NCBI GenBank assembly: GCA_034231615.1
Contig: CM067298.1
Coordinates: forward strand, 34,788,127 to 34,852,126
DNA: 64,000 nt
DNA from: Meghimatium bilineatum
Lineage: Eukaryota; Mollusca; Gastropoda; Stylommatophora; Philomycidae
Reading direction: 5' to 3'
The position numbers and the translations under genes are program-made. Positions 1 through 64,000 of this stretch are shown here, piece after piece (the first letter of the stretch is position 1; each line of letters opens with the position of its first letter). Under the pieces are notes generated by a model. The model ran no database searches. It was not told the DNA's origin and saw nothing but the letters and a program-made list of their open reading frames with translations.

Positions 1-99
1 GATCTAACACACAATAAATAAAAGTCAACAGTTGGTTTTTTTTGCTTGTATTCTTCTGATCACCTCCTGTTCTAGTCCTCAAAGGGTAGGCTTATATGT

Positions 100-205
100 G
101 TGTTATTCGACCATCACAAGTGACGATGACCATTTGAAATTCTGTTAGAGATATGTCCATGCCTATGAGTTCGCAGATAGCTAATAAGCTCTATTTACGC
201 CACAA
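100..205 (-). mobile_element. LINE-C 3' end fragment
   Basis: This short stretch matches by eye the 3' untranslated end of the LINE-C copy at 48311-48430: the same phrases around 'ccatcacaagtga', 'gatgac' and 'atgagttcg' occur in the same order. No coding part remains. It is followed directly by the TA array. Confidence 0.6.
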
Positions 206-219
206 AGTAAGTCTATAGG

Positions 220-353
<134 letters not shown>

Positions 354-524
354 CACTGCACATTAGAAAACGTTTGTGCTTACTTGGAATATGTATATTA
401 AGAATATGCTTTGCTTTTTAGATTTGTGTGTGCAGGATAGTAATGCATCATTTAGTAAAAGTGTATAGCAGGATCTCCAAGGCATAGAAATAGCATTTTG
501 CCTTCAGACTAAGCTGAAGGTTTA

Positions 525-628
525 CAGCTACTCCCACTGCTGTTGTATTCTGGTGAAACATGGACTTTACATAGACATCACATGAGGAAGCTCAATCACT
601 TTCAGACAATTTGTTTGAGAAATTTTTA
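525..628 (+). mobile_element. LINE-C reverse-transcriptase C-terminal fragment
   Basis: The plus strand reads YSGETWTLHRHHMRKLNHF, which corresponds to the ACETWTVYARHARKLNHF segment of the larger LINE-C copy at 15687-16591. It stops where the tail of LINE-A begins, so LINE-A probably inserted here. Confidence 0.7.
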
Positions 629-1800
629 TGTTATGCTATGTTATGTTATGTTCCTCCAGGGCCATAGGCGGCGCATAGGGCAGAAACCATAGCTTTCCCT
701 ATTAATGGTTCTTCGTAGAGTTTCTCTAGGTCTCCCTCTTCTTCTTACTCCAGGTGGCACCCAATATAGTGACTACTGGGGAATTCTTAGGCTGTTCATT
801 CTGAGAACATGGCCGATGTAAGTCCAACGCCTTAGTCTAATGAAGGAAGATATATAGGTTTGTTTGCTTTCCTCTCTTATAGTAGTGTTAGATTTAAAGT
901 CACTCCATTTAACATTCAGAATGGTACGTAGGCATTTGTTTTCAAAGGAGTCAAGTCTCTTATCTGTGGCTTTCCAACTTTCGCATCCATATGATAGAAT
1001 AGGGATGATGGAGTTAAACAGCCTGAGTTTTGTGGTGTTTCTTAGTGTGTTTGACATCCAGATGTTACGTAGTTTATTGAAATCACCCGCTGCAAGGGCA
1101 ATACGGTGTAAAATTTCTTTTGCTAAGTCTCCATCCAATGCTAGATTGGTGCCTAAATATGTAAAATTGTTGACTTTTAATAATGGAACATTCTGAATTT
1201 CTATGTTGTCGTTGGATCTCGTAAAATCTAGTATATGAGTTTTTGATATGTTGATTTTCAACCCTATCTGATTTGAGTAGTGTTGAAGATTGTCAAGCTT
1301 AGATTGAGAATCTGTGTGGTTTGCGCTCAAAAGGGCCAGGTCATCTGCGTAGTCAAGATCTTCGAGAACGGTATTATTAATCGATTTTATTCCTGTCAGC
1401 TCATTTTCAGTGCTCTTTCTCATGACCCAATCAATAGCGATGCAGAAAAGTAATGGGGACATGATACATCCCTGTTTAACGCCCGTAACAACGTGGAACC
1501 ATTCTGACATCTCAGTGTTTGTTCGAACACAGCAATGTGAGTTGGTGTAAAATGCCTTTATAACATTGATTATTTTAGTAGGAAAACCGTATTGTTGTAG
1601 AATATTCCATAATGTAGGCCGATGAAGACTATCAAATGCTTTTTCAAAGTCAACAAAGTTGATTATGAGCGGGGATTAAAATTCAAGTGATTCTTCAATG
1701 ATGATGCGAAGAGAAAATATGTTGTCTGTGCAGGAACTAGCTGATCTAAAGCGTGCTTGTTCTTCTCTGAGCTTGTTCTTCTCTGTTCTTTTGAGAAATT
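629..1800 (-). mobile_element. LINE-A, 5'-truncated copy with RT domain
   Basis: Non-LTR retrotransposon reverse transcriptase on the minus strand. Reading down from 1800: REEQARFRSASSCTDNIFSL (RT motif 2a region), one TAA stop near 1677, NFVDFEKAFDSLHRPTLW (motif A with the first catalytic Asp), VTGVKQGCIMSPLLF (motif B'), LDYADDLALLSA (motif C, catalytic YADD) at about 1340-1370, then NFTYLGTNLALDGD and SYGCESWKATDKRL of the thumb region. The uninterrupted frame is 773-1510. A GRPRETLRRTINRE-like terminus and an (ATGTT)n tail at 629-655 mark the 3' end. The endonuclease domain is absent. The internal stop argues it is dead. Confidence 0.9.
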
Positions 1801-2047
1801 AGTAAACATTAAATGACATGATAAGGTTCTGGATGCCACAGACTGAAAGAACTGATATCCTTTTTGGTTTATGTTCTGATGTACTAGGGGGAAGGGGTAG
1901 TTATGTACACCCCCCCTTCCCCGCTATCTACAGGCTTTTTGTGTTGTGATCATCACAAATTTGATCTCAATTTTTCTTGGTCTTTTTTAAATAAACTACA
2001 CTAGCTGTAACTCCAGTAACTCAATACAACACTGTCTGTAGACTTAC

Positions 2048-2160
2048 ATCTGTCTCCCTGGGTTGATGGAATGTTTATCAATACTTTTATCAAAATCTGT
2101 CTTGATAAAATCCAAGCAGCCATCATTGCCAAATGCCCCCCATTCTGTGTTGATCAGCAC
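2048..2160 (-). CDS. Hexokinase exon (NTEWGAFG motif)
   Basis: Exon of an animal hexokinase (ATP + hexose to hexose 6-phosphate, first step of glycolysis; cytosolic or mitochondria-bound). It reads [19 protein letters not shown] and continues to SINPGRQ. The family motif INTEWGAFG carries the glucose-binding Glu. The acceptor is AG at 2162-2161 after CTAAATTT; the donor GTAAGTC starts at 2047. It begins in phase 0, matching the CAG/GT donor of the exon at 5936, and ends in phase 2. This is the most 3' hexokinase exon seen; the rest of the gene must lie left of the window. Confidence 0.95.
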
Positions 2161-2454
2161 CTAAATTTAGCATAAAATTGAATACAAGACATAAATGGAC
2201 ACAAATATATACCTTGATTTTATTAAATAACTAATAATTTGAACATGTGTCCTAAATCTTGCAACAAAGCAGAATATTTACTTGCTATTTTCCTTTTTTG
2301 AATAAATAGATTTATAAATTTCGTTGGGTTAGGTTACATGGTGTTAAGATGATCTATTGAACTTCACTAAGGTCACTACATGGAAGTAGAATGAAATTCT
2401 CTGCTTTGTGGGAGGATTGAGGACAAGAAAGCATCTGAATTTGTTTCATTATCA
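2161..2454. other. Hexokinase intron, no other feature seen
   Basis: AT-rich intronic sequence upstream of the exon at 2048-2160. I see no repeat match and no convincing coding potential here. Confidence 0.6.
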
Positions 2455-2815
2455 TCATTAAGTGCCATCTTCGCAATGAAAATTGGTTGCAACAGACATC
2501 CAAAATTCCCTGTCTCTTATCTTGGTTGTGCACTCTGCTAGACTGCAACCTGTCCATCACGCGATGTTTCTCTCCTACTTGTATCTCTGCTTCCCTCTTG
2601 ATCGCCTCCCCTCAACTTTACTCTCAAGGAAAGTCTTCAACAAGGTGTCATGTCTTTTAATATGTCCAAAATACTTTATTTATTTAATATTTATTTCCCT
2701 TAATAATTATTTCTTCATACAAAGTGTTATTAGAACCTCTTTGTTTGTTTTATTCTCTTTCTATGAAGTTCTCCCTATTCTTCTATATATCCACATCTCA
2801 TTGGTATCAATGCGA
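2455..2815 (-). mobile_element. LINE-L 3' tail fragment
   Basis: The minus strand reads KYFGHIKRHDTLLKTFLES, then a basic RGKQRYKWER segment and a WRSVATNFHCEDGT-like end, with frameshifts. The same terminal protein segment recurs at 13145, 36395, 43780, 44340 and 54775, defining the family. Only the C-terminal region after the RT domain is left. Confidence 0.75.
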
Positions 2816-3639
2816 TTTCTTTAAGAATGTTTAAAAGTAGACTAATAAAAGAGGAATAAATTGATGTTGGTTCATTTGTTTTGATACTCTGGAATTAAAG
2901 TGATGAAGCTCATTTCCTTTGTTATTGGGAGTTCATCCTGAGCTTTTTTTATACTCTAGAAGACTCCAGCTTCCTAATGGGATGCAATGCTTTGAGAAGA
3001 AACCTTCAACTCTTGAGGAGAGGGCTATGTATGAATGTTTCTAATCAATAATCAACCAATGGTTGTATAGAAAATCTGATCAAAGAATAACATAAAAAAA
3101 TTAATGTGATACAGTTAAGTATCTTATTTTATTTGATAGTTTGATCTCTAAAGTGAAAAAGAAGTAAACTAAATCCCATAGCATAGAATACAATTTATTT
3201 TGATGTGAAGCACTATCTCAGAGACAAGACATTAGCACATCTAGATGCAGTTGTTGAGTCTTATTCTTGCAACCATTTCACTTTTCTGCTAAGAGACAAG
3301 AGGCCAACGCTCAGAGAAAGCTCCTTATCAAATCAGAAAGAGACAACAGCCATACAGGAAAAGAGAACATATCATAGTATTTGGGAAAAATGGGGAGGTG
3401 AAACAGAGGACAGCAGGGGGAGATAATCCAGAATCATCTTCTGAACATATAAGCATATTTTCCAAAAACAGAAGCAATACAGAATTATCACTAGATGAGC
3501 ACACATCATGCACATTTCAAATTAATCGCACAAAGAACTTTACATTCTGCACATTAACAATGCCTGGTACATTCTTTTATTTTGTTAGAGCTAAGATTAA
3601 GCTTTAAGGTTAATATTTTTTTAAATAATTATATTCATC

Positions 3640-3745
3640 AAATTATTATAAAACCCTTAATCCTTTATGGCCGTAGAGGTACTGCACTGAATGTATCAAT
3701 TAACAGAGTCCACCAATCATTTTATCTCCAGCAATGCGGATATCC
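3640..3745 (-). mobile_element. LINE-B 3' terminal fragment
   Basis: This stretch aligns by eye with the last ~100 bp of LINE-B at 12165-12250 (shared phrases 'acagagtcc', 'gatgcggat'/'atgcggat', 'aaaccc' near the end). It is non-coding debris. Confidence 0.6.
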
Positions 3746-4149
3746 AAAATATAAAAAAACCATGACTTATCAATTCTTTGAATTATCTGTTCATGATTTT
3801 CTTTGTCATTCTCTGTTCCTTCTACCTTTAAGTTTTCTTTGCTGGATCGTTTTAAGGTATTATGATGTTAACAGCATACCTGTCAACTAGTACATATTTT
3901 ATGGTTTCATAGAATATGTCGATATTGACCTTATATATTCAAGTATTCCTTATACATAATTTAGTGCTAATATCACAGACTTCTAGATACACATGGACTT
4001 GCATAGATGTCAGAGAAAGAGGCAGCTGTTACAAAAAATAGCTTGGATTTCACATACAATACAAGATTTCGCCCACATGATGCCTGGCCTTAATGGAGAG
4101 TATAAAGAAAAGCAACACTTTTTACCATCCATATATGTCATAGAAGGTG

Positions 4150-4290
4150 ACTAAGGAGGTTTTTTGGACATGTTGGCTGTCCCATCCCATATAGAGTCAA
4201 AGTGACCCAGAATCCCTGCTGAAGTTGGATGTGCTAGGATGAAAAGCATAGTTATCACAGCTAAGTTGAAAACCGTAACACAACATATTC
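4150..4290 (+). mobile_element. SINE-B copy (partial)
   Basis: This carries the SINE-B core 'tcaaagtgaccca' followed by a GAAGTTGGATGTG-type phrase, matching the reverse complement of the copies at 5115, 21640, 26985 and 61165. The 3' GAA tail is missing. It sits just left of a duplicated ~120-bp segment (4296-4415). Confidence 0.65.
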
Positions 4291-4295
4291 TGTGC

Positions 4296-4415
4296 ATTAT
4301 GGGCAGCAGTGGTCACATTTTTAATGAAACTAATACATACATTATTTAATGAAACATCAATAAAGATGCATTTTACAGTGACTAAGACTACTGGCAGATC
4401 CAGCAATCTGCCCAC
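4296..4415. repeat. Direct repeat copy 1 (partner 5754-5847)
   Basis: The segment from 'attatgggcagcagtggtca' to 'agcaatctgccca' recurs at 5754-5847 in the same orientation, with a ~26-bp internal length difference. It may be part of a longer uncharacterised dispersed repeat. Confidence 0.8.
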
Positions 4416-4994
4416 TACACACTGAGAGTGTCCTGTTCCCTTTGGATCACCATAGGGGACATGGCCTTCTGTGCATAGTGCGCAGATCGATAAAGAACTA
4501 TCAACTTTTTAATCTGAGTTCAGCGAGTTCATGAAAGCTGAATAAAAATATGCATAGTATTAAAAAGTTGAAATCTGGTCACTACTCTCCATAATGAACC
4601 ACATATTCTGTATGACTTTTTAGGCACTATAAATATGTTTAGTAGTTTGCCATTGCTTTCTGAACGATTTAGATGCACAATTTTCTGTAGTGGGATTCAA
4701 ACCTGGTACCTTGGCCATCACAGCCTCGCTCTGTACCTTGATATTACATCTATCAACCACATGTGATAAAAATTCAAAAGTCAAACTAATAACTTTTGTT
4801 AAAGTCAACTGCGACCTAGACAGTGGAACAAAGGTCAACGATGAGCATTACACAGTCTGGATGGGGACACACAAAAATGTTAGTGTGCTGTTTAAGCAAC
4901 ATCAATTGTGATTTATGTTGCAAAGCATAGGCATGACTATTAACAATATGGCTAATGGACATCCACTGTTCAGTGTATTGGTAGAAAACTGAAA

Positions 4995-5114
4995 TTACCA
5001 CTGGTGAAGTTGGATGTGTTGGGTCATTGGTGCAAAAATACTGTGACACAATGTTTTCTGGGCTACCTGATCATTTCATTGGAAATCTAGTAGGACTATT
5101 GTCCTGCTACAAGA
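4995..5114 (+). mobile_element. SINE-A copy, truncated
   Basis: SINE-A sense strand: a 'ttgggtcattggtgcaaa' segment, then 'ggaaatctagtaggac' and 'gtcctgctacaag', the palindromic core of this family. It ends head-on against the SINE-B copy at 5115. Confidence 0.75.
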
Positions 5115-5400
5115 AAGTTCTTCTTCTGCAAACTCCAGCTAGTTAGCAGGATGTAGTCAGGACAATGGAATGTTATGTCATTGTTCACAGCTTGACTGTG
5201 ATATCTGATATTTTTGGCCTGACATATCTAACTTCAGAAGGACTTTGGATCACTTTGAGCATCTATGGGATAGGACTACCAAACCTCACCACCAAAACCT
5301 CTTTGGTAACCTTTTATGACATGCATGGCATGTGTTGCTATTCTTTGCTTTCCTTTCATGCCCTGGCAACACATAAAGGGATTAAAAATTGAAGAATAAA
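5115..5400 (-). mobile_element. SINE-B copy
   Basis: This is a long SINE-B copy. On the minus strand it ends in GCAGAAGAAGAA (GAA tail). On the plus strand the order is 'ttcttcttctgc', 'gttagcaggatgtagtc', 'gtttacagctt'-like, 'gatcactttga', 'atgggatagga', 'gacatgcatgg', 'ctattctttgct'. All these blocks recur in order at 21640, 26985 and 61165. Confidence 0.85.
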
Positions 5401-5753
5401 GAGCAGAGGCAGAAATAGGTAAAGATGAATTCTGTGTGCAGCAATCAGCCTTTGTATCTTGCAGCAATCAGCCTTCGTATCCTGCAGTGCTAAGATGATA
5501 ATAAAGAAGAATGTCATTGCTTTCTAATATGTCCAGTTGCCCAAAAGCCTAGAGTTAAATTTGAATCCATTAACTTGGGCTTCTGCGATATCTCATCCAC
5601 AGAGCAGGAATAATTATAAACTAGCTGTAGTTCTGCATAGAATCCTTATCTCAATTACTAAAAACTGATGGGTGAAAGGGCATAAGCCCACGGATCGCTG
5701 GATCAGCAACCAACCAACCAAAGACTCATATGAACATAGAAAGAAACCTATGA

Positions 5754-5847
5754 TTATGGGCAGCAGTGGTCACATTTTTAAGGAAAAATTGATAAAGATG
5801 CATTTTATAGTGACTAAGACTACTGGCAGATCCAGCAATCTGCCCAC
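5754..5847. repeat. Direct repeat copy 2 (partner 4296-4415)
   Basis: Second copy of the segment described at 4296-4415, same orientation. It is shorter because of an internal deletion after 'tcacatttttaa'. Confidence 0.8.
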
Positions 5848-5935
5848 AGATGATTTATAACCATTCTCTATCAAAATCAGAAAGAACTGTTGAGCTGACA
5901 TATATATAGCTGCCTTTAGCAGTTGAAGTACCTAC

Positions 5936-6015
5936 CTGTCTAGGATCATTCATATCTCCAGTCCAAGTCTTCACATTCTGCAATTCTTCAATGTAGCAGG
6001 CATTTGTTCCAGTTC
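5936..6015 (-). CDS. Hexokinase exon (GTGTNACYIEE)
   Basis: This exon reads GTGTNACYIEELQNVKTW and ends GDMNDPRQ. The GTG-NACY-E block is the family's glucose and phosphate-loop region; the Glu pair after NACY is invariant in animal hexokinases. The acceptor is AAAAG/GA at 6017-6016. It starts with two bases completing the Gly codon left open by the 11201 exon and ends in phase 0 at CAG/GTAGGT. Its polypyrimidine tract is weak, but reading frame and order agree exactly with the neighbouring exons. Confidence 0.94.
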
Positions 6016-6379
6016 CTTTTCATTCAAAAAATATTACATTAATCAAGAAATTATTCTCTAAATACTCAGCATAAATCACAAAAAGACAGATGAGATTGTT
6101 ATTCTCTAAGAAGAATAATACCCCAACAAGCAACACCAAAGTGAATGCCTGAACAATAAAACTAGTTCAGCAAATGAAATACCTGGAACCTTGTTAATAT
6201 CTGATGAAAAAAGAAATTAGAAATATAGTATGATAGACAAAAGAAGTTTTACACAAAGTGATTAACAGAAGTACACAAAAGAGTCCTTTAATCACTACAT
6301 AAAGCCACTTCTGTCATATGTATGGAAGAAAATTGTGAACAATAAATAAACAAAATAGATACCACAGAGATGTGGTTCT

Positions 6380-6455
6380 TCAGAAGAATGCTCTTAGAAT
6401 CTCATGGACAGTTAGAAAAACAAATGAGAAGGTACTAATGTTGATTGACACACAT
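6380..6455 (+). mobile_element. LINE-A2 fragment
   Basis: The plus strand reads NALRISWTVRKTNEKVL, equivalent to MMKMPWTAKKTNAEVLI of the LINE-A2 copy at 10090. It is a short remnant. Confidence 0.65.
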
Positions 6456-6459
6456 GCGG

Positions 6460-8374
6460 TCGTGTCTGTGGGTCCTACCAATGGCACACTAGACATACCA
6501 CCCATGCAACAGAAAACCTTACATGACATGCCGTTATATTGAGGCTTTCCTATAGAAACTTTGTAGCGTGTCATCTATACAATTATAGCCCTCGTCTGAG
6601 TAGTTGGTTCCTTCAATAGGCATTGCACTAAACTGAAAGCTGAAGTCTCTGGGTATGAAGGAAAGCTCAGAAAAACCACCCCACTGCACATAGGAAGTAA
6701 GAGCTAATTGCTTACAATTCCTGGGGTTCTCAAACAAACAAAGTTGATTTATACCAAACAAAAGTTATCTATCAACATAAAAAAAACAATCCACATGTTC
6801 CCCCACATCGAGAAAAGAATAGGTTTGAAATAAAATTCATGATAGATAGTATTGCCACCGAACTCTGATGTTTTAATTAATCATGCATTCTCTTGTTTTA
6901 TTTACTACTTTTTTAGGTATCCCATTTCTATGATGTTCTTAGGTCAGTCTGTTCTTACGTTTGACTTTGGTAGCATAATGTCAAAGGTGTTTCAGAGTTT
7001 GCTAAGATAGATAACATGGTTGGCTCTTGTTTTGATTTCACTTTCAAGTTTTTCATTTGTTGTGAACTTGCTACCAAAGTGTTTAAATTATTGTACTTGT
7101 TTTAATGTTTACTGGTAATAGTTTATCTAGATGTTGTTTACTGTTGGCATTCTAGTTTATTTCCTTGACTTCTGTGGGGGTTTTTTATGTTGACCATTAT
7201 GCTATGATTAAGCAGCCATCATGTAGTGCATTTATGCAGTTCTTTATATCTTAGTTTTAGCTATATTGAGTAGAAACTGGTCATTATAAAGAGCAGATCA
7301 ATCAATTTGTAGCGTTTACTCTCAGTAATGTCTTCCATGATGTAGATAGCCAGTCACAAAGTCGTTATTCTTTGCTCTTGTTTTGGGTCGGTGAACACAA
7401 GGGAGGGAAACCATTTTAAATGTTCAGTTCCTGTTCTTACAGAGCTTTATTTATTATATAAATTTTTATATATAGCTCGTATACAATCATATAGTTGACT
7501 TATTTTTATTCCCATATGTCTCTAGTACTTCTCAAAGCATACCTCTGTTGGCTATCAAATAATAATTTTTTTTCTATAAAAGTGATGTTCTTTTCTCATG
7601 ATATTCCATGATATTCTATTATTTTCTTCTTTGGTATGGTGGAATGCACATATCACATCAATGAAACTTCTTACTTTCTTAAACCAAAGCAGAATTGTAA
7701 GTTTTATTCTATTAGTCTTATTTTAGTTCTACAGTTCTAAATTCTTGTATACATTTTCCTAATTAACCCAGTAGTGAGATGTCCTTTTTTGATGCTTGCT
7801 TCCCTTTTTCCATACAGTAACTTTTATAGTCTGTGTCAACCAACTGGAACAGACAGATATTTCACATTGTATTTTCCTGAAGAAATATAATAGATGACTG
7901 CAGCATTGCCAAAAGTCAGGATTTTTAAATTAAATTAAATATAATAATTGAAATATATCCTGTTAAATTAAGTTATTTTAATATTTAATATTTTAACTAA
8001 ATTAAATTATATCCTAGTTAAATTAAATATAATAATCGAAATATAACAAGTATAGGTCATTGCTATTCAGCTATTATTGAAATTGTAAGTGCTACTAATA
8101 CATGAAATCATATTGCCAGTAAAATATGAATGATCAGCTGTCAAACTGTGTTAATTCAACCAAGATGGTTTTTTAATTGAGTCCATTATTAACTCTACCA
8201 TAAATTGACAAATTACATGGAATTCAAAATTGTTCATTATTGTTCAGACTAAAAATACTTGATTTCTCTATTTTGATCTCTTTCAATAATTTCTTTTTCC
8301 TAATTTATCCAATGCATAGGGACTTCATTTTTTTCTAATTTCCCATTTATATTAATTTCTCCATAATTCAAGTG
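6460..8374. other. Hexokinase intron, no recognisable feature
   Basis: About 1.9 kb of AT-rich DNA with many short T and A runs. Around 7915-8040 there are several near-copies of TTAAATTAAATAT-type strings (a degenerate AT satellite). No coding frame or repeat family was recognised. Confidence 0.6.
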
Positions 8375-8587
8375 AAGAGCTGCAAGATCACATAAACCTA
8401 CTCAACAAAATTTGCCTCAATCATAACATGAAGACCAACACAGAAAAAAACCAAAAGTAATGTCTATAAGCAGGAAAACCAATAAACATAAAGATAAATG
8501 ATCAATTACGGAAACAAGTGCAGGAATTTAATTATCTCAGGAGAATTTTTACAGATGATGGAAGAATGTAAAGAGTGCTCAAGACAA
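8375..8587 (+). mobile_element. LINE RT fragment, left of a SINE-A insertion
   Basis: The plus strand reads LQDHINLLNKICLNHNMKTN, then QVQEFNYLRRIFTDDGRM, the usual segment after the YADD box in several LINE families. Frames are broken. The fragment ends at 8587, where SINE-A begins. Confidence 0.65.
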
Positions 8588-8734
8588 GAATTCTTCTTCT
8601 GCGTACATTCTCAAACTCCTGCTGAATTTCTCTTGTAGCAGGACCATGGTCCTACTAAAATTCTAGCAGAATATAGTCCAGAGAATGGAATACGCTGTGT
8701 CGTCGTTTTATTTGCACACATCTGTCTTCAGCAG
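8588..8734 (-). mobile_element. SINE-A copy flanked by AGACAA
   Basis: This minus-strand SINE-A shows the 'ttcttcttct' start on plus, the near-perfect palindrome 'tagcaggaccatggtccta' at 8634-8653, and the 'agtccagagaatggaat' and 'cgttttatttgc' blocks. AGACAA occurs at 8582-8587 and again at 8735-8740, a possible 6-bp target duplication. Confidence 0.85.
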
Positions 8735-8889
8735 AGACAAAATTTAAAAAAAAGCCAAATATATAAATTATGAACGTACACCAATATTTAAACACAAAAC
8801 TATCTTGATGGAAACCATAATGCAAATCATAAATTAAATATTGCTCGCAACATTGTGTTATCTATGTCAGACATGAGCACTGACTAAAA

Positions 8890-9190
8890 ACAAGAGATAA
8901 AATTTACTATGTGTGAAATGAGATGTCTAAGATTCTATCAGCAAATAGGACAAGAAGAGATCATGTGAGAAAATTACAATAGCTGTTGGAACAACACCAG
9001 TGGTCAAATATATTGAAAAAAATAGACTGAAATAGTTTGGCACCCTAATGAGAATGAACCCTTATTTGTCAGCGGCAAGAGCATACAGCACTACAATGGA
9101 AACAGCAAGATACAGAGGAAGACCAAGAAGAAGGTGGAGTTACGGAGTTAGCAACATTCTGATATGGCACACTACTACTGCAGATTAAGC
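8890..9190 (+). mobile_element. LINE C-terminal fragment
   Basis: The plus strand reads FGTLMRMNPYLSAARAYS and ETARYRGRPRRRWSYGV, the typical post-RT segment of endonuclease-RT LINEs (GHLMRMNP...RGRPRKRW). It has stops and is probably part of the same old copy as 8375-8587. Confidence 0.7.
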
Positions 9191-9529
9191 AACCAAACGT
9201 GTCATAGCTCGAAAACCGATCATCATTCAATCCTGCTACGCCTTACAGCATAAGCAAAGAAAAGACAATATATAGAAAAATAGAGAAATAGATATTAATT
9301 TATATTTATCTATTTTCATTATACATGCCAAAATACTTCTGTAAATTCATACCTCTAATACATAAACTATGTCAAAGTTCAGATTTTCATCAATTAATTT
9401 ATATTTCATCTTATCACTTCTACAACAATGGATACCATTATGGTTCCTGTTTTTAGTGCATGCCACTATTGGAACAGCCATCTCTAACTCCTACTATGAC
9501 ATCAATTGTGTTCCTAAGGTTTCTTAAAT

Positions 9530-9790
9530 ACTTGTACGGGATGTTCGTTGATGTTGTAATAGTCCTTGTATCGACTGGTCCGCTCTCAGTAACTTGAGTA
9601 CATGTGGTCCGCTCTCAGTAACTTGAGTACACGGGTTGAATGTCTTGACGAGATCACATTTTATTAGGATGTGGTTGTTCATGTATGGAAAACCTGTTTA
9701 CTTGTGGTGTGAAGCGATTCGGTGCTGCTAAAACGGACCTGGTTCAATTCCCGTCAGCTGTAAGAATTATTTTAATTTTTCCTCATGCTT
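9530..9790 (+). mobile_element. SINE-C copy with internal 27-bp tandem duplication
   Basis: This begins 'aatacttgtacgggatgttc' and ends with 'acctggttcaattcccgtca', a tRNA B-box-like string, then an AAGAATT tail. The same ends occur in the precisely bounded copy at 62455-62704. A 27-bp segment (9576-9602) is repeated perfectly at 9605-9631. Confidence 0.75.
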
Positions 9791-10089
9791 CCTACTTGAA
9801 TTTACTATAAAATCATGTGGTCATGCAGACCTTGAGTCACTAGCAGAACACTCTGGATACACTTAGCAACAATACTGTCAACTTACAAGACAATAGAACA
9901 ATATTTTAAAATTGCATAGCAAATTAAAGTTTCACTAATTTCTCCCTTGCATATAGTAGCTGATAATGTCTTAGATGCAATCTCTTGGATATTTTTATCA
10001 TGAAGTCTCCCAACTGTAAACTATCTCAAAAACAAAAATTTACAATTTCTTTTAGTTTCTACAACTACCTTTGCAACAAACATTAAAAA
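9791..10089. other. No recognisable feature
   Basis: AT-rich spacer between SINE-C and LINE-A2. Nothing was recognised. Confidence 0.6.
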
Positions 10090-11140
10090 TTAATTGGTGA
10101 TGCAGATATCAGGCAACCGGTGAACAAATACTAAGAATAATTACAGCTAATAGTAATGTAATAACTATATTGTTAACTAATGTTAACTATAGAGTTAACA
10201 CTATAGGTAGATTTCAAAAGATAGAAATGGGTGTCAGGCAAGGTTGTGTAATGTCACCGGACCTTTTCTCCCTGTATACAGAATACATTATGCGAAATAT
10301 AGAAGATATGCCCGGAATAAAAGTGGGAAGATACAATATAAATAACTTGAGATATGCTGATGACACAGTACTGATCGCAGGAAGCGAACAAGAACTGCAA
10401 TCCCTATTAGATAAAGTAGTGAAGGAAAGTGAAAATAAAGGCCTCAGTTTAAACAAGAAGAAAACAGAAATAATGGTTGTATCAAAGAGACATACACCAC
10501 CAAGATGCAACATAATAATTAATAACACAAAATTGGCACAAGTTGAAAAAGTGAAATATCTTGGCACCCTGTTAACATCAGAAGGTAGATGCTCAAGTGA
10601 GATAAAGAGCCGAGCAGCACAAGCCAAATCAGCATTCCAAAACATGAGAACCATTTTTTGCAATGGAAGTCTATCAATGCAGACCCGAATTCGGGTGCTG
10701 AGATGTTATATCGAACCGATTCTTTTTTATGGATGTAAAGCATCGTCTATAAACAAGAGAATTCAAAGTGAATTGGAGGCTACAGAAATGTAGTTTCTGA
10801 GAAGAATGATGAAAATGCCATGGACAGCCAAGAAAACTAATGCAGAGGTTCTCATTGATGCTGTCGTAAATAGATCAATCATATCAAACATTAGAGGCAG
10901 ACAGTCAAGGTTTCTAGGGCATGTGCTGAGAAGAACACAGCTTGAACACTTAATAACCACTGGAAAGATCAAAGGGAGAAGAGATAGGGGTCAACAAAGA
11001 GAAAAGTTACTAGATGGGTTTGTATCGTGGCATGGTAGAAGTTCACCAACCGAGCTTATTGACAACACAAGAGACAGAGAGGCGTGGAGAAACATGATCG
11101 CCTACGCCAGTCGGCATGGCACTTGATTGATTGAATAGTA
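10090..11140 (+). mobile_element. LINE-A2, 5'-truncated RT copy
   Basis: A nearly open plus-strand frame from 10170 holds KIEMGVRQGCVMSPDLFSLY (RT motif B'), NLRYADDTVLIAGSEQEL (catalytic YADD) and KVKYLGTLLTSEGRCSSEIK. One TAG stop at 10791 separates it from the in-frame continuation RRMMKMPWTAKKTNAEV, RQSRFLGHVLRRTQL and KGRRDRGQQREKLLDG. The 3' end has a TTGATTGATTG tail near 11120-11135. Endonuclease and RT motif A are missing. Confidence 0.92.
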
Positions 11141-11200
11141 ATGTAAAAAGTCAGTTAATAAAACTCACATGATTTATTAGGTCATTGCAAACTGACTTAC

Positions 11201-11303
11201 CAAGAATGAGACCAATAGCACACTGTCTATCATTATGAGCACATGACATGAGCGACCCAACTGTGTCATTGATGACAGCCAAACACTTCACATTTGGCAT
11301 ATC
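11201..11303 (-). CDS. Hexokinase exon (catalytic Asp, NDTVG)
   Basis: This exon reads DMPNVKCLAVINDTVGSLM and continues SCAHNDRQCAIGLILG. The Asp of INDTVG is the hexokinase catalytic base. The acceptor is CTTAG/GAT at 11305-11304; the donor GTAAGTCAG starts at 11200. It begins in phase 0 and ends after the first base of the Gly codon completed by the 5936-6015 exon. Family members usually have DVVAVVNDTVGTMM here, so the Leu-Ala-Val-Ile version is divergent but keeps all functional positions. Confidence 0.95.
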
Positions 11304-11401
11304 CTAAGAAAATGTGTCACTCATAGTTAATTGTTTTATTTGGTATTGTTAGCTAACTACAAGTAATCAGTTTCATAAATCATGTCCATGACTAAGTGAA
11401 G

Positions 11402-11530
11402 TCTGATGTGTCAGGCATTAGTGCAAACAAAACTGTGTCATAATCCATCTCCATTCTCTGTACTACATGCTGCTGGAAATCTAGTAGAACCATTGTCCTG
11501 CTACAAGAGAGATTCAGCAGGAGAGTAAGA
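11402..11530 (+). mobile_element. SINE-A copy
   Basis: Sense-strand SINE-A: 'tctgatgtgtcaggcatta', 'aaaactgtgtcata', 'tctgtactacatgctgctgg', 'ccattgtcctgctacaag', 'ttcagcaggag' and 'gaatgaatgc'. The GAA tail is lost. Confidence 0.8.
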
Positions 11531-12135
11531 ATGAATGCTTAATTTTTAAAAATAGCATGTATCTAACAACATTTTTAGATTCTATCTTAGTGATGATACT
11601 GAGGTCTTGAAGGTGACGTTACTCCCACGAAATGTGTTTTTTGGTTATTCAGATTCCTGAGATTACATGAGGGAAGAACATTTTACAGGAAGAGGATCCT
11701 GGAAATTTTATGAATCAGATGTATATACATAAATCCTACAACAATATGGAATCATAAAAACAATGTATTACTCATGTTCAGCTTTCAGTGGAAAACTCCA
11801 GCTTCCCATCAATGTCTCCTGGCAACTTTATAAATCTTTAATATTAAGTAATCCCTAATAAGGTTAAATTAGTTGTTAGCATCAATAGGGAGATCACTAA
11901 ACAGTGATCAGGTTTTTTTTTCCATATCTTGTTCAGATTAACTATTTACCAAACAATCATATGAAAGTAGTTGTTGATACAAATTTTGGGCTATGACAAT
12001 ATCTTACAAAATAAATCTCAAACTTAAAATGTGAGATATTTGAATAAGATTTTTCAAGTTAAAAGAGAGGATACTGTACTGTTTACAGCCATACAATATG
12101 TCATTAAAGTATCAACATTTAATACTTACAGATCA
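11531..12135. other. No recognisable feature
   Basis: AT-rich intronic sequence of about 600 bp. No coding frame, tandem repeat or family match was seen. Confidence 0.6.
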
Positions 12136-13075
12136 GAGTAAAATCAATCAATCAATCAATCAATAAACCCGTAACCCTTCAGGGTCGTAGGAGTACCACA
12201 TTGGATGCCTCAGCACACAGAGTCCTCCAGCGAATTCTATCCACAGTGATGCGGATGAGTGTGGAAATATCTTGCCCTGTCCATTCCTTGATGTTGTCTG
12301 TCCATGCGTTTATTTTCCCTCCTCTGCTTCTTCCACCCTCGACAGTTCCCTGCAGTATTGTTTTTGAAAAGGAATCGTGCCTGCATACATGTCCAAACCA
12401 TGCTAGTTTTCATCATTTCACTATTGAAAGCAATGGCTTCTGAACACCTGCACACATCTCTACTTTATTTCTTACGTACACATTGGTCTTATGTTCCCTA
12501 TAGGAAATCCGTACAATTCGTCTGTAGCATTTGTAATCGAAAGCCTGTAATCTTCTCTCCATGTCCGCAGTGAGTGTCCAACTCTCACAACCATACAACT
12601 CAACAGAAAGCACCAGCGACTTATACAGTTTGATTTTCACTCCAACACTGATGTTCCAAATCACAGTTAACCTTGGCAAGGACACTAAAGCCATCTCCAG
12701 CCTTACTTTTAGTTCTGCTTTGCATTTACCATCGCTGCATATACTGGATCTGAGGTATTTGAAGGTATTCACCTCCTCAAGCTTATGTCCATTCATCATA
12801 TTAGTCTGGTTTTCTATGTCTCTGCTGTTTACCAAGATTTTGCTCTTATCTGTATTAATTTCCATTCCGTACTTGCTGGTAACTTTTTCCAACTTTGCTG
12901 TTAATTCTTGCAATGATTGTTCTGACCCAGCTATAAGATCTATATCATCAGCGAAATGCAAGTAGGGCGACCTCTGATCAATATAGACGTGTTGTAGTCA
13001 TGTAATGTCTCTTGTATGATGTGCTCTAAGTATATGTTGAAAAGTACTGGGGTCATTATGCATACAGAGTAAAAT
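12136..13075 (-). mobile_element. LINE-B, 5'-truncated RT copy
   Basis: The minus strand reads CIMTPVLFNIYLEHIIQET (RT motif B'), a one-base frameshift near 12962, then LHFADDIDLIAGSEQSLQEL (catalytic FADD), KLEEVNTFKYLRSSICSDGK and ELYGCESWTLTADMERRL. A second frameshift near 12420 leads to a WFGHVCRHDSFSKTILQG-type segment. The 3' end is (ATTG)n, seen as 'aatcaatcaatcaatc' at 12143-12162. The longest clean frame is 12413-12961 (182 codons). Confidence 0.92.
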
Positions 13076-13144
13076 AGCAACTTCTAAAGAACAATGAAAT
13101 GTGTGAAGGCTGTAGGTATTCACAACATAATAACAATAGACATA

Positions 13145-13445
13145 ATGAATATTTAAGATTAGGGAAAACTTTAAGGAGAACGAAAAAAATAAAGAGGTTC
13201 AAATAACACTGTGCATAGAAAAAAAACTGTTGAAGGAAATAAAAATCAAACAAAATATTATTAAAGACATTATTTAAATGTAGAGCTAAATGGAGGTGAT
13301 CAAGAGATAGGCAGAGATACAAATATGAAGTAAAAATATCATGAGATGGACAGGATACAGTCAATCAGAGTTCATCACCAAGATAAGAGACAGATTATAT
13401 TGGATTTCCGATGCAGCCAACCTTCAATGTGGAGATAGCACTTGA
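13145..13445 (+). mobile_element. LINE-L 3' tail fragment
   Basis: The plus strand reads NKEVQITLCIEKKLLKEIK, later MRWTGYSQSEFITKIRDR and a final NLQCGDST. It matches the LINE-L pieces at 2455 and 44340. Several frames are broken. The neighbouring SINE-A inserted just after its end. Confidence 0.75.
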
Positions 13446-13496
13446 TAATAATGAAAAAACAAAATATATCTTGGAAAATGTGAGAGACCAAGATTC

Positions 13497-13643
13497 TTCT
13501 TCTTCAACATTCATTCTCAAACTCCTGCTGGATCTCTCTTGTAGCAAGACTACCTGATCTCCAGCAGGATGTAGTCCAGAGAATGGAATGCGCTGTGTCA
13601 CCGTTTTATTTGCGCCAATGGCCCGACACATCTGTCTTCTGTG
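13497..13643 (-). mobile_element. SINE-A with 13-bp target-site duplication
   Basis: This is a cleanly bounded SINE-A of about 147 bp on the minus strand. GAGACCAAGATTC at 13484-13496 is repeated perfectly at 13644-13656. It holds the full block order: TTC repeat (GAA tail on minus), 'ctcaaactcctgctgg', 'tcttgtagcaa', 'agtccagagaatggaat', 'cgttttatttgcgcca', 'cccgacacatctgtctt'. This copy best defines the family's ends. Confidence 0.92.
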
Positions 13644-13814
13644 GAGACCAAGATTCAAAAGTCTAGACTTTAAAGGATACCCACGATGTGATAGAAAGGT
13701 ACCATAAGGCAGTTAATGATGAATCAAGGCTTGAACTAAAACCATGCCAGATGAGAGACAGCTAAGAGGGTACATTAACAATTTCTCTTGGTAGAAAAGG
13801 AACAATGGAATGAT

Positions 13815-14480
13815 TATATCTATCTATCTATACGCGGAGGCCCTTGTTTGCCCTGATGATTCAGGAGTAGAAGACTTCTCTGGAGATGGCCTTCTTGTGT
13901 GCTGTTTGTTAGCTTGTTCCGTGGCTTCTTTGATTTCTGTGGTCCATCTTTTTTATAGTCTGCCTCTGGCTTTATAGCCAAGGTGTCTATGTGTCATGGC
14001 CATCTGTGGCATGCTGTCTGTTGGCAGTCTGGAAGTGTGTGAAAATCACTCGATCTATTGTCTTTTGATGTGTTCCAATACTGGTATTGTTTTGGTTATC
14101 TGTCTGATGTAACCGTTTCTAATTTCATCTCTTAATAACACTCTGAGTATTCTTCGTAGACATGTCATTTCTGCTGTCACTTTTTCTTTTGTCTTGTGCT
14201 GTCATTGTCCAGGTTTGGCACTGGTAGCGCAGTGATGGGATAATATTAGTCTTGTATAATGCAACTTTAGTGTCTATGTTTACATTTGTGTTCTTAAAAA
14301 TATGTGTCATCTGTCCTAGGATCTGGTATGTTTTATTGCATCTATTTTGCATCTCTTTACTGTTTTTTTCCCTTCACTCTTTTTAAGTAATTTTTTTTAA
14401 GTAATTGAACTTCTTTACCTGTTTAAGATGTTGATTATCGATGGAGATAGTGATATTTCGTACTTTGCTATTGCCATTAT
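13815..14480 (-). mobile_element. LINE-E C-terminal copy
   Basis: The minus strand reads MQNRCNKTYQILGQMTHIF, SLRYQCQTWTMTAQDKRK and related thumb-region sequence. The downstream part is broken and ends with a CTAT-repeat (ATAG on minus) at 13818-13834. It is the same family as 33258-34510. Confidence 0.8.
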
Positions 14481-14643
14481 TTCGGTCTTTACAATAATAA
14501 TCTTCATGTTGAATTTTTTACATGTTGTGTAGAGTCTGTTTGTAGAATGATTAAGCAGGATAAATTGATGCTAAAATGCACTGTTACAAAGAATGTATTC
14601 ATATTAACTAATTCCATCAAACATTGTAGCATAAGATACTAAC

Positions 14644-14859
14644 CCCCCTTCGGTTGATAGCTTCATGTAGCATTTGAACAACATCATTTCCCTCCACACC
14701 TTCACATCTAAAGCCCTTTGTCCAGGTAGTAAGAACAGCTTTGTCCAAGCCCTCCTGCCGGCATGGGAAGGAAAATGTGAATCCAAGGGGCAACTTGCGT
14801 TCCTGAAGTTTATGATCCACCACAAATTTATAGATACAGTCCGCAATATGGTCAAACAG
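14644..14859 (-). CDS. Hexokinase exon (LGFTFSFPC)
   Basis: A 72-codon exon, phase 0 at both ends. It reads LFDHIADCIYKFV, KLPLGFTFSFPCRQEGLDKA, TWTKGF, GVEGNDVVQMLHEAINRRG. LGFTFSFP contains the Ser of the sugar-binding loop and TKGF the Thr-Lys pair contacting glucose. Acceptor TTTTTGCAG/CTG; donor GGG/GTTAGT, which has T rather than A at intron position 3. Length and sequence match the animal family. Confidence 0.96.
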
Positions 14860-15229
14860 CTGCAAAAAGAACAGATGTTTAAAAAATGTCTAATAGAAAA
14901 CAATACTGATATTAGCTAAATTCAGTTATATTCTGTCCATATTATGCATGTGCAAGAAACAATTTTATATTCCAAAATTTAAAACATATCCTATAGAAAA
15001 TTACTTTTCAACAATTGTGGAAACTTTGGGTACCACTAATATATTGAATAACCACTTGCACAATGTTGATGATTGGCATTAAAATCAAAAGCAAATTCAA
15101 GAATGTTGAGTTTGTGTAGTTAAATAACCTCTTTACCACTAAGCAGGCTTATCTGACGTGCAACAATAATGTAAAATCTGTCCTGCCCTCTGGTTCTGAG
15201 TCAGAAAGTTGCACACAAAACTTGAATTA
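14860..15229. other. Hexokinase intron; expected short exon not seen
   Basis: AT-rich intron. The exons at 17449-17538 (ends phase 1) and 14644-14859 (starts phase 0) require a short exon between them, normally encoding the KIYxIP...GTGE segment. I could not find it here or up to 17448. Confidence 0.5.
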
Positions 15230-15475
15230 CATCCATTTAGTACCAACAGATCAAATGGTTTACACATATCAGCAGACTACCATCAGACAGTTTACCAGAG
15301 CAAGTTATGCTACATAAATACAGTGAAGGCAGACCTAGAGGCAGACCACGAAAATCATGGACCACTGAAATGAAAGTGGTGACAAATTCCACAATATACT
15401 CAGCACACAAAAGAGCCATCTCCAGAAAACTCTTCCTACCCCTGATGCTGAAAAGCAACAAAGGGTTTAGAGAAT
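15230..15475 (+). mobile_element. LINE-E C-terminal fragment, opposite strand
   Basis: The plus strand reads IKWFTHISRLPSDSLPEQVM, KYSEGRPRGRPRKSWTTEM and STIYSAHKRAISRKLFLP. This is the clean C-terminus that is broken in the minus-strand LINE-E copies. It ends at a stop near 15475. Confidence 0.75.
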
Positions 15476-15609
15476 AGATAGAGTACCAACCACATATTAT
15501 GTATTATTGATAGATAGGCCCTATGGCGTTGTACAGTAATCATTTAGTCTACTGTGCTAATTAAAATTTGTCCTGGTCTTAGAATTATATAAAATAATAA
15601 ATGATGATG

Positions 15610-16595
15610 ATGTTCGTCCGTCGTGATCGACGATGACCAAAAACTCAACCATAATAATAATAACAATAAATAATAAAATAATAAAGTTAATAGTGCGTTT
15701 TTAAATGACTAGCAAGTCCAATGCGCACACAAAATGTTCTTTTACAGAATTGACAACAATAGAAGGTATCTGTGTGAGGTTGAGATGTTTTTTCTTTTCT
15801 ACGTGTCCGCTTCTGTCTTGCAGTTTCTTGTATGAATTCTTCTGCCGCTAGTGCTCCCGTTCTAATGCTGTAACGCCATGCTGTTCTATCCTGAGCGAGG
15901 CTCTCCCAAGCGCCTACGTCAATGTTAAGATGTTTCAAGGATGACTTGAGCGTGTCTTTGAAACACTTTTTCTGTCCACCAGCTTTTCGAAATCCTGCCT
16001 TGAGTTCTCCATAATATATTTGTTTTGGTAAACGCGAGTTCTCCATACGCACAAGATGGCCTGCCCAGCGTGCCTGCGCCTTCATAAGTATTGTGTGAAT
16101 GCTTATTGAGGTTGATTTTTCCAAGACCTCGTAGTCTGGTACTTTGTCCCACCAATGGATGTTTAGTAATTTACGTAGGCAGGTAAGATGGAAATGATTT
16201 AACTTTCTTGCATGTCTAGCATACACTGTCCACGTTTCGCAGGCGTATAGTAGGGTTGGTATAACAGCAGCATGATATACTTGTAGTTTGGTGGGTGTTC
16301 TTATACCTCTTCTGTCCCATACATTGTTGCGTAATCTGCCAAATACAGCACTAGCTTTTGCCAGTCTATTGTTAATTTCCACATCAATGTTGACATCACG
16401 AGAGAGAGAGTGCTTCCAAGGTAAGTAAAATTGTCGACTACCTGCAGTTTTTCCTGATTGACGATGATGGAAGTAGCAGTATGTTGGCTATTTGATGTTG
16501 CTTGGTGCATGACTTCTGTGTTTTTGGTGTTAATAGTGAGACCAAAGTTGTTGCAGGCCTTTGAGAAGCGGTCTATGGTGCTCTGCACCATAAAT
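15610..16595 (-). mobile_element. LINE-C with C-terminal zinc finger
   Basis: Minus strand: MVQSTIDRFSKACNNFGLTI and VVDNFTYLGSTLS (post-YADD region), a frameshift near 16390, then a clean 231-codon frame (15687-16382) with YACETWTVYARHARKLNHF, RWAGHLVRMENSRLPKQIYY and KAGGQKKCFKDTLKSSLKHL. It ends in CQFCKRTFCVRIGLASHLKT, a classical C2H2 finger. The 3' UTR contains 'gtccgtcgtgatcgacgatg' and an AAT-rich tail at 15645-15685. The RT core is truncated. Confidence 0.92.
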
Positions 16596-16599
16596 AGGC

Positions 16600-17440
16600 T
16601 TCTATAACTCTACAACATATCCTAATATGAAGTGATGCATTATAATAAATACATACTTATCCAATGATCTTAACACAAGATGATGTATTATTACACATAA
16701 GTCTATATATATATACCAGATTCTAGCATAGGTAGATGTATTATAATACATCAATACATACCTATACACCAGATCCTGACACAAGATGATGCACTATAAT
16801 ACATACATATCAATACAATAGATCTTAATACAAGTCTCATCACAATAGATTTAGGGGTTAAGCCGTCAAAGTGTTTAATCCATTCGCTTTGTGCTCAAGA
16901 GGTCACAGGTTCATATCTCGATCACATTTTCTTGTTTATAACGTGGATTTTTTTAGATCCCTCAGGATTATCACTTGAAGTTATGGAGTTATGTGCTGTC
17001 AGTGATGGTATCAGCAGGTGGCGTGCCACTTCGTTGAGAGGGACGAGTACATATGGGGGCAACCCGAGTACAATGAAGTCAATCCTCTACACTTTATCAA
17101 CCTTTCAACAAGATAATGCAATGTAATACATACATACATAGGCCTACACCAGATTCCAGTAGAGAAGAATGCATTCTAATTAATACATACCCATACACAA
17201 GTTCCTAGCATAAGGTGGTACATGAAACATATAGTATATGACATACCAGATGCTACCATGCGGTGATTAATATAACATATATATATAAACATGCACAGCA
17301 GATATTAGCCAGCTATGATGTATTCTATTACACACATGTACACTAGATCAACCAAATAATAGCATCAAATGATGTGCTGTATTGTAAGCAATACACACCT
17401 GTACACCAGATCCCAACATGATGTGCTGAGGTATAATGAA
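16600..17440. repeat. Degenerate ~67-bp tandem array
   Basis: Diverged units contain, in order, 'taatacatacatac', 'ctatacaccagatcct' and 'acacaagatgatgca'. I count about four units before 16835 and at least four after 17108. The array is split by SINE-D and its right end abuts the hexokinase exon at 17449. Confidence 0.7.
16835..17107 (+). mobile_element. SINE-D, tRNA-derived, inside the tandem array
   Basis: The head resembles a class II tRNA: 'aggggttaagccgtcaaagt' with a later B-box-like 'acaggttcatatct'. The body from 16955 ('ctcaggattatcacttgaag' to 'aatcctcta') recurs at 18165-18365. ACAAG at 16830-16834 and at 17108-17112 may be the target duplication. Confidence 0.75.
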
Positions 17441-17448
17441 GATCTTAC

Positions 17449-17538
17449 TTTCCATCTTTACCTCCTGGCCATTGAGATTTATGAGCAGCACCCTGAAATT
17501 GGTCCCACCTAAATCAAGGGCAAGAAAGTCTCCATGTT
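17449..17538 (-). CDS. Hexokinase exon ([12 protein letters not shown])
   Basis: This exon reads [20 protein letters not shown] and ends [16 protein letters not shown] is the hexokinase phosphate-1 (ATP-binding) motif. The acceptor is ATTTCAG at 17545-17539; two bases complete the Glu codon begun by the 19170 exon (PDGT-E). The donor GTAAGATC starts at 17448, leaving phase 1. An alternative in-frame GTAAAG donor lies nine bases earlier in the reading frame but has a poorer context. Confidence 0.96.
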
Positions 17539-17599
17539 CTGAAATATGAATTAGATAATGATATTAGAAATTAGAGTATATTAAAGAAGGAACTGGTGC

Positions 17600-18140
17600 T
17601 TTCTATACAATCACAAACATGATGATAGAGGTGATGGCTGTGACCAGGAACATGATGACTGGAGCTGGAGTGCTATATGTGTGTGTATTTTCTAACAGAT
17701 TTTATGAGTATGCGCCAAAAGATTCAGTCAGGCTATTATGTCATCAGTGGATGGAGTTGATGACGAGGTCTGTACTGAAGATATTTACCTTCATTTATTT
17801 ACCTGGAAACGTGGGTGTTTGGGGAAATAAAAGGACAGACAGACTTGCCAGCATGGTCACAATGATTATTGGTAGTTTGACGTACTGTGCTAATATTTTG
17901 AATACAATACAGGAGTTAGACCAGTTGTGTGATGTGAGTTGTATTTCTTCTTCTGTGTCTATGGCAGAACCTGGGAGTTAAGCAAGGTTTTGCAAAAAAT
18001 TAGCAGCATTTAGAAATTAAAAGAAAATTGTCAATCAATACAGACCTGGAACAATCATCTACCACATGCTGAAAAACATACTGAATGGGAGATCAGATCA
18101 CCTATGGATGTGTCTGGAGTGCCATTATGATGATTCGAAA
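17600..18140 (+). mobile_element. LINE-F RNase H-region fragment
   Basis: The plus strand reads MMIEVMAVTR, IYLPGNVGVWGNKRTDRLAS (the PGHxGxxGNExAD RNase H motif) and, after a frameshift, RPGTIIYHMLKNILNGRSDH with a CLECHYDD terminus. It matches the LINE-F copies at 52440 and 55004. Confidence 0.75.
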
Positions 18141-18164
18141 TACACACGGTTCGTGACAGTCCAT

Positions 18165-18365
18165 GACATTTGGTTTATAAATGTATTTTTTATAGACTTT
18201 TAGGGATTATCACTTGAAACTAGAGGGTTGCGTGCTTCAAGTGGTATTCTTGGCAGGCAGCATGTTGTTCTGCCAAGAGAAGCAGAATACATATAGGAAA
18301 ACACAAGTACAATTAAGTAAATCCTCTATGCTGTTTCTTGGCAAAGGTGTAGTCCACCCCACTCC
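18165..18365 (+). mobile_element. SINE-D body, head missing
   Basis: From 'gggattatcacttgaaact' through 'ggcaggcagcatg' to 'taaatcctctatgctg' it follows the body of SINE-D at 16955-17100. The tRNA-like head is absent. Confidence 0.7.
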
Positions 18366-18815
18366 ACTTCTTGTGTTATGGAAATAGCAGGGAACATTTG
18401 AAGCTATTTGGGGGGGGGGCATTTTTTGCCTGTTTAATGTCTAACAGGGTCTTCGTATTTACGTTTGTATCTCAAAAACTAGAACTAATATGTGAAAAAT
18501 ACTGATGACACTTTTTAAATCAGTGGGTCAAACATGCTCAGAAACAACATCTAAAATTTGGGACATCCATAAATGTGTTGTCCAGTGTTAATCTTGGGTG
18601 TGTTCATAAATAATTGCTTTTAAACAGATGTACTAGCTGAATAAGCGTTGAGAAACATGGCTATACTCCTTGTGAGATATTCTTATAAATAGTTGAATGA
18701 CATCTACAATACAAACATACTTGCTAATGGCAAATCAAGCCTTTTAAAATGACTCATTTGATTCCCTTGATTTTCATTGGCACACAAAATATGCCGATAA
18801 ATTCCTTGTCTTGTC
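18366..18815. other. Hexokinase intron, no clear feature
   Basis: AT-rich spacer with a nine-base G run at 18410-18418. Nothing was recognised. Confidence 0.55.
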
Positions 18816-18817
18816 CT

Positions 18818-18962
18818 ATCCATGTGTGCCGCTAGGCGTCACGAGGAGCCGAAACATTCTTTCTTTTACTAACTTTGATGCTGCTGCTATAGCGCAGCCT
18901 TGGTATTCTAATATTTCTCTGATGTCATCTATCCATCTTTGTCTTCTCCCTATAATCATAGT
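18818..18962 (-). mobile_element. LINE C-terminal fragment
   Basis: The minus strand reads MIIGRRQRWIDDIREILEYQ and ends RLLVTPSGTHG, the usual last residues of endonuclease-RT LINEs. It is an isolated remnant. Confidence 0.65.
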
Positions 18963-19049
18963 GACCAATGAAAATCACTGGAATAGACAAATGACTCATT
19001 AAGAAGGCATGGCTTCCCATTAGCCAGTAGGTTGCATATATAGTAGACA

Positions 19050-19100
19050 TTCTTACAGATACAGACATGTTTCAAGTGAACGAATGAAGGAGAAGTAGAC
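19050..19100 (+). mobile_element. LINE-I 3' terminal fragment
   Basis: 'acagacatgtttcaagtgaa' followed by CGAATGAAGGAGAAG matches the last ~45 bp of the full-length LINE-I (42945-42993), including the degenerate GAA tail. The sequence before it does not match LINE-I coding DNA, so this is either a very short truncation or a SINE using that 3' end. Confidence 0.7.
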
Positions 19101-19169
19101 AGTAATGGCTGAGGTTACTTAGCAATATGAAGATATAAAAGAAGCTGTGGCAGACAGCTCCCTACCCAC

Positions 19170-19332
19170 CTGTGCCATCTGGGACGGATCGAACGTAGGT
19201 AGGATAGCACTTGATATTTGAATGTGCTTGTGAATTTGGGTTCATGCCCTTGATTATATCCTCAGTCATAAGATCCATCACCTTGAAATAGTGTTCATCC
19301 GTCAGATCTAAGGGCCTGAGAATGCCCTCCAC
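19170..19332 (-). CDS. Hexokinase exon (start of the conserved domain)
   Basis: This exon reads VEGILRPLDLTDEHYFKVMD, MTEDIIKGMNPNSQ and IKCYPTYVRSVPDGT. The PTYVRS-PDGT block precedes the first nucleotide-binding motif in all animal hexokinases. The acceptor is TTTTTTTTCCAG/GTG, in phase 0; the donor is ACAG/GTGGGT, in phase 1. The first coding exon must lie upstream on the minus strand (higher coordinates), since no Met start precedes this segment. Confidence 0.96.
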
Positions 19333-20019
19333 CTGGAAAAAAAATAATCAGTCCAGTGTTACAGATTATTAGAATGGACGATTGGGTGAAAGCGATGGAG
19401 TGATCTTTTCCCATTATTTGACAAATCGATTGCTTTATTAGAATATCTAAACTTTCAATGAATGGGAGATAACAGAAAAATTTGCACCATACAATAAATA
19501 AATGTACGCCAAAAAAGAATAGAATCAAATATAGTTTTAACTTATAATGATGATGTTCTTCCTTTGCAAGAGATGATGAGCATATCAAGAAAAACGATAA
19601 ACATATGGGACGAAAAATTATGCAAAAACAGAACGTTGGTGGTTGTCTATATTGGTTTAGGTTTGTGAGATCGTAGATACCCGAGGGATCCAATTCCTGC
19701 CAAGAAAGTGCGTGAATGAGTGCAGAAAGTCCCGAGTAAGAGCGCTTTCAAATCTTTCATTCCGTTTCTTTCTCTTGTAGATTGCCGGCAGTGTTCTTAG
19801 CACTATACAACCACCCACATGGTACATGGAATATGATTGTATGAATTAGTGGCTCCTCAAAATTTAACAATAATTGAACAACGATGTCATGTACAGGATG
19901 CGCTTCTGTTATCTATTTCTATTTATTATTATACATCTAATCGCGTAATCAGTATAAAGTAATGTAGATTATTAGCGTTGAAATCATGAGCAAATTCAAT
20001 CGAATTCAGCACATCAAAA
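19333..20019. other. Hexokinase intron, no clear feature
   Basis: Intronic DNA between the first conserved exon and the 44-bp minisatellite. An open minus-strand frame at 19295-19693 crosses the exon boundary and has no family similarity I recognise. Confidence 0.5.
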
Positions 20020-20195
20020 CCACCGTGGACAGATGAGATATAGTAACAGCATATACACAAATACCACCGTGGACAGACGAGTACAGTGACAGTATATACA
20101 CAAATACCCCACCGTGGACAGACGAGACACAGTGACAGCATATATAAAAATACCACCGTGGACAGACGAGACACAGTGACAGCATATTCACAAAT
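20020..20195. repeat. 44-bp minisatellite, four units
   Basis: Units start with 'ccaccgtggacaga' at 20020, 20064, 20108 and 20152, an exact 44-bp period. Each continues with an 'acagtgacagcatata' block. Degenerate further units follow to about 20250, and related scraps appear at 20500-20570. Confidence 0.95.
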
Positions 20196-20263
20196 ACTAC
20201 TGTATTTGATGGACGAAATAAAGTAATAAGAGATACAACTAACACATTGACTAGCCTATAGAC

Positions 20264-20475
20264 CAGTGTTTCCCAACTTTTTTGTACCATGCCCCACTAA
20301 AGTCTTTCTAAAATTCTAATCCCCCCCCCCTATGTAACATATAGGCATACCTATTTTTTATATTTAAAAATTGAATTATTCCCTAATGAAGCCTAATTAC
20401 AACTTGTTCGAATTGCCCCCATTAACATTCATATTGCCTCCCTGTGGGGCGTGGACTCCACGTTGGGAAAAACTG
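20264..20475. mobile_element. hAT-type MITE, 212 bp, with 8-bp TSD
   Basis: The terminal inverted repeats are CAGTGTTTCCCAAC at the left and the complement of CAGTTTTTCCCAAC at the right, the typical hAT terminus. The flanks CTATAGAC (20256-20263) and CTATATAC (20476-20483) differ at one base, consistent with an 8-bp hAT target duplication. The interior is non-coding with a C run. Confidence 0.88.
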
Positions 20476-21639
20476 CTATATACAGTAACAACAAAGACAC
20501 AACTAACTCAATGGGTAAACGAGACACGGTGAGATCACAAACAAAACTATCATAGTGAACAGACGAGATTTCACGAAGCATAATGACAATATGGACATGA
20601 TGAGTAACAAAGTGGATTGTGTTATGTTTGCAACTCCAGAAGTTTTTAGTGATGAAGCTCTAATTTACATATGGTGCAATTGGGAGAGAGTTGTCGCTTC
20701 TCCATATCTTTCATACTCAGAACTTTCAGCAATATACAAACCTATGAGACGAAGCATTCTACTACGAGTGGTTTCTATTTTGCTTGTTGGTATCGATCTT
20801 GTTTGTATCAGAACGGTTTATCACGGTGTCCTATATAAATCAAAATACTTCTGAGTGGCAACTTCGTGTTGGAAAACAGTATTCAGTCGAATTGAGCTGG
20901 GGGGGGGGGGGGGGGGAATATACGACGAGTCTTAATTTTTTAAAATTTATCGCAAACTTTCATGTCAGTTTGTTACTGTCTTCCAAACTGTTGACAAGGC
21001 ACGTGTTCCTTTTCGACCCTGTGACACATCACATCACTGTACTCTCGGGCTTTATAAAGATCATCATCGAGTGCCAGTTTTGGACTGAGAAACATCGAAT
21101 TAGTGTTGTTATACTTGAGTCGATTACATCTATAACAATAACGCTTAGCTGCCAAATGAGCTTATCGCATGTTCCAAGATTATTCTTAACAGTTTTTACA
21201 CCACAACAGCCCATTGCGCATTGTGCATTCGGGTGTCGAGCATTTATCTTCTGAGAGCTTTGTCGAGAAAAGATCGACGTTAGAATTAAAATTGGTTGAT
21301 GTCCTCTCGTGTAGGATGTTTCTTCAACTGCCGCTTGAACAAATCATTCAATTTCGAGTCTGTACACTCGGTTCTGTGGATATGAATAAATGTGCTCTTC
21401 ATTTCCTCTGTGTTTTTCCTAGCAACAAGAACTTAATTATTTTTAAAACTGAGGCTCACGGATCGCGTGCAATACTTTATGCTGGGACCAACTATTTTGA
21501 TGAGATTTCATTGTAGTAAGACAGTTCGTTTGGTTGTGATGATCCCTCAGTACAAAGATCATATTTGGGTTTTAGCATATTCTTAATGAGAACATTACTT
21601 TGGGCATAGGAGCACTACGTGTCCGAGAACTCTTTCTTC
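20476..21639. other. Unassigned region with poly-G run
   Basis: Short open frames exist on both strands (for example 20555-20854 plus and 20973-21214 minus) but none resembles a protein I can name. There is an ~18-base G run at 20899-20917. A minus-strand CYRCNRLKYNN / FLSPKLALDDD stretch near 21000-21150 faintly recalls the zinc-ribbon region of ISXO2-like transposases; this is too weak to call. Confidence 0.4.
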
Positions 21640-21925
21640 CTTTATTCTTCTTCTTAGGGGTTTGTTCTCTAACTCCTGCAGATTAGCAGGATGTAGTCCG
21701 GAAGAATGCGCTTTATTATGGTTTACAGCTTTTCTGTGATATCTGTGGCTTTCGACCTGACAAGACTTCAGCATGACTTCTGAATCATTTTGAAATTGGA
21801 TCTATAAGGGATGGGACAGCAAACACCACCCCACAACCTCCATAGTTAGACGTCTCGTACGACATGCATAGAAGGTAAACAGTGTTGCTATTCTTTGCTA
21901 AAATTTCGAACCTCGACAACACACA
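21640..21925 (-). mobile_element. SINE-B copy, near full length
   Basis: On plus: 'attcttcttcttag' (GAA tail on minus), 'gattagcaggatgtagtccg', 'ggtttacagcttttctgtga', 'ttcgacctgac', 'gggatgggaca', 'gacatgcatag' and 'ctattctttgct'. Block order is identical to the copies at 5115, 26985 and 61165. Confidence 0.88.
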
Positions 21926-21974
21926 ACCATGCCTCCGTTTAATTAGTTAGCACATATAGTGTGAGCTGCCTTCG

Positions 21975-22395
21975 CAGTGCTATATAACTCCTATACTAAC
22001 ACATGGATGCGAGTCTTGGACGCTCAAATAAACAAACGGGAAAGTGGGAAATTAGAGGCAGTAGAGATGTAGTTATACAGAAAAATGCTGAGAATACAAT
22101 GGACTGCTAGGAAAACTAATGTGGAGATGTTGAAAGAGTCAAATGCGAGACAAAGCTTAATCAATAATATAGAAAAAAGACAGTCTTCATTTTTTGGCAA
22201 CGTTGTGAGACATGGAAGTTTGAGAACAGTCACAACAAGCAAGATTGGTGGTAACAGAGACAGAAGGCGATAACTTGAGAAAATATCAGACAGTTGAACA
22301 ACCTAGAACGGCAGGGAAACAACAACAATCTTGATACATAATACTGGAGATAGAGAGCTGTGGAGAACCATGATCAGCCAGCATGGCACCTGATG
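21975..22395 (+). mobile_element. LINE-A2 C-terminal fragment
   Basis: The plus strand reads YITPILTHGCESWTLK, MLRIQWTARKTNVEMLKE, INNIEKRQSSFFGNVVRH and ends WRTMISQHGT. It is homologous to the LINE-A2 at 10090 from the thumb region to the C-terminus, with several stops. Confidence 0.82.
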
Positions 22396-22399
22396 ATGA

Positions 22400-22625
22400 T
22401 GTTTCAGGAGAACGGAGTTCGTTGTATATGGATTACATGATAGCTGCGCCTTTCAGCCTGACACATTAAACTTCAGCACAATTTCTGGATCACTTTGACG
22501 GTATATGGGATGAGGAAGTCGACTCCAAAATCTCCTTAGTCACCTCTTACGACATGCATGAAAGGTAGCAGGGTCACTATTCTTTGCTCCCTTTCAGGCA
22601 TTAAAAACGTTTGTAGGATTCATTA
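22400..22625 (-). mobile_element. SINE-B copy, tail end missing
   Basis: This carries the 'gcgcctttcagcctgacaca', 'tttctggatcactttga', 'gacatgcatgaaagg' and 'ctattctttgctccc' blocks. The segment nearest the GAA tail is divergent. Confidence 0.75.
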
Positions 22626-23784
22626 TCCTCTGCGACAGTGTTTCTCAATTTTGTTCGTGCCCTCGTCTCCTACGTATATATTTTATGATCCTATGCATCT
22701 TCCATCACCTCTAGCTCAGCATACATTTCTTATACGCTATTAATATACACAATCAAAAATTCAAAACACACTATTAACGTTTTGATAAACACAGGAACCA
22801 CACATGAAAACACAAACAAATCAACGTTTCGATCAAAGACCTTTAACAATAATACTGTGAAATCTCGTTTAGAATGTTGTAGCATATGCACATATAAGAG
22901 CTCATGCAATAGTTGGTATTATCATGGTCATATGACTAACTTAAACAATTCATCACTAGATGTTTTCACAATGCATTGCGTCAGACAAAGGCAACACGTA
23001 CTAGTCAAACACATGTGCTATCGTCTTCCACAAATCAATGAGAGCGGTGATCAGCATTATTCATAGATCAAGGCATTCAAGGAATTAATCTTTCAAGTTG
23101 CACTCGGCAAAACGCCAAGAGAATATCTACTCATGGGTAGATAAGTGGGTTCGAGTTATGGTAAACCTTCTTCATGAATAAAGTATAATTGTTTCATGAG
23201 AGGATCGTTATGATTTATTTTTTTTAAACCACTTACGGCAGACATTATATAAAACTAGTTTACTGTGCTTAATTTCAGGGCAGATTTTGGTTTAAATTAA
23301 CATGCATGCACTGTTTATCTGTGAAATACTGAGCTCTAAAGAAATCTGCAAAATGCTTGATAAACACAGCCATTATCTACAATTCTGTAACTTTATAAAA
23401 CAAAACCAAAATTCCATTTACACAGGCCTTCTCCAATTTTGACAAATTTCCAAGAACCACTGAAGTTTCTTGACATGGTTTGCTTTGATCATTGTTTTCC
23501 ATTATAAAACAACACCGCGATAATCGCTGTTTTAAGCGAAAGACATGTACACTCTGCATTAGAGAAGGGATTCTCTACATCTATTTACATGCAGCCCAAA
23601 AAAGTTCCCGTGGTCCTTCTGAAACCTAGAAGAATATGTTCAACCTTTTTTCAATGTTTATTAATTTTCGACTTATTTTTAGTAATTTTAATAATTTCGA
23701 ATATGTATTTCATTGTGCCCCCCTCCCCCCGATTGGATCGTTACCCCCTCCCACAGTTGTACATTTTTAGTGACTCTTGAGCAG
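22626..23784. other. Unassigned region
   Basis: It contains a 94-codon plus frame (22782-23066) with a Cys-rich SRLECCSICTYKSSCNSWYY segment that superficially recalls a PAN/apple domain. Two fragments starting 'cagtgtttctcaa' (22634) and a C-rich strip near 23717-23750 may be eroded relatives of the hAT MITE. Confidence 0.35.
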
Positions 23785-24340
23785 AAACATTTGGTTTCAA
23801 ATGTTGCTATTTTATTTTTCACTTTGTTGGTGATTGTTCCAGATTCACACCCATATATTGCCACTTGGAATATGCAAACTCTTAGAGATGTTAGTTTTGT
23901 TGTTTTGCAGCAGCTTAGTCATGTTTCTCACAGCTTCTTTGATGCGATGGCCAATCTCCTTTTGACTTCTTCATAGCAATCGCCGTTACTGTTGATACGA
24001 GAACCAAGGTATTCAAAACTGTTGACGTTTTCTAATTCGCTGTTGTTGATACCGTTTCAGAACTTGCTAGTGGCTTTGTCACTTGTCATAATCTTGGTTT
24101 TGCTTGCATTCAGAAATATGTTATGTTTTTCACGATGTTCTTTAATGGAGTTTATGATATGTTCGAGACCTGCTTGACTGTGTGCCAATACTGTTCATCA
24201 ATATATCTTAGTTCTGGTATCTCGTGACCTTCAATGTTGAGTGGGTCGAAGTTATTTCTCTGTTGCTCATTTCTTACATTTCTCATTATGTTTTCTGCAT
24301 AAATATTGAAGAGATAAGGTGATAGGACACATCCTTTCTT
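23785..24340 (-). mobile_element. LINE-G RT fragment
   Basis: The minus strand reads KKGCVLSPYLFNIYAENIMR (RT motif B'), EGHEIPELRYIDEQYWHT (motif C, with the second catalytic Asp position changed), SFEYLGSRINSNGDCYEEVK and VAIYGCES. It has multiple frameshifts and is not functional. Confidence 0.82.
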
Positions 24341-24595
24341 CAATTAGTTCGAGAGCTTCATCTGAGGTGGGTTTTTTTTCTTGGTAACTTTTCTGGGCAT
24401 AAGAAAAATATAAGAAACAAGCAGCATGACTATGGGAATTATGGTAGTGGTCAAGACCTTGAACTGAATGAGCACAGATAATGTAACCCTCGTCTCCAAT
24501 CGCAGTGACTGGATGAGCATGATCAGAAAAATACAAGTGAGCTGCATTAGGGAACAGTGGTCTGAAGTTTTGGAGAGATCGAAGTTGGACAGAAT

Positions 24596-24960
24596 GACAT
24601 CCATTGTCATGCCTATCTGGGTGCTCGAGAAAATGAGAGAGTAGATCGACTGACGTGCGCTGCCAATGTAACGGCTAACATAGGAATTGACCTGGCTGAA
24701 ATACTGAACTCCGTAAGAGAAACAGCGCGTATAAATACAATTAATGAGTGTGATGATTTATTTACCATGTCCAGAATAAATAAGCTAGACTTGTCGCCAG
24801 AGATGAGCTTCATTTTTGGCGTAGAAGAATATTCTTTAATCAACAGAGAACTGGGACTGTCAGTCGTCGTATAATTGCGCATACGCTAAATGAGGTAGCG
24901 AAGCACCTACGAACAATATGTCATGTGTGCAATGATGATAATCTACCAAACAACTAACTG
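24596..24960 (+). mobile_element. LINE-F 3' fragment
   Basis: The plus strand reads YLGARENERVDRLTCAANVT (RNase H C-terminal motif), LAEILNSVRETARINTI, and after a frameshift NQQRTGTVSRRIIAHTLNE with ICHVCNDDN at the end, the family's terminal Cys-x2-Cys segment. Confidence 0.75.
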
Positions 24961-25639
24961 ATTGTAAAGACAATGAACACATTCAGCGGTCCACAACCTG
25001 TGGGTTTTATAATGATGACACTTACTATCTTCCTGGTGGTGTTGCTAACACCATTCAATTGTGTTTGCACTTGGTCTTTCATTGTCTCAATCTACGTAAG
25101 CGAAGGTTATGAAAATAGAACACGACTTTGGGCGAAGAACACACGAATTTCTTATACACTTCCTGCTTTAACTCAATGTTTGAATCACAGTTTTTTCGTT
25201 TACAGCTATGCTCATTAACACAACAGATTGCATAAATGCAGGCCTATGTGCAGCAGTGTTGAATATAACTTGTCATCCACAATAAGCAGTAACCGACAAA
25301 TATAATAAATGGGAGCCCACTTTTGAAAATAATAAATACACATAACATTAATATTATTTGTGAACGATGAACAAAATCTACGACTATGTACTCAGAATGC
25401 TTCTATAAGAAATAACTTTAAAAGACTAGCTGAAAGTGTCGACATCACATAACTTGCACACGTATTTCCAGTAACTATTTCTTCGAAATCGACTGTGCAA
25501 AGAAACTACAACATCTGTTAGTGTATTGATTCTCAGCGTGGATCATATGGTCCTCCTGATAATCATATAGACTTGAATTGAGTTACAGGGAGATGAAAAA
25601 AAATTGAAATTGGAGAAGAGAAGCATAGACATATCTAGG
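24961..25639. other. No recognisable feature
   Basis: About 680 bp without a family match. An 81-codon plus frame (24973-25218) has a hydrophobic stretch but no recognisable homology. Confidence 0.45.
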
Positions 25640-25745
25640 AGTCTACCTCAGAGCGTCAAAGTGACCCAGAAGCTAAGCTCAAGTCGAATGTGACAGGTCG
25701 AAAGAAGAAGATATCGCAGCCAAGTTGTAAACACATATACTTCGA
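25640..25745 (+). mobile_element. SINE-B fragment
   Basis: 'gcgtcaaagtgacccagaag' and a following AAGTCGAATGTG match the sense strand of SINE-B. Both ends are lost. Confidence 0.6.
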
Positions 25746-26984
25746 CGTCATACACGTCGACGTTTCAATTAACAAGCCTTTGTCAAGAACACACCATAAC
25801 ACTTAAATAGTAAAGAAGGGCACTGTCCACGATCACACAGCAGAGTCAATTCTAAATAAACTAAACACACTACATAATATGGCAAAACAACGGACACGAT
25901 TTATAATTAAGTTTAAAAAAAAGCTGCCGAGATCAGTGGACAGCGAAGGGCCATGATCAGACTATAACAATTCTACGAACTGACTAATCTGGTAATAAAT
26001 CGAACTTGCTGACTGAATGTTGAATTAATTGAAGTAATACAATGAAAAAAAGTAATTCCCGACGCCAAGATAGCAATCACAGTTTACAATAAATGAATAA
26101 TGAAACTTCAGGTCACATCAAATCCTATACTATAATAATACCAACAGCTACTATGAATAAAAACTGTTTTGTATCTTCCAACATTAACATTTACTGTTCT
26201 GAGCAGATTCTCAAGTCAAACGCTTTTTAACTGCATATAAGCGTTAAAAAATATATACAAATAATGGAAGTAGATTGAAAACGCTAAACATCGTGGTTGG
26301 GAAGGAGGGGTGAAGGGGTAGTGGGTGGGGTATAGAACGGAAATACCTATTTTTACCAAGAAATTACCAGGTAATCAAAATGTTTTTGTGGCGTTTTGTA
26401 TTTTTCCAGAGACAACACGAAAATATGTTGTTCCACATGGCTCAATTATATGATGGCCAATCTCTTGGCTCAATAAACTAAATATATTAGACTATAATAT
26501 ATTACGTGTTTCTCTATTGGTCCAATAGCTTATGCATATATATACACCAGTGGCACAGAAAATTATAAAGGGACACTGCTCTGCAAACACAGGACATGAG
26601 AAGAAACAGGATTATTGTTATAGATAGATCCGCAAGCACACCTGTATTTACTCTGGATACTGTTCTTAATGTAGCTATGTACATTGGAAATAATTCAGAG
26701 CCAATACATTACATAATTCAGACAATAAACAATAAATATGGAGTCATTGATTAAAGATAACACGATCATTAACCGAATACTAAAGAATAAAAGACGAGAC
26801 AGAAACTCAACACAAATGTGTAGGCTAAAGAGTCAGATTGTGAAGAATAAATAACAAGCCAGTGACTATAGACAGAAACAAAAAATACAAATGTGTAAGT
26901 TATAGAATGTGTAGGCTATGTGTAGACTGAAGAATAAAGAGCCAGTGATTGTACACAGAAACTCAAAATACAAATGTAGTAGGT
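25746..26984. other. Hexokinase intron 1 region, no recognisable feature
   Basis: More than 1.2 kb of AT-rich DNA. A G-rich strip lies at 26298-26335. Near 26750-26960 two related strings ('gaataa...acagaaactcaa') repeat loosely. No gene was seen. Confidence 0.5.
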
Positions 26985-27250
26985 TTGGATTATTCGTCTT
27001 CTGCGTTCGTTCTTAACCTCCTGCAGATTAGCACGATGCAGTACCGAGAACGGAATGCGTTGTTCACGATCTGCGATATCTGTGTCTTTCGACCTGGCAC
27101 ATCCGACTTCAGCATGTCTTCTGGGTCATTTTGATGGTTGGGTAAGCCAACTACATTTCACGACGTTCATACAAAAGGCTTCGTACGATATGTATGAAAG
27201 ATAAATAGTATAGGCATTCTTTGCTCCCCGTTCGGGCCTCAGCAACACAC
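26985..27250 (-). mobile_element. SINE-B copy
   Basis: On plus it starts 'attcgtcttctgcgttcgtt', then 'cctcctgcagattagcacga', 'tctgcgatatctgtg', 'ttcgacctggcacat', 'ggtcattttgatggttggg' and 'ctttgctccccgttcgg'. The reverse complement ends GAACGCAGAAGACGAA, close to the LINE-I tail. Confidence 0.85.
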
Positions 27251-27774
27251 CGGGGAGGTTCTTGTTAAATATCAATGCATTAGTACAATCGTTCTCAACC
27301 CGATGCTCGTGTAACGACATGTGGTACCCACACCATCCGAGGTAAAAGTGCTTACGAGCACAACTTTACAACTAACAATCATGAGTTCCCTTTACAATTC
27401 AAACTATGTTGTACAAAGTGAAACAAATAGCGTTACTATCCACGATTGTGGGGAAAGAAATGGGGGTAGGAGTGGGTGTGCGCGGTGTACATCCATGACC
27501 GAATTCCAGTATACAGACCTGTGTAAATTAAAATCAACATGACATAAAAAGCTAATTTCTTTTATTATTTACGTGAATTTTGTTGGTCAGTTTCGGATTT
27601 TTTTGGGCATGCGACCTCAAGTATATAAATAGTGACCAACACATTACGATAATAATAAAAAACGTAACGAATGAAATTTGTTTACTGTCTGTACAGAGGT
27701 ATTCTTTACCCCCGGCGGTCTCGGCACATCCGTATTCGAAAGGCTCCCTTAACAGTATTTCTTTTGCGTTAATT
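27251..27774. other. No recognisable feature
   Basis: Intronic sequence with short unassigned frames. Confidence 0.45.
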
Positions 27775-27920
27775 TCCAAACTCCCACTTAATATATCTTG
27801 TAGCAGAACAATGAACCTACTAGATTTCCAACAGGGTGTAGTTCAGATAAAGGAGATTCGTTGTGTAGTTGTTTTATTTACCTCAGTAACCGACACATCC
27901 TATTTCGGCAGTCGTACGTA
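27775..27920 (-). mobile_element. SINE-A copy, diverged
   Basis: It shows 'aaactcccacttaatat', 'tcttgtagcagaacaatga', 'actagatttccaacagg', 'gttgttttattta' and 'accgacacatcc', in SINE-A order on the minus strand. Confidence 0.78.
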
Positions 27921-28449
27921 TACGTTCAGTGTTTGACTAATTCCACCGAATGGTAGATAACCGTACCCAATATGATAGAATGTCAGATTGCGACCCGCAA
28001 CCTGTTTATTAGCATCGCTCACACAGCACGCTAACTTGCTTGATCATCCATCCGAGTTGTGGCAGAGGTCGCTGTTGTTCAACTACTTTGCCACTGTCTT
28101 TGTTGCTATCGACTTTATCACAAAGCTCACTGGAATTTTTTTTAACGCTTTTAAAATTATATCCACATGAACAATTATCGTTGCACAGCTCGCAGTAGAA
28201 CAGCCTGTTTGGAAGGCGTTCGTTTAAATTACACCTAGAGAAGAACAAAAATGGCTTCTCCTTGTATTGATGTGTTTCAAATTACTTCGCTCCACGAATA
28301 TCTAGATTATGTTTCTTTTGTGTCGTCAGTAACCATATAATACCGTTTAATTGGTTCTGTCACAACTACAGAAAGCAACATATGAACAGAACAGACACTT
28401 CAAATGATATACGTGATTCTGCGTAATCAGAGACCTTTTCTATATTCAA

Positions 28450-28612
28450 AAAAAAGGAACTTGCTTGAAATGTGGTATTGCCAGAAATGAGCGCTATGTT
28501 GTCAATGAAGAATGTTTGTCAACCAATAAAGAACTGGAATTGTCAGTTATCGCGAACGGTGAACACATCCATTTGGAAATAGGAGCACATACGGACGTGT
28601 CCAAAGAAGGCG
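28450..28612 (+). mobile_element. LINE-F terminal fragment
   Basis: A short stretch parallels the last part of LINE-F: an NQ(x)RTG-type segment seen as CAACCAATAAAGAACTGGAA, and a CACATACGGACGTGTCC end like the ATAGACGTGTCCGGTG of 53538-53553. Confidence 0.5.
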
Positions 28613-28745
28613 ACTAAGTGACCGATTGACTAACTGACTAATTAACTGACTGACTGATTGGCTGGCTGATTAGCCGAATGACTTACCAATTAACTAACTA
28701 ATAGACTGACTAGCTGGCTGACTGACTAACTAACTAGTTAGTGAC
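28613..28745. repeat. Degenerate GACT/AACT tetranucleotide array
   Basis: A run built from 'gactaactgactaattaact', 'gactgactgattgg' and 'ctaactaacta' variants. Simple repeat with a period of four bases. Confidence 0.9.
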
Positions 28746-28839
28746 GCTTGAAGTTGTAGAGTCTACGCACAGACATCTATATACAAGCAAGAACTAACTA
28801 CGGAATTTGCAACGTCACAGTAGGAGGCAGTTGTAAACA

Positions 28840-30560
28840 AACATTGCCGGGATTTCCTTTACAGTAGTAGTAGGCACATTTCCGTCGATAGTATTATTAT
28901 CCAAGATGATGATGGATGAGCCACCAAGCGTCTTCCATAGTATGTACAAGGAATCACATGACCTCTCAAACCATCGTGTGCTGTTGTGTTTTCTTAGGCG
29001 TGCAGAACTTGAACTAGCTGCTATCGCTTTCTCCTTTGTCTTTGTACCATTCCTGATTTGTTCCCTCCAAGAAACACAATCCATGGTATCCTGTTCACAT
29101 ATTTCCGTATAAATGCCTTATCATACATATCGCGTTTGCACACGCCAAAGTAGAGGTCGACACTGAGATCTTTTCCCAGACTGCAATTTTTCATAAAGTA
29201 GATATTTCGGTATTCTGCCACCTCCTTCCTCCTATTATATCCCAGCCTTCCGAGTCTGCGCAGACGGAGCATACAAAATACTGTGGTACTGCCTGTTCTT
29301 TCCATTTTATCAGTGTTAGTGACTTTGTCCTGCCACTCATTTCAAAAAATTCTACGTAGGCACCGAATGTGAAAACTGTTTGGTCGTCTCTCTTGGTGCA
29401 TGTAGGTTGTCTATTTTTCATGGTCACAGAGGAGGGTGCTGAGGACATAGGTCTGGTAAACCAGAAGTTTAATTTTTATTGTTAATTTTATGTTTCCCCA
29501 GACCCTTTTTGTTAATATGTTGATTGTTGTAGATGCCTTGCCAAATCTAATGTTTATTTCTTGATGCGGGGATAACTTACTGTTGACTGAGGATCCTAGA
29601 TATTTAAAGTGGTCAACAAGACTCTAGCTCACCACCATCGATGACAATTTGTGGCTGCTTCATGACAGCCTGCATCATAATTTGCGTCTTATTTTTGCTG
29701 ATCGTTAGTCCAAACTCATGGTAGGCATCAGAAAAAGGCAGCTAGTAAGTTTTGCAGTTCCTCATTTTAAGTGTCGTAATTGCAGCATCATCTGAAATGA
29801 GCCACTCTCGTATAAGGACCTTCTTTATTCTGGTTTTGGTTTTCAACTTTCGACTATTGTAGAGGCCATAATCTGTACGAGAATGGATGAATATACCACC
29901 CTTCTGGACAATCGGTGTAACTGTGGTGCAAGTAGTAAGGGCTACATATAGTTTGGACTCCCTCTCATGATGATCTCATTTGAAATTCCATCCTTGCAAA
30001 ATGCATTAGAAAATAGGTCATTATTGGCATCGTTAATTTCAGCTATGTTTTGGAGTGTCTTTGTGGCTAAGCGTTGTACAAGTAAATTCAAGTAGGAAAC
30101 ATGAGGATAAATGAAAAGAATTCTTACAGCTGACTGGAATTTAACCAGGTCCATTCTAGCGGCACCGAATTGCACTGCAAATCAAATAAACAGGTGTTCC
30201 CGTGCTTGACCAATATGGTTGGCCAAGCACGGAAAAACCTGGTTAAGCATTGATGGAGCCTCCATGGCACTGAAGGCATCATCTTTTGGCTTAATCTCAT
30301 TAGAAAAGAGCTATGCATAGTGCTGTACCCATCTATCCATCTGTTTCCTTTTATCAGTGATGGTCTCACTAGATACATTTTAAGCGGTGCCCTCTTCTTC
30401 ACTCTCAGACCGATATATGTTTTTGTTCCTTCATAAACACGTCTGATGTTACCTTTGTCACTTGCATCATATATATCTTCACACAAACTTATCCAGCAGT
30501 CGTTCTCACATTGTCTGGCTGTCTTTTACACTTTTATTGCATGTCTCAGCTCAGAAAGAG
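28840..30560 (-). mobile_element. LINE-H, RT and C-terminal region, degraded
   Basis: Reading down on minus: GNIRRVYEGTKTYIGLRVKK and a KQMDRWVQHY-like segment (before the RT core), pieces with FSNEIKPKDDAFSAMEAPS, CLEFGLTISKNKTQIMM-like text, LVDHFKYLGSSVNSKLSPHQ, NTDKMERTGSTTVFCMLRLR and VCKRDM near 29120. This is a full RT-to-tail order, but frames change many times and the YADD box is not intact. Between the conserved pieces the sequence is AT-rich debris. Confidence 0.8.
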
Positions 30561-30718
30561 TATGTCTTGTTGATGTTTCAGAAAGTAATAGAAAACCACT
30601 GAAAGTATTTATTGCCTAAAAATCACTACAGTCCAATACTGATGGGTTGGTGGCTACGTCCTGAATACGCTACCAATTTCTCAACGAAGTACATAATGTT
30701 AGCCCAGGAGGGAGGGAT

Positions 30719-30762
30719 GCAGAGAGAGAGAGAGAGAGAAAGAGAGAAAGAGAGAGAGACAG
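30719..30762. repeat. (GA)n microsatellite
   Basis: 'gagagagagagagagagaaa' followed by further GA/GAAA units. Confidence 0.97.
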
Positions 30763-31505
30763 AGTTAAAAAAAATAAAATACAGATAAGGACCTGTTGTT
30801 CAGGAAGTACACTTACATGTATTAGCTGACTATATCCGTAAGGGTTTTCTACTTAAGGATGTTCTTTTCAAAGAAACACTCCGAATGTTTAGTCAGTACT
30901 AATTTTAACTACATTAGCATGAACAGCATGAATTTTCAAAATCACATTCTGGAATAATATATATATTATTTAAATTGTTGCTTCTTTTGTATTCATGTAG
31001 TTTTTTTTCAGTACCGTGAATTAAAATATGCCGTCAGTTCATGAGCCCCATCTACAGGCGTTAATTTTGTCTTATATTCTATTCTTCGTCATGACACATA
31101 CCTTGATCTTACTTCAAACCGCATTGGCGTAGGGATATGTGCTAACAAAATATATCCAACAATAAGAATATCTACAGTAACAGAACATGTAAATAATGCG
31201 AAAAGAGTAGGAGAAGAAGTAATATAGGCCTATTCAAGATGTTGGTGGCATATCCTGTTCAGGACGTAGCGATAACCTCAATATGTCTTTGGCTGTAGTG
31301 TATTTTTAGGCAATATAAATCAGTATGTTGCCATTGTTTTCTGAACGGTTTACACATTGCGCGCAGGGTATTTTGAGGCAAGATTTAAGCATGGTACACT
31401 AGCTGTCCGAAACGCGCTCTCTATCACTTAGCCACAGAACCGGAGCATATGCAGATAAGAATTCGAGTTAGCATCATTCATCGAGGTGGACTTGTTCAAT
31501 AAGCA
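30763..31505. other. No recognisable feature
   Basis: About 740 bp of AT-rich intronic DNA; nothing was recognised. A (CA)n run follows at 31506-31525. Confidence 0.5.
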
Positions 31506-31525
31506 CACACACACACACACACACA
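31506..31525. repeat. (CA)n microsatellite
   Basis: Ten CA units. Confidence 0.95.
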
Positions 31526-31569
31526 AATGCACGAGAGTGAAGATGTGAGTAGTCCGTAGAAAACACTTA

Positions 31570-31870
31570 GGACATACTTCAAAAAGAGCAGTTAAGCAGC
31601 ATAGAAACGGAACCATCAGCCATTATACTCTCATGGAAGACTGATGTGTCGGGCCAGTGGCGCAAATAAAACGGCGACAAAACGAATTTCCCTTCTCTGG
31701 ACTACATCCTGCTGGAAATATAGTGGGACCATGGTCCTGCTATGAAGATTCAGCGGGAGTTTGAGATTGAACGCTGGAGAAGAAGAAGGAAATACCCTGA
31801 GAGAGTTACTGAAGAGGAGATCTGAGCACCTATGGATATTAGCGGTGTGCGAGGAGGATAATAAAAAACC
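31570..31870 (+). mobile_element. LINE-F 3' end split by SINE-A
   Basis: The left half (31570-31626) matches the AAAAAGAGCAGTGAACC to CAGCCGTTATACC segment of LINE-F at 53454-53503. The right half (31787-31870) continues with the reading LRELLKRRSEHLWI and VCEEDN, equal to 53504-53570 of the LINE-F copy. SINE-A (31627-31786) sits exactly between them. Confidence 0.88.
31627..31786 (+). mobile_element. SINE-A, full, nested in LINE-F
   Basis: Sense-strand SINE-A: 'tgatgtgtcgggccagtggc', 'gcaaataaaacgg', 'ctctggactacatcctgctg', 'gggaccatggtcctgct', 'gcgggagtttgagattgaac', 'ggagaagaagaagga'. It ends in a GAA tail. An ATAC at each junction may be part of a short target duplication. Confidence 0.9.
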
Positions 31871-31908
31871 TAATACATAAAGAGGTACATTTTTCTTAAC
31901 CAACTAAT

Positions 31909-31960
31909 GTGTGTGTGTGTGTATATATATATATGCGTGTGTGTGTATGTATATATGTAT
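31909..31960. repeat. (GT)n/(TA)n/(TG)n compound microsatellite
   Basis: GT repeats, then TATATATATA, then GTGTGTGTGTATGTA. Confidence 0.95.
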
Positions 31961-32286
31961 AGTCTGGGAGTGCGTAGGAAAGTGTGTAGGCCCATATGCC
32001 CCAGTTGTGCGCTGTATCGGTGGTAATCAATTCGTACGTTGAAAAATGGTTGCACTCAACCGAGGGCTACGATTGGCTGATAAAGATGGCGCCAACAGCT
32101 GATATGCCAACTTTTTATCCAAATTATATATACGCTAGCAAAATCGATGAATTCTCCTTGCAAGAGAGGATGATGCAATTGCGGAACAAATATATCTACT
32201 ATTCTACACGCATACGTGATGATGTAACCATATATTTGACATTTTAAAACTCTTCAAATATTACTCCATGCATCTAGTTCATGATG

Positions 32287-32288
<2 letters not shown>

Positions 32289-32379
<91 letters not shown>

Positions 32380-32388
32380 TATATATAT
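32289..32388. repeat. (TA)n microsatellite
   Basis: About 39 TA units followed by ACACA and more TA. Confidence 0.98.
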
Positions 32389-32639
32389 TTGATGGCCTGT
32401 TATTTTCTGTCTCCACTCCTCCCCACCTCCTTTTATTCTTGTATCACGTGAGCACTCCAACAGGCAATAATAATAATAAATATATCAGCACTATAAATAC
32501 GAATCATCATGTGTGGTACAGACTGACGTGGGCGATAATTTATTCTTCATAATAATATTCAAAACAGTCTATCGGCATTAACGTGTATCAAATCTAGATT
32601 TGATTTTTCACCATGACACAGTGGCACATTCACGCCCGT

Positions 32640-32890
32640 AGTGTTCAAAGACACCCCTTAGGAATTAGAGCACAACTTTACTACTAGGAATTTAGCCAAA
32701 TGAATTTGTGACACTACCCCCGTCCTCCCCACACGATTTTCTAATAATTATCACCACACATGTAATAAAAATGAAGGATTTACGAAAATGAAGAAAATAA
32801 TTGGGGTACTTAAAAGGGGGAGGGTGTGGGTACCAACATTTTGACTAAATTCCTAGTACTAAAAGTCGCGGGAATGAGAACATCAAACTG
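32640..32890. repeat. Foldback element (inverted repeat)
   Basis: The left arm from 'tactactaggaatttagcca' to 'cccgtcctcccc' is the imperfect complement of the right arm from 'ggggagggtgtgggtacca' to 'aattcctagtacta'. The outer parts are also complementary at lower identity. Single arms of the same family occur at 47055-47245 and 53770-53935. Confidence 0.75.
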
Positions 32891-33257
32891 CCATGGGAAC
32901 ACAAAAACAACGTAAGAAGTTAGAAAATATTTTTTTTTTAAATATTTTATTTTACAGAGTACCACTTCGAAATTATATAGAATTAAAAAAATACAGTTCT
33001 ATTGTCGAGACTGACACTTCTTTTTTATTTTTATTTTATGAATTAACCTCCTCCCTTCTCTTATTTTGTCAAAACGTATATGCGGCCATGAGCTGCAGAC
33101 ACGAGCCTTAAATTCTTGAAGATACGGTTTTAAAGCATACAGATAAAAATGTAAAGGTGAACTGAGTTATAAGCCAGCGATATTGCACACAGTATTATGG
33201 TTTCCCATAAGTGCTCAGCTAACTAGCCAATGGTTGACCAGAAACAGTCACACTAGC

Positions 33258-34510
33258 GTCTATCTATCTATTCGCTAACCCCTTTATTGCCTTTCAGCGT
33301 CAGGGGTAGAAGAGTACGCTGGAGATGGCCCACGAGTGTGCTGAGTATATTGTGGAATTTGTCGCCTCTGTTATTTTGGTGGTACATCATTTTCGTGGTC
33401 AGCCTCTAGGTCTGCCGTCATTGTAGCTGTGTAGTATAGCTTGCTGTGGTATGCTGTCTAGTGGTAATCTGCTGATGTGTGCAAACTATTTGATCTGCTG
33501 GCCCTTAATATATTTCAAAATTGGGGTGGTGCAGATTCTTTGTCTAATGTCATCATTTATCACTCTGTATTTTAGCGATATTCCAGGATTCTGCGTAAGC
33601 ATGCCATTTCAGCTGGCACAAGTTTAGGTTTGTATTGTGCTGTCGTTGTCCATGTTTAGCATTGGTAGCACAGTGTTGGCATAATAATCGTTTTGAATAG
33701 TGTTATTTTGCTGTTTAAATCAACATTTTTGTTTCTGAAGATTGGTGTAATTTTCCCTAGGGCTTGGTATGCTTTACTACATCTATTGTGTATTTTTTTA
33801 CTGCTCTTGCCTTCTGTTGTTTTATTGCTTCCTAAGTATGTGAATTCTGTCACTTGTTTAAGTCTGTCGTTTCCATATATTGGTGTTTCTTTCTGTTCTT
33901 CCTATCTTCATTACTTCGGTCTTTTCTATGATTATCTTCTTGTTAAAGGTTTGGCATGTTTGATGTAATCTGTCTATTTGTCTTTGTAGTTGCTCTTCTT
34001 ATGATGCTACCAATGCTTGGTCGTCTGCAAATAGCAATTCGTTTAAGTTATCCTTCAGATTGTTTTCTTCCGTTGTCTTTGCTACTTTACGGATGTGATC
34101 TATGTATGTTATGAACAGTAGGGGGGATAGTACACATCCCTGTCTCACTCCCGAGTGAATTTGAAAATTTTCGGATGTGCCTGAGCCCGTTCTTACTGGG
34201 CATTGATTATCGGCGTATATGCTCTGACATAGGCTTATCAGATGTTGTGGAATTCCATATGTATGTAATGTTATCTATGATTGTGATCTATACAATCTGT
34301 CAAAAGCTTTCTCTTGGTCCACGAAAGTAAAATTTAACTCTTGATTATTTTCTGTCGCTCTTTCTGAAAGTTATTTGAGGGTAAGATTGCATCTGTACAG
34401 ATTTTATTTTTTCGAAAGCCCATTTGTGTTGTTGAGCTGTGGTTCTATATATGCGCGCATCCTTCTCTCTAGTATCGTGCTAAAGATTTTTACTATGTGG
34501 CTTAAGAGTT
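33258..34510 (-). mobile_element. LINE-E, longer RT copy, degraded
   Basis: Minus strand: motif segments with NNTNGLSKKIKS-like text (RT entrance), a MCTIPPTVHNI out-of-frame B' region, then MTEFTYLGSNKTTEGKSSKK, NRCSKAYQALGKITPIF, NVDLNSKITLFKTIIMPTLC and QTWTTTAQYKPKL. The CTAT repeat at 33260-33275 is the tail. There are many stops. Confidence 0.82.
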
Positions 34511-34529
34511 GTGAGATACGAGTTCTGTA

Positions 34530-35190
34530 CGTAACGTGATGTCTGTCAGTAACGTGACAGTAATGAAGCTTGACAGTGCCACAGAGATACTGTCACAATA
34601 ATGGTGACATGGACAACTGGCGTGACCGAGTCACAAAGTACGTCATGTGGCAATAACTTGACCCTCGTCAAGTGGCGTCACCTTGGAGGGTGGCAGTATA
34701 TCAACGTTGGAGTAGTCACAATATAGTGCAACTTTCTGGAACTCTCTGGTGCTGTGGCCTGGTTTTGATCTTGACGTTAACTTGAACTTCGTCTCAGTAA
34801 CGAGACTCTTCGTGTCGTAGGCTAGTGTGACAGTAGAGTAAAACTATGATGACCGAGTCACTACGTGTACATTGAGAGGCTCAAACCAAGACTCTCTGGC
34901 ATCTCTAGTGATGTGACCAAGTCTAGCTCTGTGGATCTCTTCTTGACGTCAATAAGTACAGAGGCACTTCTTGTCATAGATATAAAATGTCGCTTAATAT
35001 GAACATCAAGCCAATGATAGAGCATCAATATAAAATATACAATGTCAAGGTATTCACAAACTAAATCCAGCACACTCAAGAAGTAGGCAGACGTTATAAT
35101 ATAAGCTTAATGAATTTCAAAATCATTAAGAGTCAACAATTCAAACTCTTAAAAATTATTAAAGGACAAAAATACTACAGAAAGTATGTA
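34530..35190. other. GTGAC/GTCAC-rich stretch, unassigned
   Basis: Between 34530 and 34950 the strings GTGAC, GTCAC and GACGT recur more than ten times, including 'gtgaccgagtcac' at 34620. I do not know its meaning; it may be an eroded tandem array. Confidence 0.4.
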
Positions 35191-35191
35191 C

Positions 35192-35347
35192 CTGTTTTGT
35201 GATAAAATGATCGACAGCACTGGAAGTCTTGTACTTCTGTGATTTAACATCAGGGATAATAACCAGAGGCACAGTGCCTGCCAGCAACTCAATAACCTTG
35301 ACAACATACTGTCTCAGCCGAAAATAAGTGTTCCTTATGAATTTCAT
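35192..35347 (-). CDS. Candidate alternative first exon of hexokinase
   Basis: This is a 52-codon frame from an ATG at 35347 to CAG/GTACAT at 35192, ending in phase 0 as the acceptor at 19332 needs. It reads MKFIRNTYFRLRQYVVKVIE, then LLAGTVPLVIIP and ends SAVDHFITKQ. The middle is hydrophobic after a basic, possibly amphipathic start, which would suit a membrane- or mitochondrion-targeted N-terminus. The link to hexokinase rests only on strand, phase and position; it could belong to another gene or be chance. Confidence 0.4.
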
Positions 35348-35349
35348 GA

Positions 35350-36390
35350 CAAAGTAGGGAGCGCCAACAGCTTCATACGTAATATTATTTAGACGATAAC
35401 TTTATAATTACTGGGGGAAAAACAAACGTTATCGGCACATCATTCTTTGATTTCATGCAGGACACTAATCTGCACTATGGTCAATATAAAACTGCAGTAC
35501 GGTGATAAATATATGCTTTCATTGTCCCAATTTCACTAGACGACAAATGTTCGAAATGCATCTACGAATCAAATATTTAAAATAATCGCATCATCGGTAA
35601 TAGTCCACAATGGAAATGCAATCCTAATGCCTAAGCCCCACACTATCTTTCTCTCTTCCTCTGCCGAATATCACAAGAACCGTTTCGTGGTGAGTTACAA
35701 CTATAGTAAACGTGGAGATCTAAGGATGGTGGTCAGATTATTGCGTGGGGCACTAGCGTTGGACGTGCCGTTTCGACAGAAAATTCTACATAAACCATCG
35801 CGTGTCACTGAGAGAGGCTACTCTATTATTTTTTTCATTGGATAGTGTTATAAAGTAAAGGAAAGTAACCAATAGCATGCTTTAATTATCCTCTCGCAAT
35901 GACGCGACATGGGAATATAGTGGATTTCACTGCCAAAAGGTCAAGCAGTGGCCAAGTCATTCCGCCAGATAGAATATTCAGCATTCATTCGCAATCGATA
36001 AGCACTGAACAAAAATATCTGCTCTTCTAAGCTAGCGAGCGGTTTGTAATATGTATTCTGCCACCGTGTTATAGCGTTACTTAGGCTGATAAGCAAGAAA
36101 ACGCAGGTGATGGAAACGCAACATTTGGCAATTAGCAAAAACATACGGACGATTGGGTGAAGAATAACGTCTTGCAAGAAATGTGAGTTTATACAAAAGA
36201 ATTGGTACACTTTCATTGAAAGAGAAGTGATAAAATCTTCACAGTGTGCAACGTTCATTGAAAGAGATACAAACAATGAAAGCAATCATATAAGAACTAG
36301 GAAACAACGAACTAGTTAAGGAAGTGTTTATTTGTTTCCATAACCCAAGATTTTATCACTAAAATTGAGAATTATAAAATGCTACAGCTA
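35350..36390. other. No recognisable feature
   Basis: About 1 kb between the candidate exon and LINE-L. A 114-codon minus frame at 35941-36285 is hydrophobic but matches nothing I recognise. Confidence 0.45.
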
Positions 36391-36394
36391 TTCT

Positions 36395-36580
36395 ACATTA
36401 ATGTATGGCTCAGAAACATGGACAACGAACAAACGACTAGAAGACAGAATTGGTGCCGATGAAATCTGGGTGTAAAGAAGATTGTGAAGAACTTTACGGA
36501 CAGAGAAGAAAACGAACACATATGTTCTAACACTTCGTATAAAGAAAGAACTATTGAAGGAAATAAAGATTGTTTAACAT
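36395..36580 (+). mobile_element. LINE-L fragment cut by a MITE
   Basis: The plus strand reads ATAILH-like then LMYGSETWTTNKRLEDRIG and a KKTNTYVLTLRIKKELLK-type segment, as in other LINE-L copies. The match ends at 36580 where the MITE begins. Confidence 0.7.
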
Positions 36581-36938
36581 TGCTTTTAACATTTCCTTTT
36601 TTTATATTGCATACTGGTATTCCCGATAAGTCGTGTTCAGTGTGCAACTTGACCTTTGACTGCAGCCCACATAAGTTCAATGGGATTGAGATGTGAATGG
36701 TAAGGTGGTAGCTGAAGAGAAGTATGATCATGCTGACCGATGATTTTGTCAAATAAAGATTGTGTCCATTGTGACTAAACTTTGATACAAAGGCATCCAC
36801 TAATCTTATCTGAAGCATTGATGAATGAACAGCGAATACGGTAAACTACACAAGAACAGAATATTGATAAGATTTGGCTACACAGCTATCGGGAATACCA
36901 GTATGCAATATTTAAAAAAAAAGGAAATGTTAAAAGCA
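36581..36938. mobile_element. MITE with ~48-bp TIRs carrying a transposase 3' fragment
   Basis: The left TIR (36581-36628) starts TGCTTTTAACATTTCC; the right TIR (36887-36938) is its complement, ending GGAAATGTTAAAAGCA, with a few differences. The interior (36643-36752) is a ~110-bp near-copy of 37896-38005, the C-terminal end of the neighbouring DDE transposase relic, same orientation. CAT flanks both ends (36578-36580, 36939-36941). The structure is that of an internal deletion derivative. Confidence 0.88.
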
Positions 36939-37895
36939 CATGCATACCGATTCCCTGCTATAATATAAAACATGGATCTTATGTAAGACGTAAGAGAGGA
37001 ATATAAGAATGCATCTGTCTATCCGTCCATCTATTCATCCATCAATCCCTCCCTCCACCCATCCACTTATAAACTGTGTGACTTGTCATTTGCAGATCGT
37101 TGTCCATTTGCCACTATGTAAACTTCTAGCTTCCGTGTTTGCTGTCCAGCCTTTTCTAGCGAGAAATGCATACTATAGTTCGTTCCATAATTCATGTTAC
37201 ACGCTTTAGCTAAATTCTCACGAAAACTACCTAATGCATGGTAATCATATTTCGCAGTTAGTCTCATACATAGCACGACCTTAAGAATTCATATTTTACA
37301 AATTGATAAGTAGATTGAAAAATGCACACAGCTTTTTTTGCTATATAGTATTGCATAAGCAGCAAAAAAATGGCAGTCACATTTTACATTTTACAATAAT
37401 ACACAAGATTGTGGATGCAAAGTCGTATTCCAACTATATATAATAACAGGAAATGATATAGTTATCGCAACTTCCAGAGTGTATGTAAAACATTTTTATC
37501 TTTGGTGATAAATTAGACATATGTTTTTCTTTTGACATTGGTGTTGAAGAGGAATATGTTCATTTGATCATTCCATAAATAAATGTGACTGCAAACAAAT
37601 CGTTATGAGAAGCAAAACAATGAAGTACCAGTTGATTTTGTTATAAGTCCGTGCTATTGTTAGATATTTGATCGATGTGAGAACAACAGGGGTTGACACA
37701 TCAGCTTTTATTCGGATTCTGAAGACTCGAAAAGATCCATTACTGCTAAGGGCTGGATAAAATGAAAACCATCTCGTTGCCAATATGTCTCTTCCTCTTG
37801 AGACACATGTTCTTCACATTTTCTCCAGTACTCAATATCTATTTGTGCATATTATGTTTGTTACATCACAAAGAGTTTGACAGTCGAGTTTAGTT

Positions 37896-38775
37896 TGCAA
37901 CTTGACTTTTGACTGCAGCCCACATAAGTTCAGTGGGATTGAGATGTGAATGGTAAGGTGGTAGCTGAAGAGAAGTATGACCATGCTGAGCGATGATTTT
38001 GTCAATTACAAAATTCTTCGTATACTTTGTCCGACTCACAAGTTCTAACAACTCTGGCTTTAATTTATTGCTGCAAAAAAAAGATACATTTTTTTTTGCA
38101 GGCCATGTCAGGATTTCTTGTTTTGTGTTTGATGAATTGGGAAATTTTTCTTCATGCGCAACTACATTATGAAAGGACACATTGTCCATAATAATATACG
38201 GCGGCCTATGCAGCGCTGGTAGAAGTTACTTCACTAATCAATTCCTGAAAATAACACCATTCATTTCTGTGTGTCAGTCTCTACCATCTGTATATAATGC
38301 TTGGAAAATAAATTCTGTCCCACTGACAAGACGATTTGCGTTGCTGCCTGCATTACCTATTACAGTGCGTATATCTTTGCTGCTTGGAATTTCCCTTTTC
38401 TTAGTTTCGTCAAGGCATTGTCACTCTTTATCAAATCTATGGTGATCATTTACCGTCGTTTTATCCAGATATACGGTACTGTGTCATAACCTTCCATTCT
38501 ACGCTTCAGATATGTGCATCGTGCAGCTATGAGGTGCGTTTTCTCACATAATATATTGTTGCCTGTAAGGGATTTCGTAAATATGAAACAGCTGCTCCTA
38601 ACAACCCACCATAATGCGATTTTAGAAATATTAATATTACAATGTCTGCACATACGAATTTTCAGTCTGCGTAGTGTTACCACATCATATGCCGGAAACA
38701 TTTTAAGCATCTCACATACAATAAGATTTTTGTCGAAATCGTCAGTTTTCCTTTTCCGACCTTGCTGTCTTTCAT
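37896..38775 (-). pseudogene. DDE transposase relic
   Basis: Minus strand: EKTHLIAARCTYLKRRMEGY, then in other frames NAGSNANRLVSGTEFIFQAL, and a 99-codon frame (37890-38189) with MDNVSFHNVVAHEEKFPN and LQLPPYHSHLNPTELMWAAV. The MDN-SFH and PPYHSHLNPxE blocks are the second and third acidic catalytic motifs of IS630/Tc1/mariner-type transposases. Frameshifts and stops between 38200 and 38460 show it is dead. Its own terminal repeats were not found. Confidence 0.85.
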
Positions 38776-38936
38776 GATTGGCATAATTACAATCATATTT
38801 TATCCAACGGTTAAATGAAAAGTTATTTAAAGCGAGAGCATACTGTGTTATCTTTTTAAGATTTTATATGTCGTAATATAATCGGCCCCTTCAAGATTAA
38901 CTGAACAATTGTGTAGTCATATTTTGCATATGGAAA

Positions 38937-39011
38937 CCCCATCGAGACCAGCACCGTGCAGAGGTGATGGGGCTTAGTTCAGCCATCAGGGGCTGGAAAC
39001 TAAGACTGGTC
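38937..39011 (+). ncRNA. HDV-like self-cleaving ribozyme candidate
   Basis: A nested double pseudoknot can be drawn from the first base of the element. P1 is CCCCATC (38937-38943) with GATGGGG (38966-38972). P2 is GACCAG (38946-38951) with CTGGTC (39006-39011). P3 is ACC/GGT (38953-38955, 38963-38965) with a 7-nt loop. P4 is CAGCC/GGCTG (38980-38984, 38991-38995). J4/2 is GAAACTAAGA, with C39000 as the candidate catalytic cytosine. The strand order P1-P2-P3-P3'-P1'-P4-P4'-P2' and the 2-nt J1/2 equal those of HDV. Known LINE families use such ribozymes to free their 5' end. Cleavage would fall exactly at the TSD boundary. Confidence 0.82.
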
Positions 39012-39192
39012 GGGCAGTCCCATTCGAGCAGGACCATAGTCCTGCCCAAGTAAGCAGAGTGCTGAAGACGGAGGCATCCAGCCAAAAGGCGCACAGATAA
39101 TCAGGATGCCACGCACAAAACACAATGGAAACATGTCTTCATCTATAAATAGTTATGGTGCCTGCCCTGTGGCGGACGTTCAGGCAGGGTAG

Positions 39193-42100
39193 GTGCCGGG
39201 CCCTATACCTCGAAAGGGCCCAACCTCAGTTACTGGAAGTCCTTCTCAATTGCCCCGAGGAGCCAGGAGGCAAGGGAATAGAGCTACTGGCCAAACAAAC
39301 AAACGACCAATAAAAATAATGCACTGGAATGCTGAGGGTGTCAACAGTAAAAGAGATGGATACAGCAAAAAATTGGAACTTGAAAATGTCCTCAGTGAAG
39401 AACAAGTTAGTATATGCTGTATCCAAGAAACACACCTCAGCAGCGACATAGCCTTCAAAATCAGAGGCTACCAATGCTACCGATCTGACAGAAAGGACAG
39501 GCGAAAGGGTGGAATTCTGACACTTGTTAAAAACAATATCAGCGCATGTCAGCTGGAAGTATATATGGAAGGGGCAGAATACCAGATGCTCCACCTAAAA
39601 ACAGACAGTGCAGAATTCCATCTCCTGAACTACTACTGCCCAAATGATAAACCATTGGCACTAGACACAATTCCAGACAAAGAGAGACTTATGGTGTGTG
39701 GTGACTTCAACAGCCACTCTCAGAGCTGGGGCTACGATCATATCGACAAGAGAGGTGAAGAACTTGAGAGCTGGCAGGATGAAAATAATCTCATTCTTAT
39801 TAACCAGCCAGCAGACTCGCCAACCTTCTACTCGAGAGCATGGCACACCACCTCTACACCAGATCTGGCATTCCACTCACCAGGCTTGGAATGGAACATC
39901 ACACGTGTTGTTGGAAAGCAGCTTGGAGGTAGTGACCACAGACCAGTATTTCTGGAAATCCACAATGAATTTACCAAGGACAGCAGCACGCTCACTAGGT
40001 GGAATTATAAAAGGGCAGACTGGAAAATGTACCAGCATTTAACCAGTGTTCTAGCTAAGGACATGAACTTGGACAAAGACATCAATAGAGCAGTGAGTGA
40101 GTTTAATAGATGTATACTACATGCTGCTAGTAAAACCATACCCAGGGGGTCACTCAAAAACTACAAACCCTACTGGAATGATGAACTGGAAAAGCTACAA
40201 AATGAGATGGAAACATCTAGACAGCAGGCTGAGAACAGACCTAGCCAAGAACATCACAACAAATATCAGCAAACAAAGGCTAAATTTCAAAGAGCCAAGT
40301 TACAAGCCAGACGGAGCAGCTGGAAAGAAAAAACAGAGTCGCTGAACCTAGAAAGAGATACTAGGAAATTATGGAAACTTGTAAAACAACTAAATGATGA
40401 AGGTACGGGGAGAAATACCAGGATCACACTTTATAAAGATAGAGACATTTTAACAGGTAAACATGCAGCTGATTACTTTGCAGATTCTTTTGCAGAAGAC
40501 AATAACGTCAAAGTCAGCCCAGACAAACAACAGGAGGTTCGAGAGAACCAGCAAAACATTGGACAAGGTGAACCTATACCTGAAGTCATGGAGGCACCAA
40601 TCACAATGAGAGAACTGGAGCATGCAATATCCAAATTGAAAATGAAAAAGTCCCCTGGAGCTGATGGAGTGTCCAATGAAATGATTAGAAACCTGGGAAT
40701 TGCAGCAAGAGCAAAGCTACTGCAGATCTTTAACACAAGCTGGTCCACAGGTAATGTACCACAGGCGTGGAGAGAAGCAATAATGATACCACTCCTCAAA
40801 TCAGGAAAAGATAGCAACATAGTCTCCAACTACAGGCCCATCAGCCTCACAAGCTGTCTATGTAAAACAATGGAACGCATTATCAATCTTAGGATGCAGT
40901 GGTACCTTGAAAGTGAAAACCTTCTGGTATCACAGCAAGCAGGTTTCAGACAGTGCTACTCTACTGAAGATCAGGCAACCTACCTCTCCCAAGAGATTGA
41001 GGATGCCTTCCAAGAAAAGAAATTGGTACTAGCAGCATGGATAGACCTCAGGAAAGCATTTGATAAGGTCTGGAAAGAAGGGCTCCTAAAGAAATTGCGA
41101 AATTGCAGGGTTAGCTCAAGAATGTACAAATGGGTAAAAGCATACCTGCATAATAGAAGAGCCAGGGTACAATTAGATGGTCGCAAGAGCAAGAAAGTTC
41201 TACTGCGTCATGGAGTCCCCCAGGGAGGAGTCCTGTCACCCACACTTTTCTTGGTTTACATCAATGACCTAGTTGCTGAACTACCACACGGGATCAAAGT
41301 GGCAATGTATGCTGACGACCTGGTGATCTGGTGCACGGAAGAACATGCAACAGTGGCCACTAAACAAATACAAAGAGCTATCGATGCCCTAACATTATGG
41401 GCAAATAGATGGTGCGTCAGCATTAACACAGATAAGTGCAGCACTACACTCTTTACCCTCTCACCAAAACAAAAAGCTGGTCATATCAAGATAGATGGAG
41501 AGCTCTTGAAAGAAGACAAACAACCCACATACCTCGGAGTTACTTTTGATGATAAGCTGACATGGAAGCAGCACATAAACAAAGCAACAACAAAAGCCAG
41601 AAGGAAGTTAGCTATCCTGAGAAAACTAAGTGAAACCACATGGGGAGCCAGTGGAAATATACTCAGTAAAGTTTACCAGCAAGGCATAAGACCACACCTG
41701 GAATATGGTTCAGCTGCGTGGTGTCCTGCATCAAACACCACATTACAAGATCTAGATAAAGTGCAAAACCAGGCACTTAGAATAATGTTGGGAGCAATGA
41801 AATCAACACCCATAGCAGAGATGCAGAAAATGGGAAGAATGCAAACACTTGGCGAACGAAGAGACACAAAAGTACTAATTCAAGCAGAAAAGTTTCAGTG
41901 TATGCCAAGTCATCCAATGAAGGAAAGATTCCAAAATCTAGCAATGGGGCGACTGAAAAGGAGCAGCTTTATCCATCAAGCTAAACGACTCCGTAGACAA
42001 CTTACAGACCTACCTGAAGTTGACAGCCCCTTAAGGTCTGTACCAGAACAAACCCCGTGGAGTGAAAGTCATGGAATGCCAATATACATTCAGACCCATG

Positions 42101-42957
42101 TGAAAGGAATACTAAGCGAGGACGAACAGAACAGTGTGCAGCGAAGGACAGTCACCCTCAGTTTCCTGGATGAGGAATATCCACAAGATATATGGGTCAG
42201 AGTGTACACAGATGGGTCAGCACAGAATGCTGTGAGGAATGGAGGTGCAGGTGTATATATAGAATATCCACACAAGCCTAGAGATACAATCAGAACACCA
42301 ACAGGAAAATTCTGCAATAATTATGATGCAGAAATCCAGGCAATTAGTGTGGCAGCTAAAAAACTGCTGAACTCCTACTCTGGCCTACAGCCTGTGGTAT
42401 TCCTGACAGATGCAAGGTCAGTGCTTCAAGCTCTCCAGTCTGGAAAACTAACAGACTTAAAAAAACTACTTAGCGAATTGTCTTACTTGTATAGGATAAC
42501 CATGCAGTGGATACCCTCTCACTGTGGAATACCAGGAAATGAAAAAGCAGACCAACTGGCTAAAGAAGGTGCTGCCGAAGACCAACCAGATATACCAATC
42601 ACCTACCATCAGAAAAAACAGATGATCAAGTCAATAAGAAAGCCACAAACACCAACACAAGATGACTATCACATTATGAACAGACCAGAACAAGTTATAA
42701 TTCTACGTCTCAGAACAGGACACAACCGACTCCGCAGTCACATGTATACAAAGTTCAAGATTGGCAACACGGCCATGTGTACATGTGGACAGGCAGCACA
42801 GAGTGCCAGACATATACTTCAAGAGTGTTCTGAGCATGAAACTCTGAGGCAGACATATTGGCCAGAGGAAACAACACTGGAATCAAAGCTCTATGGGACA
42901 CTGTATGAACTACAAAAGACAGTGAGTTTTATTAAGGAGACAGAATTACAGATATAG
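39193..42957 (+). CDS. LINE-I endonuclease-reverse transcriptase-RNase H protein
   Basis: Open frame of 1254 codons after an in-frame TAG (39190). Numbering from 39193: endonuclease (EEP) with WNAEG near 45, QETHL near 78, GDFNSH at 170 and SDHRP at 247; reverse transcriptase with SPGADGVSNEMI, YRPISLTSC, AWIDLRKAFDKVW, GVPQGGVLSPTLF and the catalytic YADD at 706; RNase H with YTDGSA at 1005 and IPSHCGIPGNEKAD; Cys-His segment CTCGQAAQSARHILQEC at 1196. All catalytic motifs are intact. The first in-frame ATG after the stop (residue 43) would cut into the first endonuclease strand; an upstream in-frame ATG at 39106 is separated by the TAG, so the start is uncertain (readthrough or a single mutation). 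Confidence 0.95.
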   Translation: MPGPIPRKGPTSVTGSPSQLPRGARRQGNRATGQTNKRPIKIMHWNAEGVNSKRDGYSKKLELENVLSEEQVSICCIQETHLSSDIAFKIRGYQCYRSDRKDRRKGGILTLVKNNISACQLEVYMEGAEYQMLHLKTDSAEFHLLNYYCPNDKPLALDTIPDKERLMVCGDFNSHSQSWGYDHIDKRGEELESWQDENNLILINQPADSPTFYSRAWHTTSTPDLAFHSPGLEWNITRVVGKQLGGSDHRPVFLEIHNEFTKDSSTLTRWNYKRADWKMYQHLTSVLAKDMNLDKDINRAVSEFNRCILHAASKTIPRGSLKNYKPYWNDELEKLQNEMETSRQQAENRPSQEHHNKYQQTKAKFQRAKLQARRSSWKEKTESLNLERDTRKLWKLVKQLNDEGTGRNTRITLYKDRDILTGKHAADYFADSFAEDNNVKVSPDKQQEVRENQQNIGQGEPIPEVMEAPITMRELEHAISKLKMKKSPGADGVSNEMIRNLGIAARAKLLQIFNTSWSTGNVPQAWREAIMIPLLKSGKDSNIVSNYRPISLTSCLCKTMERIINLRMQWYLESENLLVSQQAGFRQCYSTEDQATYLSQEIEDAFQEKKLVLAAWIDLRKAFDKVWKEGLLKKLRNCRVSSRMYKWVKAYLHNRRARVQLDGRKSKKVLLRHGVPQGGVLSPTLFLVYINDLVAELPHGIKVAMYADDLVIWCTEEHATVATKQIQRAIDALTLWANRWCVSINTDKCSTTLFTLSPKQKAGHIKIDGELLKEDKQPTYLGVTFDDKLTWKQHINKATTKARRKLAILRKLSETTWGASGNILSKVYQQGIRPHLEYGSAAWCPASNTTLQDLDKVQNQALRIMLGAMKSTPIAEMQKMGRMQTLGERRDTKVLIQAEKFQCMPSHPMKERFQNLAMGRLKRSSFIHQAKRLRRQLTDLPEVDSPLRSVPEQTPWSESHGMPIYIQTHVKGILSEDEQNSVQRRTVTLSFLDEEYPQDIWVRVYTDGSAQNAVRNGGAGVYIEYPHKPRDTIRTPTGKFCNNYDAEIQAISVAAKKLLNSYSGLQPVVFLTDARSVLQALQSGKLTDLKKLLSELSYLYRITMQWIPSHCGIPGNEKADQLAKEGAAEDQPDIPITYHQKKQMIKSIRKPQTPTQDDYHIMNRPEQVIILRLRTGHNRLRSHMYTKFKIGNTAMCTCGQAAQSARHILQECSEHETLRQTYWPEETTLESKLYGTLYELQKTVSFIKETELQI

Positions 42958-42993
42958 ACATGTTTCAAGTGAACGAAAGAAGAAGAAGAAGAA

Positions 42994-43779
42994 GCATATG
43001 GAAAAATGTACACTAAAAACTGATAATAAAATTCGTAACTACATTTATAAATTGGCTAAATCGAACAAGATGCCACAATTAAAAAAACGTCGAATATGCG
43101 ATGTGCCTTTGAGTAAACGGAAGTTTACCTATTATTTTAAGATTAAACAATTAGGTACGCAGCAAAAAATACAGCACTACTAATATTAAATGTCCTGATA
43201 ATATCTCTTATAATGTATACCCCATTATTTCCGTGATTTTCAATGGTGACAATCTTGAAAATACTTCACAATGACCAATTAAAATCACAAAGATATTCAT
43301 GTCAAATAAATTCACGAAGTATGTCAATAACAATGAAATCTCTAAATAAACAACAAACAACGACACATTTGCACTCATGTGAACTGTGATTTCCGTTCCA
43401 CAGTGGATCGAATTGATAGCATGAAAAACAAAAACATAGTTGCATTTCTCAACAACTAAGGCTTATTACACGTTATCAACTGGTACTGTTGACAGACTTT
43501 GGGTGTAATGCTGTACAAAAAATGACAAATTACGTACATTCATAAAACCTTTATAAATGTATCATTTATAGAGGAAATTTTTTAATCTAGTTACATTTGG
43601 ACAAAACATATTTTTATATAGTCACGGAGAAACTAAGTTGGATCTAAAAAAAATCTTTTAGATCTAACACTTAGCTTAGGAGAAAAGTAATTCCAACTGA
43701 GAATATGAATTATAGAACGTGCTATAATAATAAATAATAAGCATTCGTGTATTTGTATATGGCATTACGATGAAACTGT
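42994..43779. other. Target flank, no recognisable gene
   Basis: Right flank of the LINE-I insertion. A 61-codon frame at 42998-43183 rich in Lys is not recognised. An imperfect inverted repeat (43633-43674, around GATCTAAAA/TTTTAGATC) is present. Confidence 0.45.
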
Positions 43780-44110
43780 TATAGAATTTCCATGTATCAT
43801 TATAGAAAGAGAAGAAAACGAGCAAACAGGTTCTGACAACACTGTATGAAAAAACACTATAAACGGAAATACAGGTGAAACAAATAACCTATTTTTGATA
43901 TATGAAAAAAAGACATTATACTTTGTTGACGACCTTACATGAGAGTATAATCGAATGTATGCGAGCAAGAGGTAGTCAGAGATGAATGGGAGAGAAAAAT
44001 AATGAAATGGACAGGTTACAGTCTAGCAGATTGCACCACCATAGCAAGAGATAGAGGATGTTGAAGGTCTGTTGCATCCAACCTTCGCTGCGCTGGCAAT
44101 TGGTGATGCA
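43780..44110 (+). mobile_element. LINE-L 3' tail fragment
   Basis: A KKTSKQVLTTLYEK-type segment, then KKRHYTLLTT and a WTGYSLADCTTIARDRGC run, with frames broken. It is a near-parallel of 54775-54997. Confidence 0.75.
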
Positions 44111-44339
44111 TTAATTTGCGAAAGCTGCGTGAAATAGCATGATACGCGCTGTTCATCAAACCGTGATGTATCTATCTGACTGTCTATTAGCACACTTAAG
44201 CACAGAGATCGACAGAAAGTAGCACGAATTGGTTATATTATGAGAATGATTCAAATTCAATATATTTTGCACTCACAACAACAGAAAATAGTCTCCAAGG
44301 AGAACATCAGAATGGTTTAGGAGAACGAGATGACTTAAC

Positions 44340-44600
44340 CCCTGGCTAACCTATTGGCAATAACCTAAAATATTTTGGACACATTAAAAGACATGGCATC
44401 CTATTGAAGACCTTACTTGAGGGTAAAGTCAAAGGGAGGCGAGCAAGAGGTAGGCAGATATACAAGTGGGAGAGTATATCACAAGATGGACAGGTTATAG
44501 TCTAGCAGAGTGCACTATCAAAACAAGAGACAGGGGATGTTGGAGGTCTGTAGCAGTCAACCTTCGTTTTGGAGACGGTTCTTGATGATGAACCTAATTG
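44340..44600 (+). mobile_element. LINE-L 3' tail fragment, second copy
   Basis: The plus strand holds YFGHIKRHGILLKTLLEGKV, RRARGRQIYKWESISQ and TGYSLAECTIKTRDRGCWRS. This is the cleanest LINE-L terminus in the window, ending near 'ggttcttgatgatga'. Confidence 0.82.
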
Positions 44601-44745
44601 CGATCTAGGGATTTGTCTGTAAAACCGTGTCTTCGAATACTCATAGAAGCTTAAACAAAAGTAGATGTGAACTGTTGAACTGTAATCATAGTAATATGTG
44701 TTCCCCGTTATGTCGTGATTTTGAAACGTAATTTTATATATATTT

Positions 44746-44767
44746 GTGGGGGGGGGGGGGGGGGGGA
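44746..44767. repeat. Poly-G run
   Basis: About 20 consecutive G bases. Confidence 0.95.
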
Positions 44768-45247
44768 ATCCGCTTGATGCGCGTTTTGATAACAGTAAAA
44801 ATGATGTTCATAATTTCAGATAACTACGAATTCCTTTAATCTTTTTCAATATATGCAACATGCGTGACACATTTACTAAATTTTACTGCATTACAAATCA
44901 ATTGTGCAAAACTGGCGTAGGTTTGTAAATTCTCAGGCATATCAACATCTAGCCAGGATGGAAACGAGAGTGTGTTGTAGTATCTGAAAAATGTGTATAC
45001 ATATTTCAGTGGGTTGACCAATCTCCCGATGTTTGATTTTTGTTACACCGGTGAAATAATAACACACATTCTTGACACAGCAATGATGCAGCTGGTCACG
45101 GATCTCTAGAAATATGCAAGGGCTTTGTGCAAATAAGGATATTGCCCTTCTTTAAATTTATAATGTTACAGTATAGCTGCTATTTGTGAAAGAAGCCAAG
45201 TTTTATTACGGTAAAACTCAGCGCGACCTTCGCTTTGTAAACATATG

Positions 45248-45251
<4 letters not shown>

Positions 45252-45313
<62 letters not shown>
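45252..45313. repeat. (TA)n microsatellite
   Basis: About 30 TA units directly abutting the truncated 5' end of the hypermutated LINE-I copy. Confidence 0.98.
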
Positions 45314-45316
<3 letters not shown>

Positions 45317-47025
45317 TGGTATTCCGCGGGCGTGAAGGGAGGCGATGGTGAAGCCGCTCCTTGGATCGGGAGGAGACACACGGTCTTCAATTGCAGGCCC
45401 GTCGGCCTCTCGAGCTGTGTGCAATACAGTGGAGCGCATTGTCGCTCTTGGGATGCAGTGGTACCTTGGACAGAGGTGTCGCAGCGGGCAAGCTTCAGAC
45501 AGTGCTGTTCTGCTGGGGATCGGGCTACCTGCCTCTCCAGGGAGACTGAGGACGCCTTCCACGATAGGAAACTGGTACTAGCGGCATGGATAGACCTCGG
45601 GAGGGCGTTTGATGGAATTTGGAAAGGGGGACTTTTGGAGAGATTGTAAGATTGCAGGGTTGACTCGGGAATGTGCAGATGGGCAGAGGCATTCCTACAT
45701 TATTGAGGAGCCGGGGTGCAGTGTCGTAGGGTCCCCCGAGAAGGGGTCCTGTTACCTTCACTTTTCTTGGTTAGCATCGGTGACCCGATTGCGAGCTGCC
45801 GTATGGGATCAGGGTGGTAGTGTGTGCTAACGGCCTGGTGTGTGCTAACTGGTGCTTGGGGGGACATGTGACGCGACAGTGGCCACTGAACAGGTGCAAA
45901 GAGCTATTGATGCACTGGATGTATGGGCAGGTGGATGGTGCATCAGCGTTGGCACGGATGGGTGCGGCTTTTCATTCTTTGCCCTCTCGCCTATCGACGA
46001 GGGCCGGTGTTGTCGGGATGTATGGAGAGATTTTGGGAGAGGATGGGCGGCCCACATACCTCGGAGTTGCTTTTGATGATGGGCTGACATGGGGGCGGCT
46101 GATGGACAGGGCAACAACGGGGGCCGGGTGGGGGTCGGTTGTCCTGAGAGAACTGGATGGAGCAGCGTGGGAGGCAGTGGGAATCTACTCTGTAGGGTTT
46201 GCGAGCAAGGCGTGGGACCGTACCTGGAGTGTGGTTCGGCTGCCAGATGTCCTGCGTCGGACACCGCATTGCAAATCTGGATGGAGTGCAAGGCCAGGCG
46301 CTTGGGATAGTGTACAGTCAACATCCGTGGTGGAGATGCAGAGAGTGGGGAGAGTGCAGACACTTGGCGAGCGAGGAGGCGAAGGGTGGTGGCTGAGAGA
46401 CTGCTAAACTTCGGTCCTGGCCCACAGCCCGTGGTGTTCCTGACAGTTTCGGAGTCGGTGCTTCATGCTCTCTGGCCTGGAAGGCTAGAGGACTTGCAAA
46501 AGCTACTTAATGGGCTGTCTTGTCAGCGTGGGGAGCTATGTAGTGGATGCCCTCTAGCTGTGGAATACCGAAGATGGAAGGGCAAACTTTCTGGCTGGGG
46601 GGGGGGGGGTGCTGCCGAGGACTAGCTGGATGTGCCGGTCGTCTACCGTCAGAGGAGACGAGTCATCGGGTCAATGGGAGAGCCATGGGCGCTGGCACAT
46701 AATCATAATGGATGTCACATTGTAAACGGAACGGAGCGGGTTGTGGTTCTGCGCCTCGGGGTGAGACGCGATCGGCTCCGCGGTCGCATGTGCACCTAGT
46801 TCGGGATTGGCAGCGCGGCCATGTGCATATGGGCGGGTGGCACTGGGTGCCAAAAATATACTTCAGGAGTGTTCTGGGTGTGGGGCGCTGAGGAGGAGAT
46901 ATTGCCTAGGGAAACAACGCTCAGCTCTATGGGCCACTGTATGAGCTACAGGGGACGGTGAGTTTTATTCGGGAGACGGAATTACAGATATATACATGTT
47001 TCAAGTGAACAAAAGAAGAAGGGAC
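45314..47025 (+). pseudogene. LINE-I copy, 5'-truncated, A-to-G hypermutated
   Basis: Aligns along its length with 40748-42993 of the intact LINE-I, including the 3' UTR and a GAA tail, with a ~490-bp internal deletion near 46385 (missing about 41865-42350). It is strikingly G-rich. In a gap-free 120-bp hand alignment (46048-46167 with 41521-41640) there are 36 differences: 29 A to G, two A to T, and one each C to G, C to T, C to A, T to C and G to A; 29 of the 51 reference adenines are affected. Coding capacity is destroyed. The pattern points to adenosine deamination of the sense RNA before or during retrotransposition. Confidence 0.92.
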
Positions 47026-47054
47026 ATAGATATATTTTAAGTAAGGTGGCTTTT

Positions 47055-47245
47055 ACTTTAAAAACAAGGTCAGTCGCCCGTTTTTGCGTGTAATTCCCCT
47101 TTTTTAATGAGAAATGTGATGACCCTTTTGTGAAAAAATCGTTATTGGAGGGGTTTTACTTATCTTTTGGCCAAATTCGCAGTACTGAAAGTCATGTTCT
47201 GATTGCTAAAGAAGGGGATGGCTTGAACACCCCAACGCATTTACT
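47055..47245. repeat. Foldback-family arm
   Basis: 'aggggttttacttatc', 'ttttggccaaattcgcagta' and 'aaagtcatgttctgatt' match the right arm of the foldback at 32640-32890 and its relative at 53770. Confidence 0.7.
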
Positions 47246-47348
47246 TTCATTGCAACAGTTGTCTTTCAATTAGTGCTGAACAATTTCTCAGTTGTCAATT
47301 ATTGTGTACTTTATTCTACTTCAAAGAATGACTGTAAACTGCACTTAC

Positions 47349-47473
47349 CGCTGACTTGTTAACTGGTGCCATAAAGACTGGCTTTGGCTTGTGGTAACAT
47401 GGTCTTTCCAATGTATGAAATGCCATTTTCTGAACTCTTGTTGGTAATTTACCTTCGATACAGCCTTCAATTC
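47349..47473 (-). CDS. Candidate 5' exon of hexokinase
   Basis: Well-formed splice sites: acceptor TTCTTTCCCGCAG/GA and donor GCG/GTAAGTGC, ending in phase 0 as required by the exon at 19332. An in-exon ATG at 47426 gives 26 residues, MAFHTLERPCYHKPKPVFMA plus PVNKSA, which would precede VEGILRPL. Alternatively the frame is open throughout (IEGCIEGKLPTRVQK before the Met). If correct, intron 1 is 28 kb. The assignment rests on strand, phase and splice quality, not on sequence similarity. Confidence 0.45.
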
Positions 47474-47984
47474 CTGCGGGAAAGAACACACGAAGAACGG
47501 AAGTGATACTCAAGGTCAGTCGTCATGGTGAGAGCATTACAAAATTCGGCATAAAACGTAATTGAATCCTACATTAAAGCTTGTCTTATTTTTTTACACA
47601 TTCACTCTAGTGTAATTTTCAGATATGGTAAATACTTGTGGGTAATATAATGGATAGATCCAACATGTTCCTGTAAAAATAAGAACATTTTTCGCAAGGT
47701 ATTTACTTTAATAATCTTTAATTGCCCGCTGATATTTAAAATACTGAGAACGTTAGCAGTAAAAAAACACATGGGAATGCAGTACAGAAACTAGGCAGGA
47801 ATATAGAGGCATCCGCCTAGGATGGAAGTACCTAAAAAAATATACCGGAGCGCTGCAATAGAAATTATGAAGTTAATTTGTTTAAAAAGGGGGAGCTTGG
47901 CCAAGGCACCATCATTATTTCTAGTAGGTCCCATATCCGTGATGTGAAACTGTCACAATAATATAATAACAATAATATGAACCA
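47474..47984. other. No recognisable feature
   Basis: AT-rich spacer upstream of the candidate exon; nothing was recognised. Confidence 0.5.
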
Positions 47985-49765
47985 TAACCCGTCGTCGTTG
48001 TGGTGTCACACTTGATACATTAGCACTGCATGCCCTCCAAACAGCACTGTCCTCAGTCATTTGAAGTAGTGTAGAAAAATCAGGCCAAGACCATTCTTAG
48101 ATGTTATCAATCCAGGATTTTACTTTGTCCTCTTCTTCTCCTTCCATCCTCGACTGTTCCTTGCAAAATAATTTCAGAAAGAGAGACGTATCTCGTTACA
48201 TGTCTACACCAAACAATTTTGCTCAGTTCCACCACTGCCAAAAGTGGTTCTTGATAACCTGCAAGTTTGTTTCTTTGCTGCTGGACAAATATATTTGTCT
48301 TGTGTTCTGCGTGTTGTTGTTCGTCCATCACAAGTGATGATGACAATTTGTTACATCCACTTTTGAAAATTCAATTAGAGTTATGTTCTTGATTATGAGT
48401 TCGTAGATGGCTAATGAGCCCTATTCGAGCTGTAAATGTCATTGGACAGTTCGGGCATGGAATGACCACTGTAGATGGATCTGGGTCTATCCGTGACTTT
48501 CTAGCTACTCTCCGCTGCTGAGCTGCTGCATTTTTCCTCTTTTCACAAGATGATGCGCTCTTTTTGGTTGTAGAACGCCATGTAGATCTATTTTGTGCAA
48601 GTTCTTCCCATGTATCTTGGTATATTTCAAAGGCTTTCAGTGAGGTCTTTAGCGAGTCCTCGTAACGCTTTTTTTGGCCACCTTGAGATCGTGTAACATT
48701 CTCTAGCTCACCATAGAGAAGTATCTTTGGCAGACGATGGTCTGGTATATGCGCCAAATGACCTGCCCAACGACTCAAAATATGTGTTCTGCATAACTAA
48801 TTCTTAACAGACGTCTGTATCACTTGTTTTAGAAAGCCTGGATCCTTCTTTCTGTGTCTGCATTGAGTCTCCAACTTTCACATTCGCAATAAAAACAATA
48901 CTTAGCACTAACGATCTGAATATATTGATCTTTACTCTAATACTGATCTTACTTCTTCAAATCATATTCAACTTTGCCATGGCAGATATCGCCATCTTGA
49001 ATGTTAGAGTAATCTCATTTCCTGAGTTGTCATCATCACATATTCGAGACCCGTGATACATATAGGTAAACACAGCTCGAAAAAAAAAAAAACATTTCCA
49101 GAACATTGCTTTAAATGTTGACTCACAGAACGTTTGATGGTGTTAACTTCTTCAATTTGTGACAGTTTAATTGGATATTCCTGGAGTTCATACTTGGAAC
49201 TAGCCAAGAGATCTATATCATTGACATAACACAAGTTACAAAGTGACATACCTCCAATAGTTATTGATGTCTGGTGATATTGCAATGCCTCCCTCATTAT
49301 ATATTCAAGATATATTTTAAAAAGTACTGGAGAAAGTATACAACTTTGACTCACTCCTATATCCATCTTAAAAAAATAAACCAATGTCATTATTTATGAA
49401 AACAGCACTGCTTGCATCTTTATACAGATCTGCAATGATTTCTATGTTTGTTTCGAACAGAGCTCCAAAGACTTCAAAGATGTTTGTGTTGCAGATATAT
49501 TGTCTCAGAGCTGCGAGGGACAAACATTGGTGCCACACACGATCAAGTAAATGCCTTTTGTGAAGTCAATGAAATTTTGATACAGAGCACGTTGATGCTG
49601 TAACTGCTTTTCTATCAATATTTAAAGATTAAAAATGTGTTCTGTGGTACTTCTGTTTTTACGGAAACAAGACTGTTCTTCAGTTAAGTAAGATTCCTCT
49701 GATTTGCTTGTATTCTGTTCAGAATGGTCTTTAGTATCACTTTGCTAGAATATGATAACAATAAT
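47985..49765 (-). mobile_element. LINE-B copy interrupted by LINE-C
   Basis: Two parts of one LINE-B. The RT part (48793-49765) reads FKMDIGVSQSCILSPVLFKI (motif B'), LCYVNDIDLLASSKYELQEY (motif C altered from FADD to YVND) and flanking degraded sequence. The C-terminal part (47985-48310) reads AGYQEPLLAVVELSKIVWCR and SLSEIILQGTVEDGRRRRGQ. The frame joins across the LINE-C insertion when one copy of the 10-bp TSD is removed. Confidence 0.88.
48311..48782 (-). mobile_element. LINE-C, 5'-truncated, with 10-bp TSD
   Basis: A clean 135-codon frame (48371-48778): MSRWAGHLAHIPDHRLPKIL, QGGQKKRYEDSLKTSLKAFE and the C2H2 finger CPNCPMTFTARIGLISHLRT. TGTGTTCTGC at 48301-48310 and 48783-48792 is the target-site duplication. 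The 3' UTR matches 100-205 and 15610-15690. Confidence 0.95.
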
Positions 49766-49774
49766 GATATACAC

Positions 49775-49935
49775 TTTGTTCGTCCACCGGAGTTGACGAA
49801 AAGCATTTCAGCTCAACTGGAATGATAATGAAGATGTTGATGAATGAGATGTGTCCAATTTTGAATGAGCTATATGCGTGTCGAATTTCCTATCACATTC
49901 TGAACATGTGTGGGGAAAATCTTTGAGACATTGAG
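49775..49935 (-). mobile_element. LINE-C 3' end fragment
   Basis: The minus strand carries a CSECDRKFDTRIAHSKLDTS-like degraded C2H2 finger, followed by 3' UTR with 'gttcgtccaccggagttgac' on plus. Confidence 0.6.
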
Positions 49936-50099
49936 TAGCTCTTTCCTTTTATATAACGTTTTTTGTTGAGAACAGCTTGTGCGAGTTATTTGAAGCAGCT
50001 GTAATAATTGTCACTAATCATAATTTTACGACGCCACATCTTCTATGCATTCACATTGCTAATCCGTGATGGCCTTCTAATCCATCTTTTTTTGGAGGT

Positions 50100-50205
50100 G
50101 GGATTAGTCAAACACGAAAAAAACCCGTTTACTCTAGTTGCCAGGCGATTTCGTGCCGTCAGAACGGGCTGGTTCAATTCCCGTTGGTCTCAAGAAATTC
50201 TAATC
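50100..50205 (+). mobile_element. SINE-C 3' part
   Basis: 'ccgtttactctagttgccag', 'gcgatttcgtgcc' and 'ctggttcaattcccgttgg' match the 3' part of SINE-C at 9700-9775 and 62630-62700. A more diverged partial copy may lie at 50285-50380. Confidence 0.7.
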
Positions 50206-50687
50206 CATTGTCAAACATGGCCTGTGTTTTAACTTTTTCGCCACCACCAACTATACCATTGATATACTGAACCAAAAATGTCTCTGTCCGGCCGTGTTGA
50301 GCGCGGTTGTTAATCGAACTGGACTTGGGCTGCTTTACCTCAAAGACAATGACTTATTTCCCGTCAGCGCTGCATACATGTCCAGAGTTTGGATTTCAAA
50401 ATTGAATTAGTCTTAGGATTTGAACAAATGTGATACGCTACATTTGATCAACTCTATTTTCCCTGTGCAGTGGGAAGTTGCTATTCAAGGAGCACCGGGA
50501 GTTGATGTGCAATACCTGAATCAGGGCTCCTATTTTGAGAAAGACGGGGAGAGGGGGGGGGTGGTCTGTTGCAATGACAATTTGCAAACGTGACTATTGT
50601 ATTGACTTATGTATATTTTAGATCCAGATCCTTTTCCGTGTCCAGATTAACAGAGCTTGGCTTGAAATACAAAATGAAGTAAAATAA
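50206..50687. other. No clear feature
   Basis: Apart from the possible diverged SINE-C at 50285-50380 and a G-rich strip at 50546-50562, nothing was recognised. Confidence 0.5.
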
Positions 50688-51105
50688 TTACTAAAGAATA
50701 CCTACCTATCACTAGTAAAAAAAATGGTAACTAACAATAATATATAGAACAAGGACAATTTTCTACGTTGCGGTGCAACTGTGAGCTTTTTCAATAAAGA
50801 AAAAAAACTATTAAAAACACAAAATCATAAATATATTAATAGCTATAACGACTTGAACCTGTCTCCCTACGAAAGAAACAAGGTCAAGTCCTTGTGTCGA
50901 ACATAGCTTGACTATGTTTATTTGGTGAGGGAGACAGGTTCAAGTCATTATAGTTATTAATATATTTATGATTTTGTATTTTTGATCGTTTGTTTGTTTC
51001 TTGAAAAAGATCCCATTAGAACAATAACATAGAAAATTGTCATTGTTCTATGTTTTATTGTTAGCTATTATTTTTTACTAATGATATGTAGGTATTCTTT
51101 AGTAA
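50688..51105. repeat. 418-bp palindromic foldback element
   Basis: Arms of roughly 185 bp are complementary: the left arm runs TTACTAAAGAATACCTACC ... CATAAATATATTAATAGCTA ... GACTTGAACCTGTCTCCCT; the right arm is its complement ending GGTATTCTTTAGTAA. The unpaired centre is about 50872-50932. There is no coding capacity. Target duplication is not clear. Confidence 0.9.
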
Positions 51106-51349
51106 CCATTGTACTTCTCTATTACATGAGGCCACTTTTGAGATAAGTATCTTAATTTATCCTTATTTATCTTATTTTACGTGCTATCACACCTTATCTA
51201 TCTTCACTCCTCACCATCTTCTGTGCACTTTCCCCTCCTCACATACCACTATCTTCTCCTCATACCCTCCTCTTCTCTACTATGCTGCTACATCTTCCTC
51301 CGCTATCTATTCACTATCTTTTCTTTTTCTTTCCTCCCTATCTTGCTAA

Positions 51350-52175
51350 CCATGCTTGTCTCCATGTCTTCTTCTTCTCGTTCGCAGTTTGACAAGTCCT
51401 GTTTTCTTAATAAATGCTGCTCTATTTGAAAGCTCCTCAGTGCTCCCATACATCTTTCTGTGGATATCCATCTCTGTGGGCCAGTGTTCTTTCCTTAACT
51501 GATTTAGTGTATTGCAGTCTTGCAGGATATGTTCAGTGGTCTGTGCTGCCTGCCCACAAGGGCACAGTGGTGATGGGACCAATCTTAGCCTATTTAAGTG
51601 GCTGTTTAATCTGTTGTGTCCTGTCCTGAGGCGGAAGATAATAATCTGTTCTGCTGTGTCGAGATAGTGGTAATTGTCTTTTGGGTGGTCGACTTTACTT
51701 ATGGCCTTGATGAGGGTCTTCTTTTCTTGGTAGGTGATTTCTTGGTCTTTTTGTTCATGTGTTGCTCCATCCTTTGCCAGTCTGTCTACCTCTTAATTTC
51801 CTGGTATGCCACAGTGGGATGGTATCCACTGTAGTACTACCCTTCTTTGGATGCTCACTTCTCGCATGGTTTTCTTCAGGTCTGGCAGCTTATCTCTGTC
51901 AAGGGCTTGTAGGACAGACATAGCATCAGTAAGAAATACCACCTGATGGCATTGGCTTGTTGTGTTTTTAATTATTTCTGCAGCCACGTTTAAAGCCTGT
52001 ACTTCTGCAGAGTAGTTGGAGCAGAATATTCCAGTTGGTGAACATGTGGATTCGTTTTCTTTTTCTGAATATTTTATGTACACGCCAGCACCGCCGTTCT
52101 TCACTGCTCTGGTTGCTGATCCGTCGGTATATACTTGTATCCATGCTTCTCTGGGGTACAAACCTTCAATCATGT
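51350..52175 (-). mobile_element. LINE-I relative, RNase H to 3' end
   Basis: Minus strand: WIQVYTDGSATRAVKNGGAG (RNase H first catalytic Asp), SAEVQALNVAAEI, VFLTDAMSVLQALD, QWIPSHCGIPGN, a frameshift near 51795, a FRLRTGHNRLNSHL-type segment, and CPCGQAAQTTEHILQDC. It ends GCGAACGAGAAGAAGAAG, the same GAA tail as LINE-I. It is not A-to-G mutated, so it serves as a control for the copy at 45314. Confidence 0.92.
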
Positions 52176-52439
52176 TATATGAGTCTGGGTGTTGCCTCAG
52201 TTACATAACTGAGAAGAACATGCGCTTTTATTATAAAGGTTATGGACTGTCAAGAGCTATTTGCTCAAAGCTAAAGGGAGTAGTTCACCATCCCGATCAT
52301 CCTCATCATACCCTTCCACCCCAGTGTTCCTAGTCGAATACCCAACCCCCCCCCCTCACCTTAAAGAAATGATCATTAAAACTCACAAAGTGAGGTGATT
52401 GGCTTTTGTAAATTAGTGTTTAGGTTAACTCCAGCTACA

Positions 52440-53575
52440 TTTTGAATATGTATTTATGGCCCTGTGTCAGTTTCAGCTAATCTTCAATGTGCAGACGCCA
52501 TCAAATCTGATAATACGCCGAAATAGGATATGTTGGTCCATTGAGGACACACCCTGTGTGGCTATGCGATTTCTCCTTGATTTTCCGAGCATATTTTATA
52601 GAATTGGTCTGTTGCGTGCAACTGCATACCTTAGAGTGAGTTCTGACATAGACCATCCACTACACAGCGAGCTCCCTCTTGTGAAGGAAAGCAGGCTCAA
52701 GAGAGGTAAATCGTGGATGGGTCGGGTCGAGGATACCGTTAAACATATCTGCGCCCCAGAAGACAGCTTCTGGCGAGGAATGGATACCTATTCCTACGTT
52801 CTTTCAAGAGGCAGTTAAGACCGTCGTTACACTCTAACAGAGAGGGCAAGAAACACAGCCAAGTAAACGTGGTTGCTGAGGTCAAGGCTCTAATATGCGA
52901 GAATGCCGATGATTCAGATGTTGTGATTTACACGGACGGGTCGGTCATCCGTCACCAGCGATGCGCATGGGCCTTTACTGTCAGATCAAAAGGGAAAGCA
53001 GTACACGAAGCCAGTGGTGCCTTTACCGCAACAACGAGCAGTCTAACTATGGAAGTATTCGCCGTAACGCAGGCACTTTTCTGGCTGGAGTCGCAACCTA
53101 TTCCTATGCTTGCATACTAAGTGATTCACTGAATATGATTCAGAAAGTCAAAACAGGTGATGTACGTAGGGAATGGGCGGTGTCATTGGCGAGAGCTAAA
53201 ATGCGGGAATCACTACGAAATTCACGCTTATTTTTGTCCCCGGACTTGCGGGCGTGGAGGAAAACGAACGTGCCGACAAATTAGCTAGTCTCGCCACCAC
53301 AACAGACGGTCAGCCTATGGACCGAGCAGACATACTCACTGCTCTTCGTGAGTCCTCACGATCAGAGGACTTTGAGATGAATAAGCATGAGTCAATATCA
53401 AGAATTGGGAGTGAGGATGTGCGTGGACCGAAGAGAACCCTTAACAAAGATACAAAAAGAGCAGTGAACCAACATAGAACCGAAACCATCAGCCGTTATA
53501 CCCTGAGAGATTTACTGAAGCGGAGATCGGAGCACCTATAGACGTGTCCGGTGTGCGAGGATGATAATCAACATA
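52440..53575 (+). mobile_element. LINE-F, RNase H half
   Basis: Plus strand: HPLHSELPLVKESRLKRGKS, MVAEVKALICENADD, VVIYTDGSVIRHQRCAWAFT (RNase H Asp), TMEVFAVTQALFW (Glu), a frameshift, ILSDSLNMIQKVK (Asp), VPGLAGVEENERADKLASLA, then ISRYTLRDLLKRRSEHL and a CPVCEDDN end. RT is missing. Several frameshifts. Confidence 0.88.
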
Positions 53576-53690
53576 GCTAATACCTAATGAGGCAAATAAA
53601 ACAGTGACACAGCGCTGCTGGAAATCTAGCAAGAAATTTGTCATGCTATAAGAGAGATCCGGTTGAAGCAGAGCCGTAGGTGAGTTTTGA
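53576..53690 (+). mobile_element. SINE-A copy, diverged
   Basis: 'aggcaaataaaacagtgaca', 'cgctgctggaaatctagca', 'gtcatgctataagagagat' follow SINE-A order. It is inserted at or near the LINE-F 3' end. Confidence 0.7.
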
Positions 53691-53769
53691 ATTAAAAGAG
53701 CCGGGGTTCACGGTGATTCATCTAAAAATGGTAATTCGCTCTTTATTTACGAAACTCCATCTTAGATTA

Positions 53770-53935
53770 TTATGACATTTTTGCAGGGAATCCTTAAAAG
53801 GAAGGAGTGGGTTAACAACCTTTTGACCAAGTTCCTGATACTAAAACTCATGTTCTGATGCACTAAGGGAGGGTTTGAGCTCCAATCCCTCACCCCCTCC
53901 CCCTATCTGAGGGTTGTATGGGAGTGAGAACGAAC
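53770..53935. repeat. Foldback-family arm
   Basis: 'ggaaggagtgggttaacaac', 'cttttgaccaagttcctgat', 'aaaactcatgttctgatgca' and 'gagggtttgagctccaat' form the best-preserved arm of the 32640 family. Confidence 0.75.
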
Positions 53936-54774
53936 ACAAACTTCTTTATAATTATAATCTGATACAATTTATTAGCACTCTTTGATGCTGAAGTTTTATT
54001 ATAATGTAGCGGAAAATTACTGTTGGTGTGGTCACAGACTGTGGTGCAGAATCTTTATATAGAACAAAATGACTCAGTCCTGTTTGTTTTTCGGTGTTAT
54101 TTAGATCATTTACATTTACATCATTGCTGCTTGTAAATAAAGATGTCTGTACATTTAGATGGGTCAACATTATCAGCATTACTGTTCAGCCATTTGAACA
54201 GCAATGGCAATCAGGTGAGAGGGAAAAAAGACTCGATCTATGAGTCATGACTACTATGATCTATCACTGGCCTAGGCTAGTAAATAAAACTAAAAGTAAG
54301 ACGTGATGAGTGAAACCCCAACTTACAAACTTTACAACATAGAAGCTAGGCCTAATTTGTAGTCTAACCACTTTATTTACGATTTGAATTTTGGTTTAAT
54401 AATTTATTATGTTATAGTTCCATGTGATTTTTTTTCATGATAAATAAAAATATTTAATAATTTTTAAAGTGAGTAGCACAGATTCTTTTTTCACAAGAGT
54501 TGACCCGACCGACTGAATCGTTAGACTTCTAATCTTAATTTTATGACCTATTGTTTTCAACAAACTTGTAAATGATGAATGTGGATAATTGTGATTCATA
54601 TTATTTATAGGCCATAATGTGTTATTGCTATATCTATTCTACAGCCTACATTAATGTAGGCCTATGGTCATGGATGATAATGAACACTCAGAAGAACAGC
54701 TAGAAGTGGAACACAATTGATGCCTCTGTGGATATACCTATAGATTAAGAATAGGAATTTTCATATCATGTCAT
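53936..54774. other. No recognisable feature
   Basis: About 840 bp, AT-rich; nothing was recognised. Confidence 0.5.
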
Positions 54775-56280
54775 ATGTAAAGAGAAGAAAACAAAGAGGT
54801 TCTGACAACACTGCATAAAAAGAACTAGTCTTATTAAAAACATTAAAAATGAAAGATATAAAATATTTTGGACATATTAAAAGACATTACACTTTGTTGA
54901 AGACATTACTTGAGAGTAGAGTCGATCAAGAGGCAGACAGAGATACATATGGGAGAGAAACAACATAGAATGGACAAGTTACAAACTGACAGAGTGCACT
55001 AACAAGACGGCAGCATTTGTGCTATGCAGTGTGAGCAGAGGTTGTTATTTATTTTTTACCAGAGTCTGGTTGTGGCTGTGGTGGAATATGCACTGGCAAT
55101 TCTGACTCTTAGCCAAACTCAGATCGAAAGACTGGATAGAATCCAGACAATGCACATCATTCTTTGGTGCACAAGAGACACATCGATAAGAGCTATATGG
55201 TACCTACATGGCTGTCCTACAGAAGAGCACAAATTACAATATTACTGTGTACAGGTGTACCTTCAGATACATGCAGATAAGGAACATCCATTGCATTCCG
55301 AAATACAGAAAGTTAAAGGTAGCAGACTTAAGAGAGGGAAGTTGTGGATGGGATGTGCTGAGGATGTCATACAAAGTGTGTGCAGATTGCATGTGGCAGC
55401 ATGTGTGGAATGGATATGTCTACCCACAGATTTCAAAACTTGTTTGATAGTAGTAATAACACTTAGCAGGGAATACAGAGAATGGTGTCTCACGGTTGTG
55501 GAGCAAGAGGTGCAGGCTTTGTTCAGTGAGAATGCCAAAGAGGGGGATGTGATTATATACATTGATGGATCTGTGATTAGACATATTCGCAGTGCTTGGG
55601 CCTTTACAGCTCAGTGCACAGGTAAAACTGTCAGGGAGGAGAGTGGGACTTTTGCTGTGACTATGAATAGCATGACCATAGAGATTATGGTGGTGACCAG
55701 GGCATTTGAGTGGATAAGCACACAGAAGGTAACACATGTCTGCATCTTGAGTGACTATGAGTATGATTAGGAAGGTACAAGTGGGTCTCGTTTGTGAACA
55801 GTGGATTGAGGCCTTGAGAAAGGCTAGTTTGAAAGGAGCTACATTTATTTTTCGTTCCGGGACATGTGGGTGTTCAAGGCAATGAAAGAGCAGATAAGCT
55901 GGCATCCCGTATGATTGTGGCATGGAGCAATGGATCGAGCTGATGTTTTGAATTCTATAAGAGATATAGCACGCGAGAGTGAGACTAGTGTGGATTATGA
56001 TTCCTTTTCAATGGCCAGGATTAAAGATCAGGGTTTGAAATGCGGTGTTGCTAAAGCGAACATTTTAGAGGGTGCAGAAGAATAATGGTCAAGCAGCAGA
56101 GGACCGGAATTGTCAGCAGAAGTGTAATAGCGGATACACTCAGGGAGAAATTGGAGCAACTGTAGACATGTCCAGTTTGCAGTGATAATGATGTCGAACT
56201 AACTACCAAAGTAAGAGACAGATGTTGAAGGTCTGTTGCAGACAACCTTCAATGCGGAGAAGGAACTTGTTGATTGTGTT
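54775..56280 (+). mobile_element. LINE-L copy split by LINE-F
   Basis: The left part (54775-55003) reads KEVLTTLHKK, KYFGHIKRHYTLLKTLLESR; the right part (56204-56280) resumes with 'aaagtaagagacag' and 'tgttgaaggtctgttgca', the family's C-terminus. The break point lies at ACTAAC (54998-55003 and 56198-56203). Confidence 0.82.
55004..56197 (+). mobile_element. LINE-F, 5'-truncated, nested in LINE-L
   Basis: A clean 248-codon frame (55024-55770): LLFIFYQSLVVAVVEYALAI (RT thumb), HPLHSEIQKVKGSRLKRGKL, VVEQEVQALFSENAKEGDVI, IYIDGSVIRHIRSAWAFTAQ (RNase H, with Ile for Thr before DGS). Frameshifts follow, then a degraded GNERADKLAS-like motif and a QFAVIMM-type end. Target duplication ACTAAC. Confidence 0.9.
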
Positions 56281-56374
56281 ATCCGGTACTTCTAGCTACT
56301 ACTTTTGATATTTCATTTGTATCTTCAAGTTTTGTCTATTTTCAACTAAATTAATAGCTGTCAATCACAGACAA

Positions 56375-57005
56375 TGATGACAACAGTTTCAAACTTGTAT
56401 TGTTGCATCTCTCTGGTGTGTGTGTGAAGATAAATGAAAAGTCCAATCCTGACATAGAATCCCCATCAACATTTAGGACACATATCAGAATTGGGCGTCT
56501 GTGTGTTTGTTGTTCTGTCTTTTTGGGCAGCACATTTTCTCCATGCCTCTGAGATTTAATGCTTCTCAGTGATGCAAGTACCTTTGCTGGTGTTGCTGTG
56601 CCCCACTGGCCAATTCTAAGTGACAGACTCCCAGGATATAATGTCAGTGTTGAAACTCTTTAGAGATACTTTGAGACAGTCCATGAAATCTTTCCTCTGC
56701 CAACCTTCCAGTCGTTTTCATCTTGAGTACCTCACCATACATCAGCTGTGTTGATCAGGCATTTGCACATGTCCATCCTAACTAAATTGGGCCTTCTTCA
56801 GCATTGTATGAATGCTTGGGATGTTGGCTCTAGTGAAGAAATCAGTACCAGGTACTTTGTCTTACCACTTTATCCTGAGAAGTTTGTTGATGCAGCATGT
56901 GTGAAAGTGATTTAACTCTCTGGCATGTCTGCTGTACACTGTCCAGGTCTCACAAGCATATAGCATTACATCACTGGTTATCACAGCATGTAGTATATTG
57001 GGATA
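56375..57005 (-). mobile_element. LINE-C copy, degraded
   Basis: Minus strand: MLYACETWTVYSRHARELNH, DKVPGTDFFTRANIPSIHTM, KDFMDCLKVSLKSFNTD and a final CPKC...GFYVRIGLFIYLHTHT finger. It parallels 15687-16382 with many substitutions and a few stops. Confidence 0.88.
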
Positions 57006-57742
57006 TGAACAGATATATGTAAATTTATTAAAGTTAAAGTGTCACCAATAGTAATCATGACATACTAAGCACTAACAATGAGACACAAAGACAGATGACA
57101 TTTTTACTAAAAAGTCATCATTTGGACAAACAGAACATGTAAACAACAATGAACCAACATGGGGAAAAATGATGGAGAGGAGAGACGGCAAATAAAGTAT
57201 GGGTTAAGGAGATGTTTGAACATCATACATGTTAATGTTACACAAAGAATGAATGTAGGTCAATCTTAAAAAGAAGAGAAGGAAGATTTATGAACTGTGA
57301 AAGCATAATGACTAATCCATAATTAACTGTGATCAAAGTCAATTGGGGAAAGAGGAAGACAAGACCCAAATGAATAGTTTTCATAGCCTTAAAGGCTGCA
57401 AAATCATGCTTAGGCCTACATGTAGTGTTTGCTTAAAATGTTTGCAATGTTGAATACAATTAAGAGTTATTTCAAGATGATAAAACCTATCATAACTTTC
57501 AGTGTTTTGCCATGCTGGAATATTCAAATCACAATGTTTCAAGAGTTGACTCAGACAGAAATGGGTACTAGATAAGGTTTGGGTTGCTGGCAATCACAAA
57601 ATTAACCGAACACTGTATTCACCATATGCTTTGATATATGTAAGGGGACTTATATTTTAAACAAATTGTGCCTTTATTAATGGGTATATTAGTTTTGTAC
57701 ATTTTTCTCAAGTATCTTATTTTTATGTTGTGCTGTCCACAG
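57006..57742. other. Intergenic or intronic, no feature
   Basis: Nothing was recognised before the discoidin-like exon at 57743. Confidence 0.5.
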
Positions 57743-57833
57743 TATGGGTTTCTTACAGGAGAGAAAATAGAACATATAGAGGACAAGATAAGTGACTCAC
57801 AGATCCATGCTTATGATGTCAATTCTTATATAT
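57743..57833 (+). CDS. Candidate exon 1 of a discoidin-like domain
   Basis: Acceptor GCTGTCCACAG and donor GTAAGTAATG bracket a 91-bp open frame: YGFLTGEKIEHIEDKISDSQ, then IHAYDVNSYI. The I-x-D-x-x-I-S-D-S-Q-I-x-A order resembles the start of F5/8 type C (discoidin) domains (G-x-I-S/P-D-S-Q-I-x-A-S). It ends in phase 1, matching the exon at 58601. Function of the host protein cannot be told from this piece. Confidence 0.6.
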
Positions 57834-58600
57834 GTAAGTAATGTATTACTTCAAATATGTGAGAGATAGATAATAATAAAACAGAAATAGATTAATGTGT
57901 TTTACCAACTGTAGGCACAACATACCAGCAATGAAGGATAAGAACAGATGAAATACAGAAATTCATTATTACAGAAAACAATAGACAAACAATGGCAAAG
58001 CTACAGAGGAACACTACACAGCCTCTACATTTCCAGCATATTCTGTTGTTCCTGACACTGGAGATTTATCTTTGTAATGTATATGATAAATTTATTGAGT
58101 CTTCTGCGTTCACTCTTAATTTCCTCTCAGAAAACAGTAAAGTAATATGTTGTATGTTCTCTTGTCTGCCACTCATGGGTTAAATACATGTCTTGCCTGT
58201 GGTCACTTCATAGAATAATGTATATGCAACATCAAAATGCACGGAGAAATAATAGCGAACCTGTTAAAACAGAGTAAACATAGATTGAATTGCAACATTA
58301 TTTCTAGGTCTAATCCCACTATTTGTTTGACCTTTATGCAATGGGCAGAGGTAAAAGGTTAACCAATCATATCAATGGTGGTCAGCTTTGCAGGACCACA
58401 GGAGAACTTTTAAGATTTCTAATATCGACTTCTGACAAACTTATGACCTAATGAGCTACCGTGCCAAATTTAATCGGAATCTATCAAGTGTTTTAGATTT
58501 CTATACTGGGCAGACACAACGTAAAGTTTATATATATATTATTCTATTTTGATAACATATTTCTCTGTCATTTTTTTTAAATGAATTATTTTTCTTGAAG
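57834..58600 (+). other. Intron between the two discoidin-like exons
   Basis: 767 bp starting GTAAGTAATG and ending TTTTTCTTGAAG. No repeat was recognised inside. Confidence 0.55.
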
Positions 58601-58704
58601 ATGTGTCATCATTTGTTCCATGGTCAAAGAGTCAGTGTATTTACAATCGAGGGGAGCACATCAGTGATGAATGGTTGCAACGATTTTCTTCTGACAAAGA
58701 ACAC
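58601..58704 (+). CDS. Candidate exon 2 of a discoidin-like domain
   Basis: 104 bp, starting with two bases that complete a Tyr codon from the previous exon, then VSSFVPWSKSQCIYNRG and EHISDEWLQRFSSDKEH, donor CAC/GTAAGTAC. In F5/8C domains an EWLQVDF-type strand occurs at this position, which supports the assignment. Intron phases join without a stop. The downstream exon was not found. Confidence 0.6.
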
Positions 58705-59915
58705 GTAAGTACTTATTTTATTCACATTGCAACATGCGGGGCACATGTTATCAACTAGTCTCAACCATCTTTTTCTGTGTTATCTATTCCTTCTATTTCT
58801 TTCTATGTCTTCCTTCCCATATTTATATTTTAGTCTGTTGTCCAGGTGCTTCTTCCTATTTTGCTTTATATTTTTTATGTTTCCAAAAGCAATGCAATTT
58901 ATCCTTGTCTTTTATATTCTTATTCTATCATCTTTGTCAGTTCTTTCTCTCTCTGTTGTAATGTATCCTCTTAATGTGAATTAAACTCACATTTTTATGC
59001 ACTCTTTCTAAGCAACAAAATTAAGAGTGTTTACATTTAGTTTTTGTACATTTTAATTATTTGCAAACCTACAGTGATGTACTATACATCACAATGTGCA
59101 GAATTGAATGAAATTTTTAGAATATGTGTCTATTGTCTTGTTTGAAGGGTGAAATATGTAGTATATTAGAGGAACATCTCAGATAAAATATAGGCATAAT
59201 GCTAGCAAAACTCTAAAACACAGCAATAGGCCTAAATTGTAAAAAAATACAGACTCAGGAACATGTGGCTATCATCTAAAGTTGGCTGTTTTGTAAAGTG
59301 TATCCATTTTTGCAACTATATAGAATGTTTCATATGTATCTATGCACAAATAAATATTCTGTGATGATGTGAATGTTTGTTGACATATGGTTTTCCTGAG
59401 GACAATTTTTTCACTTTTGTTACCGATAAAATTCAACTTACGATTTTATTTACTCCCAAACTAATATCACAAAATGGCCATCAAATCACAAGGGAAGACC
59501 TTTAGAATTATTGTGATTGGACAAAATACTACAGTATTTTTACAATATCCTTAGGTGAAGACTTTCTTAGCAACATCTACTTCATTATTTTAGAAAAACT
59601 GCAAACGTCTTTTAGGAAGTCGAGCTGCTTTTTAAAAAAAAAACTATCAAACGTCTTTTAAAATGTCGAGCTGTAGGATAAGAGTTAACTGTGAAAAATA
59701 AAAAGAACCAAGTTTATTGATGGGCTGTTTTCTCCAGACATTTTATTAATCCCCAGAAGACTTTCAATCTTTAATTGGTGTGCTATGCTGTCAAAGTCTT
59801 GTACTCAGAAGAACAGGTCAGACATTTATGTCACACTTTGTGTTGATTTCCAAGTTCTGAATTTTTTTACTGGCAACTGGCAGGGAATATTACCGTACCT
59901 GTAGTACTTACCTGT
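58705..59915 (+). other. Presumed intron, no feature
   Basis: About 1.2 kb of AT-rich sequence after the donor at 58705. A 'caaacgtcttttaggaagtcgagctg'-like phrase is repeated imperfectly at 59604 and 59649; nothing else was recognised. Confidence 0.5.
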
Positions 59916-59919
59916 GGTT

Positions 59920-60195
59920 TCTAGGGCATGTGCTGAGAAGAACACAGATTGAACACTTAATAACCACTGGAAAGATCAAGGGGAGAAGAGATAGGGGACA
60001 ACAAAGAGAAAAGTTGCTAGATGGACTTGTATTGTGGCACAGTAGAAGTTCACCAATGAGCTTATTGACAACACAAGAGACAGAGAGTCGTGGAGAAACA
60101 TGATTGTCTACGCCATTTGGTATGGCACTTAATTGATTGCCAGAAAAACTAATGTGGTGGTGTTGAAAGAGTCAAATGCGAAACAGACCTTAATA
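59920..60195 (+). mobile_element. LINE-A2 C-terminal fragment, rearranged
   Basis: The plus strand reads FLGHVLRRTQIEHLITTGKI, KGRRDRGQQREKLLDGL and the C-terminus, very close to 10910-11120. After the end (60143-60190) a piece reading ARKTNVVVLKESNAKQTL follows, which in intact copies lies upstream. Confidence 0.85.
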
Positions 60196-61160
60196 TTTGT
60201 AAACTTTAATGAATGCTTTATGTCTCAGCTTGCCGTATACTTTTTCCCCTCTGAATTTGCTTTTATCACTTTAAGAAGCAATTTGCGCTTGTTATAGGTA
60301 ACACCTGTGAGAGATATATTGACGAGTTTATCCAATTGTTTCTAGATTGAAAGTAGATAAAGAATTGCTATTTCGTATGCTGATATGGCATTTATAATCT
60401 ACCATTTGTTAATATTTAGGTCTTGCGTTCATATACTGTTGACATTAATGTCTCCATCACTACCAGAAATTTCCAGGAAACAGTGGAAGGACTTGATTAA
60501 CCCTTAGTACAGTGCATTAAAATATAATTTATTAATGCCGTAAACAAATTTAACACCAGACTACAAGCTGACCAACCTATTGATGATGTTTTACTTGATT
60601 TCATATTCTTTAGCCAAATTTTATAGGTTGGTACAGCTTTCGGCACAACACGAGTACAAGACCTTCATTGAGAGAAGCAAGCTTGCATAAGAATTTGATG
60701 ACACTAGAGAGATTAAGTGCTCAAGCTGAAGACTTCTTATTCTTTCTCTGCACATCATCATCATCAGCAAATATGTCAATTCACACGTGTAATTATAGTT
60801 TTATGCATACCACAGATGGGTAAGTGAATCTTTTGTTTGATCGTGGGTGGTATATTTTTAATGACTTTGGTGTTCTTGACAAATATTTGGGATCTCTTTC
60901 CAAGGCAACTGAAAAGACTGATGGGTGTGTGAATGTGTGCATGATTAGGCTTTTAGTTTATTCTATAATAAGATCAATTGAAATGGTACAGGTTTTTTAA
61001 AATCAGTATTTTGAAGAATTTGTAGCTCTTTTCTTGAATTTCATTTTTATTTTGTCAGGAGGGTGACCTTATAGTGGTGCTCTTGTGAGTGTCTCAGAAA
61101 ATATAAGAAATACTTTTTTCTCAGTTTGTAGATACGATAATAGATATGACTTCATGGAGA
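60196..61160. other. No recognisable feature
   Basis: About 960 bp of AT-rich DNA; nothing was recognised. Confidence 0.5.
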
Positions 61161-61164
61161 AAAG

Positions 61165-61435
61165 GGATAAATACTCAAACTCTTGCAGGTTAGCAAAATG
61201 TAATCCAGAAAACGGAATGCATTATGTCATGGTTTACAGTTTGGCAGTGATATCTGCACCTTTCGGTCAGACACACTGGACTTAGCATCGCTTTTGGGTC
61301 ACTTTGATCCTCTTTGGGATGGAACAGCCAATTTCACCTTACTTACTTTTAGTCGCCTTGGCCTTGTATATGGATGTAGCATGACATCAATTGTGTTGCT
61401 ATTCTTACTCCCATTTCGGAACCAGTTAACTCACA
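61165..61435 (-). mobile_element. SINE-B copy
   Basis: On plus: 'caaactcttgcaggttagca', 'atggtttacagtttggcagt', 'gatatctgcacctttcggtc', 'gggtcactttgatc', 'gggatggaacagcc' and 'ctattcttactcccatt'. The GAA-tail end is lost. Confidence 0.82.
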
Positions 61436-61948
61436 GGTGATCTTTAGTATAAAATGTTATTCTCCATTTTGCTCTTTTAAAAAAATGTGAGAGTGTTTGA
61501 ACCCCTTTTCCTCTTATATGCAGCTTTGCTTAAAGGTTAGCATCATCTTCATTTAAAGCTTTTATTAAATTCCTGGAGTTTTCCAGTAGTGCTTTCTAGG
61601 TTGAGTTGTGGTATTCTCATTTCAGCTCCTCAATAATTGAATGCAGAGGTTGTAGTTCATCTTTATATAAGTTGTTGGTTTGTTTGTTTGTGGAGTTGGT
61701 TGTTGGGTTCTATTCTCTGGTTTTGGCAGTATATAATATTTTTATTGAAGCCAAGCAGGATAGATTTCTGTTACTAAGTATGTTGACTCAAATTGTGAGA
61801 TGAATTGATGCCACCTGGACTGACCAGGATAAAATCTTATCTGATACTTGCTGATTTTGTCGATAATTACCGTTTCCAGTTCATATTATTCATGCTGCAT
61901 CTGAAGATACCATGTTTCTGTTTATATGTTATTTATGTTTTACTATAC
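61436..61948. other. No recognisable feature
   Basis: About 500 bp; short unassigned frames only. Confidence 0.5.
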
Positions 61949-62020
61949 AGCTGCAATAGCTCAGTTGTTAGTGAACTCACTTTCTGTTTGGGTGATCCAA
62001 GGTTAAATTTCCAATTCTAC
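61949..62020 (+). mobile_element. Degenerate tRNA-like sequence
   Basis: 'atagctcagttgttagtga' is a good A-box (D-arm) and 'aaggttaaatttccaa' a diverged B-box (TpsiC arm) 45 bases on. The acceptor stem does not pair well, so this is a tRNA pseudogene or SINE head, not a functional tRNA. Confidence 0.5.
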
Positions 62021-62025
62021 TGGAA

Positions 62026-63745
62026 ATTCTAGTAGATGAAGTAAAAGAGGCGGCAGTATGAACATTGAAAGGAAGGGAATACTTTCTGTAGATTCCAGCA
62101 GAACTCTTGAAATATGGAGGAATAAATGTGGTAAATACTATGACTAAAATTTGCCAGAAAATATGGAGTACAAAACAATAGTCCGCTGAATGGACACAAT
62201 CACTAATAATACTCATTCCCAAGAAAAGAAATTTGAAAGTGTAAGAATTATAGAACCATTTGACTTAGAACGCACCCAAGTAAAATGAAGTTCAAAATGC
62301 CCCTTAACACGTCAGAAGAACAAGCGGGCTTCAGAGAAAACAGAAGCACTGCATAGCAAATCGTTAACATCAGAATATTAATTGAAAACATACTCAGCAT
62401 CAACGTGATCTTTACCACAGTTTCATTGATTTTCCAAAGACCTTTGACCATATCCACTTGAATTTACTTGTATAAGCTATTATTTGAAGCAACATTGTCC
62501 TGTCTCTATGTTATTTATGTTTACAAGTAAGCCTATTGGCCCTTGTAGTATGAATACAGATGTTCTATATTTATAGTCCTGAGGATACTACAATACTTGT
62601 ACGGGATGTTCATTTTACAGAAAATCCCTATTTACTTGAATTGCAAGGCGATTCGGTGTCGCTAAAATGGATCTGGTTCATTTCCCGTTAGCCACAAGAA
62701 TTTTACCATATCTGGCAAGATGGTCTCTGGAACATATGAGACAATTTAATTTTGACACCACCATTATAGACGTTGAATCACTTTATAGAAATGCAAGTAG
62801 TGCTGTCTTATCAAATAATACAATTGGTGAGTTCTCTAAAACAATCGTGGGAGTTTGGTAGGGATGCATAATGTCTCCAGTATTTTTCAACATATACATA
62901 GAGCACATAATACAGAAGACCCTTCTGGATTACAAGATATCTATATTGATGGAGGTCACCTTATCTGCAATTTGCACTTTGTTGATGATATTTATCTTAT
63001 AGCTGGGCTAGAACAAGAACTGAAAGAGTTAACAGCGAAGGTGAAAAATGTTACCAGCAAGTATAGAGTGGTAATCAACACAGAAAAGAGCAAGATTTTG
63101 GTTAACTGCACAGAAGCACAGACCAACATCATGATTAATGGGTAAAATCTGAGTAGGTGAATACTTTCAGATACCTCTGATCCAGCATATGCAGCAATGG
63201 AAAATACAAAGTAGAATTAAAGATAGAACTGGAGATGTCTTTCACTTCTATGCCAATGCTAAATTTAATGTGGAAAAGCATCAGTGTTAGAATGAAAATA
63301 AAACTTAATAACTCACTAGTGCTTTATATTGGGCTATATTGTTATGAGGGTTGGACACTCACAGACATGGATAGATGATTGCTGTCCTTTGAATACAAAT
63401 CTTACATATGAATTCTATGTATCTTCTATAAAGAGCATAAGAGAAATGTGTATATAAGAAATAAAATAGAGACACTTGCAGGTCCACAAGAACCATTACT
63501 TTCAATAGTGAAATGTAAAAAAATTGCATAATTTGGACATTTATGCCAACATGATTCCTTGTCAAAAAGTTGGAAGAAGAGGGGAACAAAGAATAGCATA
63601 TACAGACAACATCAAGGACTGGACAGGTCAAGATTTTTTGTCACTCGTCTGCACCATTGAAGATAGAAATTGCAGAACTCTGTTGTGTGATGATTCATCA
63701 AATGTAGTACCTCAACGACCCTGGCGGATCATGGGTTTATAGATT
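62026..63745 (+). mobile_element. LINE-B copy split by SINE-C
   Basis: The left part (62026-62454) has EIWRNKCGKYYD, NTHSQEKKFESVRIIE and after frameshifts EQAGFRENRSTA and FIDFPKTFDH (RT motif A region). The right part (62705-63745) has MRQFNFDTTIIDVESLYRNA, CIMSPVFFNIYIEHIIQKT (motif B'), LHFVDDIYLIAGLEQELKEL (FVDD for FADD), INTEKSKILVN and a degraded C-terminus up to 'ccctggcggatcatgg'. It is the longest LINE-B in the window. Confidence 0.9.
62455..62704 (+). mobile_element. SINE-C, 250 bp, with 8-bp TSD
   Basis: ACCATATC at 62447-62454 and 62705-62712 flanks this insertion, and the LINE-B frame resumes correctly across it. It contains 'aatacttgtacgggatgttc' and a B-box-like 'ctggttcatttcccgtta' close to the 3' end, then an AAGAATTTT tail. 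Confidence 0.9.
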
Positions 63746-64000
63746 TTTAAAAAAATCACTAACGACTCCTAGGCCGACCCAGCTTAAGGAAATGAGTACT
63801 ATATCTTCTGAGAAAGTAAAGGAGGTGGCCTTAATTCTGACCTACTTCATTCCCAGGTATGTCATTGGTCAATGAAAAACACTGGCCTAACATTGTATTG
63901 CCAATATGCTTCAGTGGTGTGAAAAAATGAAAACTTTTTCTTTCTTTTTTTAACCTTACAGCATCAAGAATTAGTGGTCTGTACTAATTTCATTGTTTAT

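Follow-up and report, generated by a model that had tools for sequence, protein, structure and literature searches.

The question raised by this locus is how a 5'-truncated LINE-I copy in the genome of the gastropod Meghimatium bilineatum came to differ from a nearby intact element mainly by changes from A to G on the sense strand. Both elements lie in the window, the stretch of 64,000 nucleotides from contig CM067298.1 that was analyzed as a whole. The first-pass annotation attributed the changes to ADAR editing of the LINE RNA, followed by reverse transcription, and the comparisons described below support this explanation. The substitution pattern is observed directly, and an ADAR acting at a double-stranded RNA stage would account for it. 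Judged from sequence comparison, there is a probability of about 90% that the window copy derives from a LINE-I RNA which a host ADAR had hyper-edited before reverse transcription, and that it is one of at least 11 such copies in the genome.

The edited copy and its intact neighbour

The following features were recognized in the window.

38937..42994, plus strand: intact LINE-I element, the first reference (open reading frame, Pfam domains, sequence)
38926..38936, unstranded: 5' target-site duplication of the intact element, GCATATGGAAA
42994..43004, unstranded: 3' target-site duplication of the intact element, GCATATGGAAA; its first G is possibly also part of the GAAG tail
45252..45314, unstranded: (TA)n run bordering the edited copy on its 5' side; the longest word it has in common with the 3' flank is ATATAT
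45312..46380, plus strand: first block of the edited LINE-I copy, 5'-truncated and A-to-G-edited, equivalent to 40747-41865 (alignment, substitution table, 5'-neighbour bias)
46396..47033, plus strand: second block of the edited copy including the tail, equivalent to 42359-42999
46597..46609, plus strand: run of 13 G inside the edited copy, with an alignment gap within

The intact element possesses a 1254-amino-acid frame (39193-42957) with endonuclease, reverse transcriptase and RNase H domains (Pfam). The presence of these three domains in a single frame identifies it, by domain content alone, as an I-type LINE. Its target-site duplication is 11 bp long. The window copy is truncated at the 5' end and is missing about 490 nt (element positions 41866-42358). 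The (TA)n run at its 5' edge hides any target-site duplication.

When both blocks are aligned with the intact neighbour, 278 of 619 A sites (45%) have become G. The other transitions are G to A at 31/361 sites, T to C at 19/337 and C to T at 41/367, and the eight transversion types together contribute 80 changes. This whole-copy alignment confirms the earlier observation that the difference is mainly A to G on the sense strand and runs in one direction. APOBEC-type DNA editing was rejected on the sense-strand counts of G to A and A to G. A recount of the 120-bp alignment of 41521-41640 with 46048-46167, on which the observation had been based, gave the identical 36 mismatches (29 A to G, one G to A and six of other kinds), and the figure of 57% for reference adenines changed there is reproduced as 29/51. 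The annotation also described a change from AAAGAA to GGGGGG near 46600. A G run is indeed present at this site, but the alignment has a 5-nt gap there and thus does not contain a clean replacement.

The share of A changed to G in the window copy depends on the 5' neighbour, being.66 after T,.58 after A,.46 after C and.23 after G.

The bias stands out from the background of the window. In a self-comparison that yielded 41 aligned pairs, A to G accounts for 177/228 and 101/139 of the transitions in the blocks of the edited copy, which forms two of the pairs; among those of the 39 other pairs that have 20 or more transitions, the highest A-to-G share is 19/45. A search for hyper-editing in other repeat families, which covered about 127 kb of the window and of flanks of other loci, gave no convincing case. 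Outside LINE-I in the same 127 kb, 2 of 308 alignments satisfied a loose rule by which one substitution type exceeds 50% (C to T 23/42; G to A 24/45), and both have about 60-64% identity and a bias far weaker than that of the edited copy. A tRNA scan of the whole window found none.

Other LINE-like sequence is also present in the window. On the minus strand, 51395-52234 is a distant LINE-I relative that is 63% identical to positions 3110-3948 of the reference stretch and has a balanced spectrum (A to G 30, G to A 30, T to C 29, C to T 18). An open frame with LINE-like sequence lies at 55024-55770, where the surrounding GC skew is high (.298 at 55001-56000). The strongly diverged pair 52442-53597 and 55082-56223 (56%) has 74 A-to-G, 50 G-to-A, 28 T-to-C and 62 C-to-T changes.

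Related copies and the shape of the edited blocks

A search of the genome (1.61 Gb, 32 contigs), for which the first half of the edited copy served as query, gave at least 43 matches; 40 of 1853 candidates were scored. The resulting set of 41 LINE-I copies consists of 20 loci with flanks, 19 stretches of 1.0-1.4 kb and the two window elements. A single rule was applied to all of them, namely a rate above 2% and more than twice that of C to T. By this rule an A-to-G excess is found in 11 of the 41 copies and the mirror T-to-C excess in none. Because the sample was picked by likeness to the edited copy, 11/41 is not a frequency of edited copies in the genome. The locus L013 carries a weak A-to-G cluster (40/1441 against the 12-copy majority described below) and falls outside the rule.

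Compared with the intact element, the A-to-G rate is.116 to.476 in eight of the 20 flanked loci and.005 to.038 in the other 12. The same eight loci and the window copy are conspicuous in A to G when the reference is the column-wise majority of the 12 low-A-to-G copies; this reference was selected for low A to G and is mildly circular, and the intact element as sole reference gives the same picture. A balanced spectrum against the true parent had been named as evidence that would contradict editing. It was not seen with the 12-copy majority as reference, against which the spectrum is one-directional in both L017 (A to G 291/699, T to C 1/385) and L019 (345/728 and 1/400). Among the 19 stretches, L035 (A to G 44/462, T to C 0/256) and L045 (35/290 and 1/148) are edited, and the remaining 17 have A-to-G rates of.002 to.015. 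Simple decay was rejected, as the A-to-G rate of the 12 clean copies that formed the reference is just.001 to.011.

A purine-blind 35-mer, allowing up to two mismatches, occurs at 3171 + 3199 places genome-wide, and its reversed control at none. Among the approximately 100 places listed, all on one contig, two have a single A-to-G change, one internal and one terminal, and no heavily edited copy is found. Heavy editing therefore probably affects a few percent of copies at most at this 35-mer site, and among these places editing is rare in recent copies.

A target-site duplication and 5' truncation are seen in the intact element and in several other copies, including the edited L011, which is bounded by a 13-bp duplication whose own A residues are unedited. 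Judging by the flanks of L010, L013, L017, L024 and L025 and by window positions 45252-45314, several LINE-I copies are embedded in short tandem repeats, possibly a favored LINE-I target. At the L009 locus, the edited LINE-I part is joined to a far more diverged upstream fragment.

The neighbour preference extends beyond the window. In all nine edited copies tested, editing is highest after T or A, third after C and lowest after G, with p values from 1.4e-6 (L011) to 2.4e-18 (L017); the corresponding value for L013 is.03. Pooled over 12 copies inside the fitted segments, the counts are 444/849 after T, 898/1835 after A, 454/1560 after C and 187/1126 after G. The proposed test of the 5' neighbour, based on the aversion of ADARs to G, thus came out as expected for ADAR. 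Depletion of G on the 5' side of the edited A is the published ADAR mark (PMC2873906; PMC5625713). The 3' preference in the 12 pooled copies is weak (G.43, A.38, C.35, T.30). For the invertebrate group of PMC5625713, A is reported downstream of edited sites, and since G slightly exceeds A here, the downstream context lends no support to ADAR.

The A-to-G changes are also clustered in blocks, as would be expected of a duplex. One segment was fitted per copy and compared with 60 shuffles, and in 12/12 copies the best segment was better than all of the shuffles, although the segment obtained for L020 is a gap of 24 sites that carry no edits. In terms of positions in the intact element, the full-length L010 has 0/484 edited A sites, then 160/923 (40386-42931) and then 0/32. 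The corresponding figures are 8/716, 213/428 (41407-42660) and 12/127 for L027; 0/125, 95/312 and 17/349 for L011; and 0/192, 44/245 and 0/22 for L035. Blocks end on the right at 42909 in L017, 42915 in L019 and 42942 in the window copy, and beyond these points 0/40, 0/37 and 0/20 A sites are edited. Less clean blocks, with A to G to the left of the block, are found in L009 (28/402), L013 (11/737), L015 (84/805) and L045 (8/83). The left edges differ between copies, and the right edge is alike in four copies.

Such a shape would be expected if the antisense partner were transcribed from a 5'-truncated, 3'-complete copy. Alternatively, the clean 3' end may stem from the requirements of priming. 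Possible partners are present at two loci with full-length elements: at L014 an inverted, truncated, 3'-complete copy (equivalent to 42488-42988, 91%) lies about 1 kb from the element, and at L013 inverted fragments lie 1.7 and 3.9 kb away. As candidate sources of double-stranded RNA, these arrangements are suggestive only.

Independence of the events and rival explanations

The distribution of the G sites bears on whether the copies were edited separately or instead inherited their Gs from a common G-rich LINE-I parent and spread with it. The first-pass annotation had named a phylogeny with such a subfamily as a refutation of editing. In a tree of 41 rows, 12 of them labelled edited, in which A and G were merged, the label changes 11 times, compared with a shuffled mean of 10.7, and 389 of 500 shuffles are as low. 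The edited copies are thus dispersed among clean ones, but support for the tree is weak: of its 37 inner branches, only one is starred and 26 are open, and the starred branches alone force at most one change, so that the tree by itself is compatible with a single origin. Before any correction, G sites are shared more often than independence would allow in 36/36 pairs of nine copies (odds ratios 1.7 to 6.0), in favor of a subfamily. Once context and local density are fitted, however, the sharing drops to z scores of -0.9 to 2.5. The scores are above zero for 30 of the 36 pairs, which leaves room for a preference outside the model, such as an effect of more extended context, or for a number of inherited Gs. 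L020 and the window copy have 26 non-A/G states in common and hence belong to one parental lineage. Against a common G-rich parent, the blocks begin and end at different places, and both L010 (27/3950 other changes) and L035 (16/1289) differ from clean copies by little but A to G. Overall, most of the editing events look independent, with room for some inherited Gs, notably in the window copy and L020. The phylogenetic test favors editing in the dispersal of the copies and in sharing close to the model, and is less telling in the weak tree and the positive scores; a G-rich subfamily as the source of the pattern appears very unlikely.

Error-prone reverse transcription, for example with skewed nucleotide pools that lead to placement of C opposite template A, would likewise produce stretches of sense-strand A to G, and a clean 3' end, which is copied first, would suit a process that starts late. 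Nevertheless, the rise inside the edited segments of the 12 copies is confined to A to G (2004/5567), with A to C at 32/5567 and A to T at 99/5567. Slippage-type errors of reverse transcriptase should favor G as the next template base, that is, the 5' neighbour. Here a 5' G is the least changed context and the observed order of contexts is that of ADAR. Error-prone reverse transcription is slightly less credible still. Mutagenesis of the type found in diversity-generating retroelements, in which A is changed to any base, was rejected on the same segment counts. A further rival is that adenines were deaminated in DNA, either by an ADAT2-like enzyme or by an ADAR working on the DNA of an RNA-DNA hybrid. 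There are precedents: A in DNA is a substrate of amphioxus ADAT2/3, and the DNA strand of hybrids is described as a substrate of ADARs (PMC10354150). That strand would be antisense, so T to C would be expected on the sense strand, and 0/41 copies have such an excess. In addition, the same paper reports amphioxus ADAT2 at GAA sites in E. coli DNA, whereas A after G is the least changed here. The chance that DNA deamination produced the pattern is accordingly lower again. Finally, an artefact of assembly or sequencing is barely conceivable, since the 12 edited copies are spread over eight contigs, have their own G patterns and block edges and possess ordinary flanks, and the neighbour bias is biological.

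Editing of RNA by ADAR would proceed as follows. Sense LINE-I RNA would pair with an antisense transcript, most simply one from an oppositely oriented, 5'-truncated LINE-I copy, and the block shapes suggest a duplex that begins at a variable point and extends towards the 3' end of the element. ADAR would deaminate many of the adenosines in the duplex while sparing A after G, which is the pattern observed. Reverse transcriptase would then read inosine as guanosine, and the edited copy would be inserted as other LINE copies are, consistent with the hallmarks at several loci, one of them edited. These events would have taken place repeatedly. The edited copies are about 0.7% to 12% diverged at other changes; the counts include 241/2037 for L020 and 304/2620 for L009, the latter inflated by its distant upstream fragment. 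This spread indicates that editing and insertion spanned a long time and that L010 is recent.

Coding consequences, host deaminases and known systems

When the A-to-G changes are placed on the intact frame, each copy acquires between 20 and 202 missense codons and no stop. The young, full-length, edited L010 (1375-5226) retains an open frame of 1283 amino acids, in which 106 residues differ from the intact protein. In its reverse transcriptase the second aspartate of the YADD motif, a catalytic residue, has been lost. The altered L010 protein implies that the protein responsible for insertion was probably made from another RNA, or before editing. In the edited copies seen, editing did not block insertion, and the daughters are altered. 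The suggestion that editing serves as an RNA-level defence is therefore borne out in part: the encoded proteins are changed, but the edited RNAs did insert.

The genome encodes ADAR-type deaminases, as judged from 14 exon-level matches to the A_deamin profile at five loci.

C17:2.24M, C21:56.24M, C11:54.65M, C21:45.69M, C12:22.39M: adenosine-deaminase-domain exons (A_deamin matches)

The C17 exon contains CHAE and PCGD motifs, and its best match among solved structure chains (4.4e-66) is to ADAR2. For the exon at C21:56.24M, the best structure match (3.5e-25) is to ADAR1.

Hyper-editing of RNA by ADAR is a known process, as is the editing of genomic retroelements by APOBEC. When ADAR hyper-edits repeat and viral RNA, it gives A-to-G clusters with low editing after G, as in the present case, and acts mainly on repeats or double-stranded RNA (PMC5625713; PMC6651903; PMC2790459); the cases include molluscan herpesvirus RNA (PMC6651903) and Drosophila sigma virus (PMC2790459). 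There, RNA or an RNA virus is changed, whereas here the changes are fixed in chromosomal retrotransposon copies. APOBEC-type editing also leaves one-type clusters in genomic copies of retroelements (PMC2873906). In contrast to the sense-strand A to G with ADAR neighbour bias found here, it yields G to A by cytidine deamination of cDNA. The same survey counts 129 A-to-G/T-to-C clusters against 247 G-to-A/C-to-T clusters among human retroelement traces. ADAR also meets LINE RNA, as here, in the restriction of LINE-1 by ADAR1; two reviews describe this restriction of human LINE-1 as editing-independent (PMC5974252; PMC6757416), whereas in M. bilineatum the genome appears to record editing itself. 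In the titles and beginnings of abstracts brought up by text searches of open-licence papers, no description of genomic A-to-G-edited LINE copies was found, nor, within those searches, any earlier account of repeated genomic fixation of ADAR-edited LINE RNA.

In a broader reading, to which we give even odds, ADAR editing would be a lasting germline mutator of this LINE family. Dead, 5'-truncated copies would supply antisense RNA, active RNA paired with it would be hyper-edited, and the daughters would be mostly sterile, as suggested by the many changed residues in frames that remain open. The chromosomes would then constitute a datable archive of ADAR activity and antisense pairing. Cytidine deaminases are known to leave heritable traces of their attack in retroelements. 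A repeated equivalent of the A-to-I kind, if true, would mean that double-stranded LINE RNA meets ADAR in germ-line cells and still completes retrotransposition. Every edited copy would preserve the borders of the duplex, the density of editing, the neighbour preference and a clock, so that any genome assembly would suffice, with no need for RNA, to trace the history of ADAR specificity and of antisense pairing.
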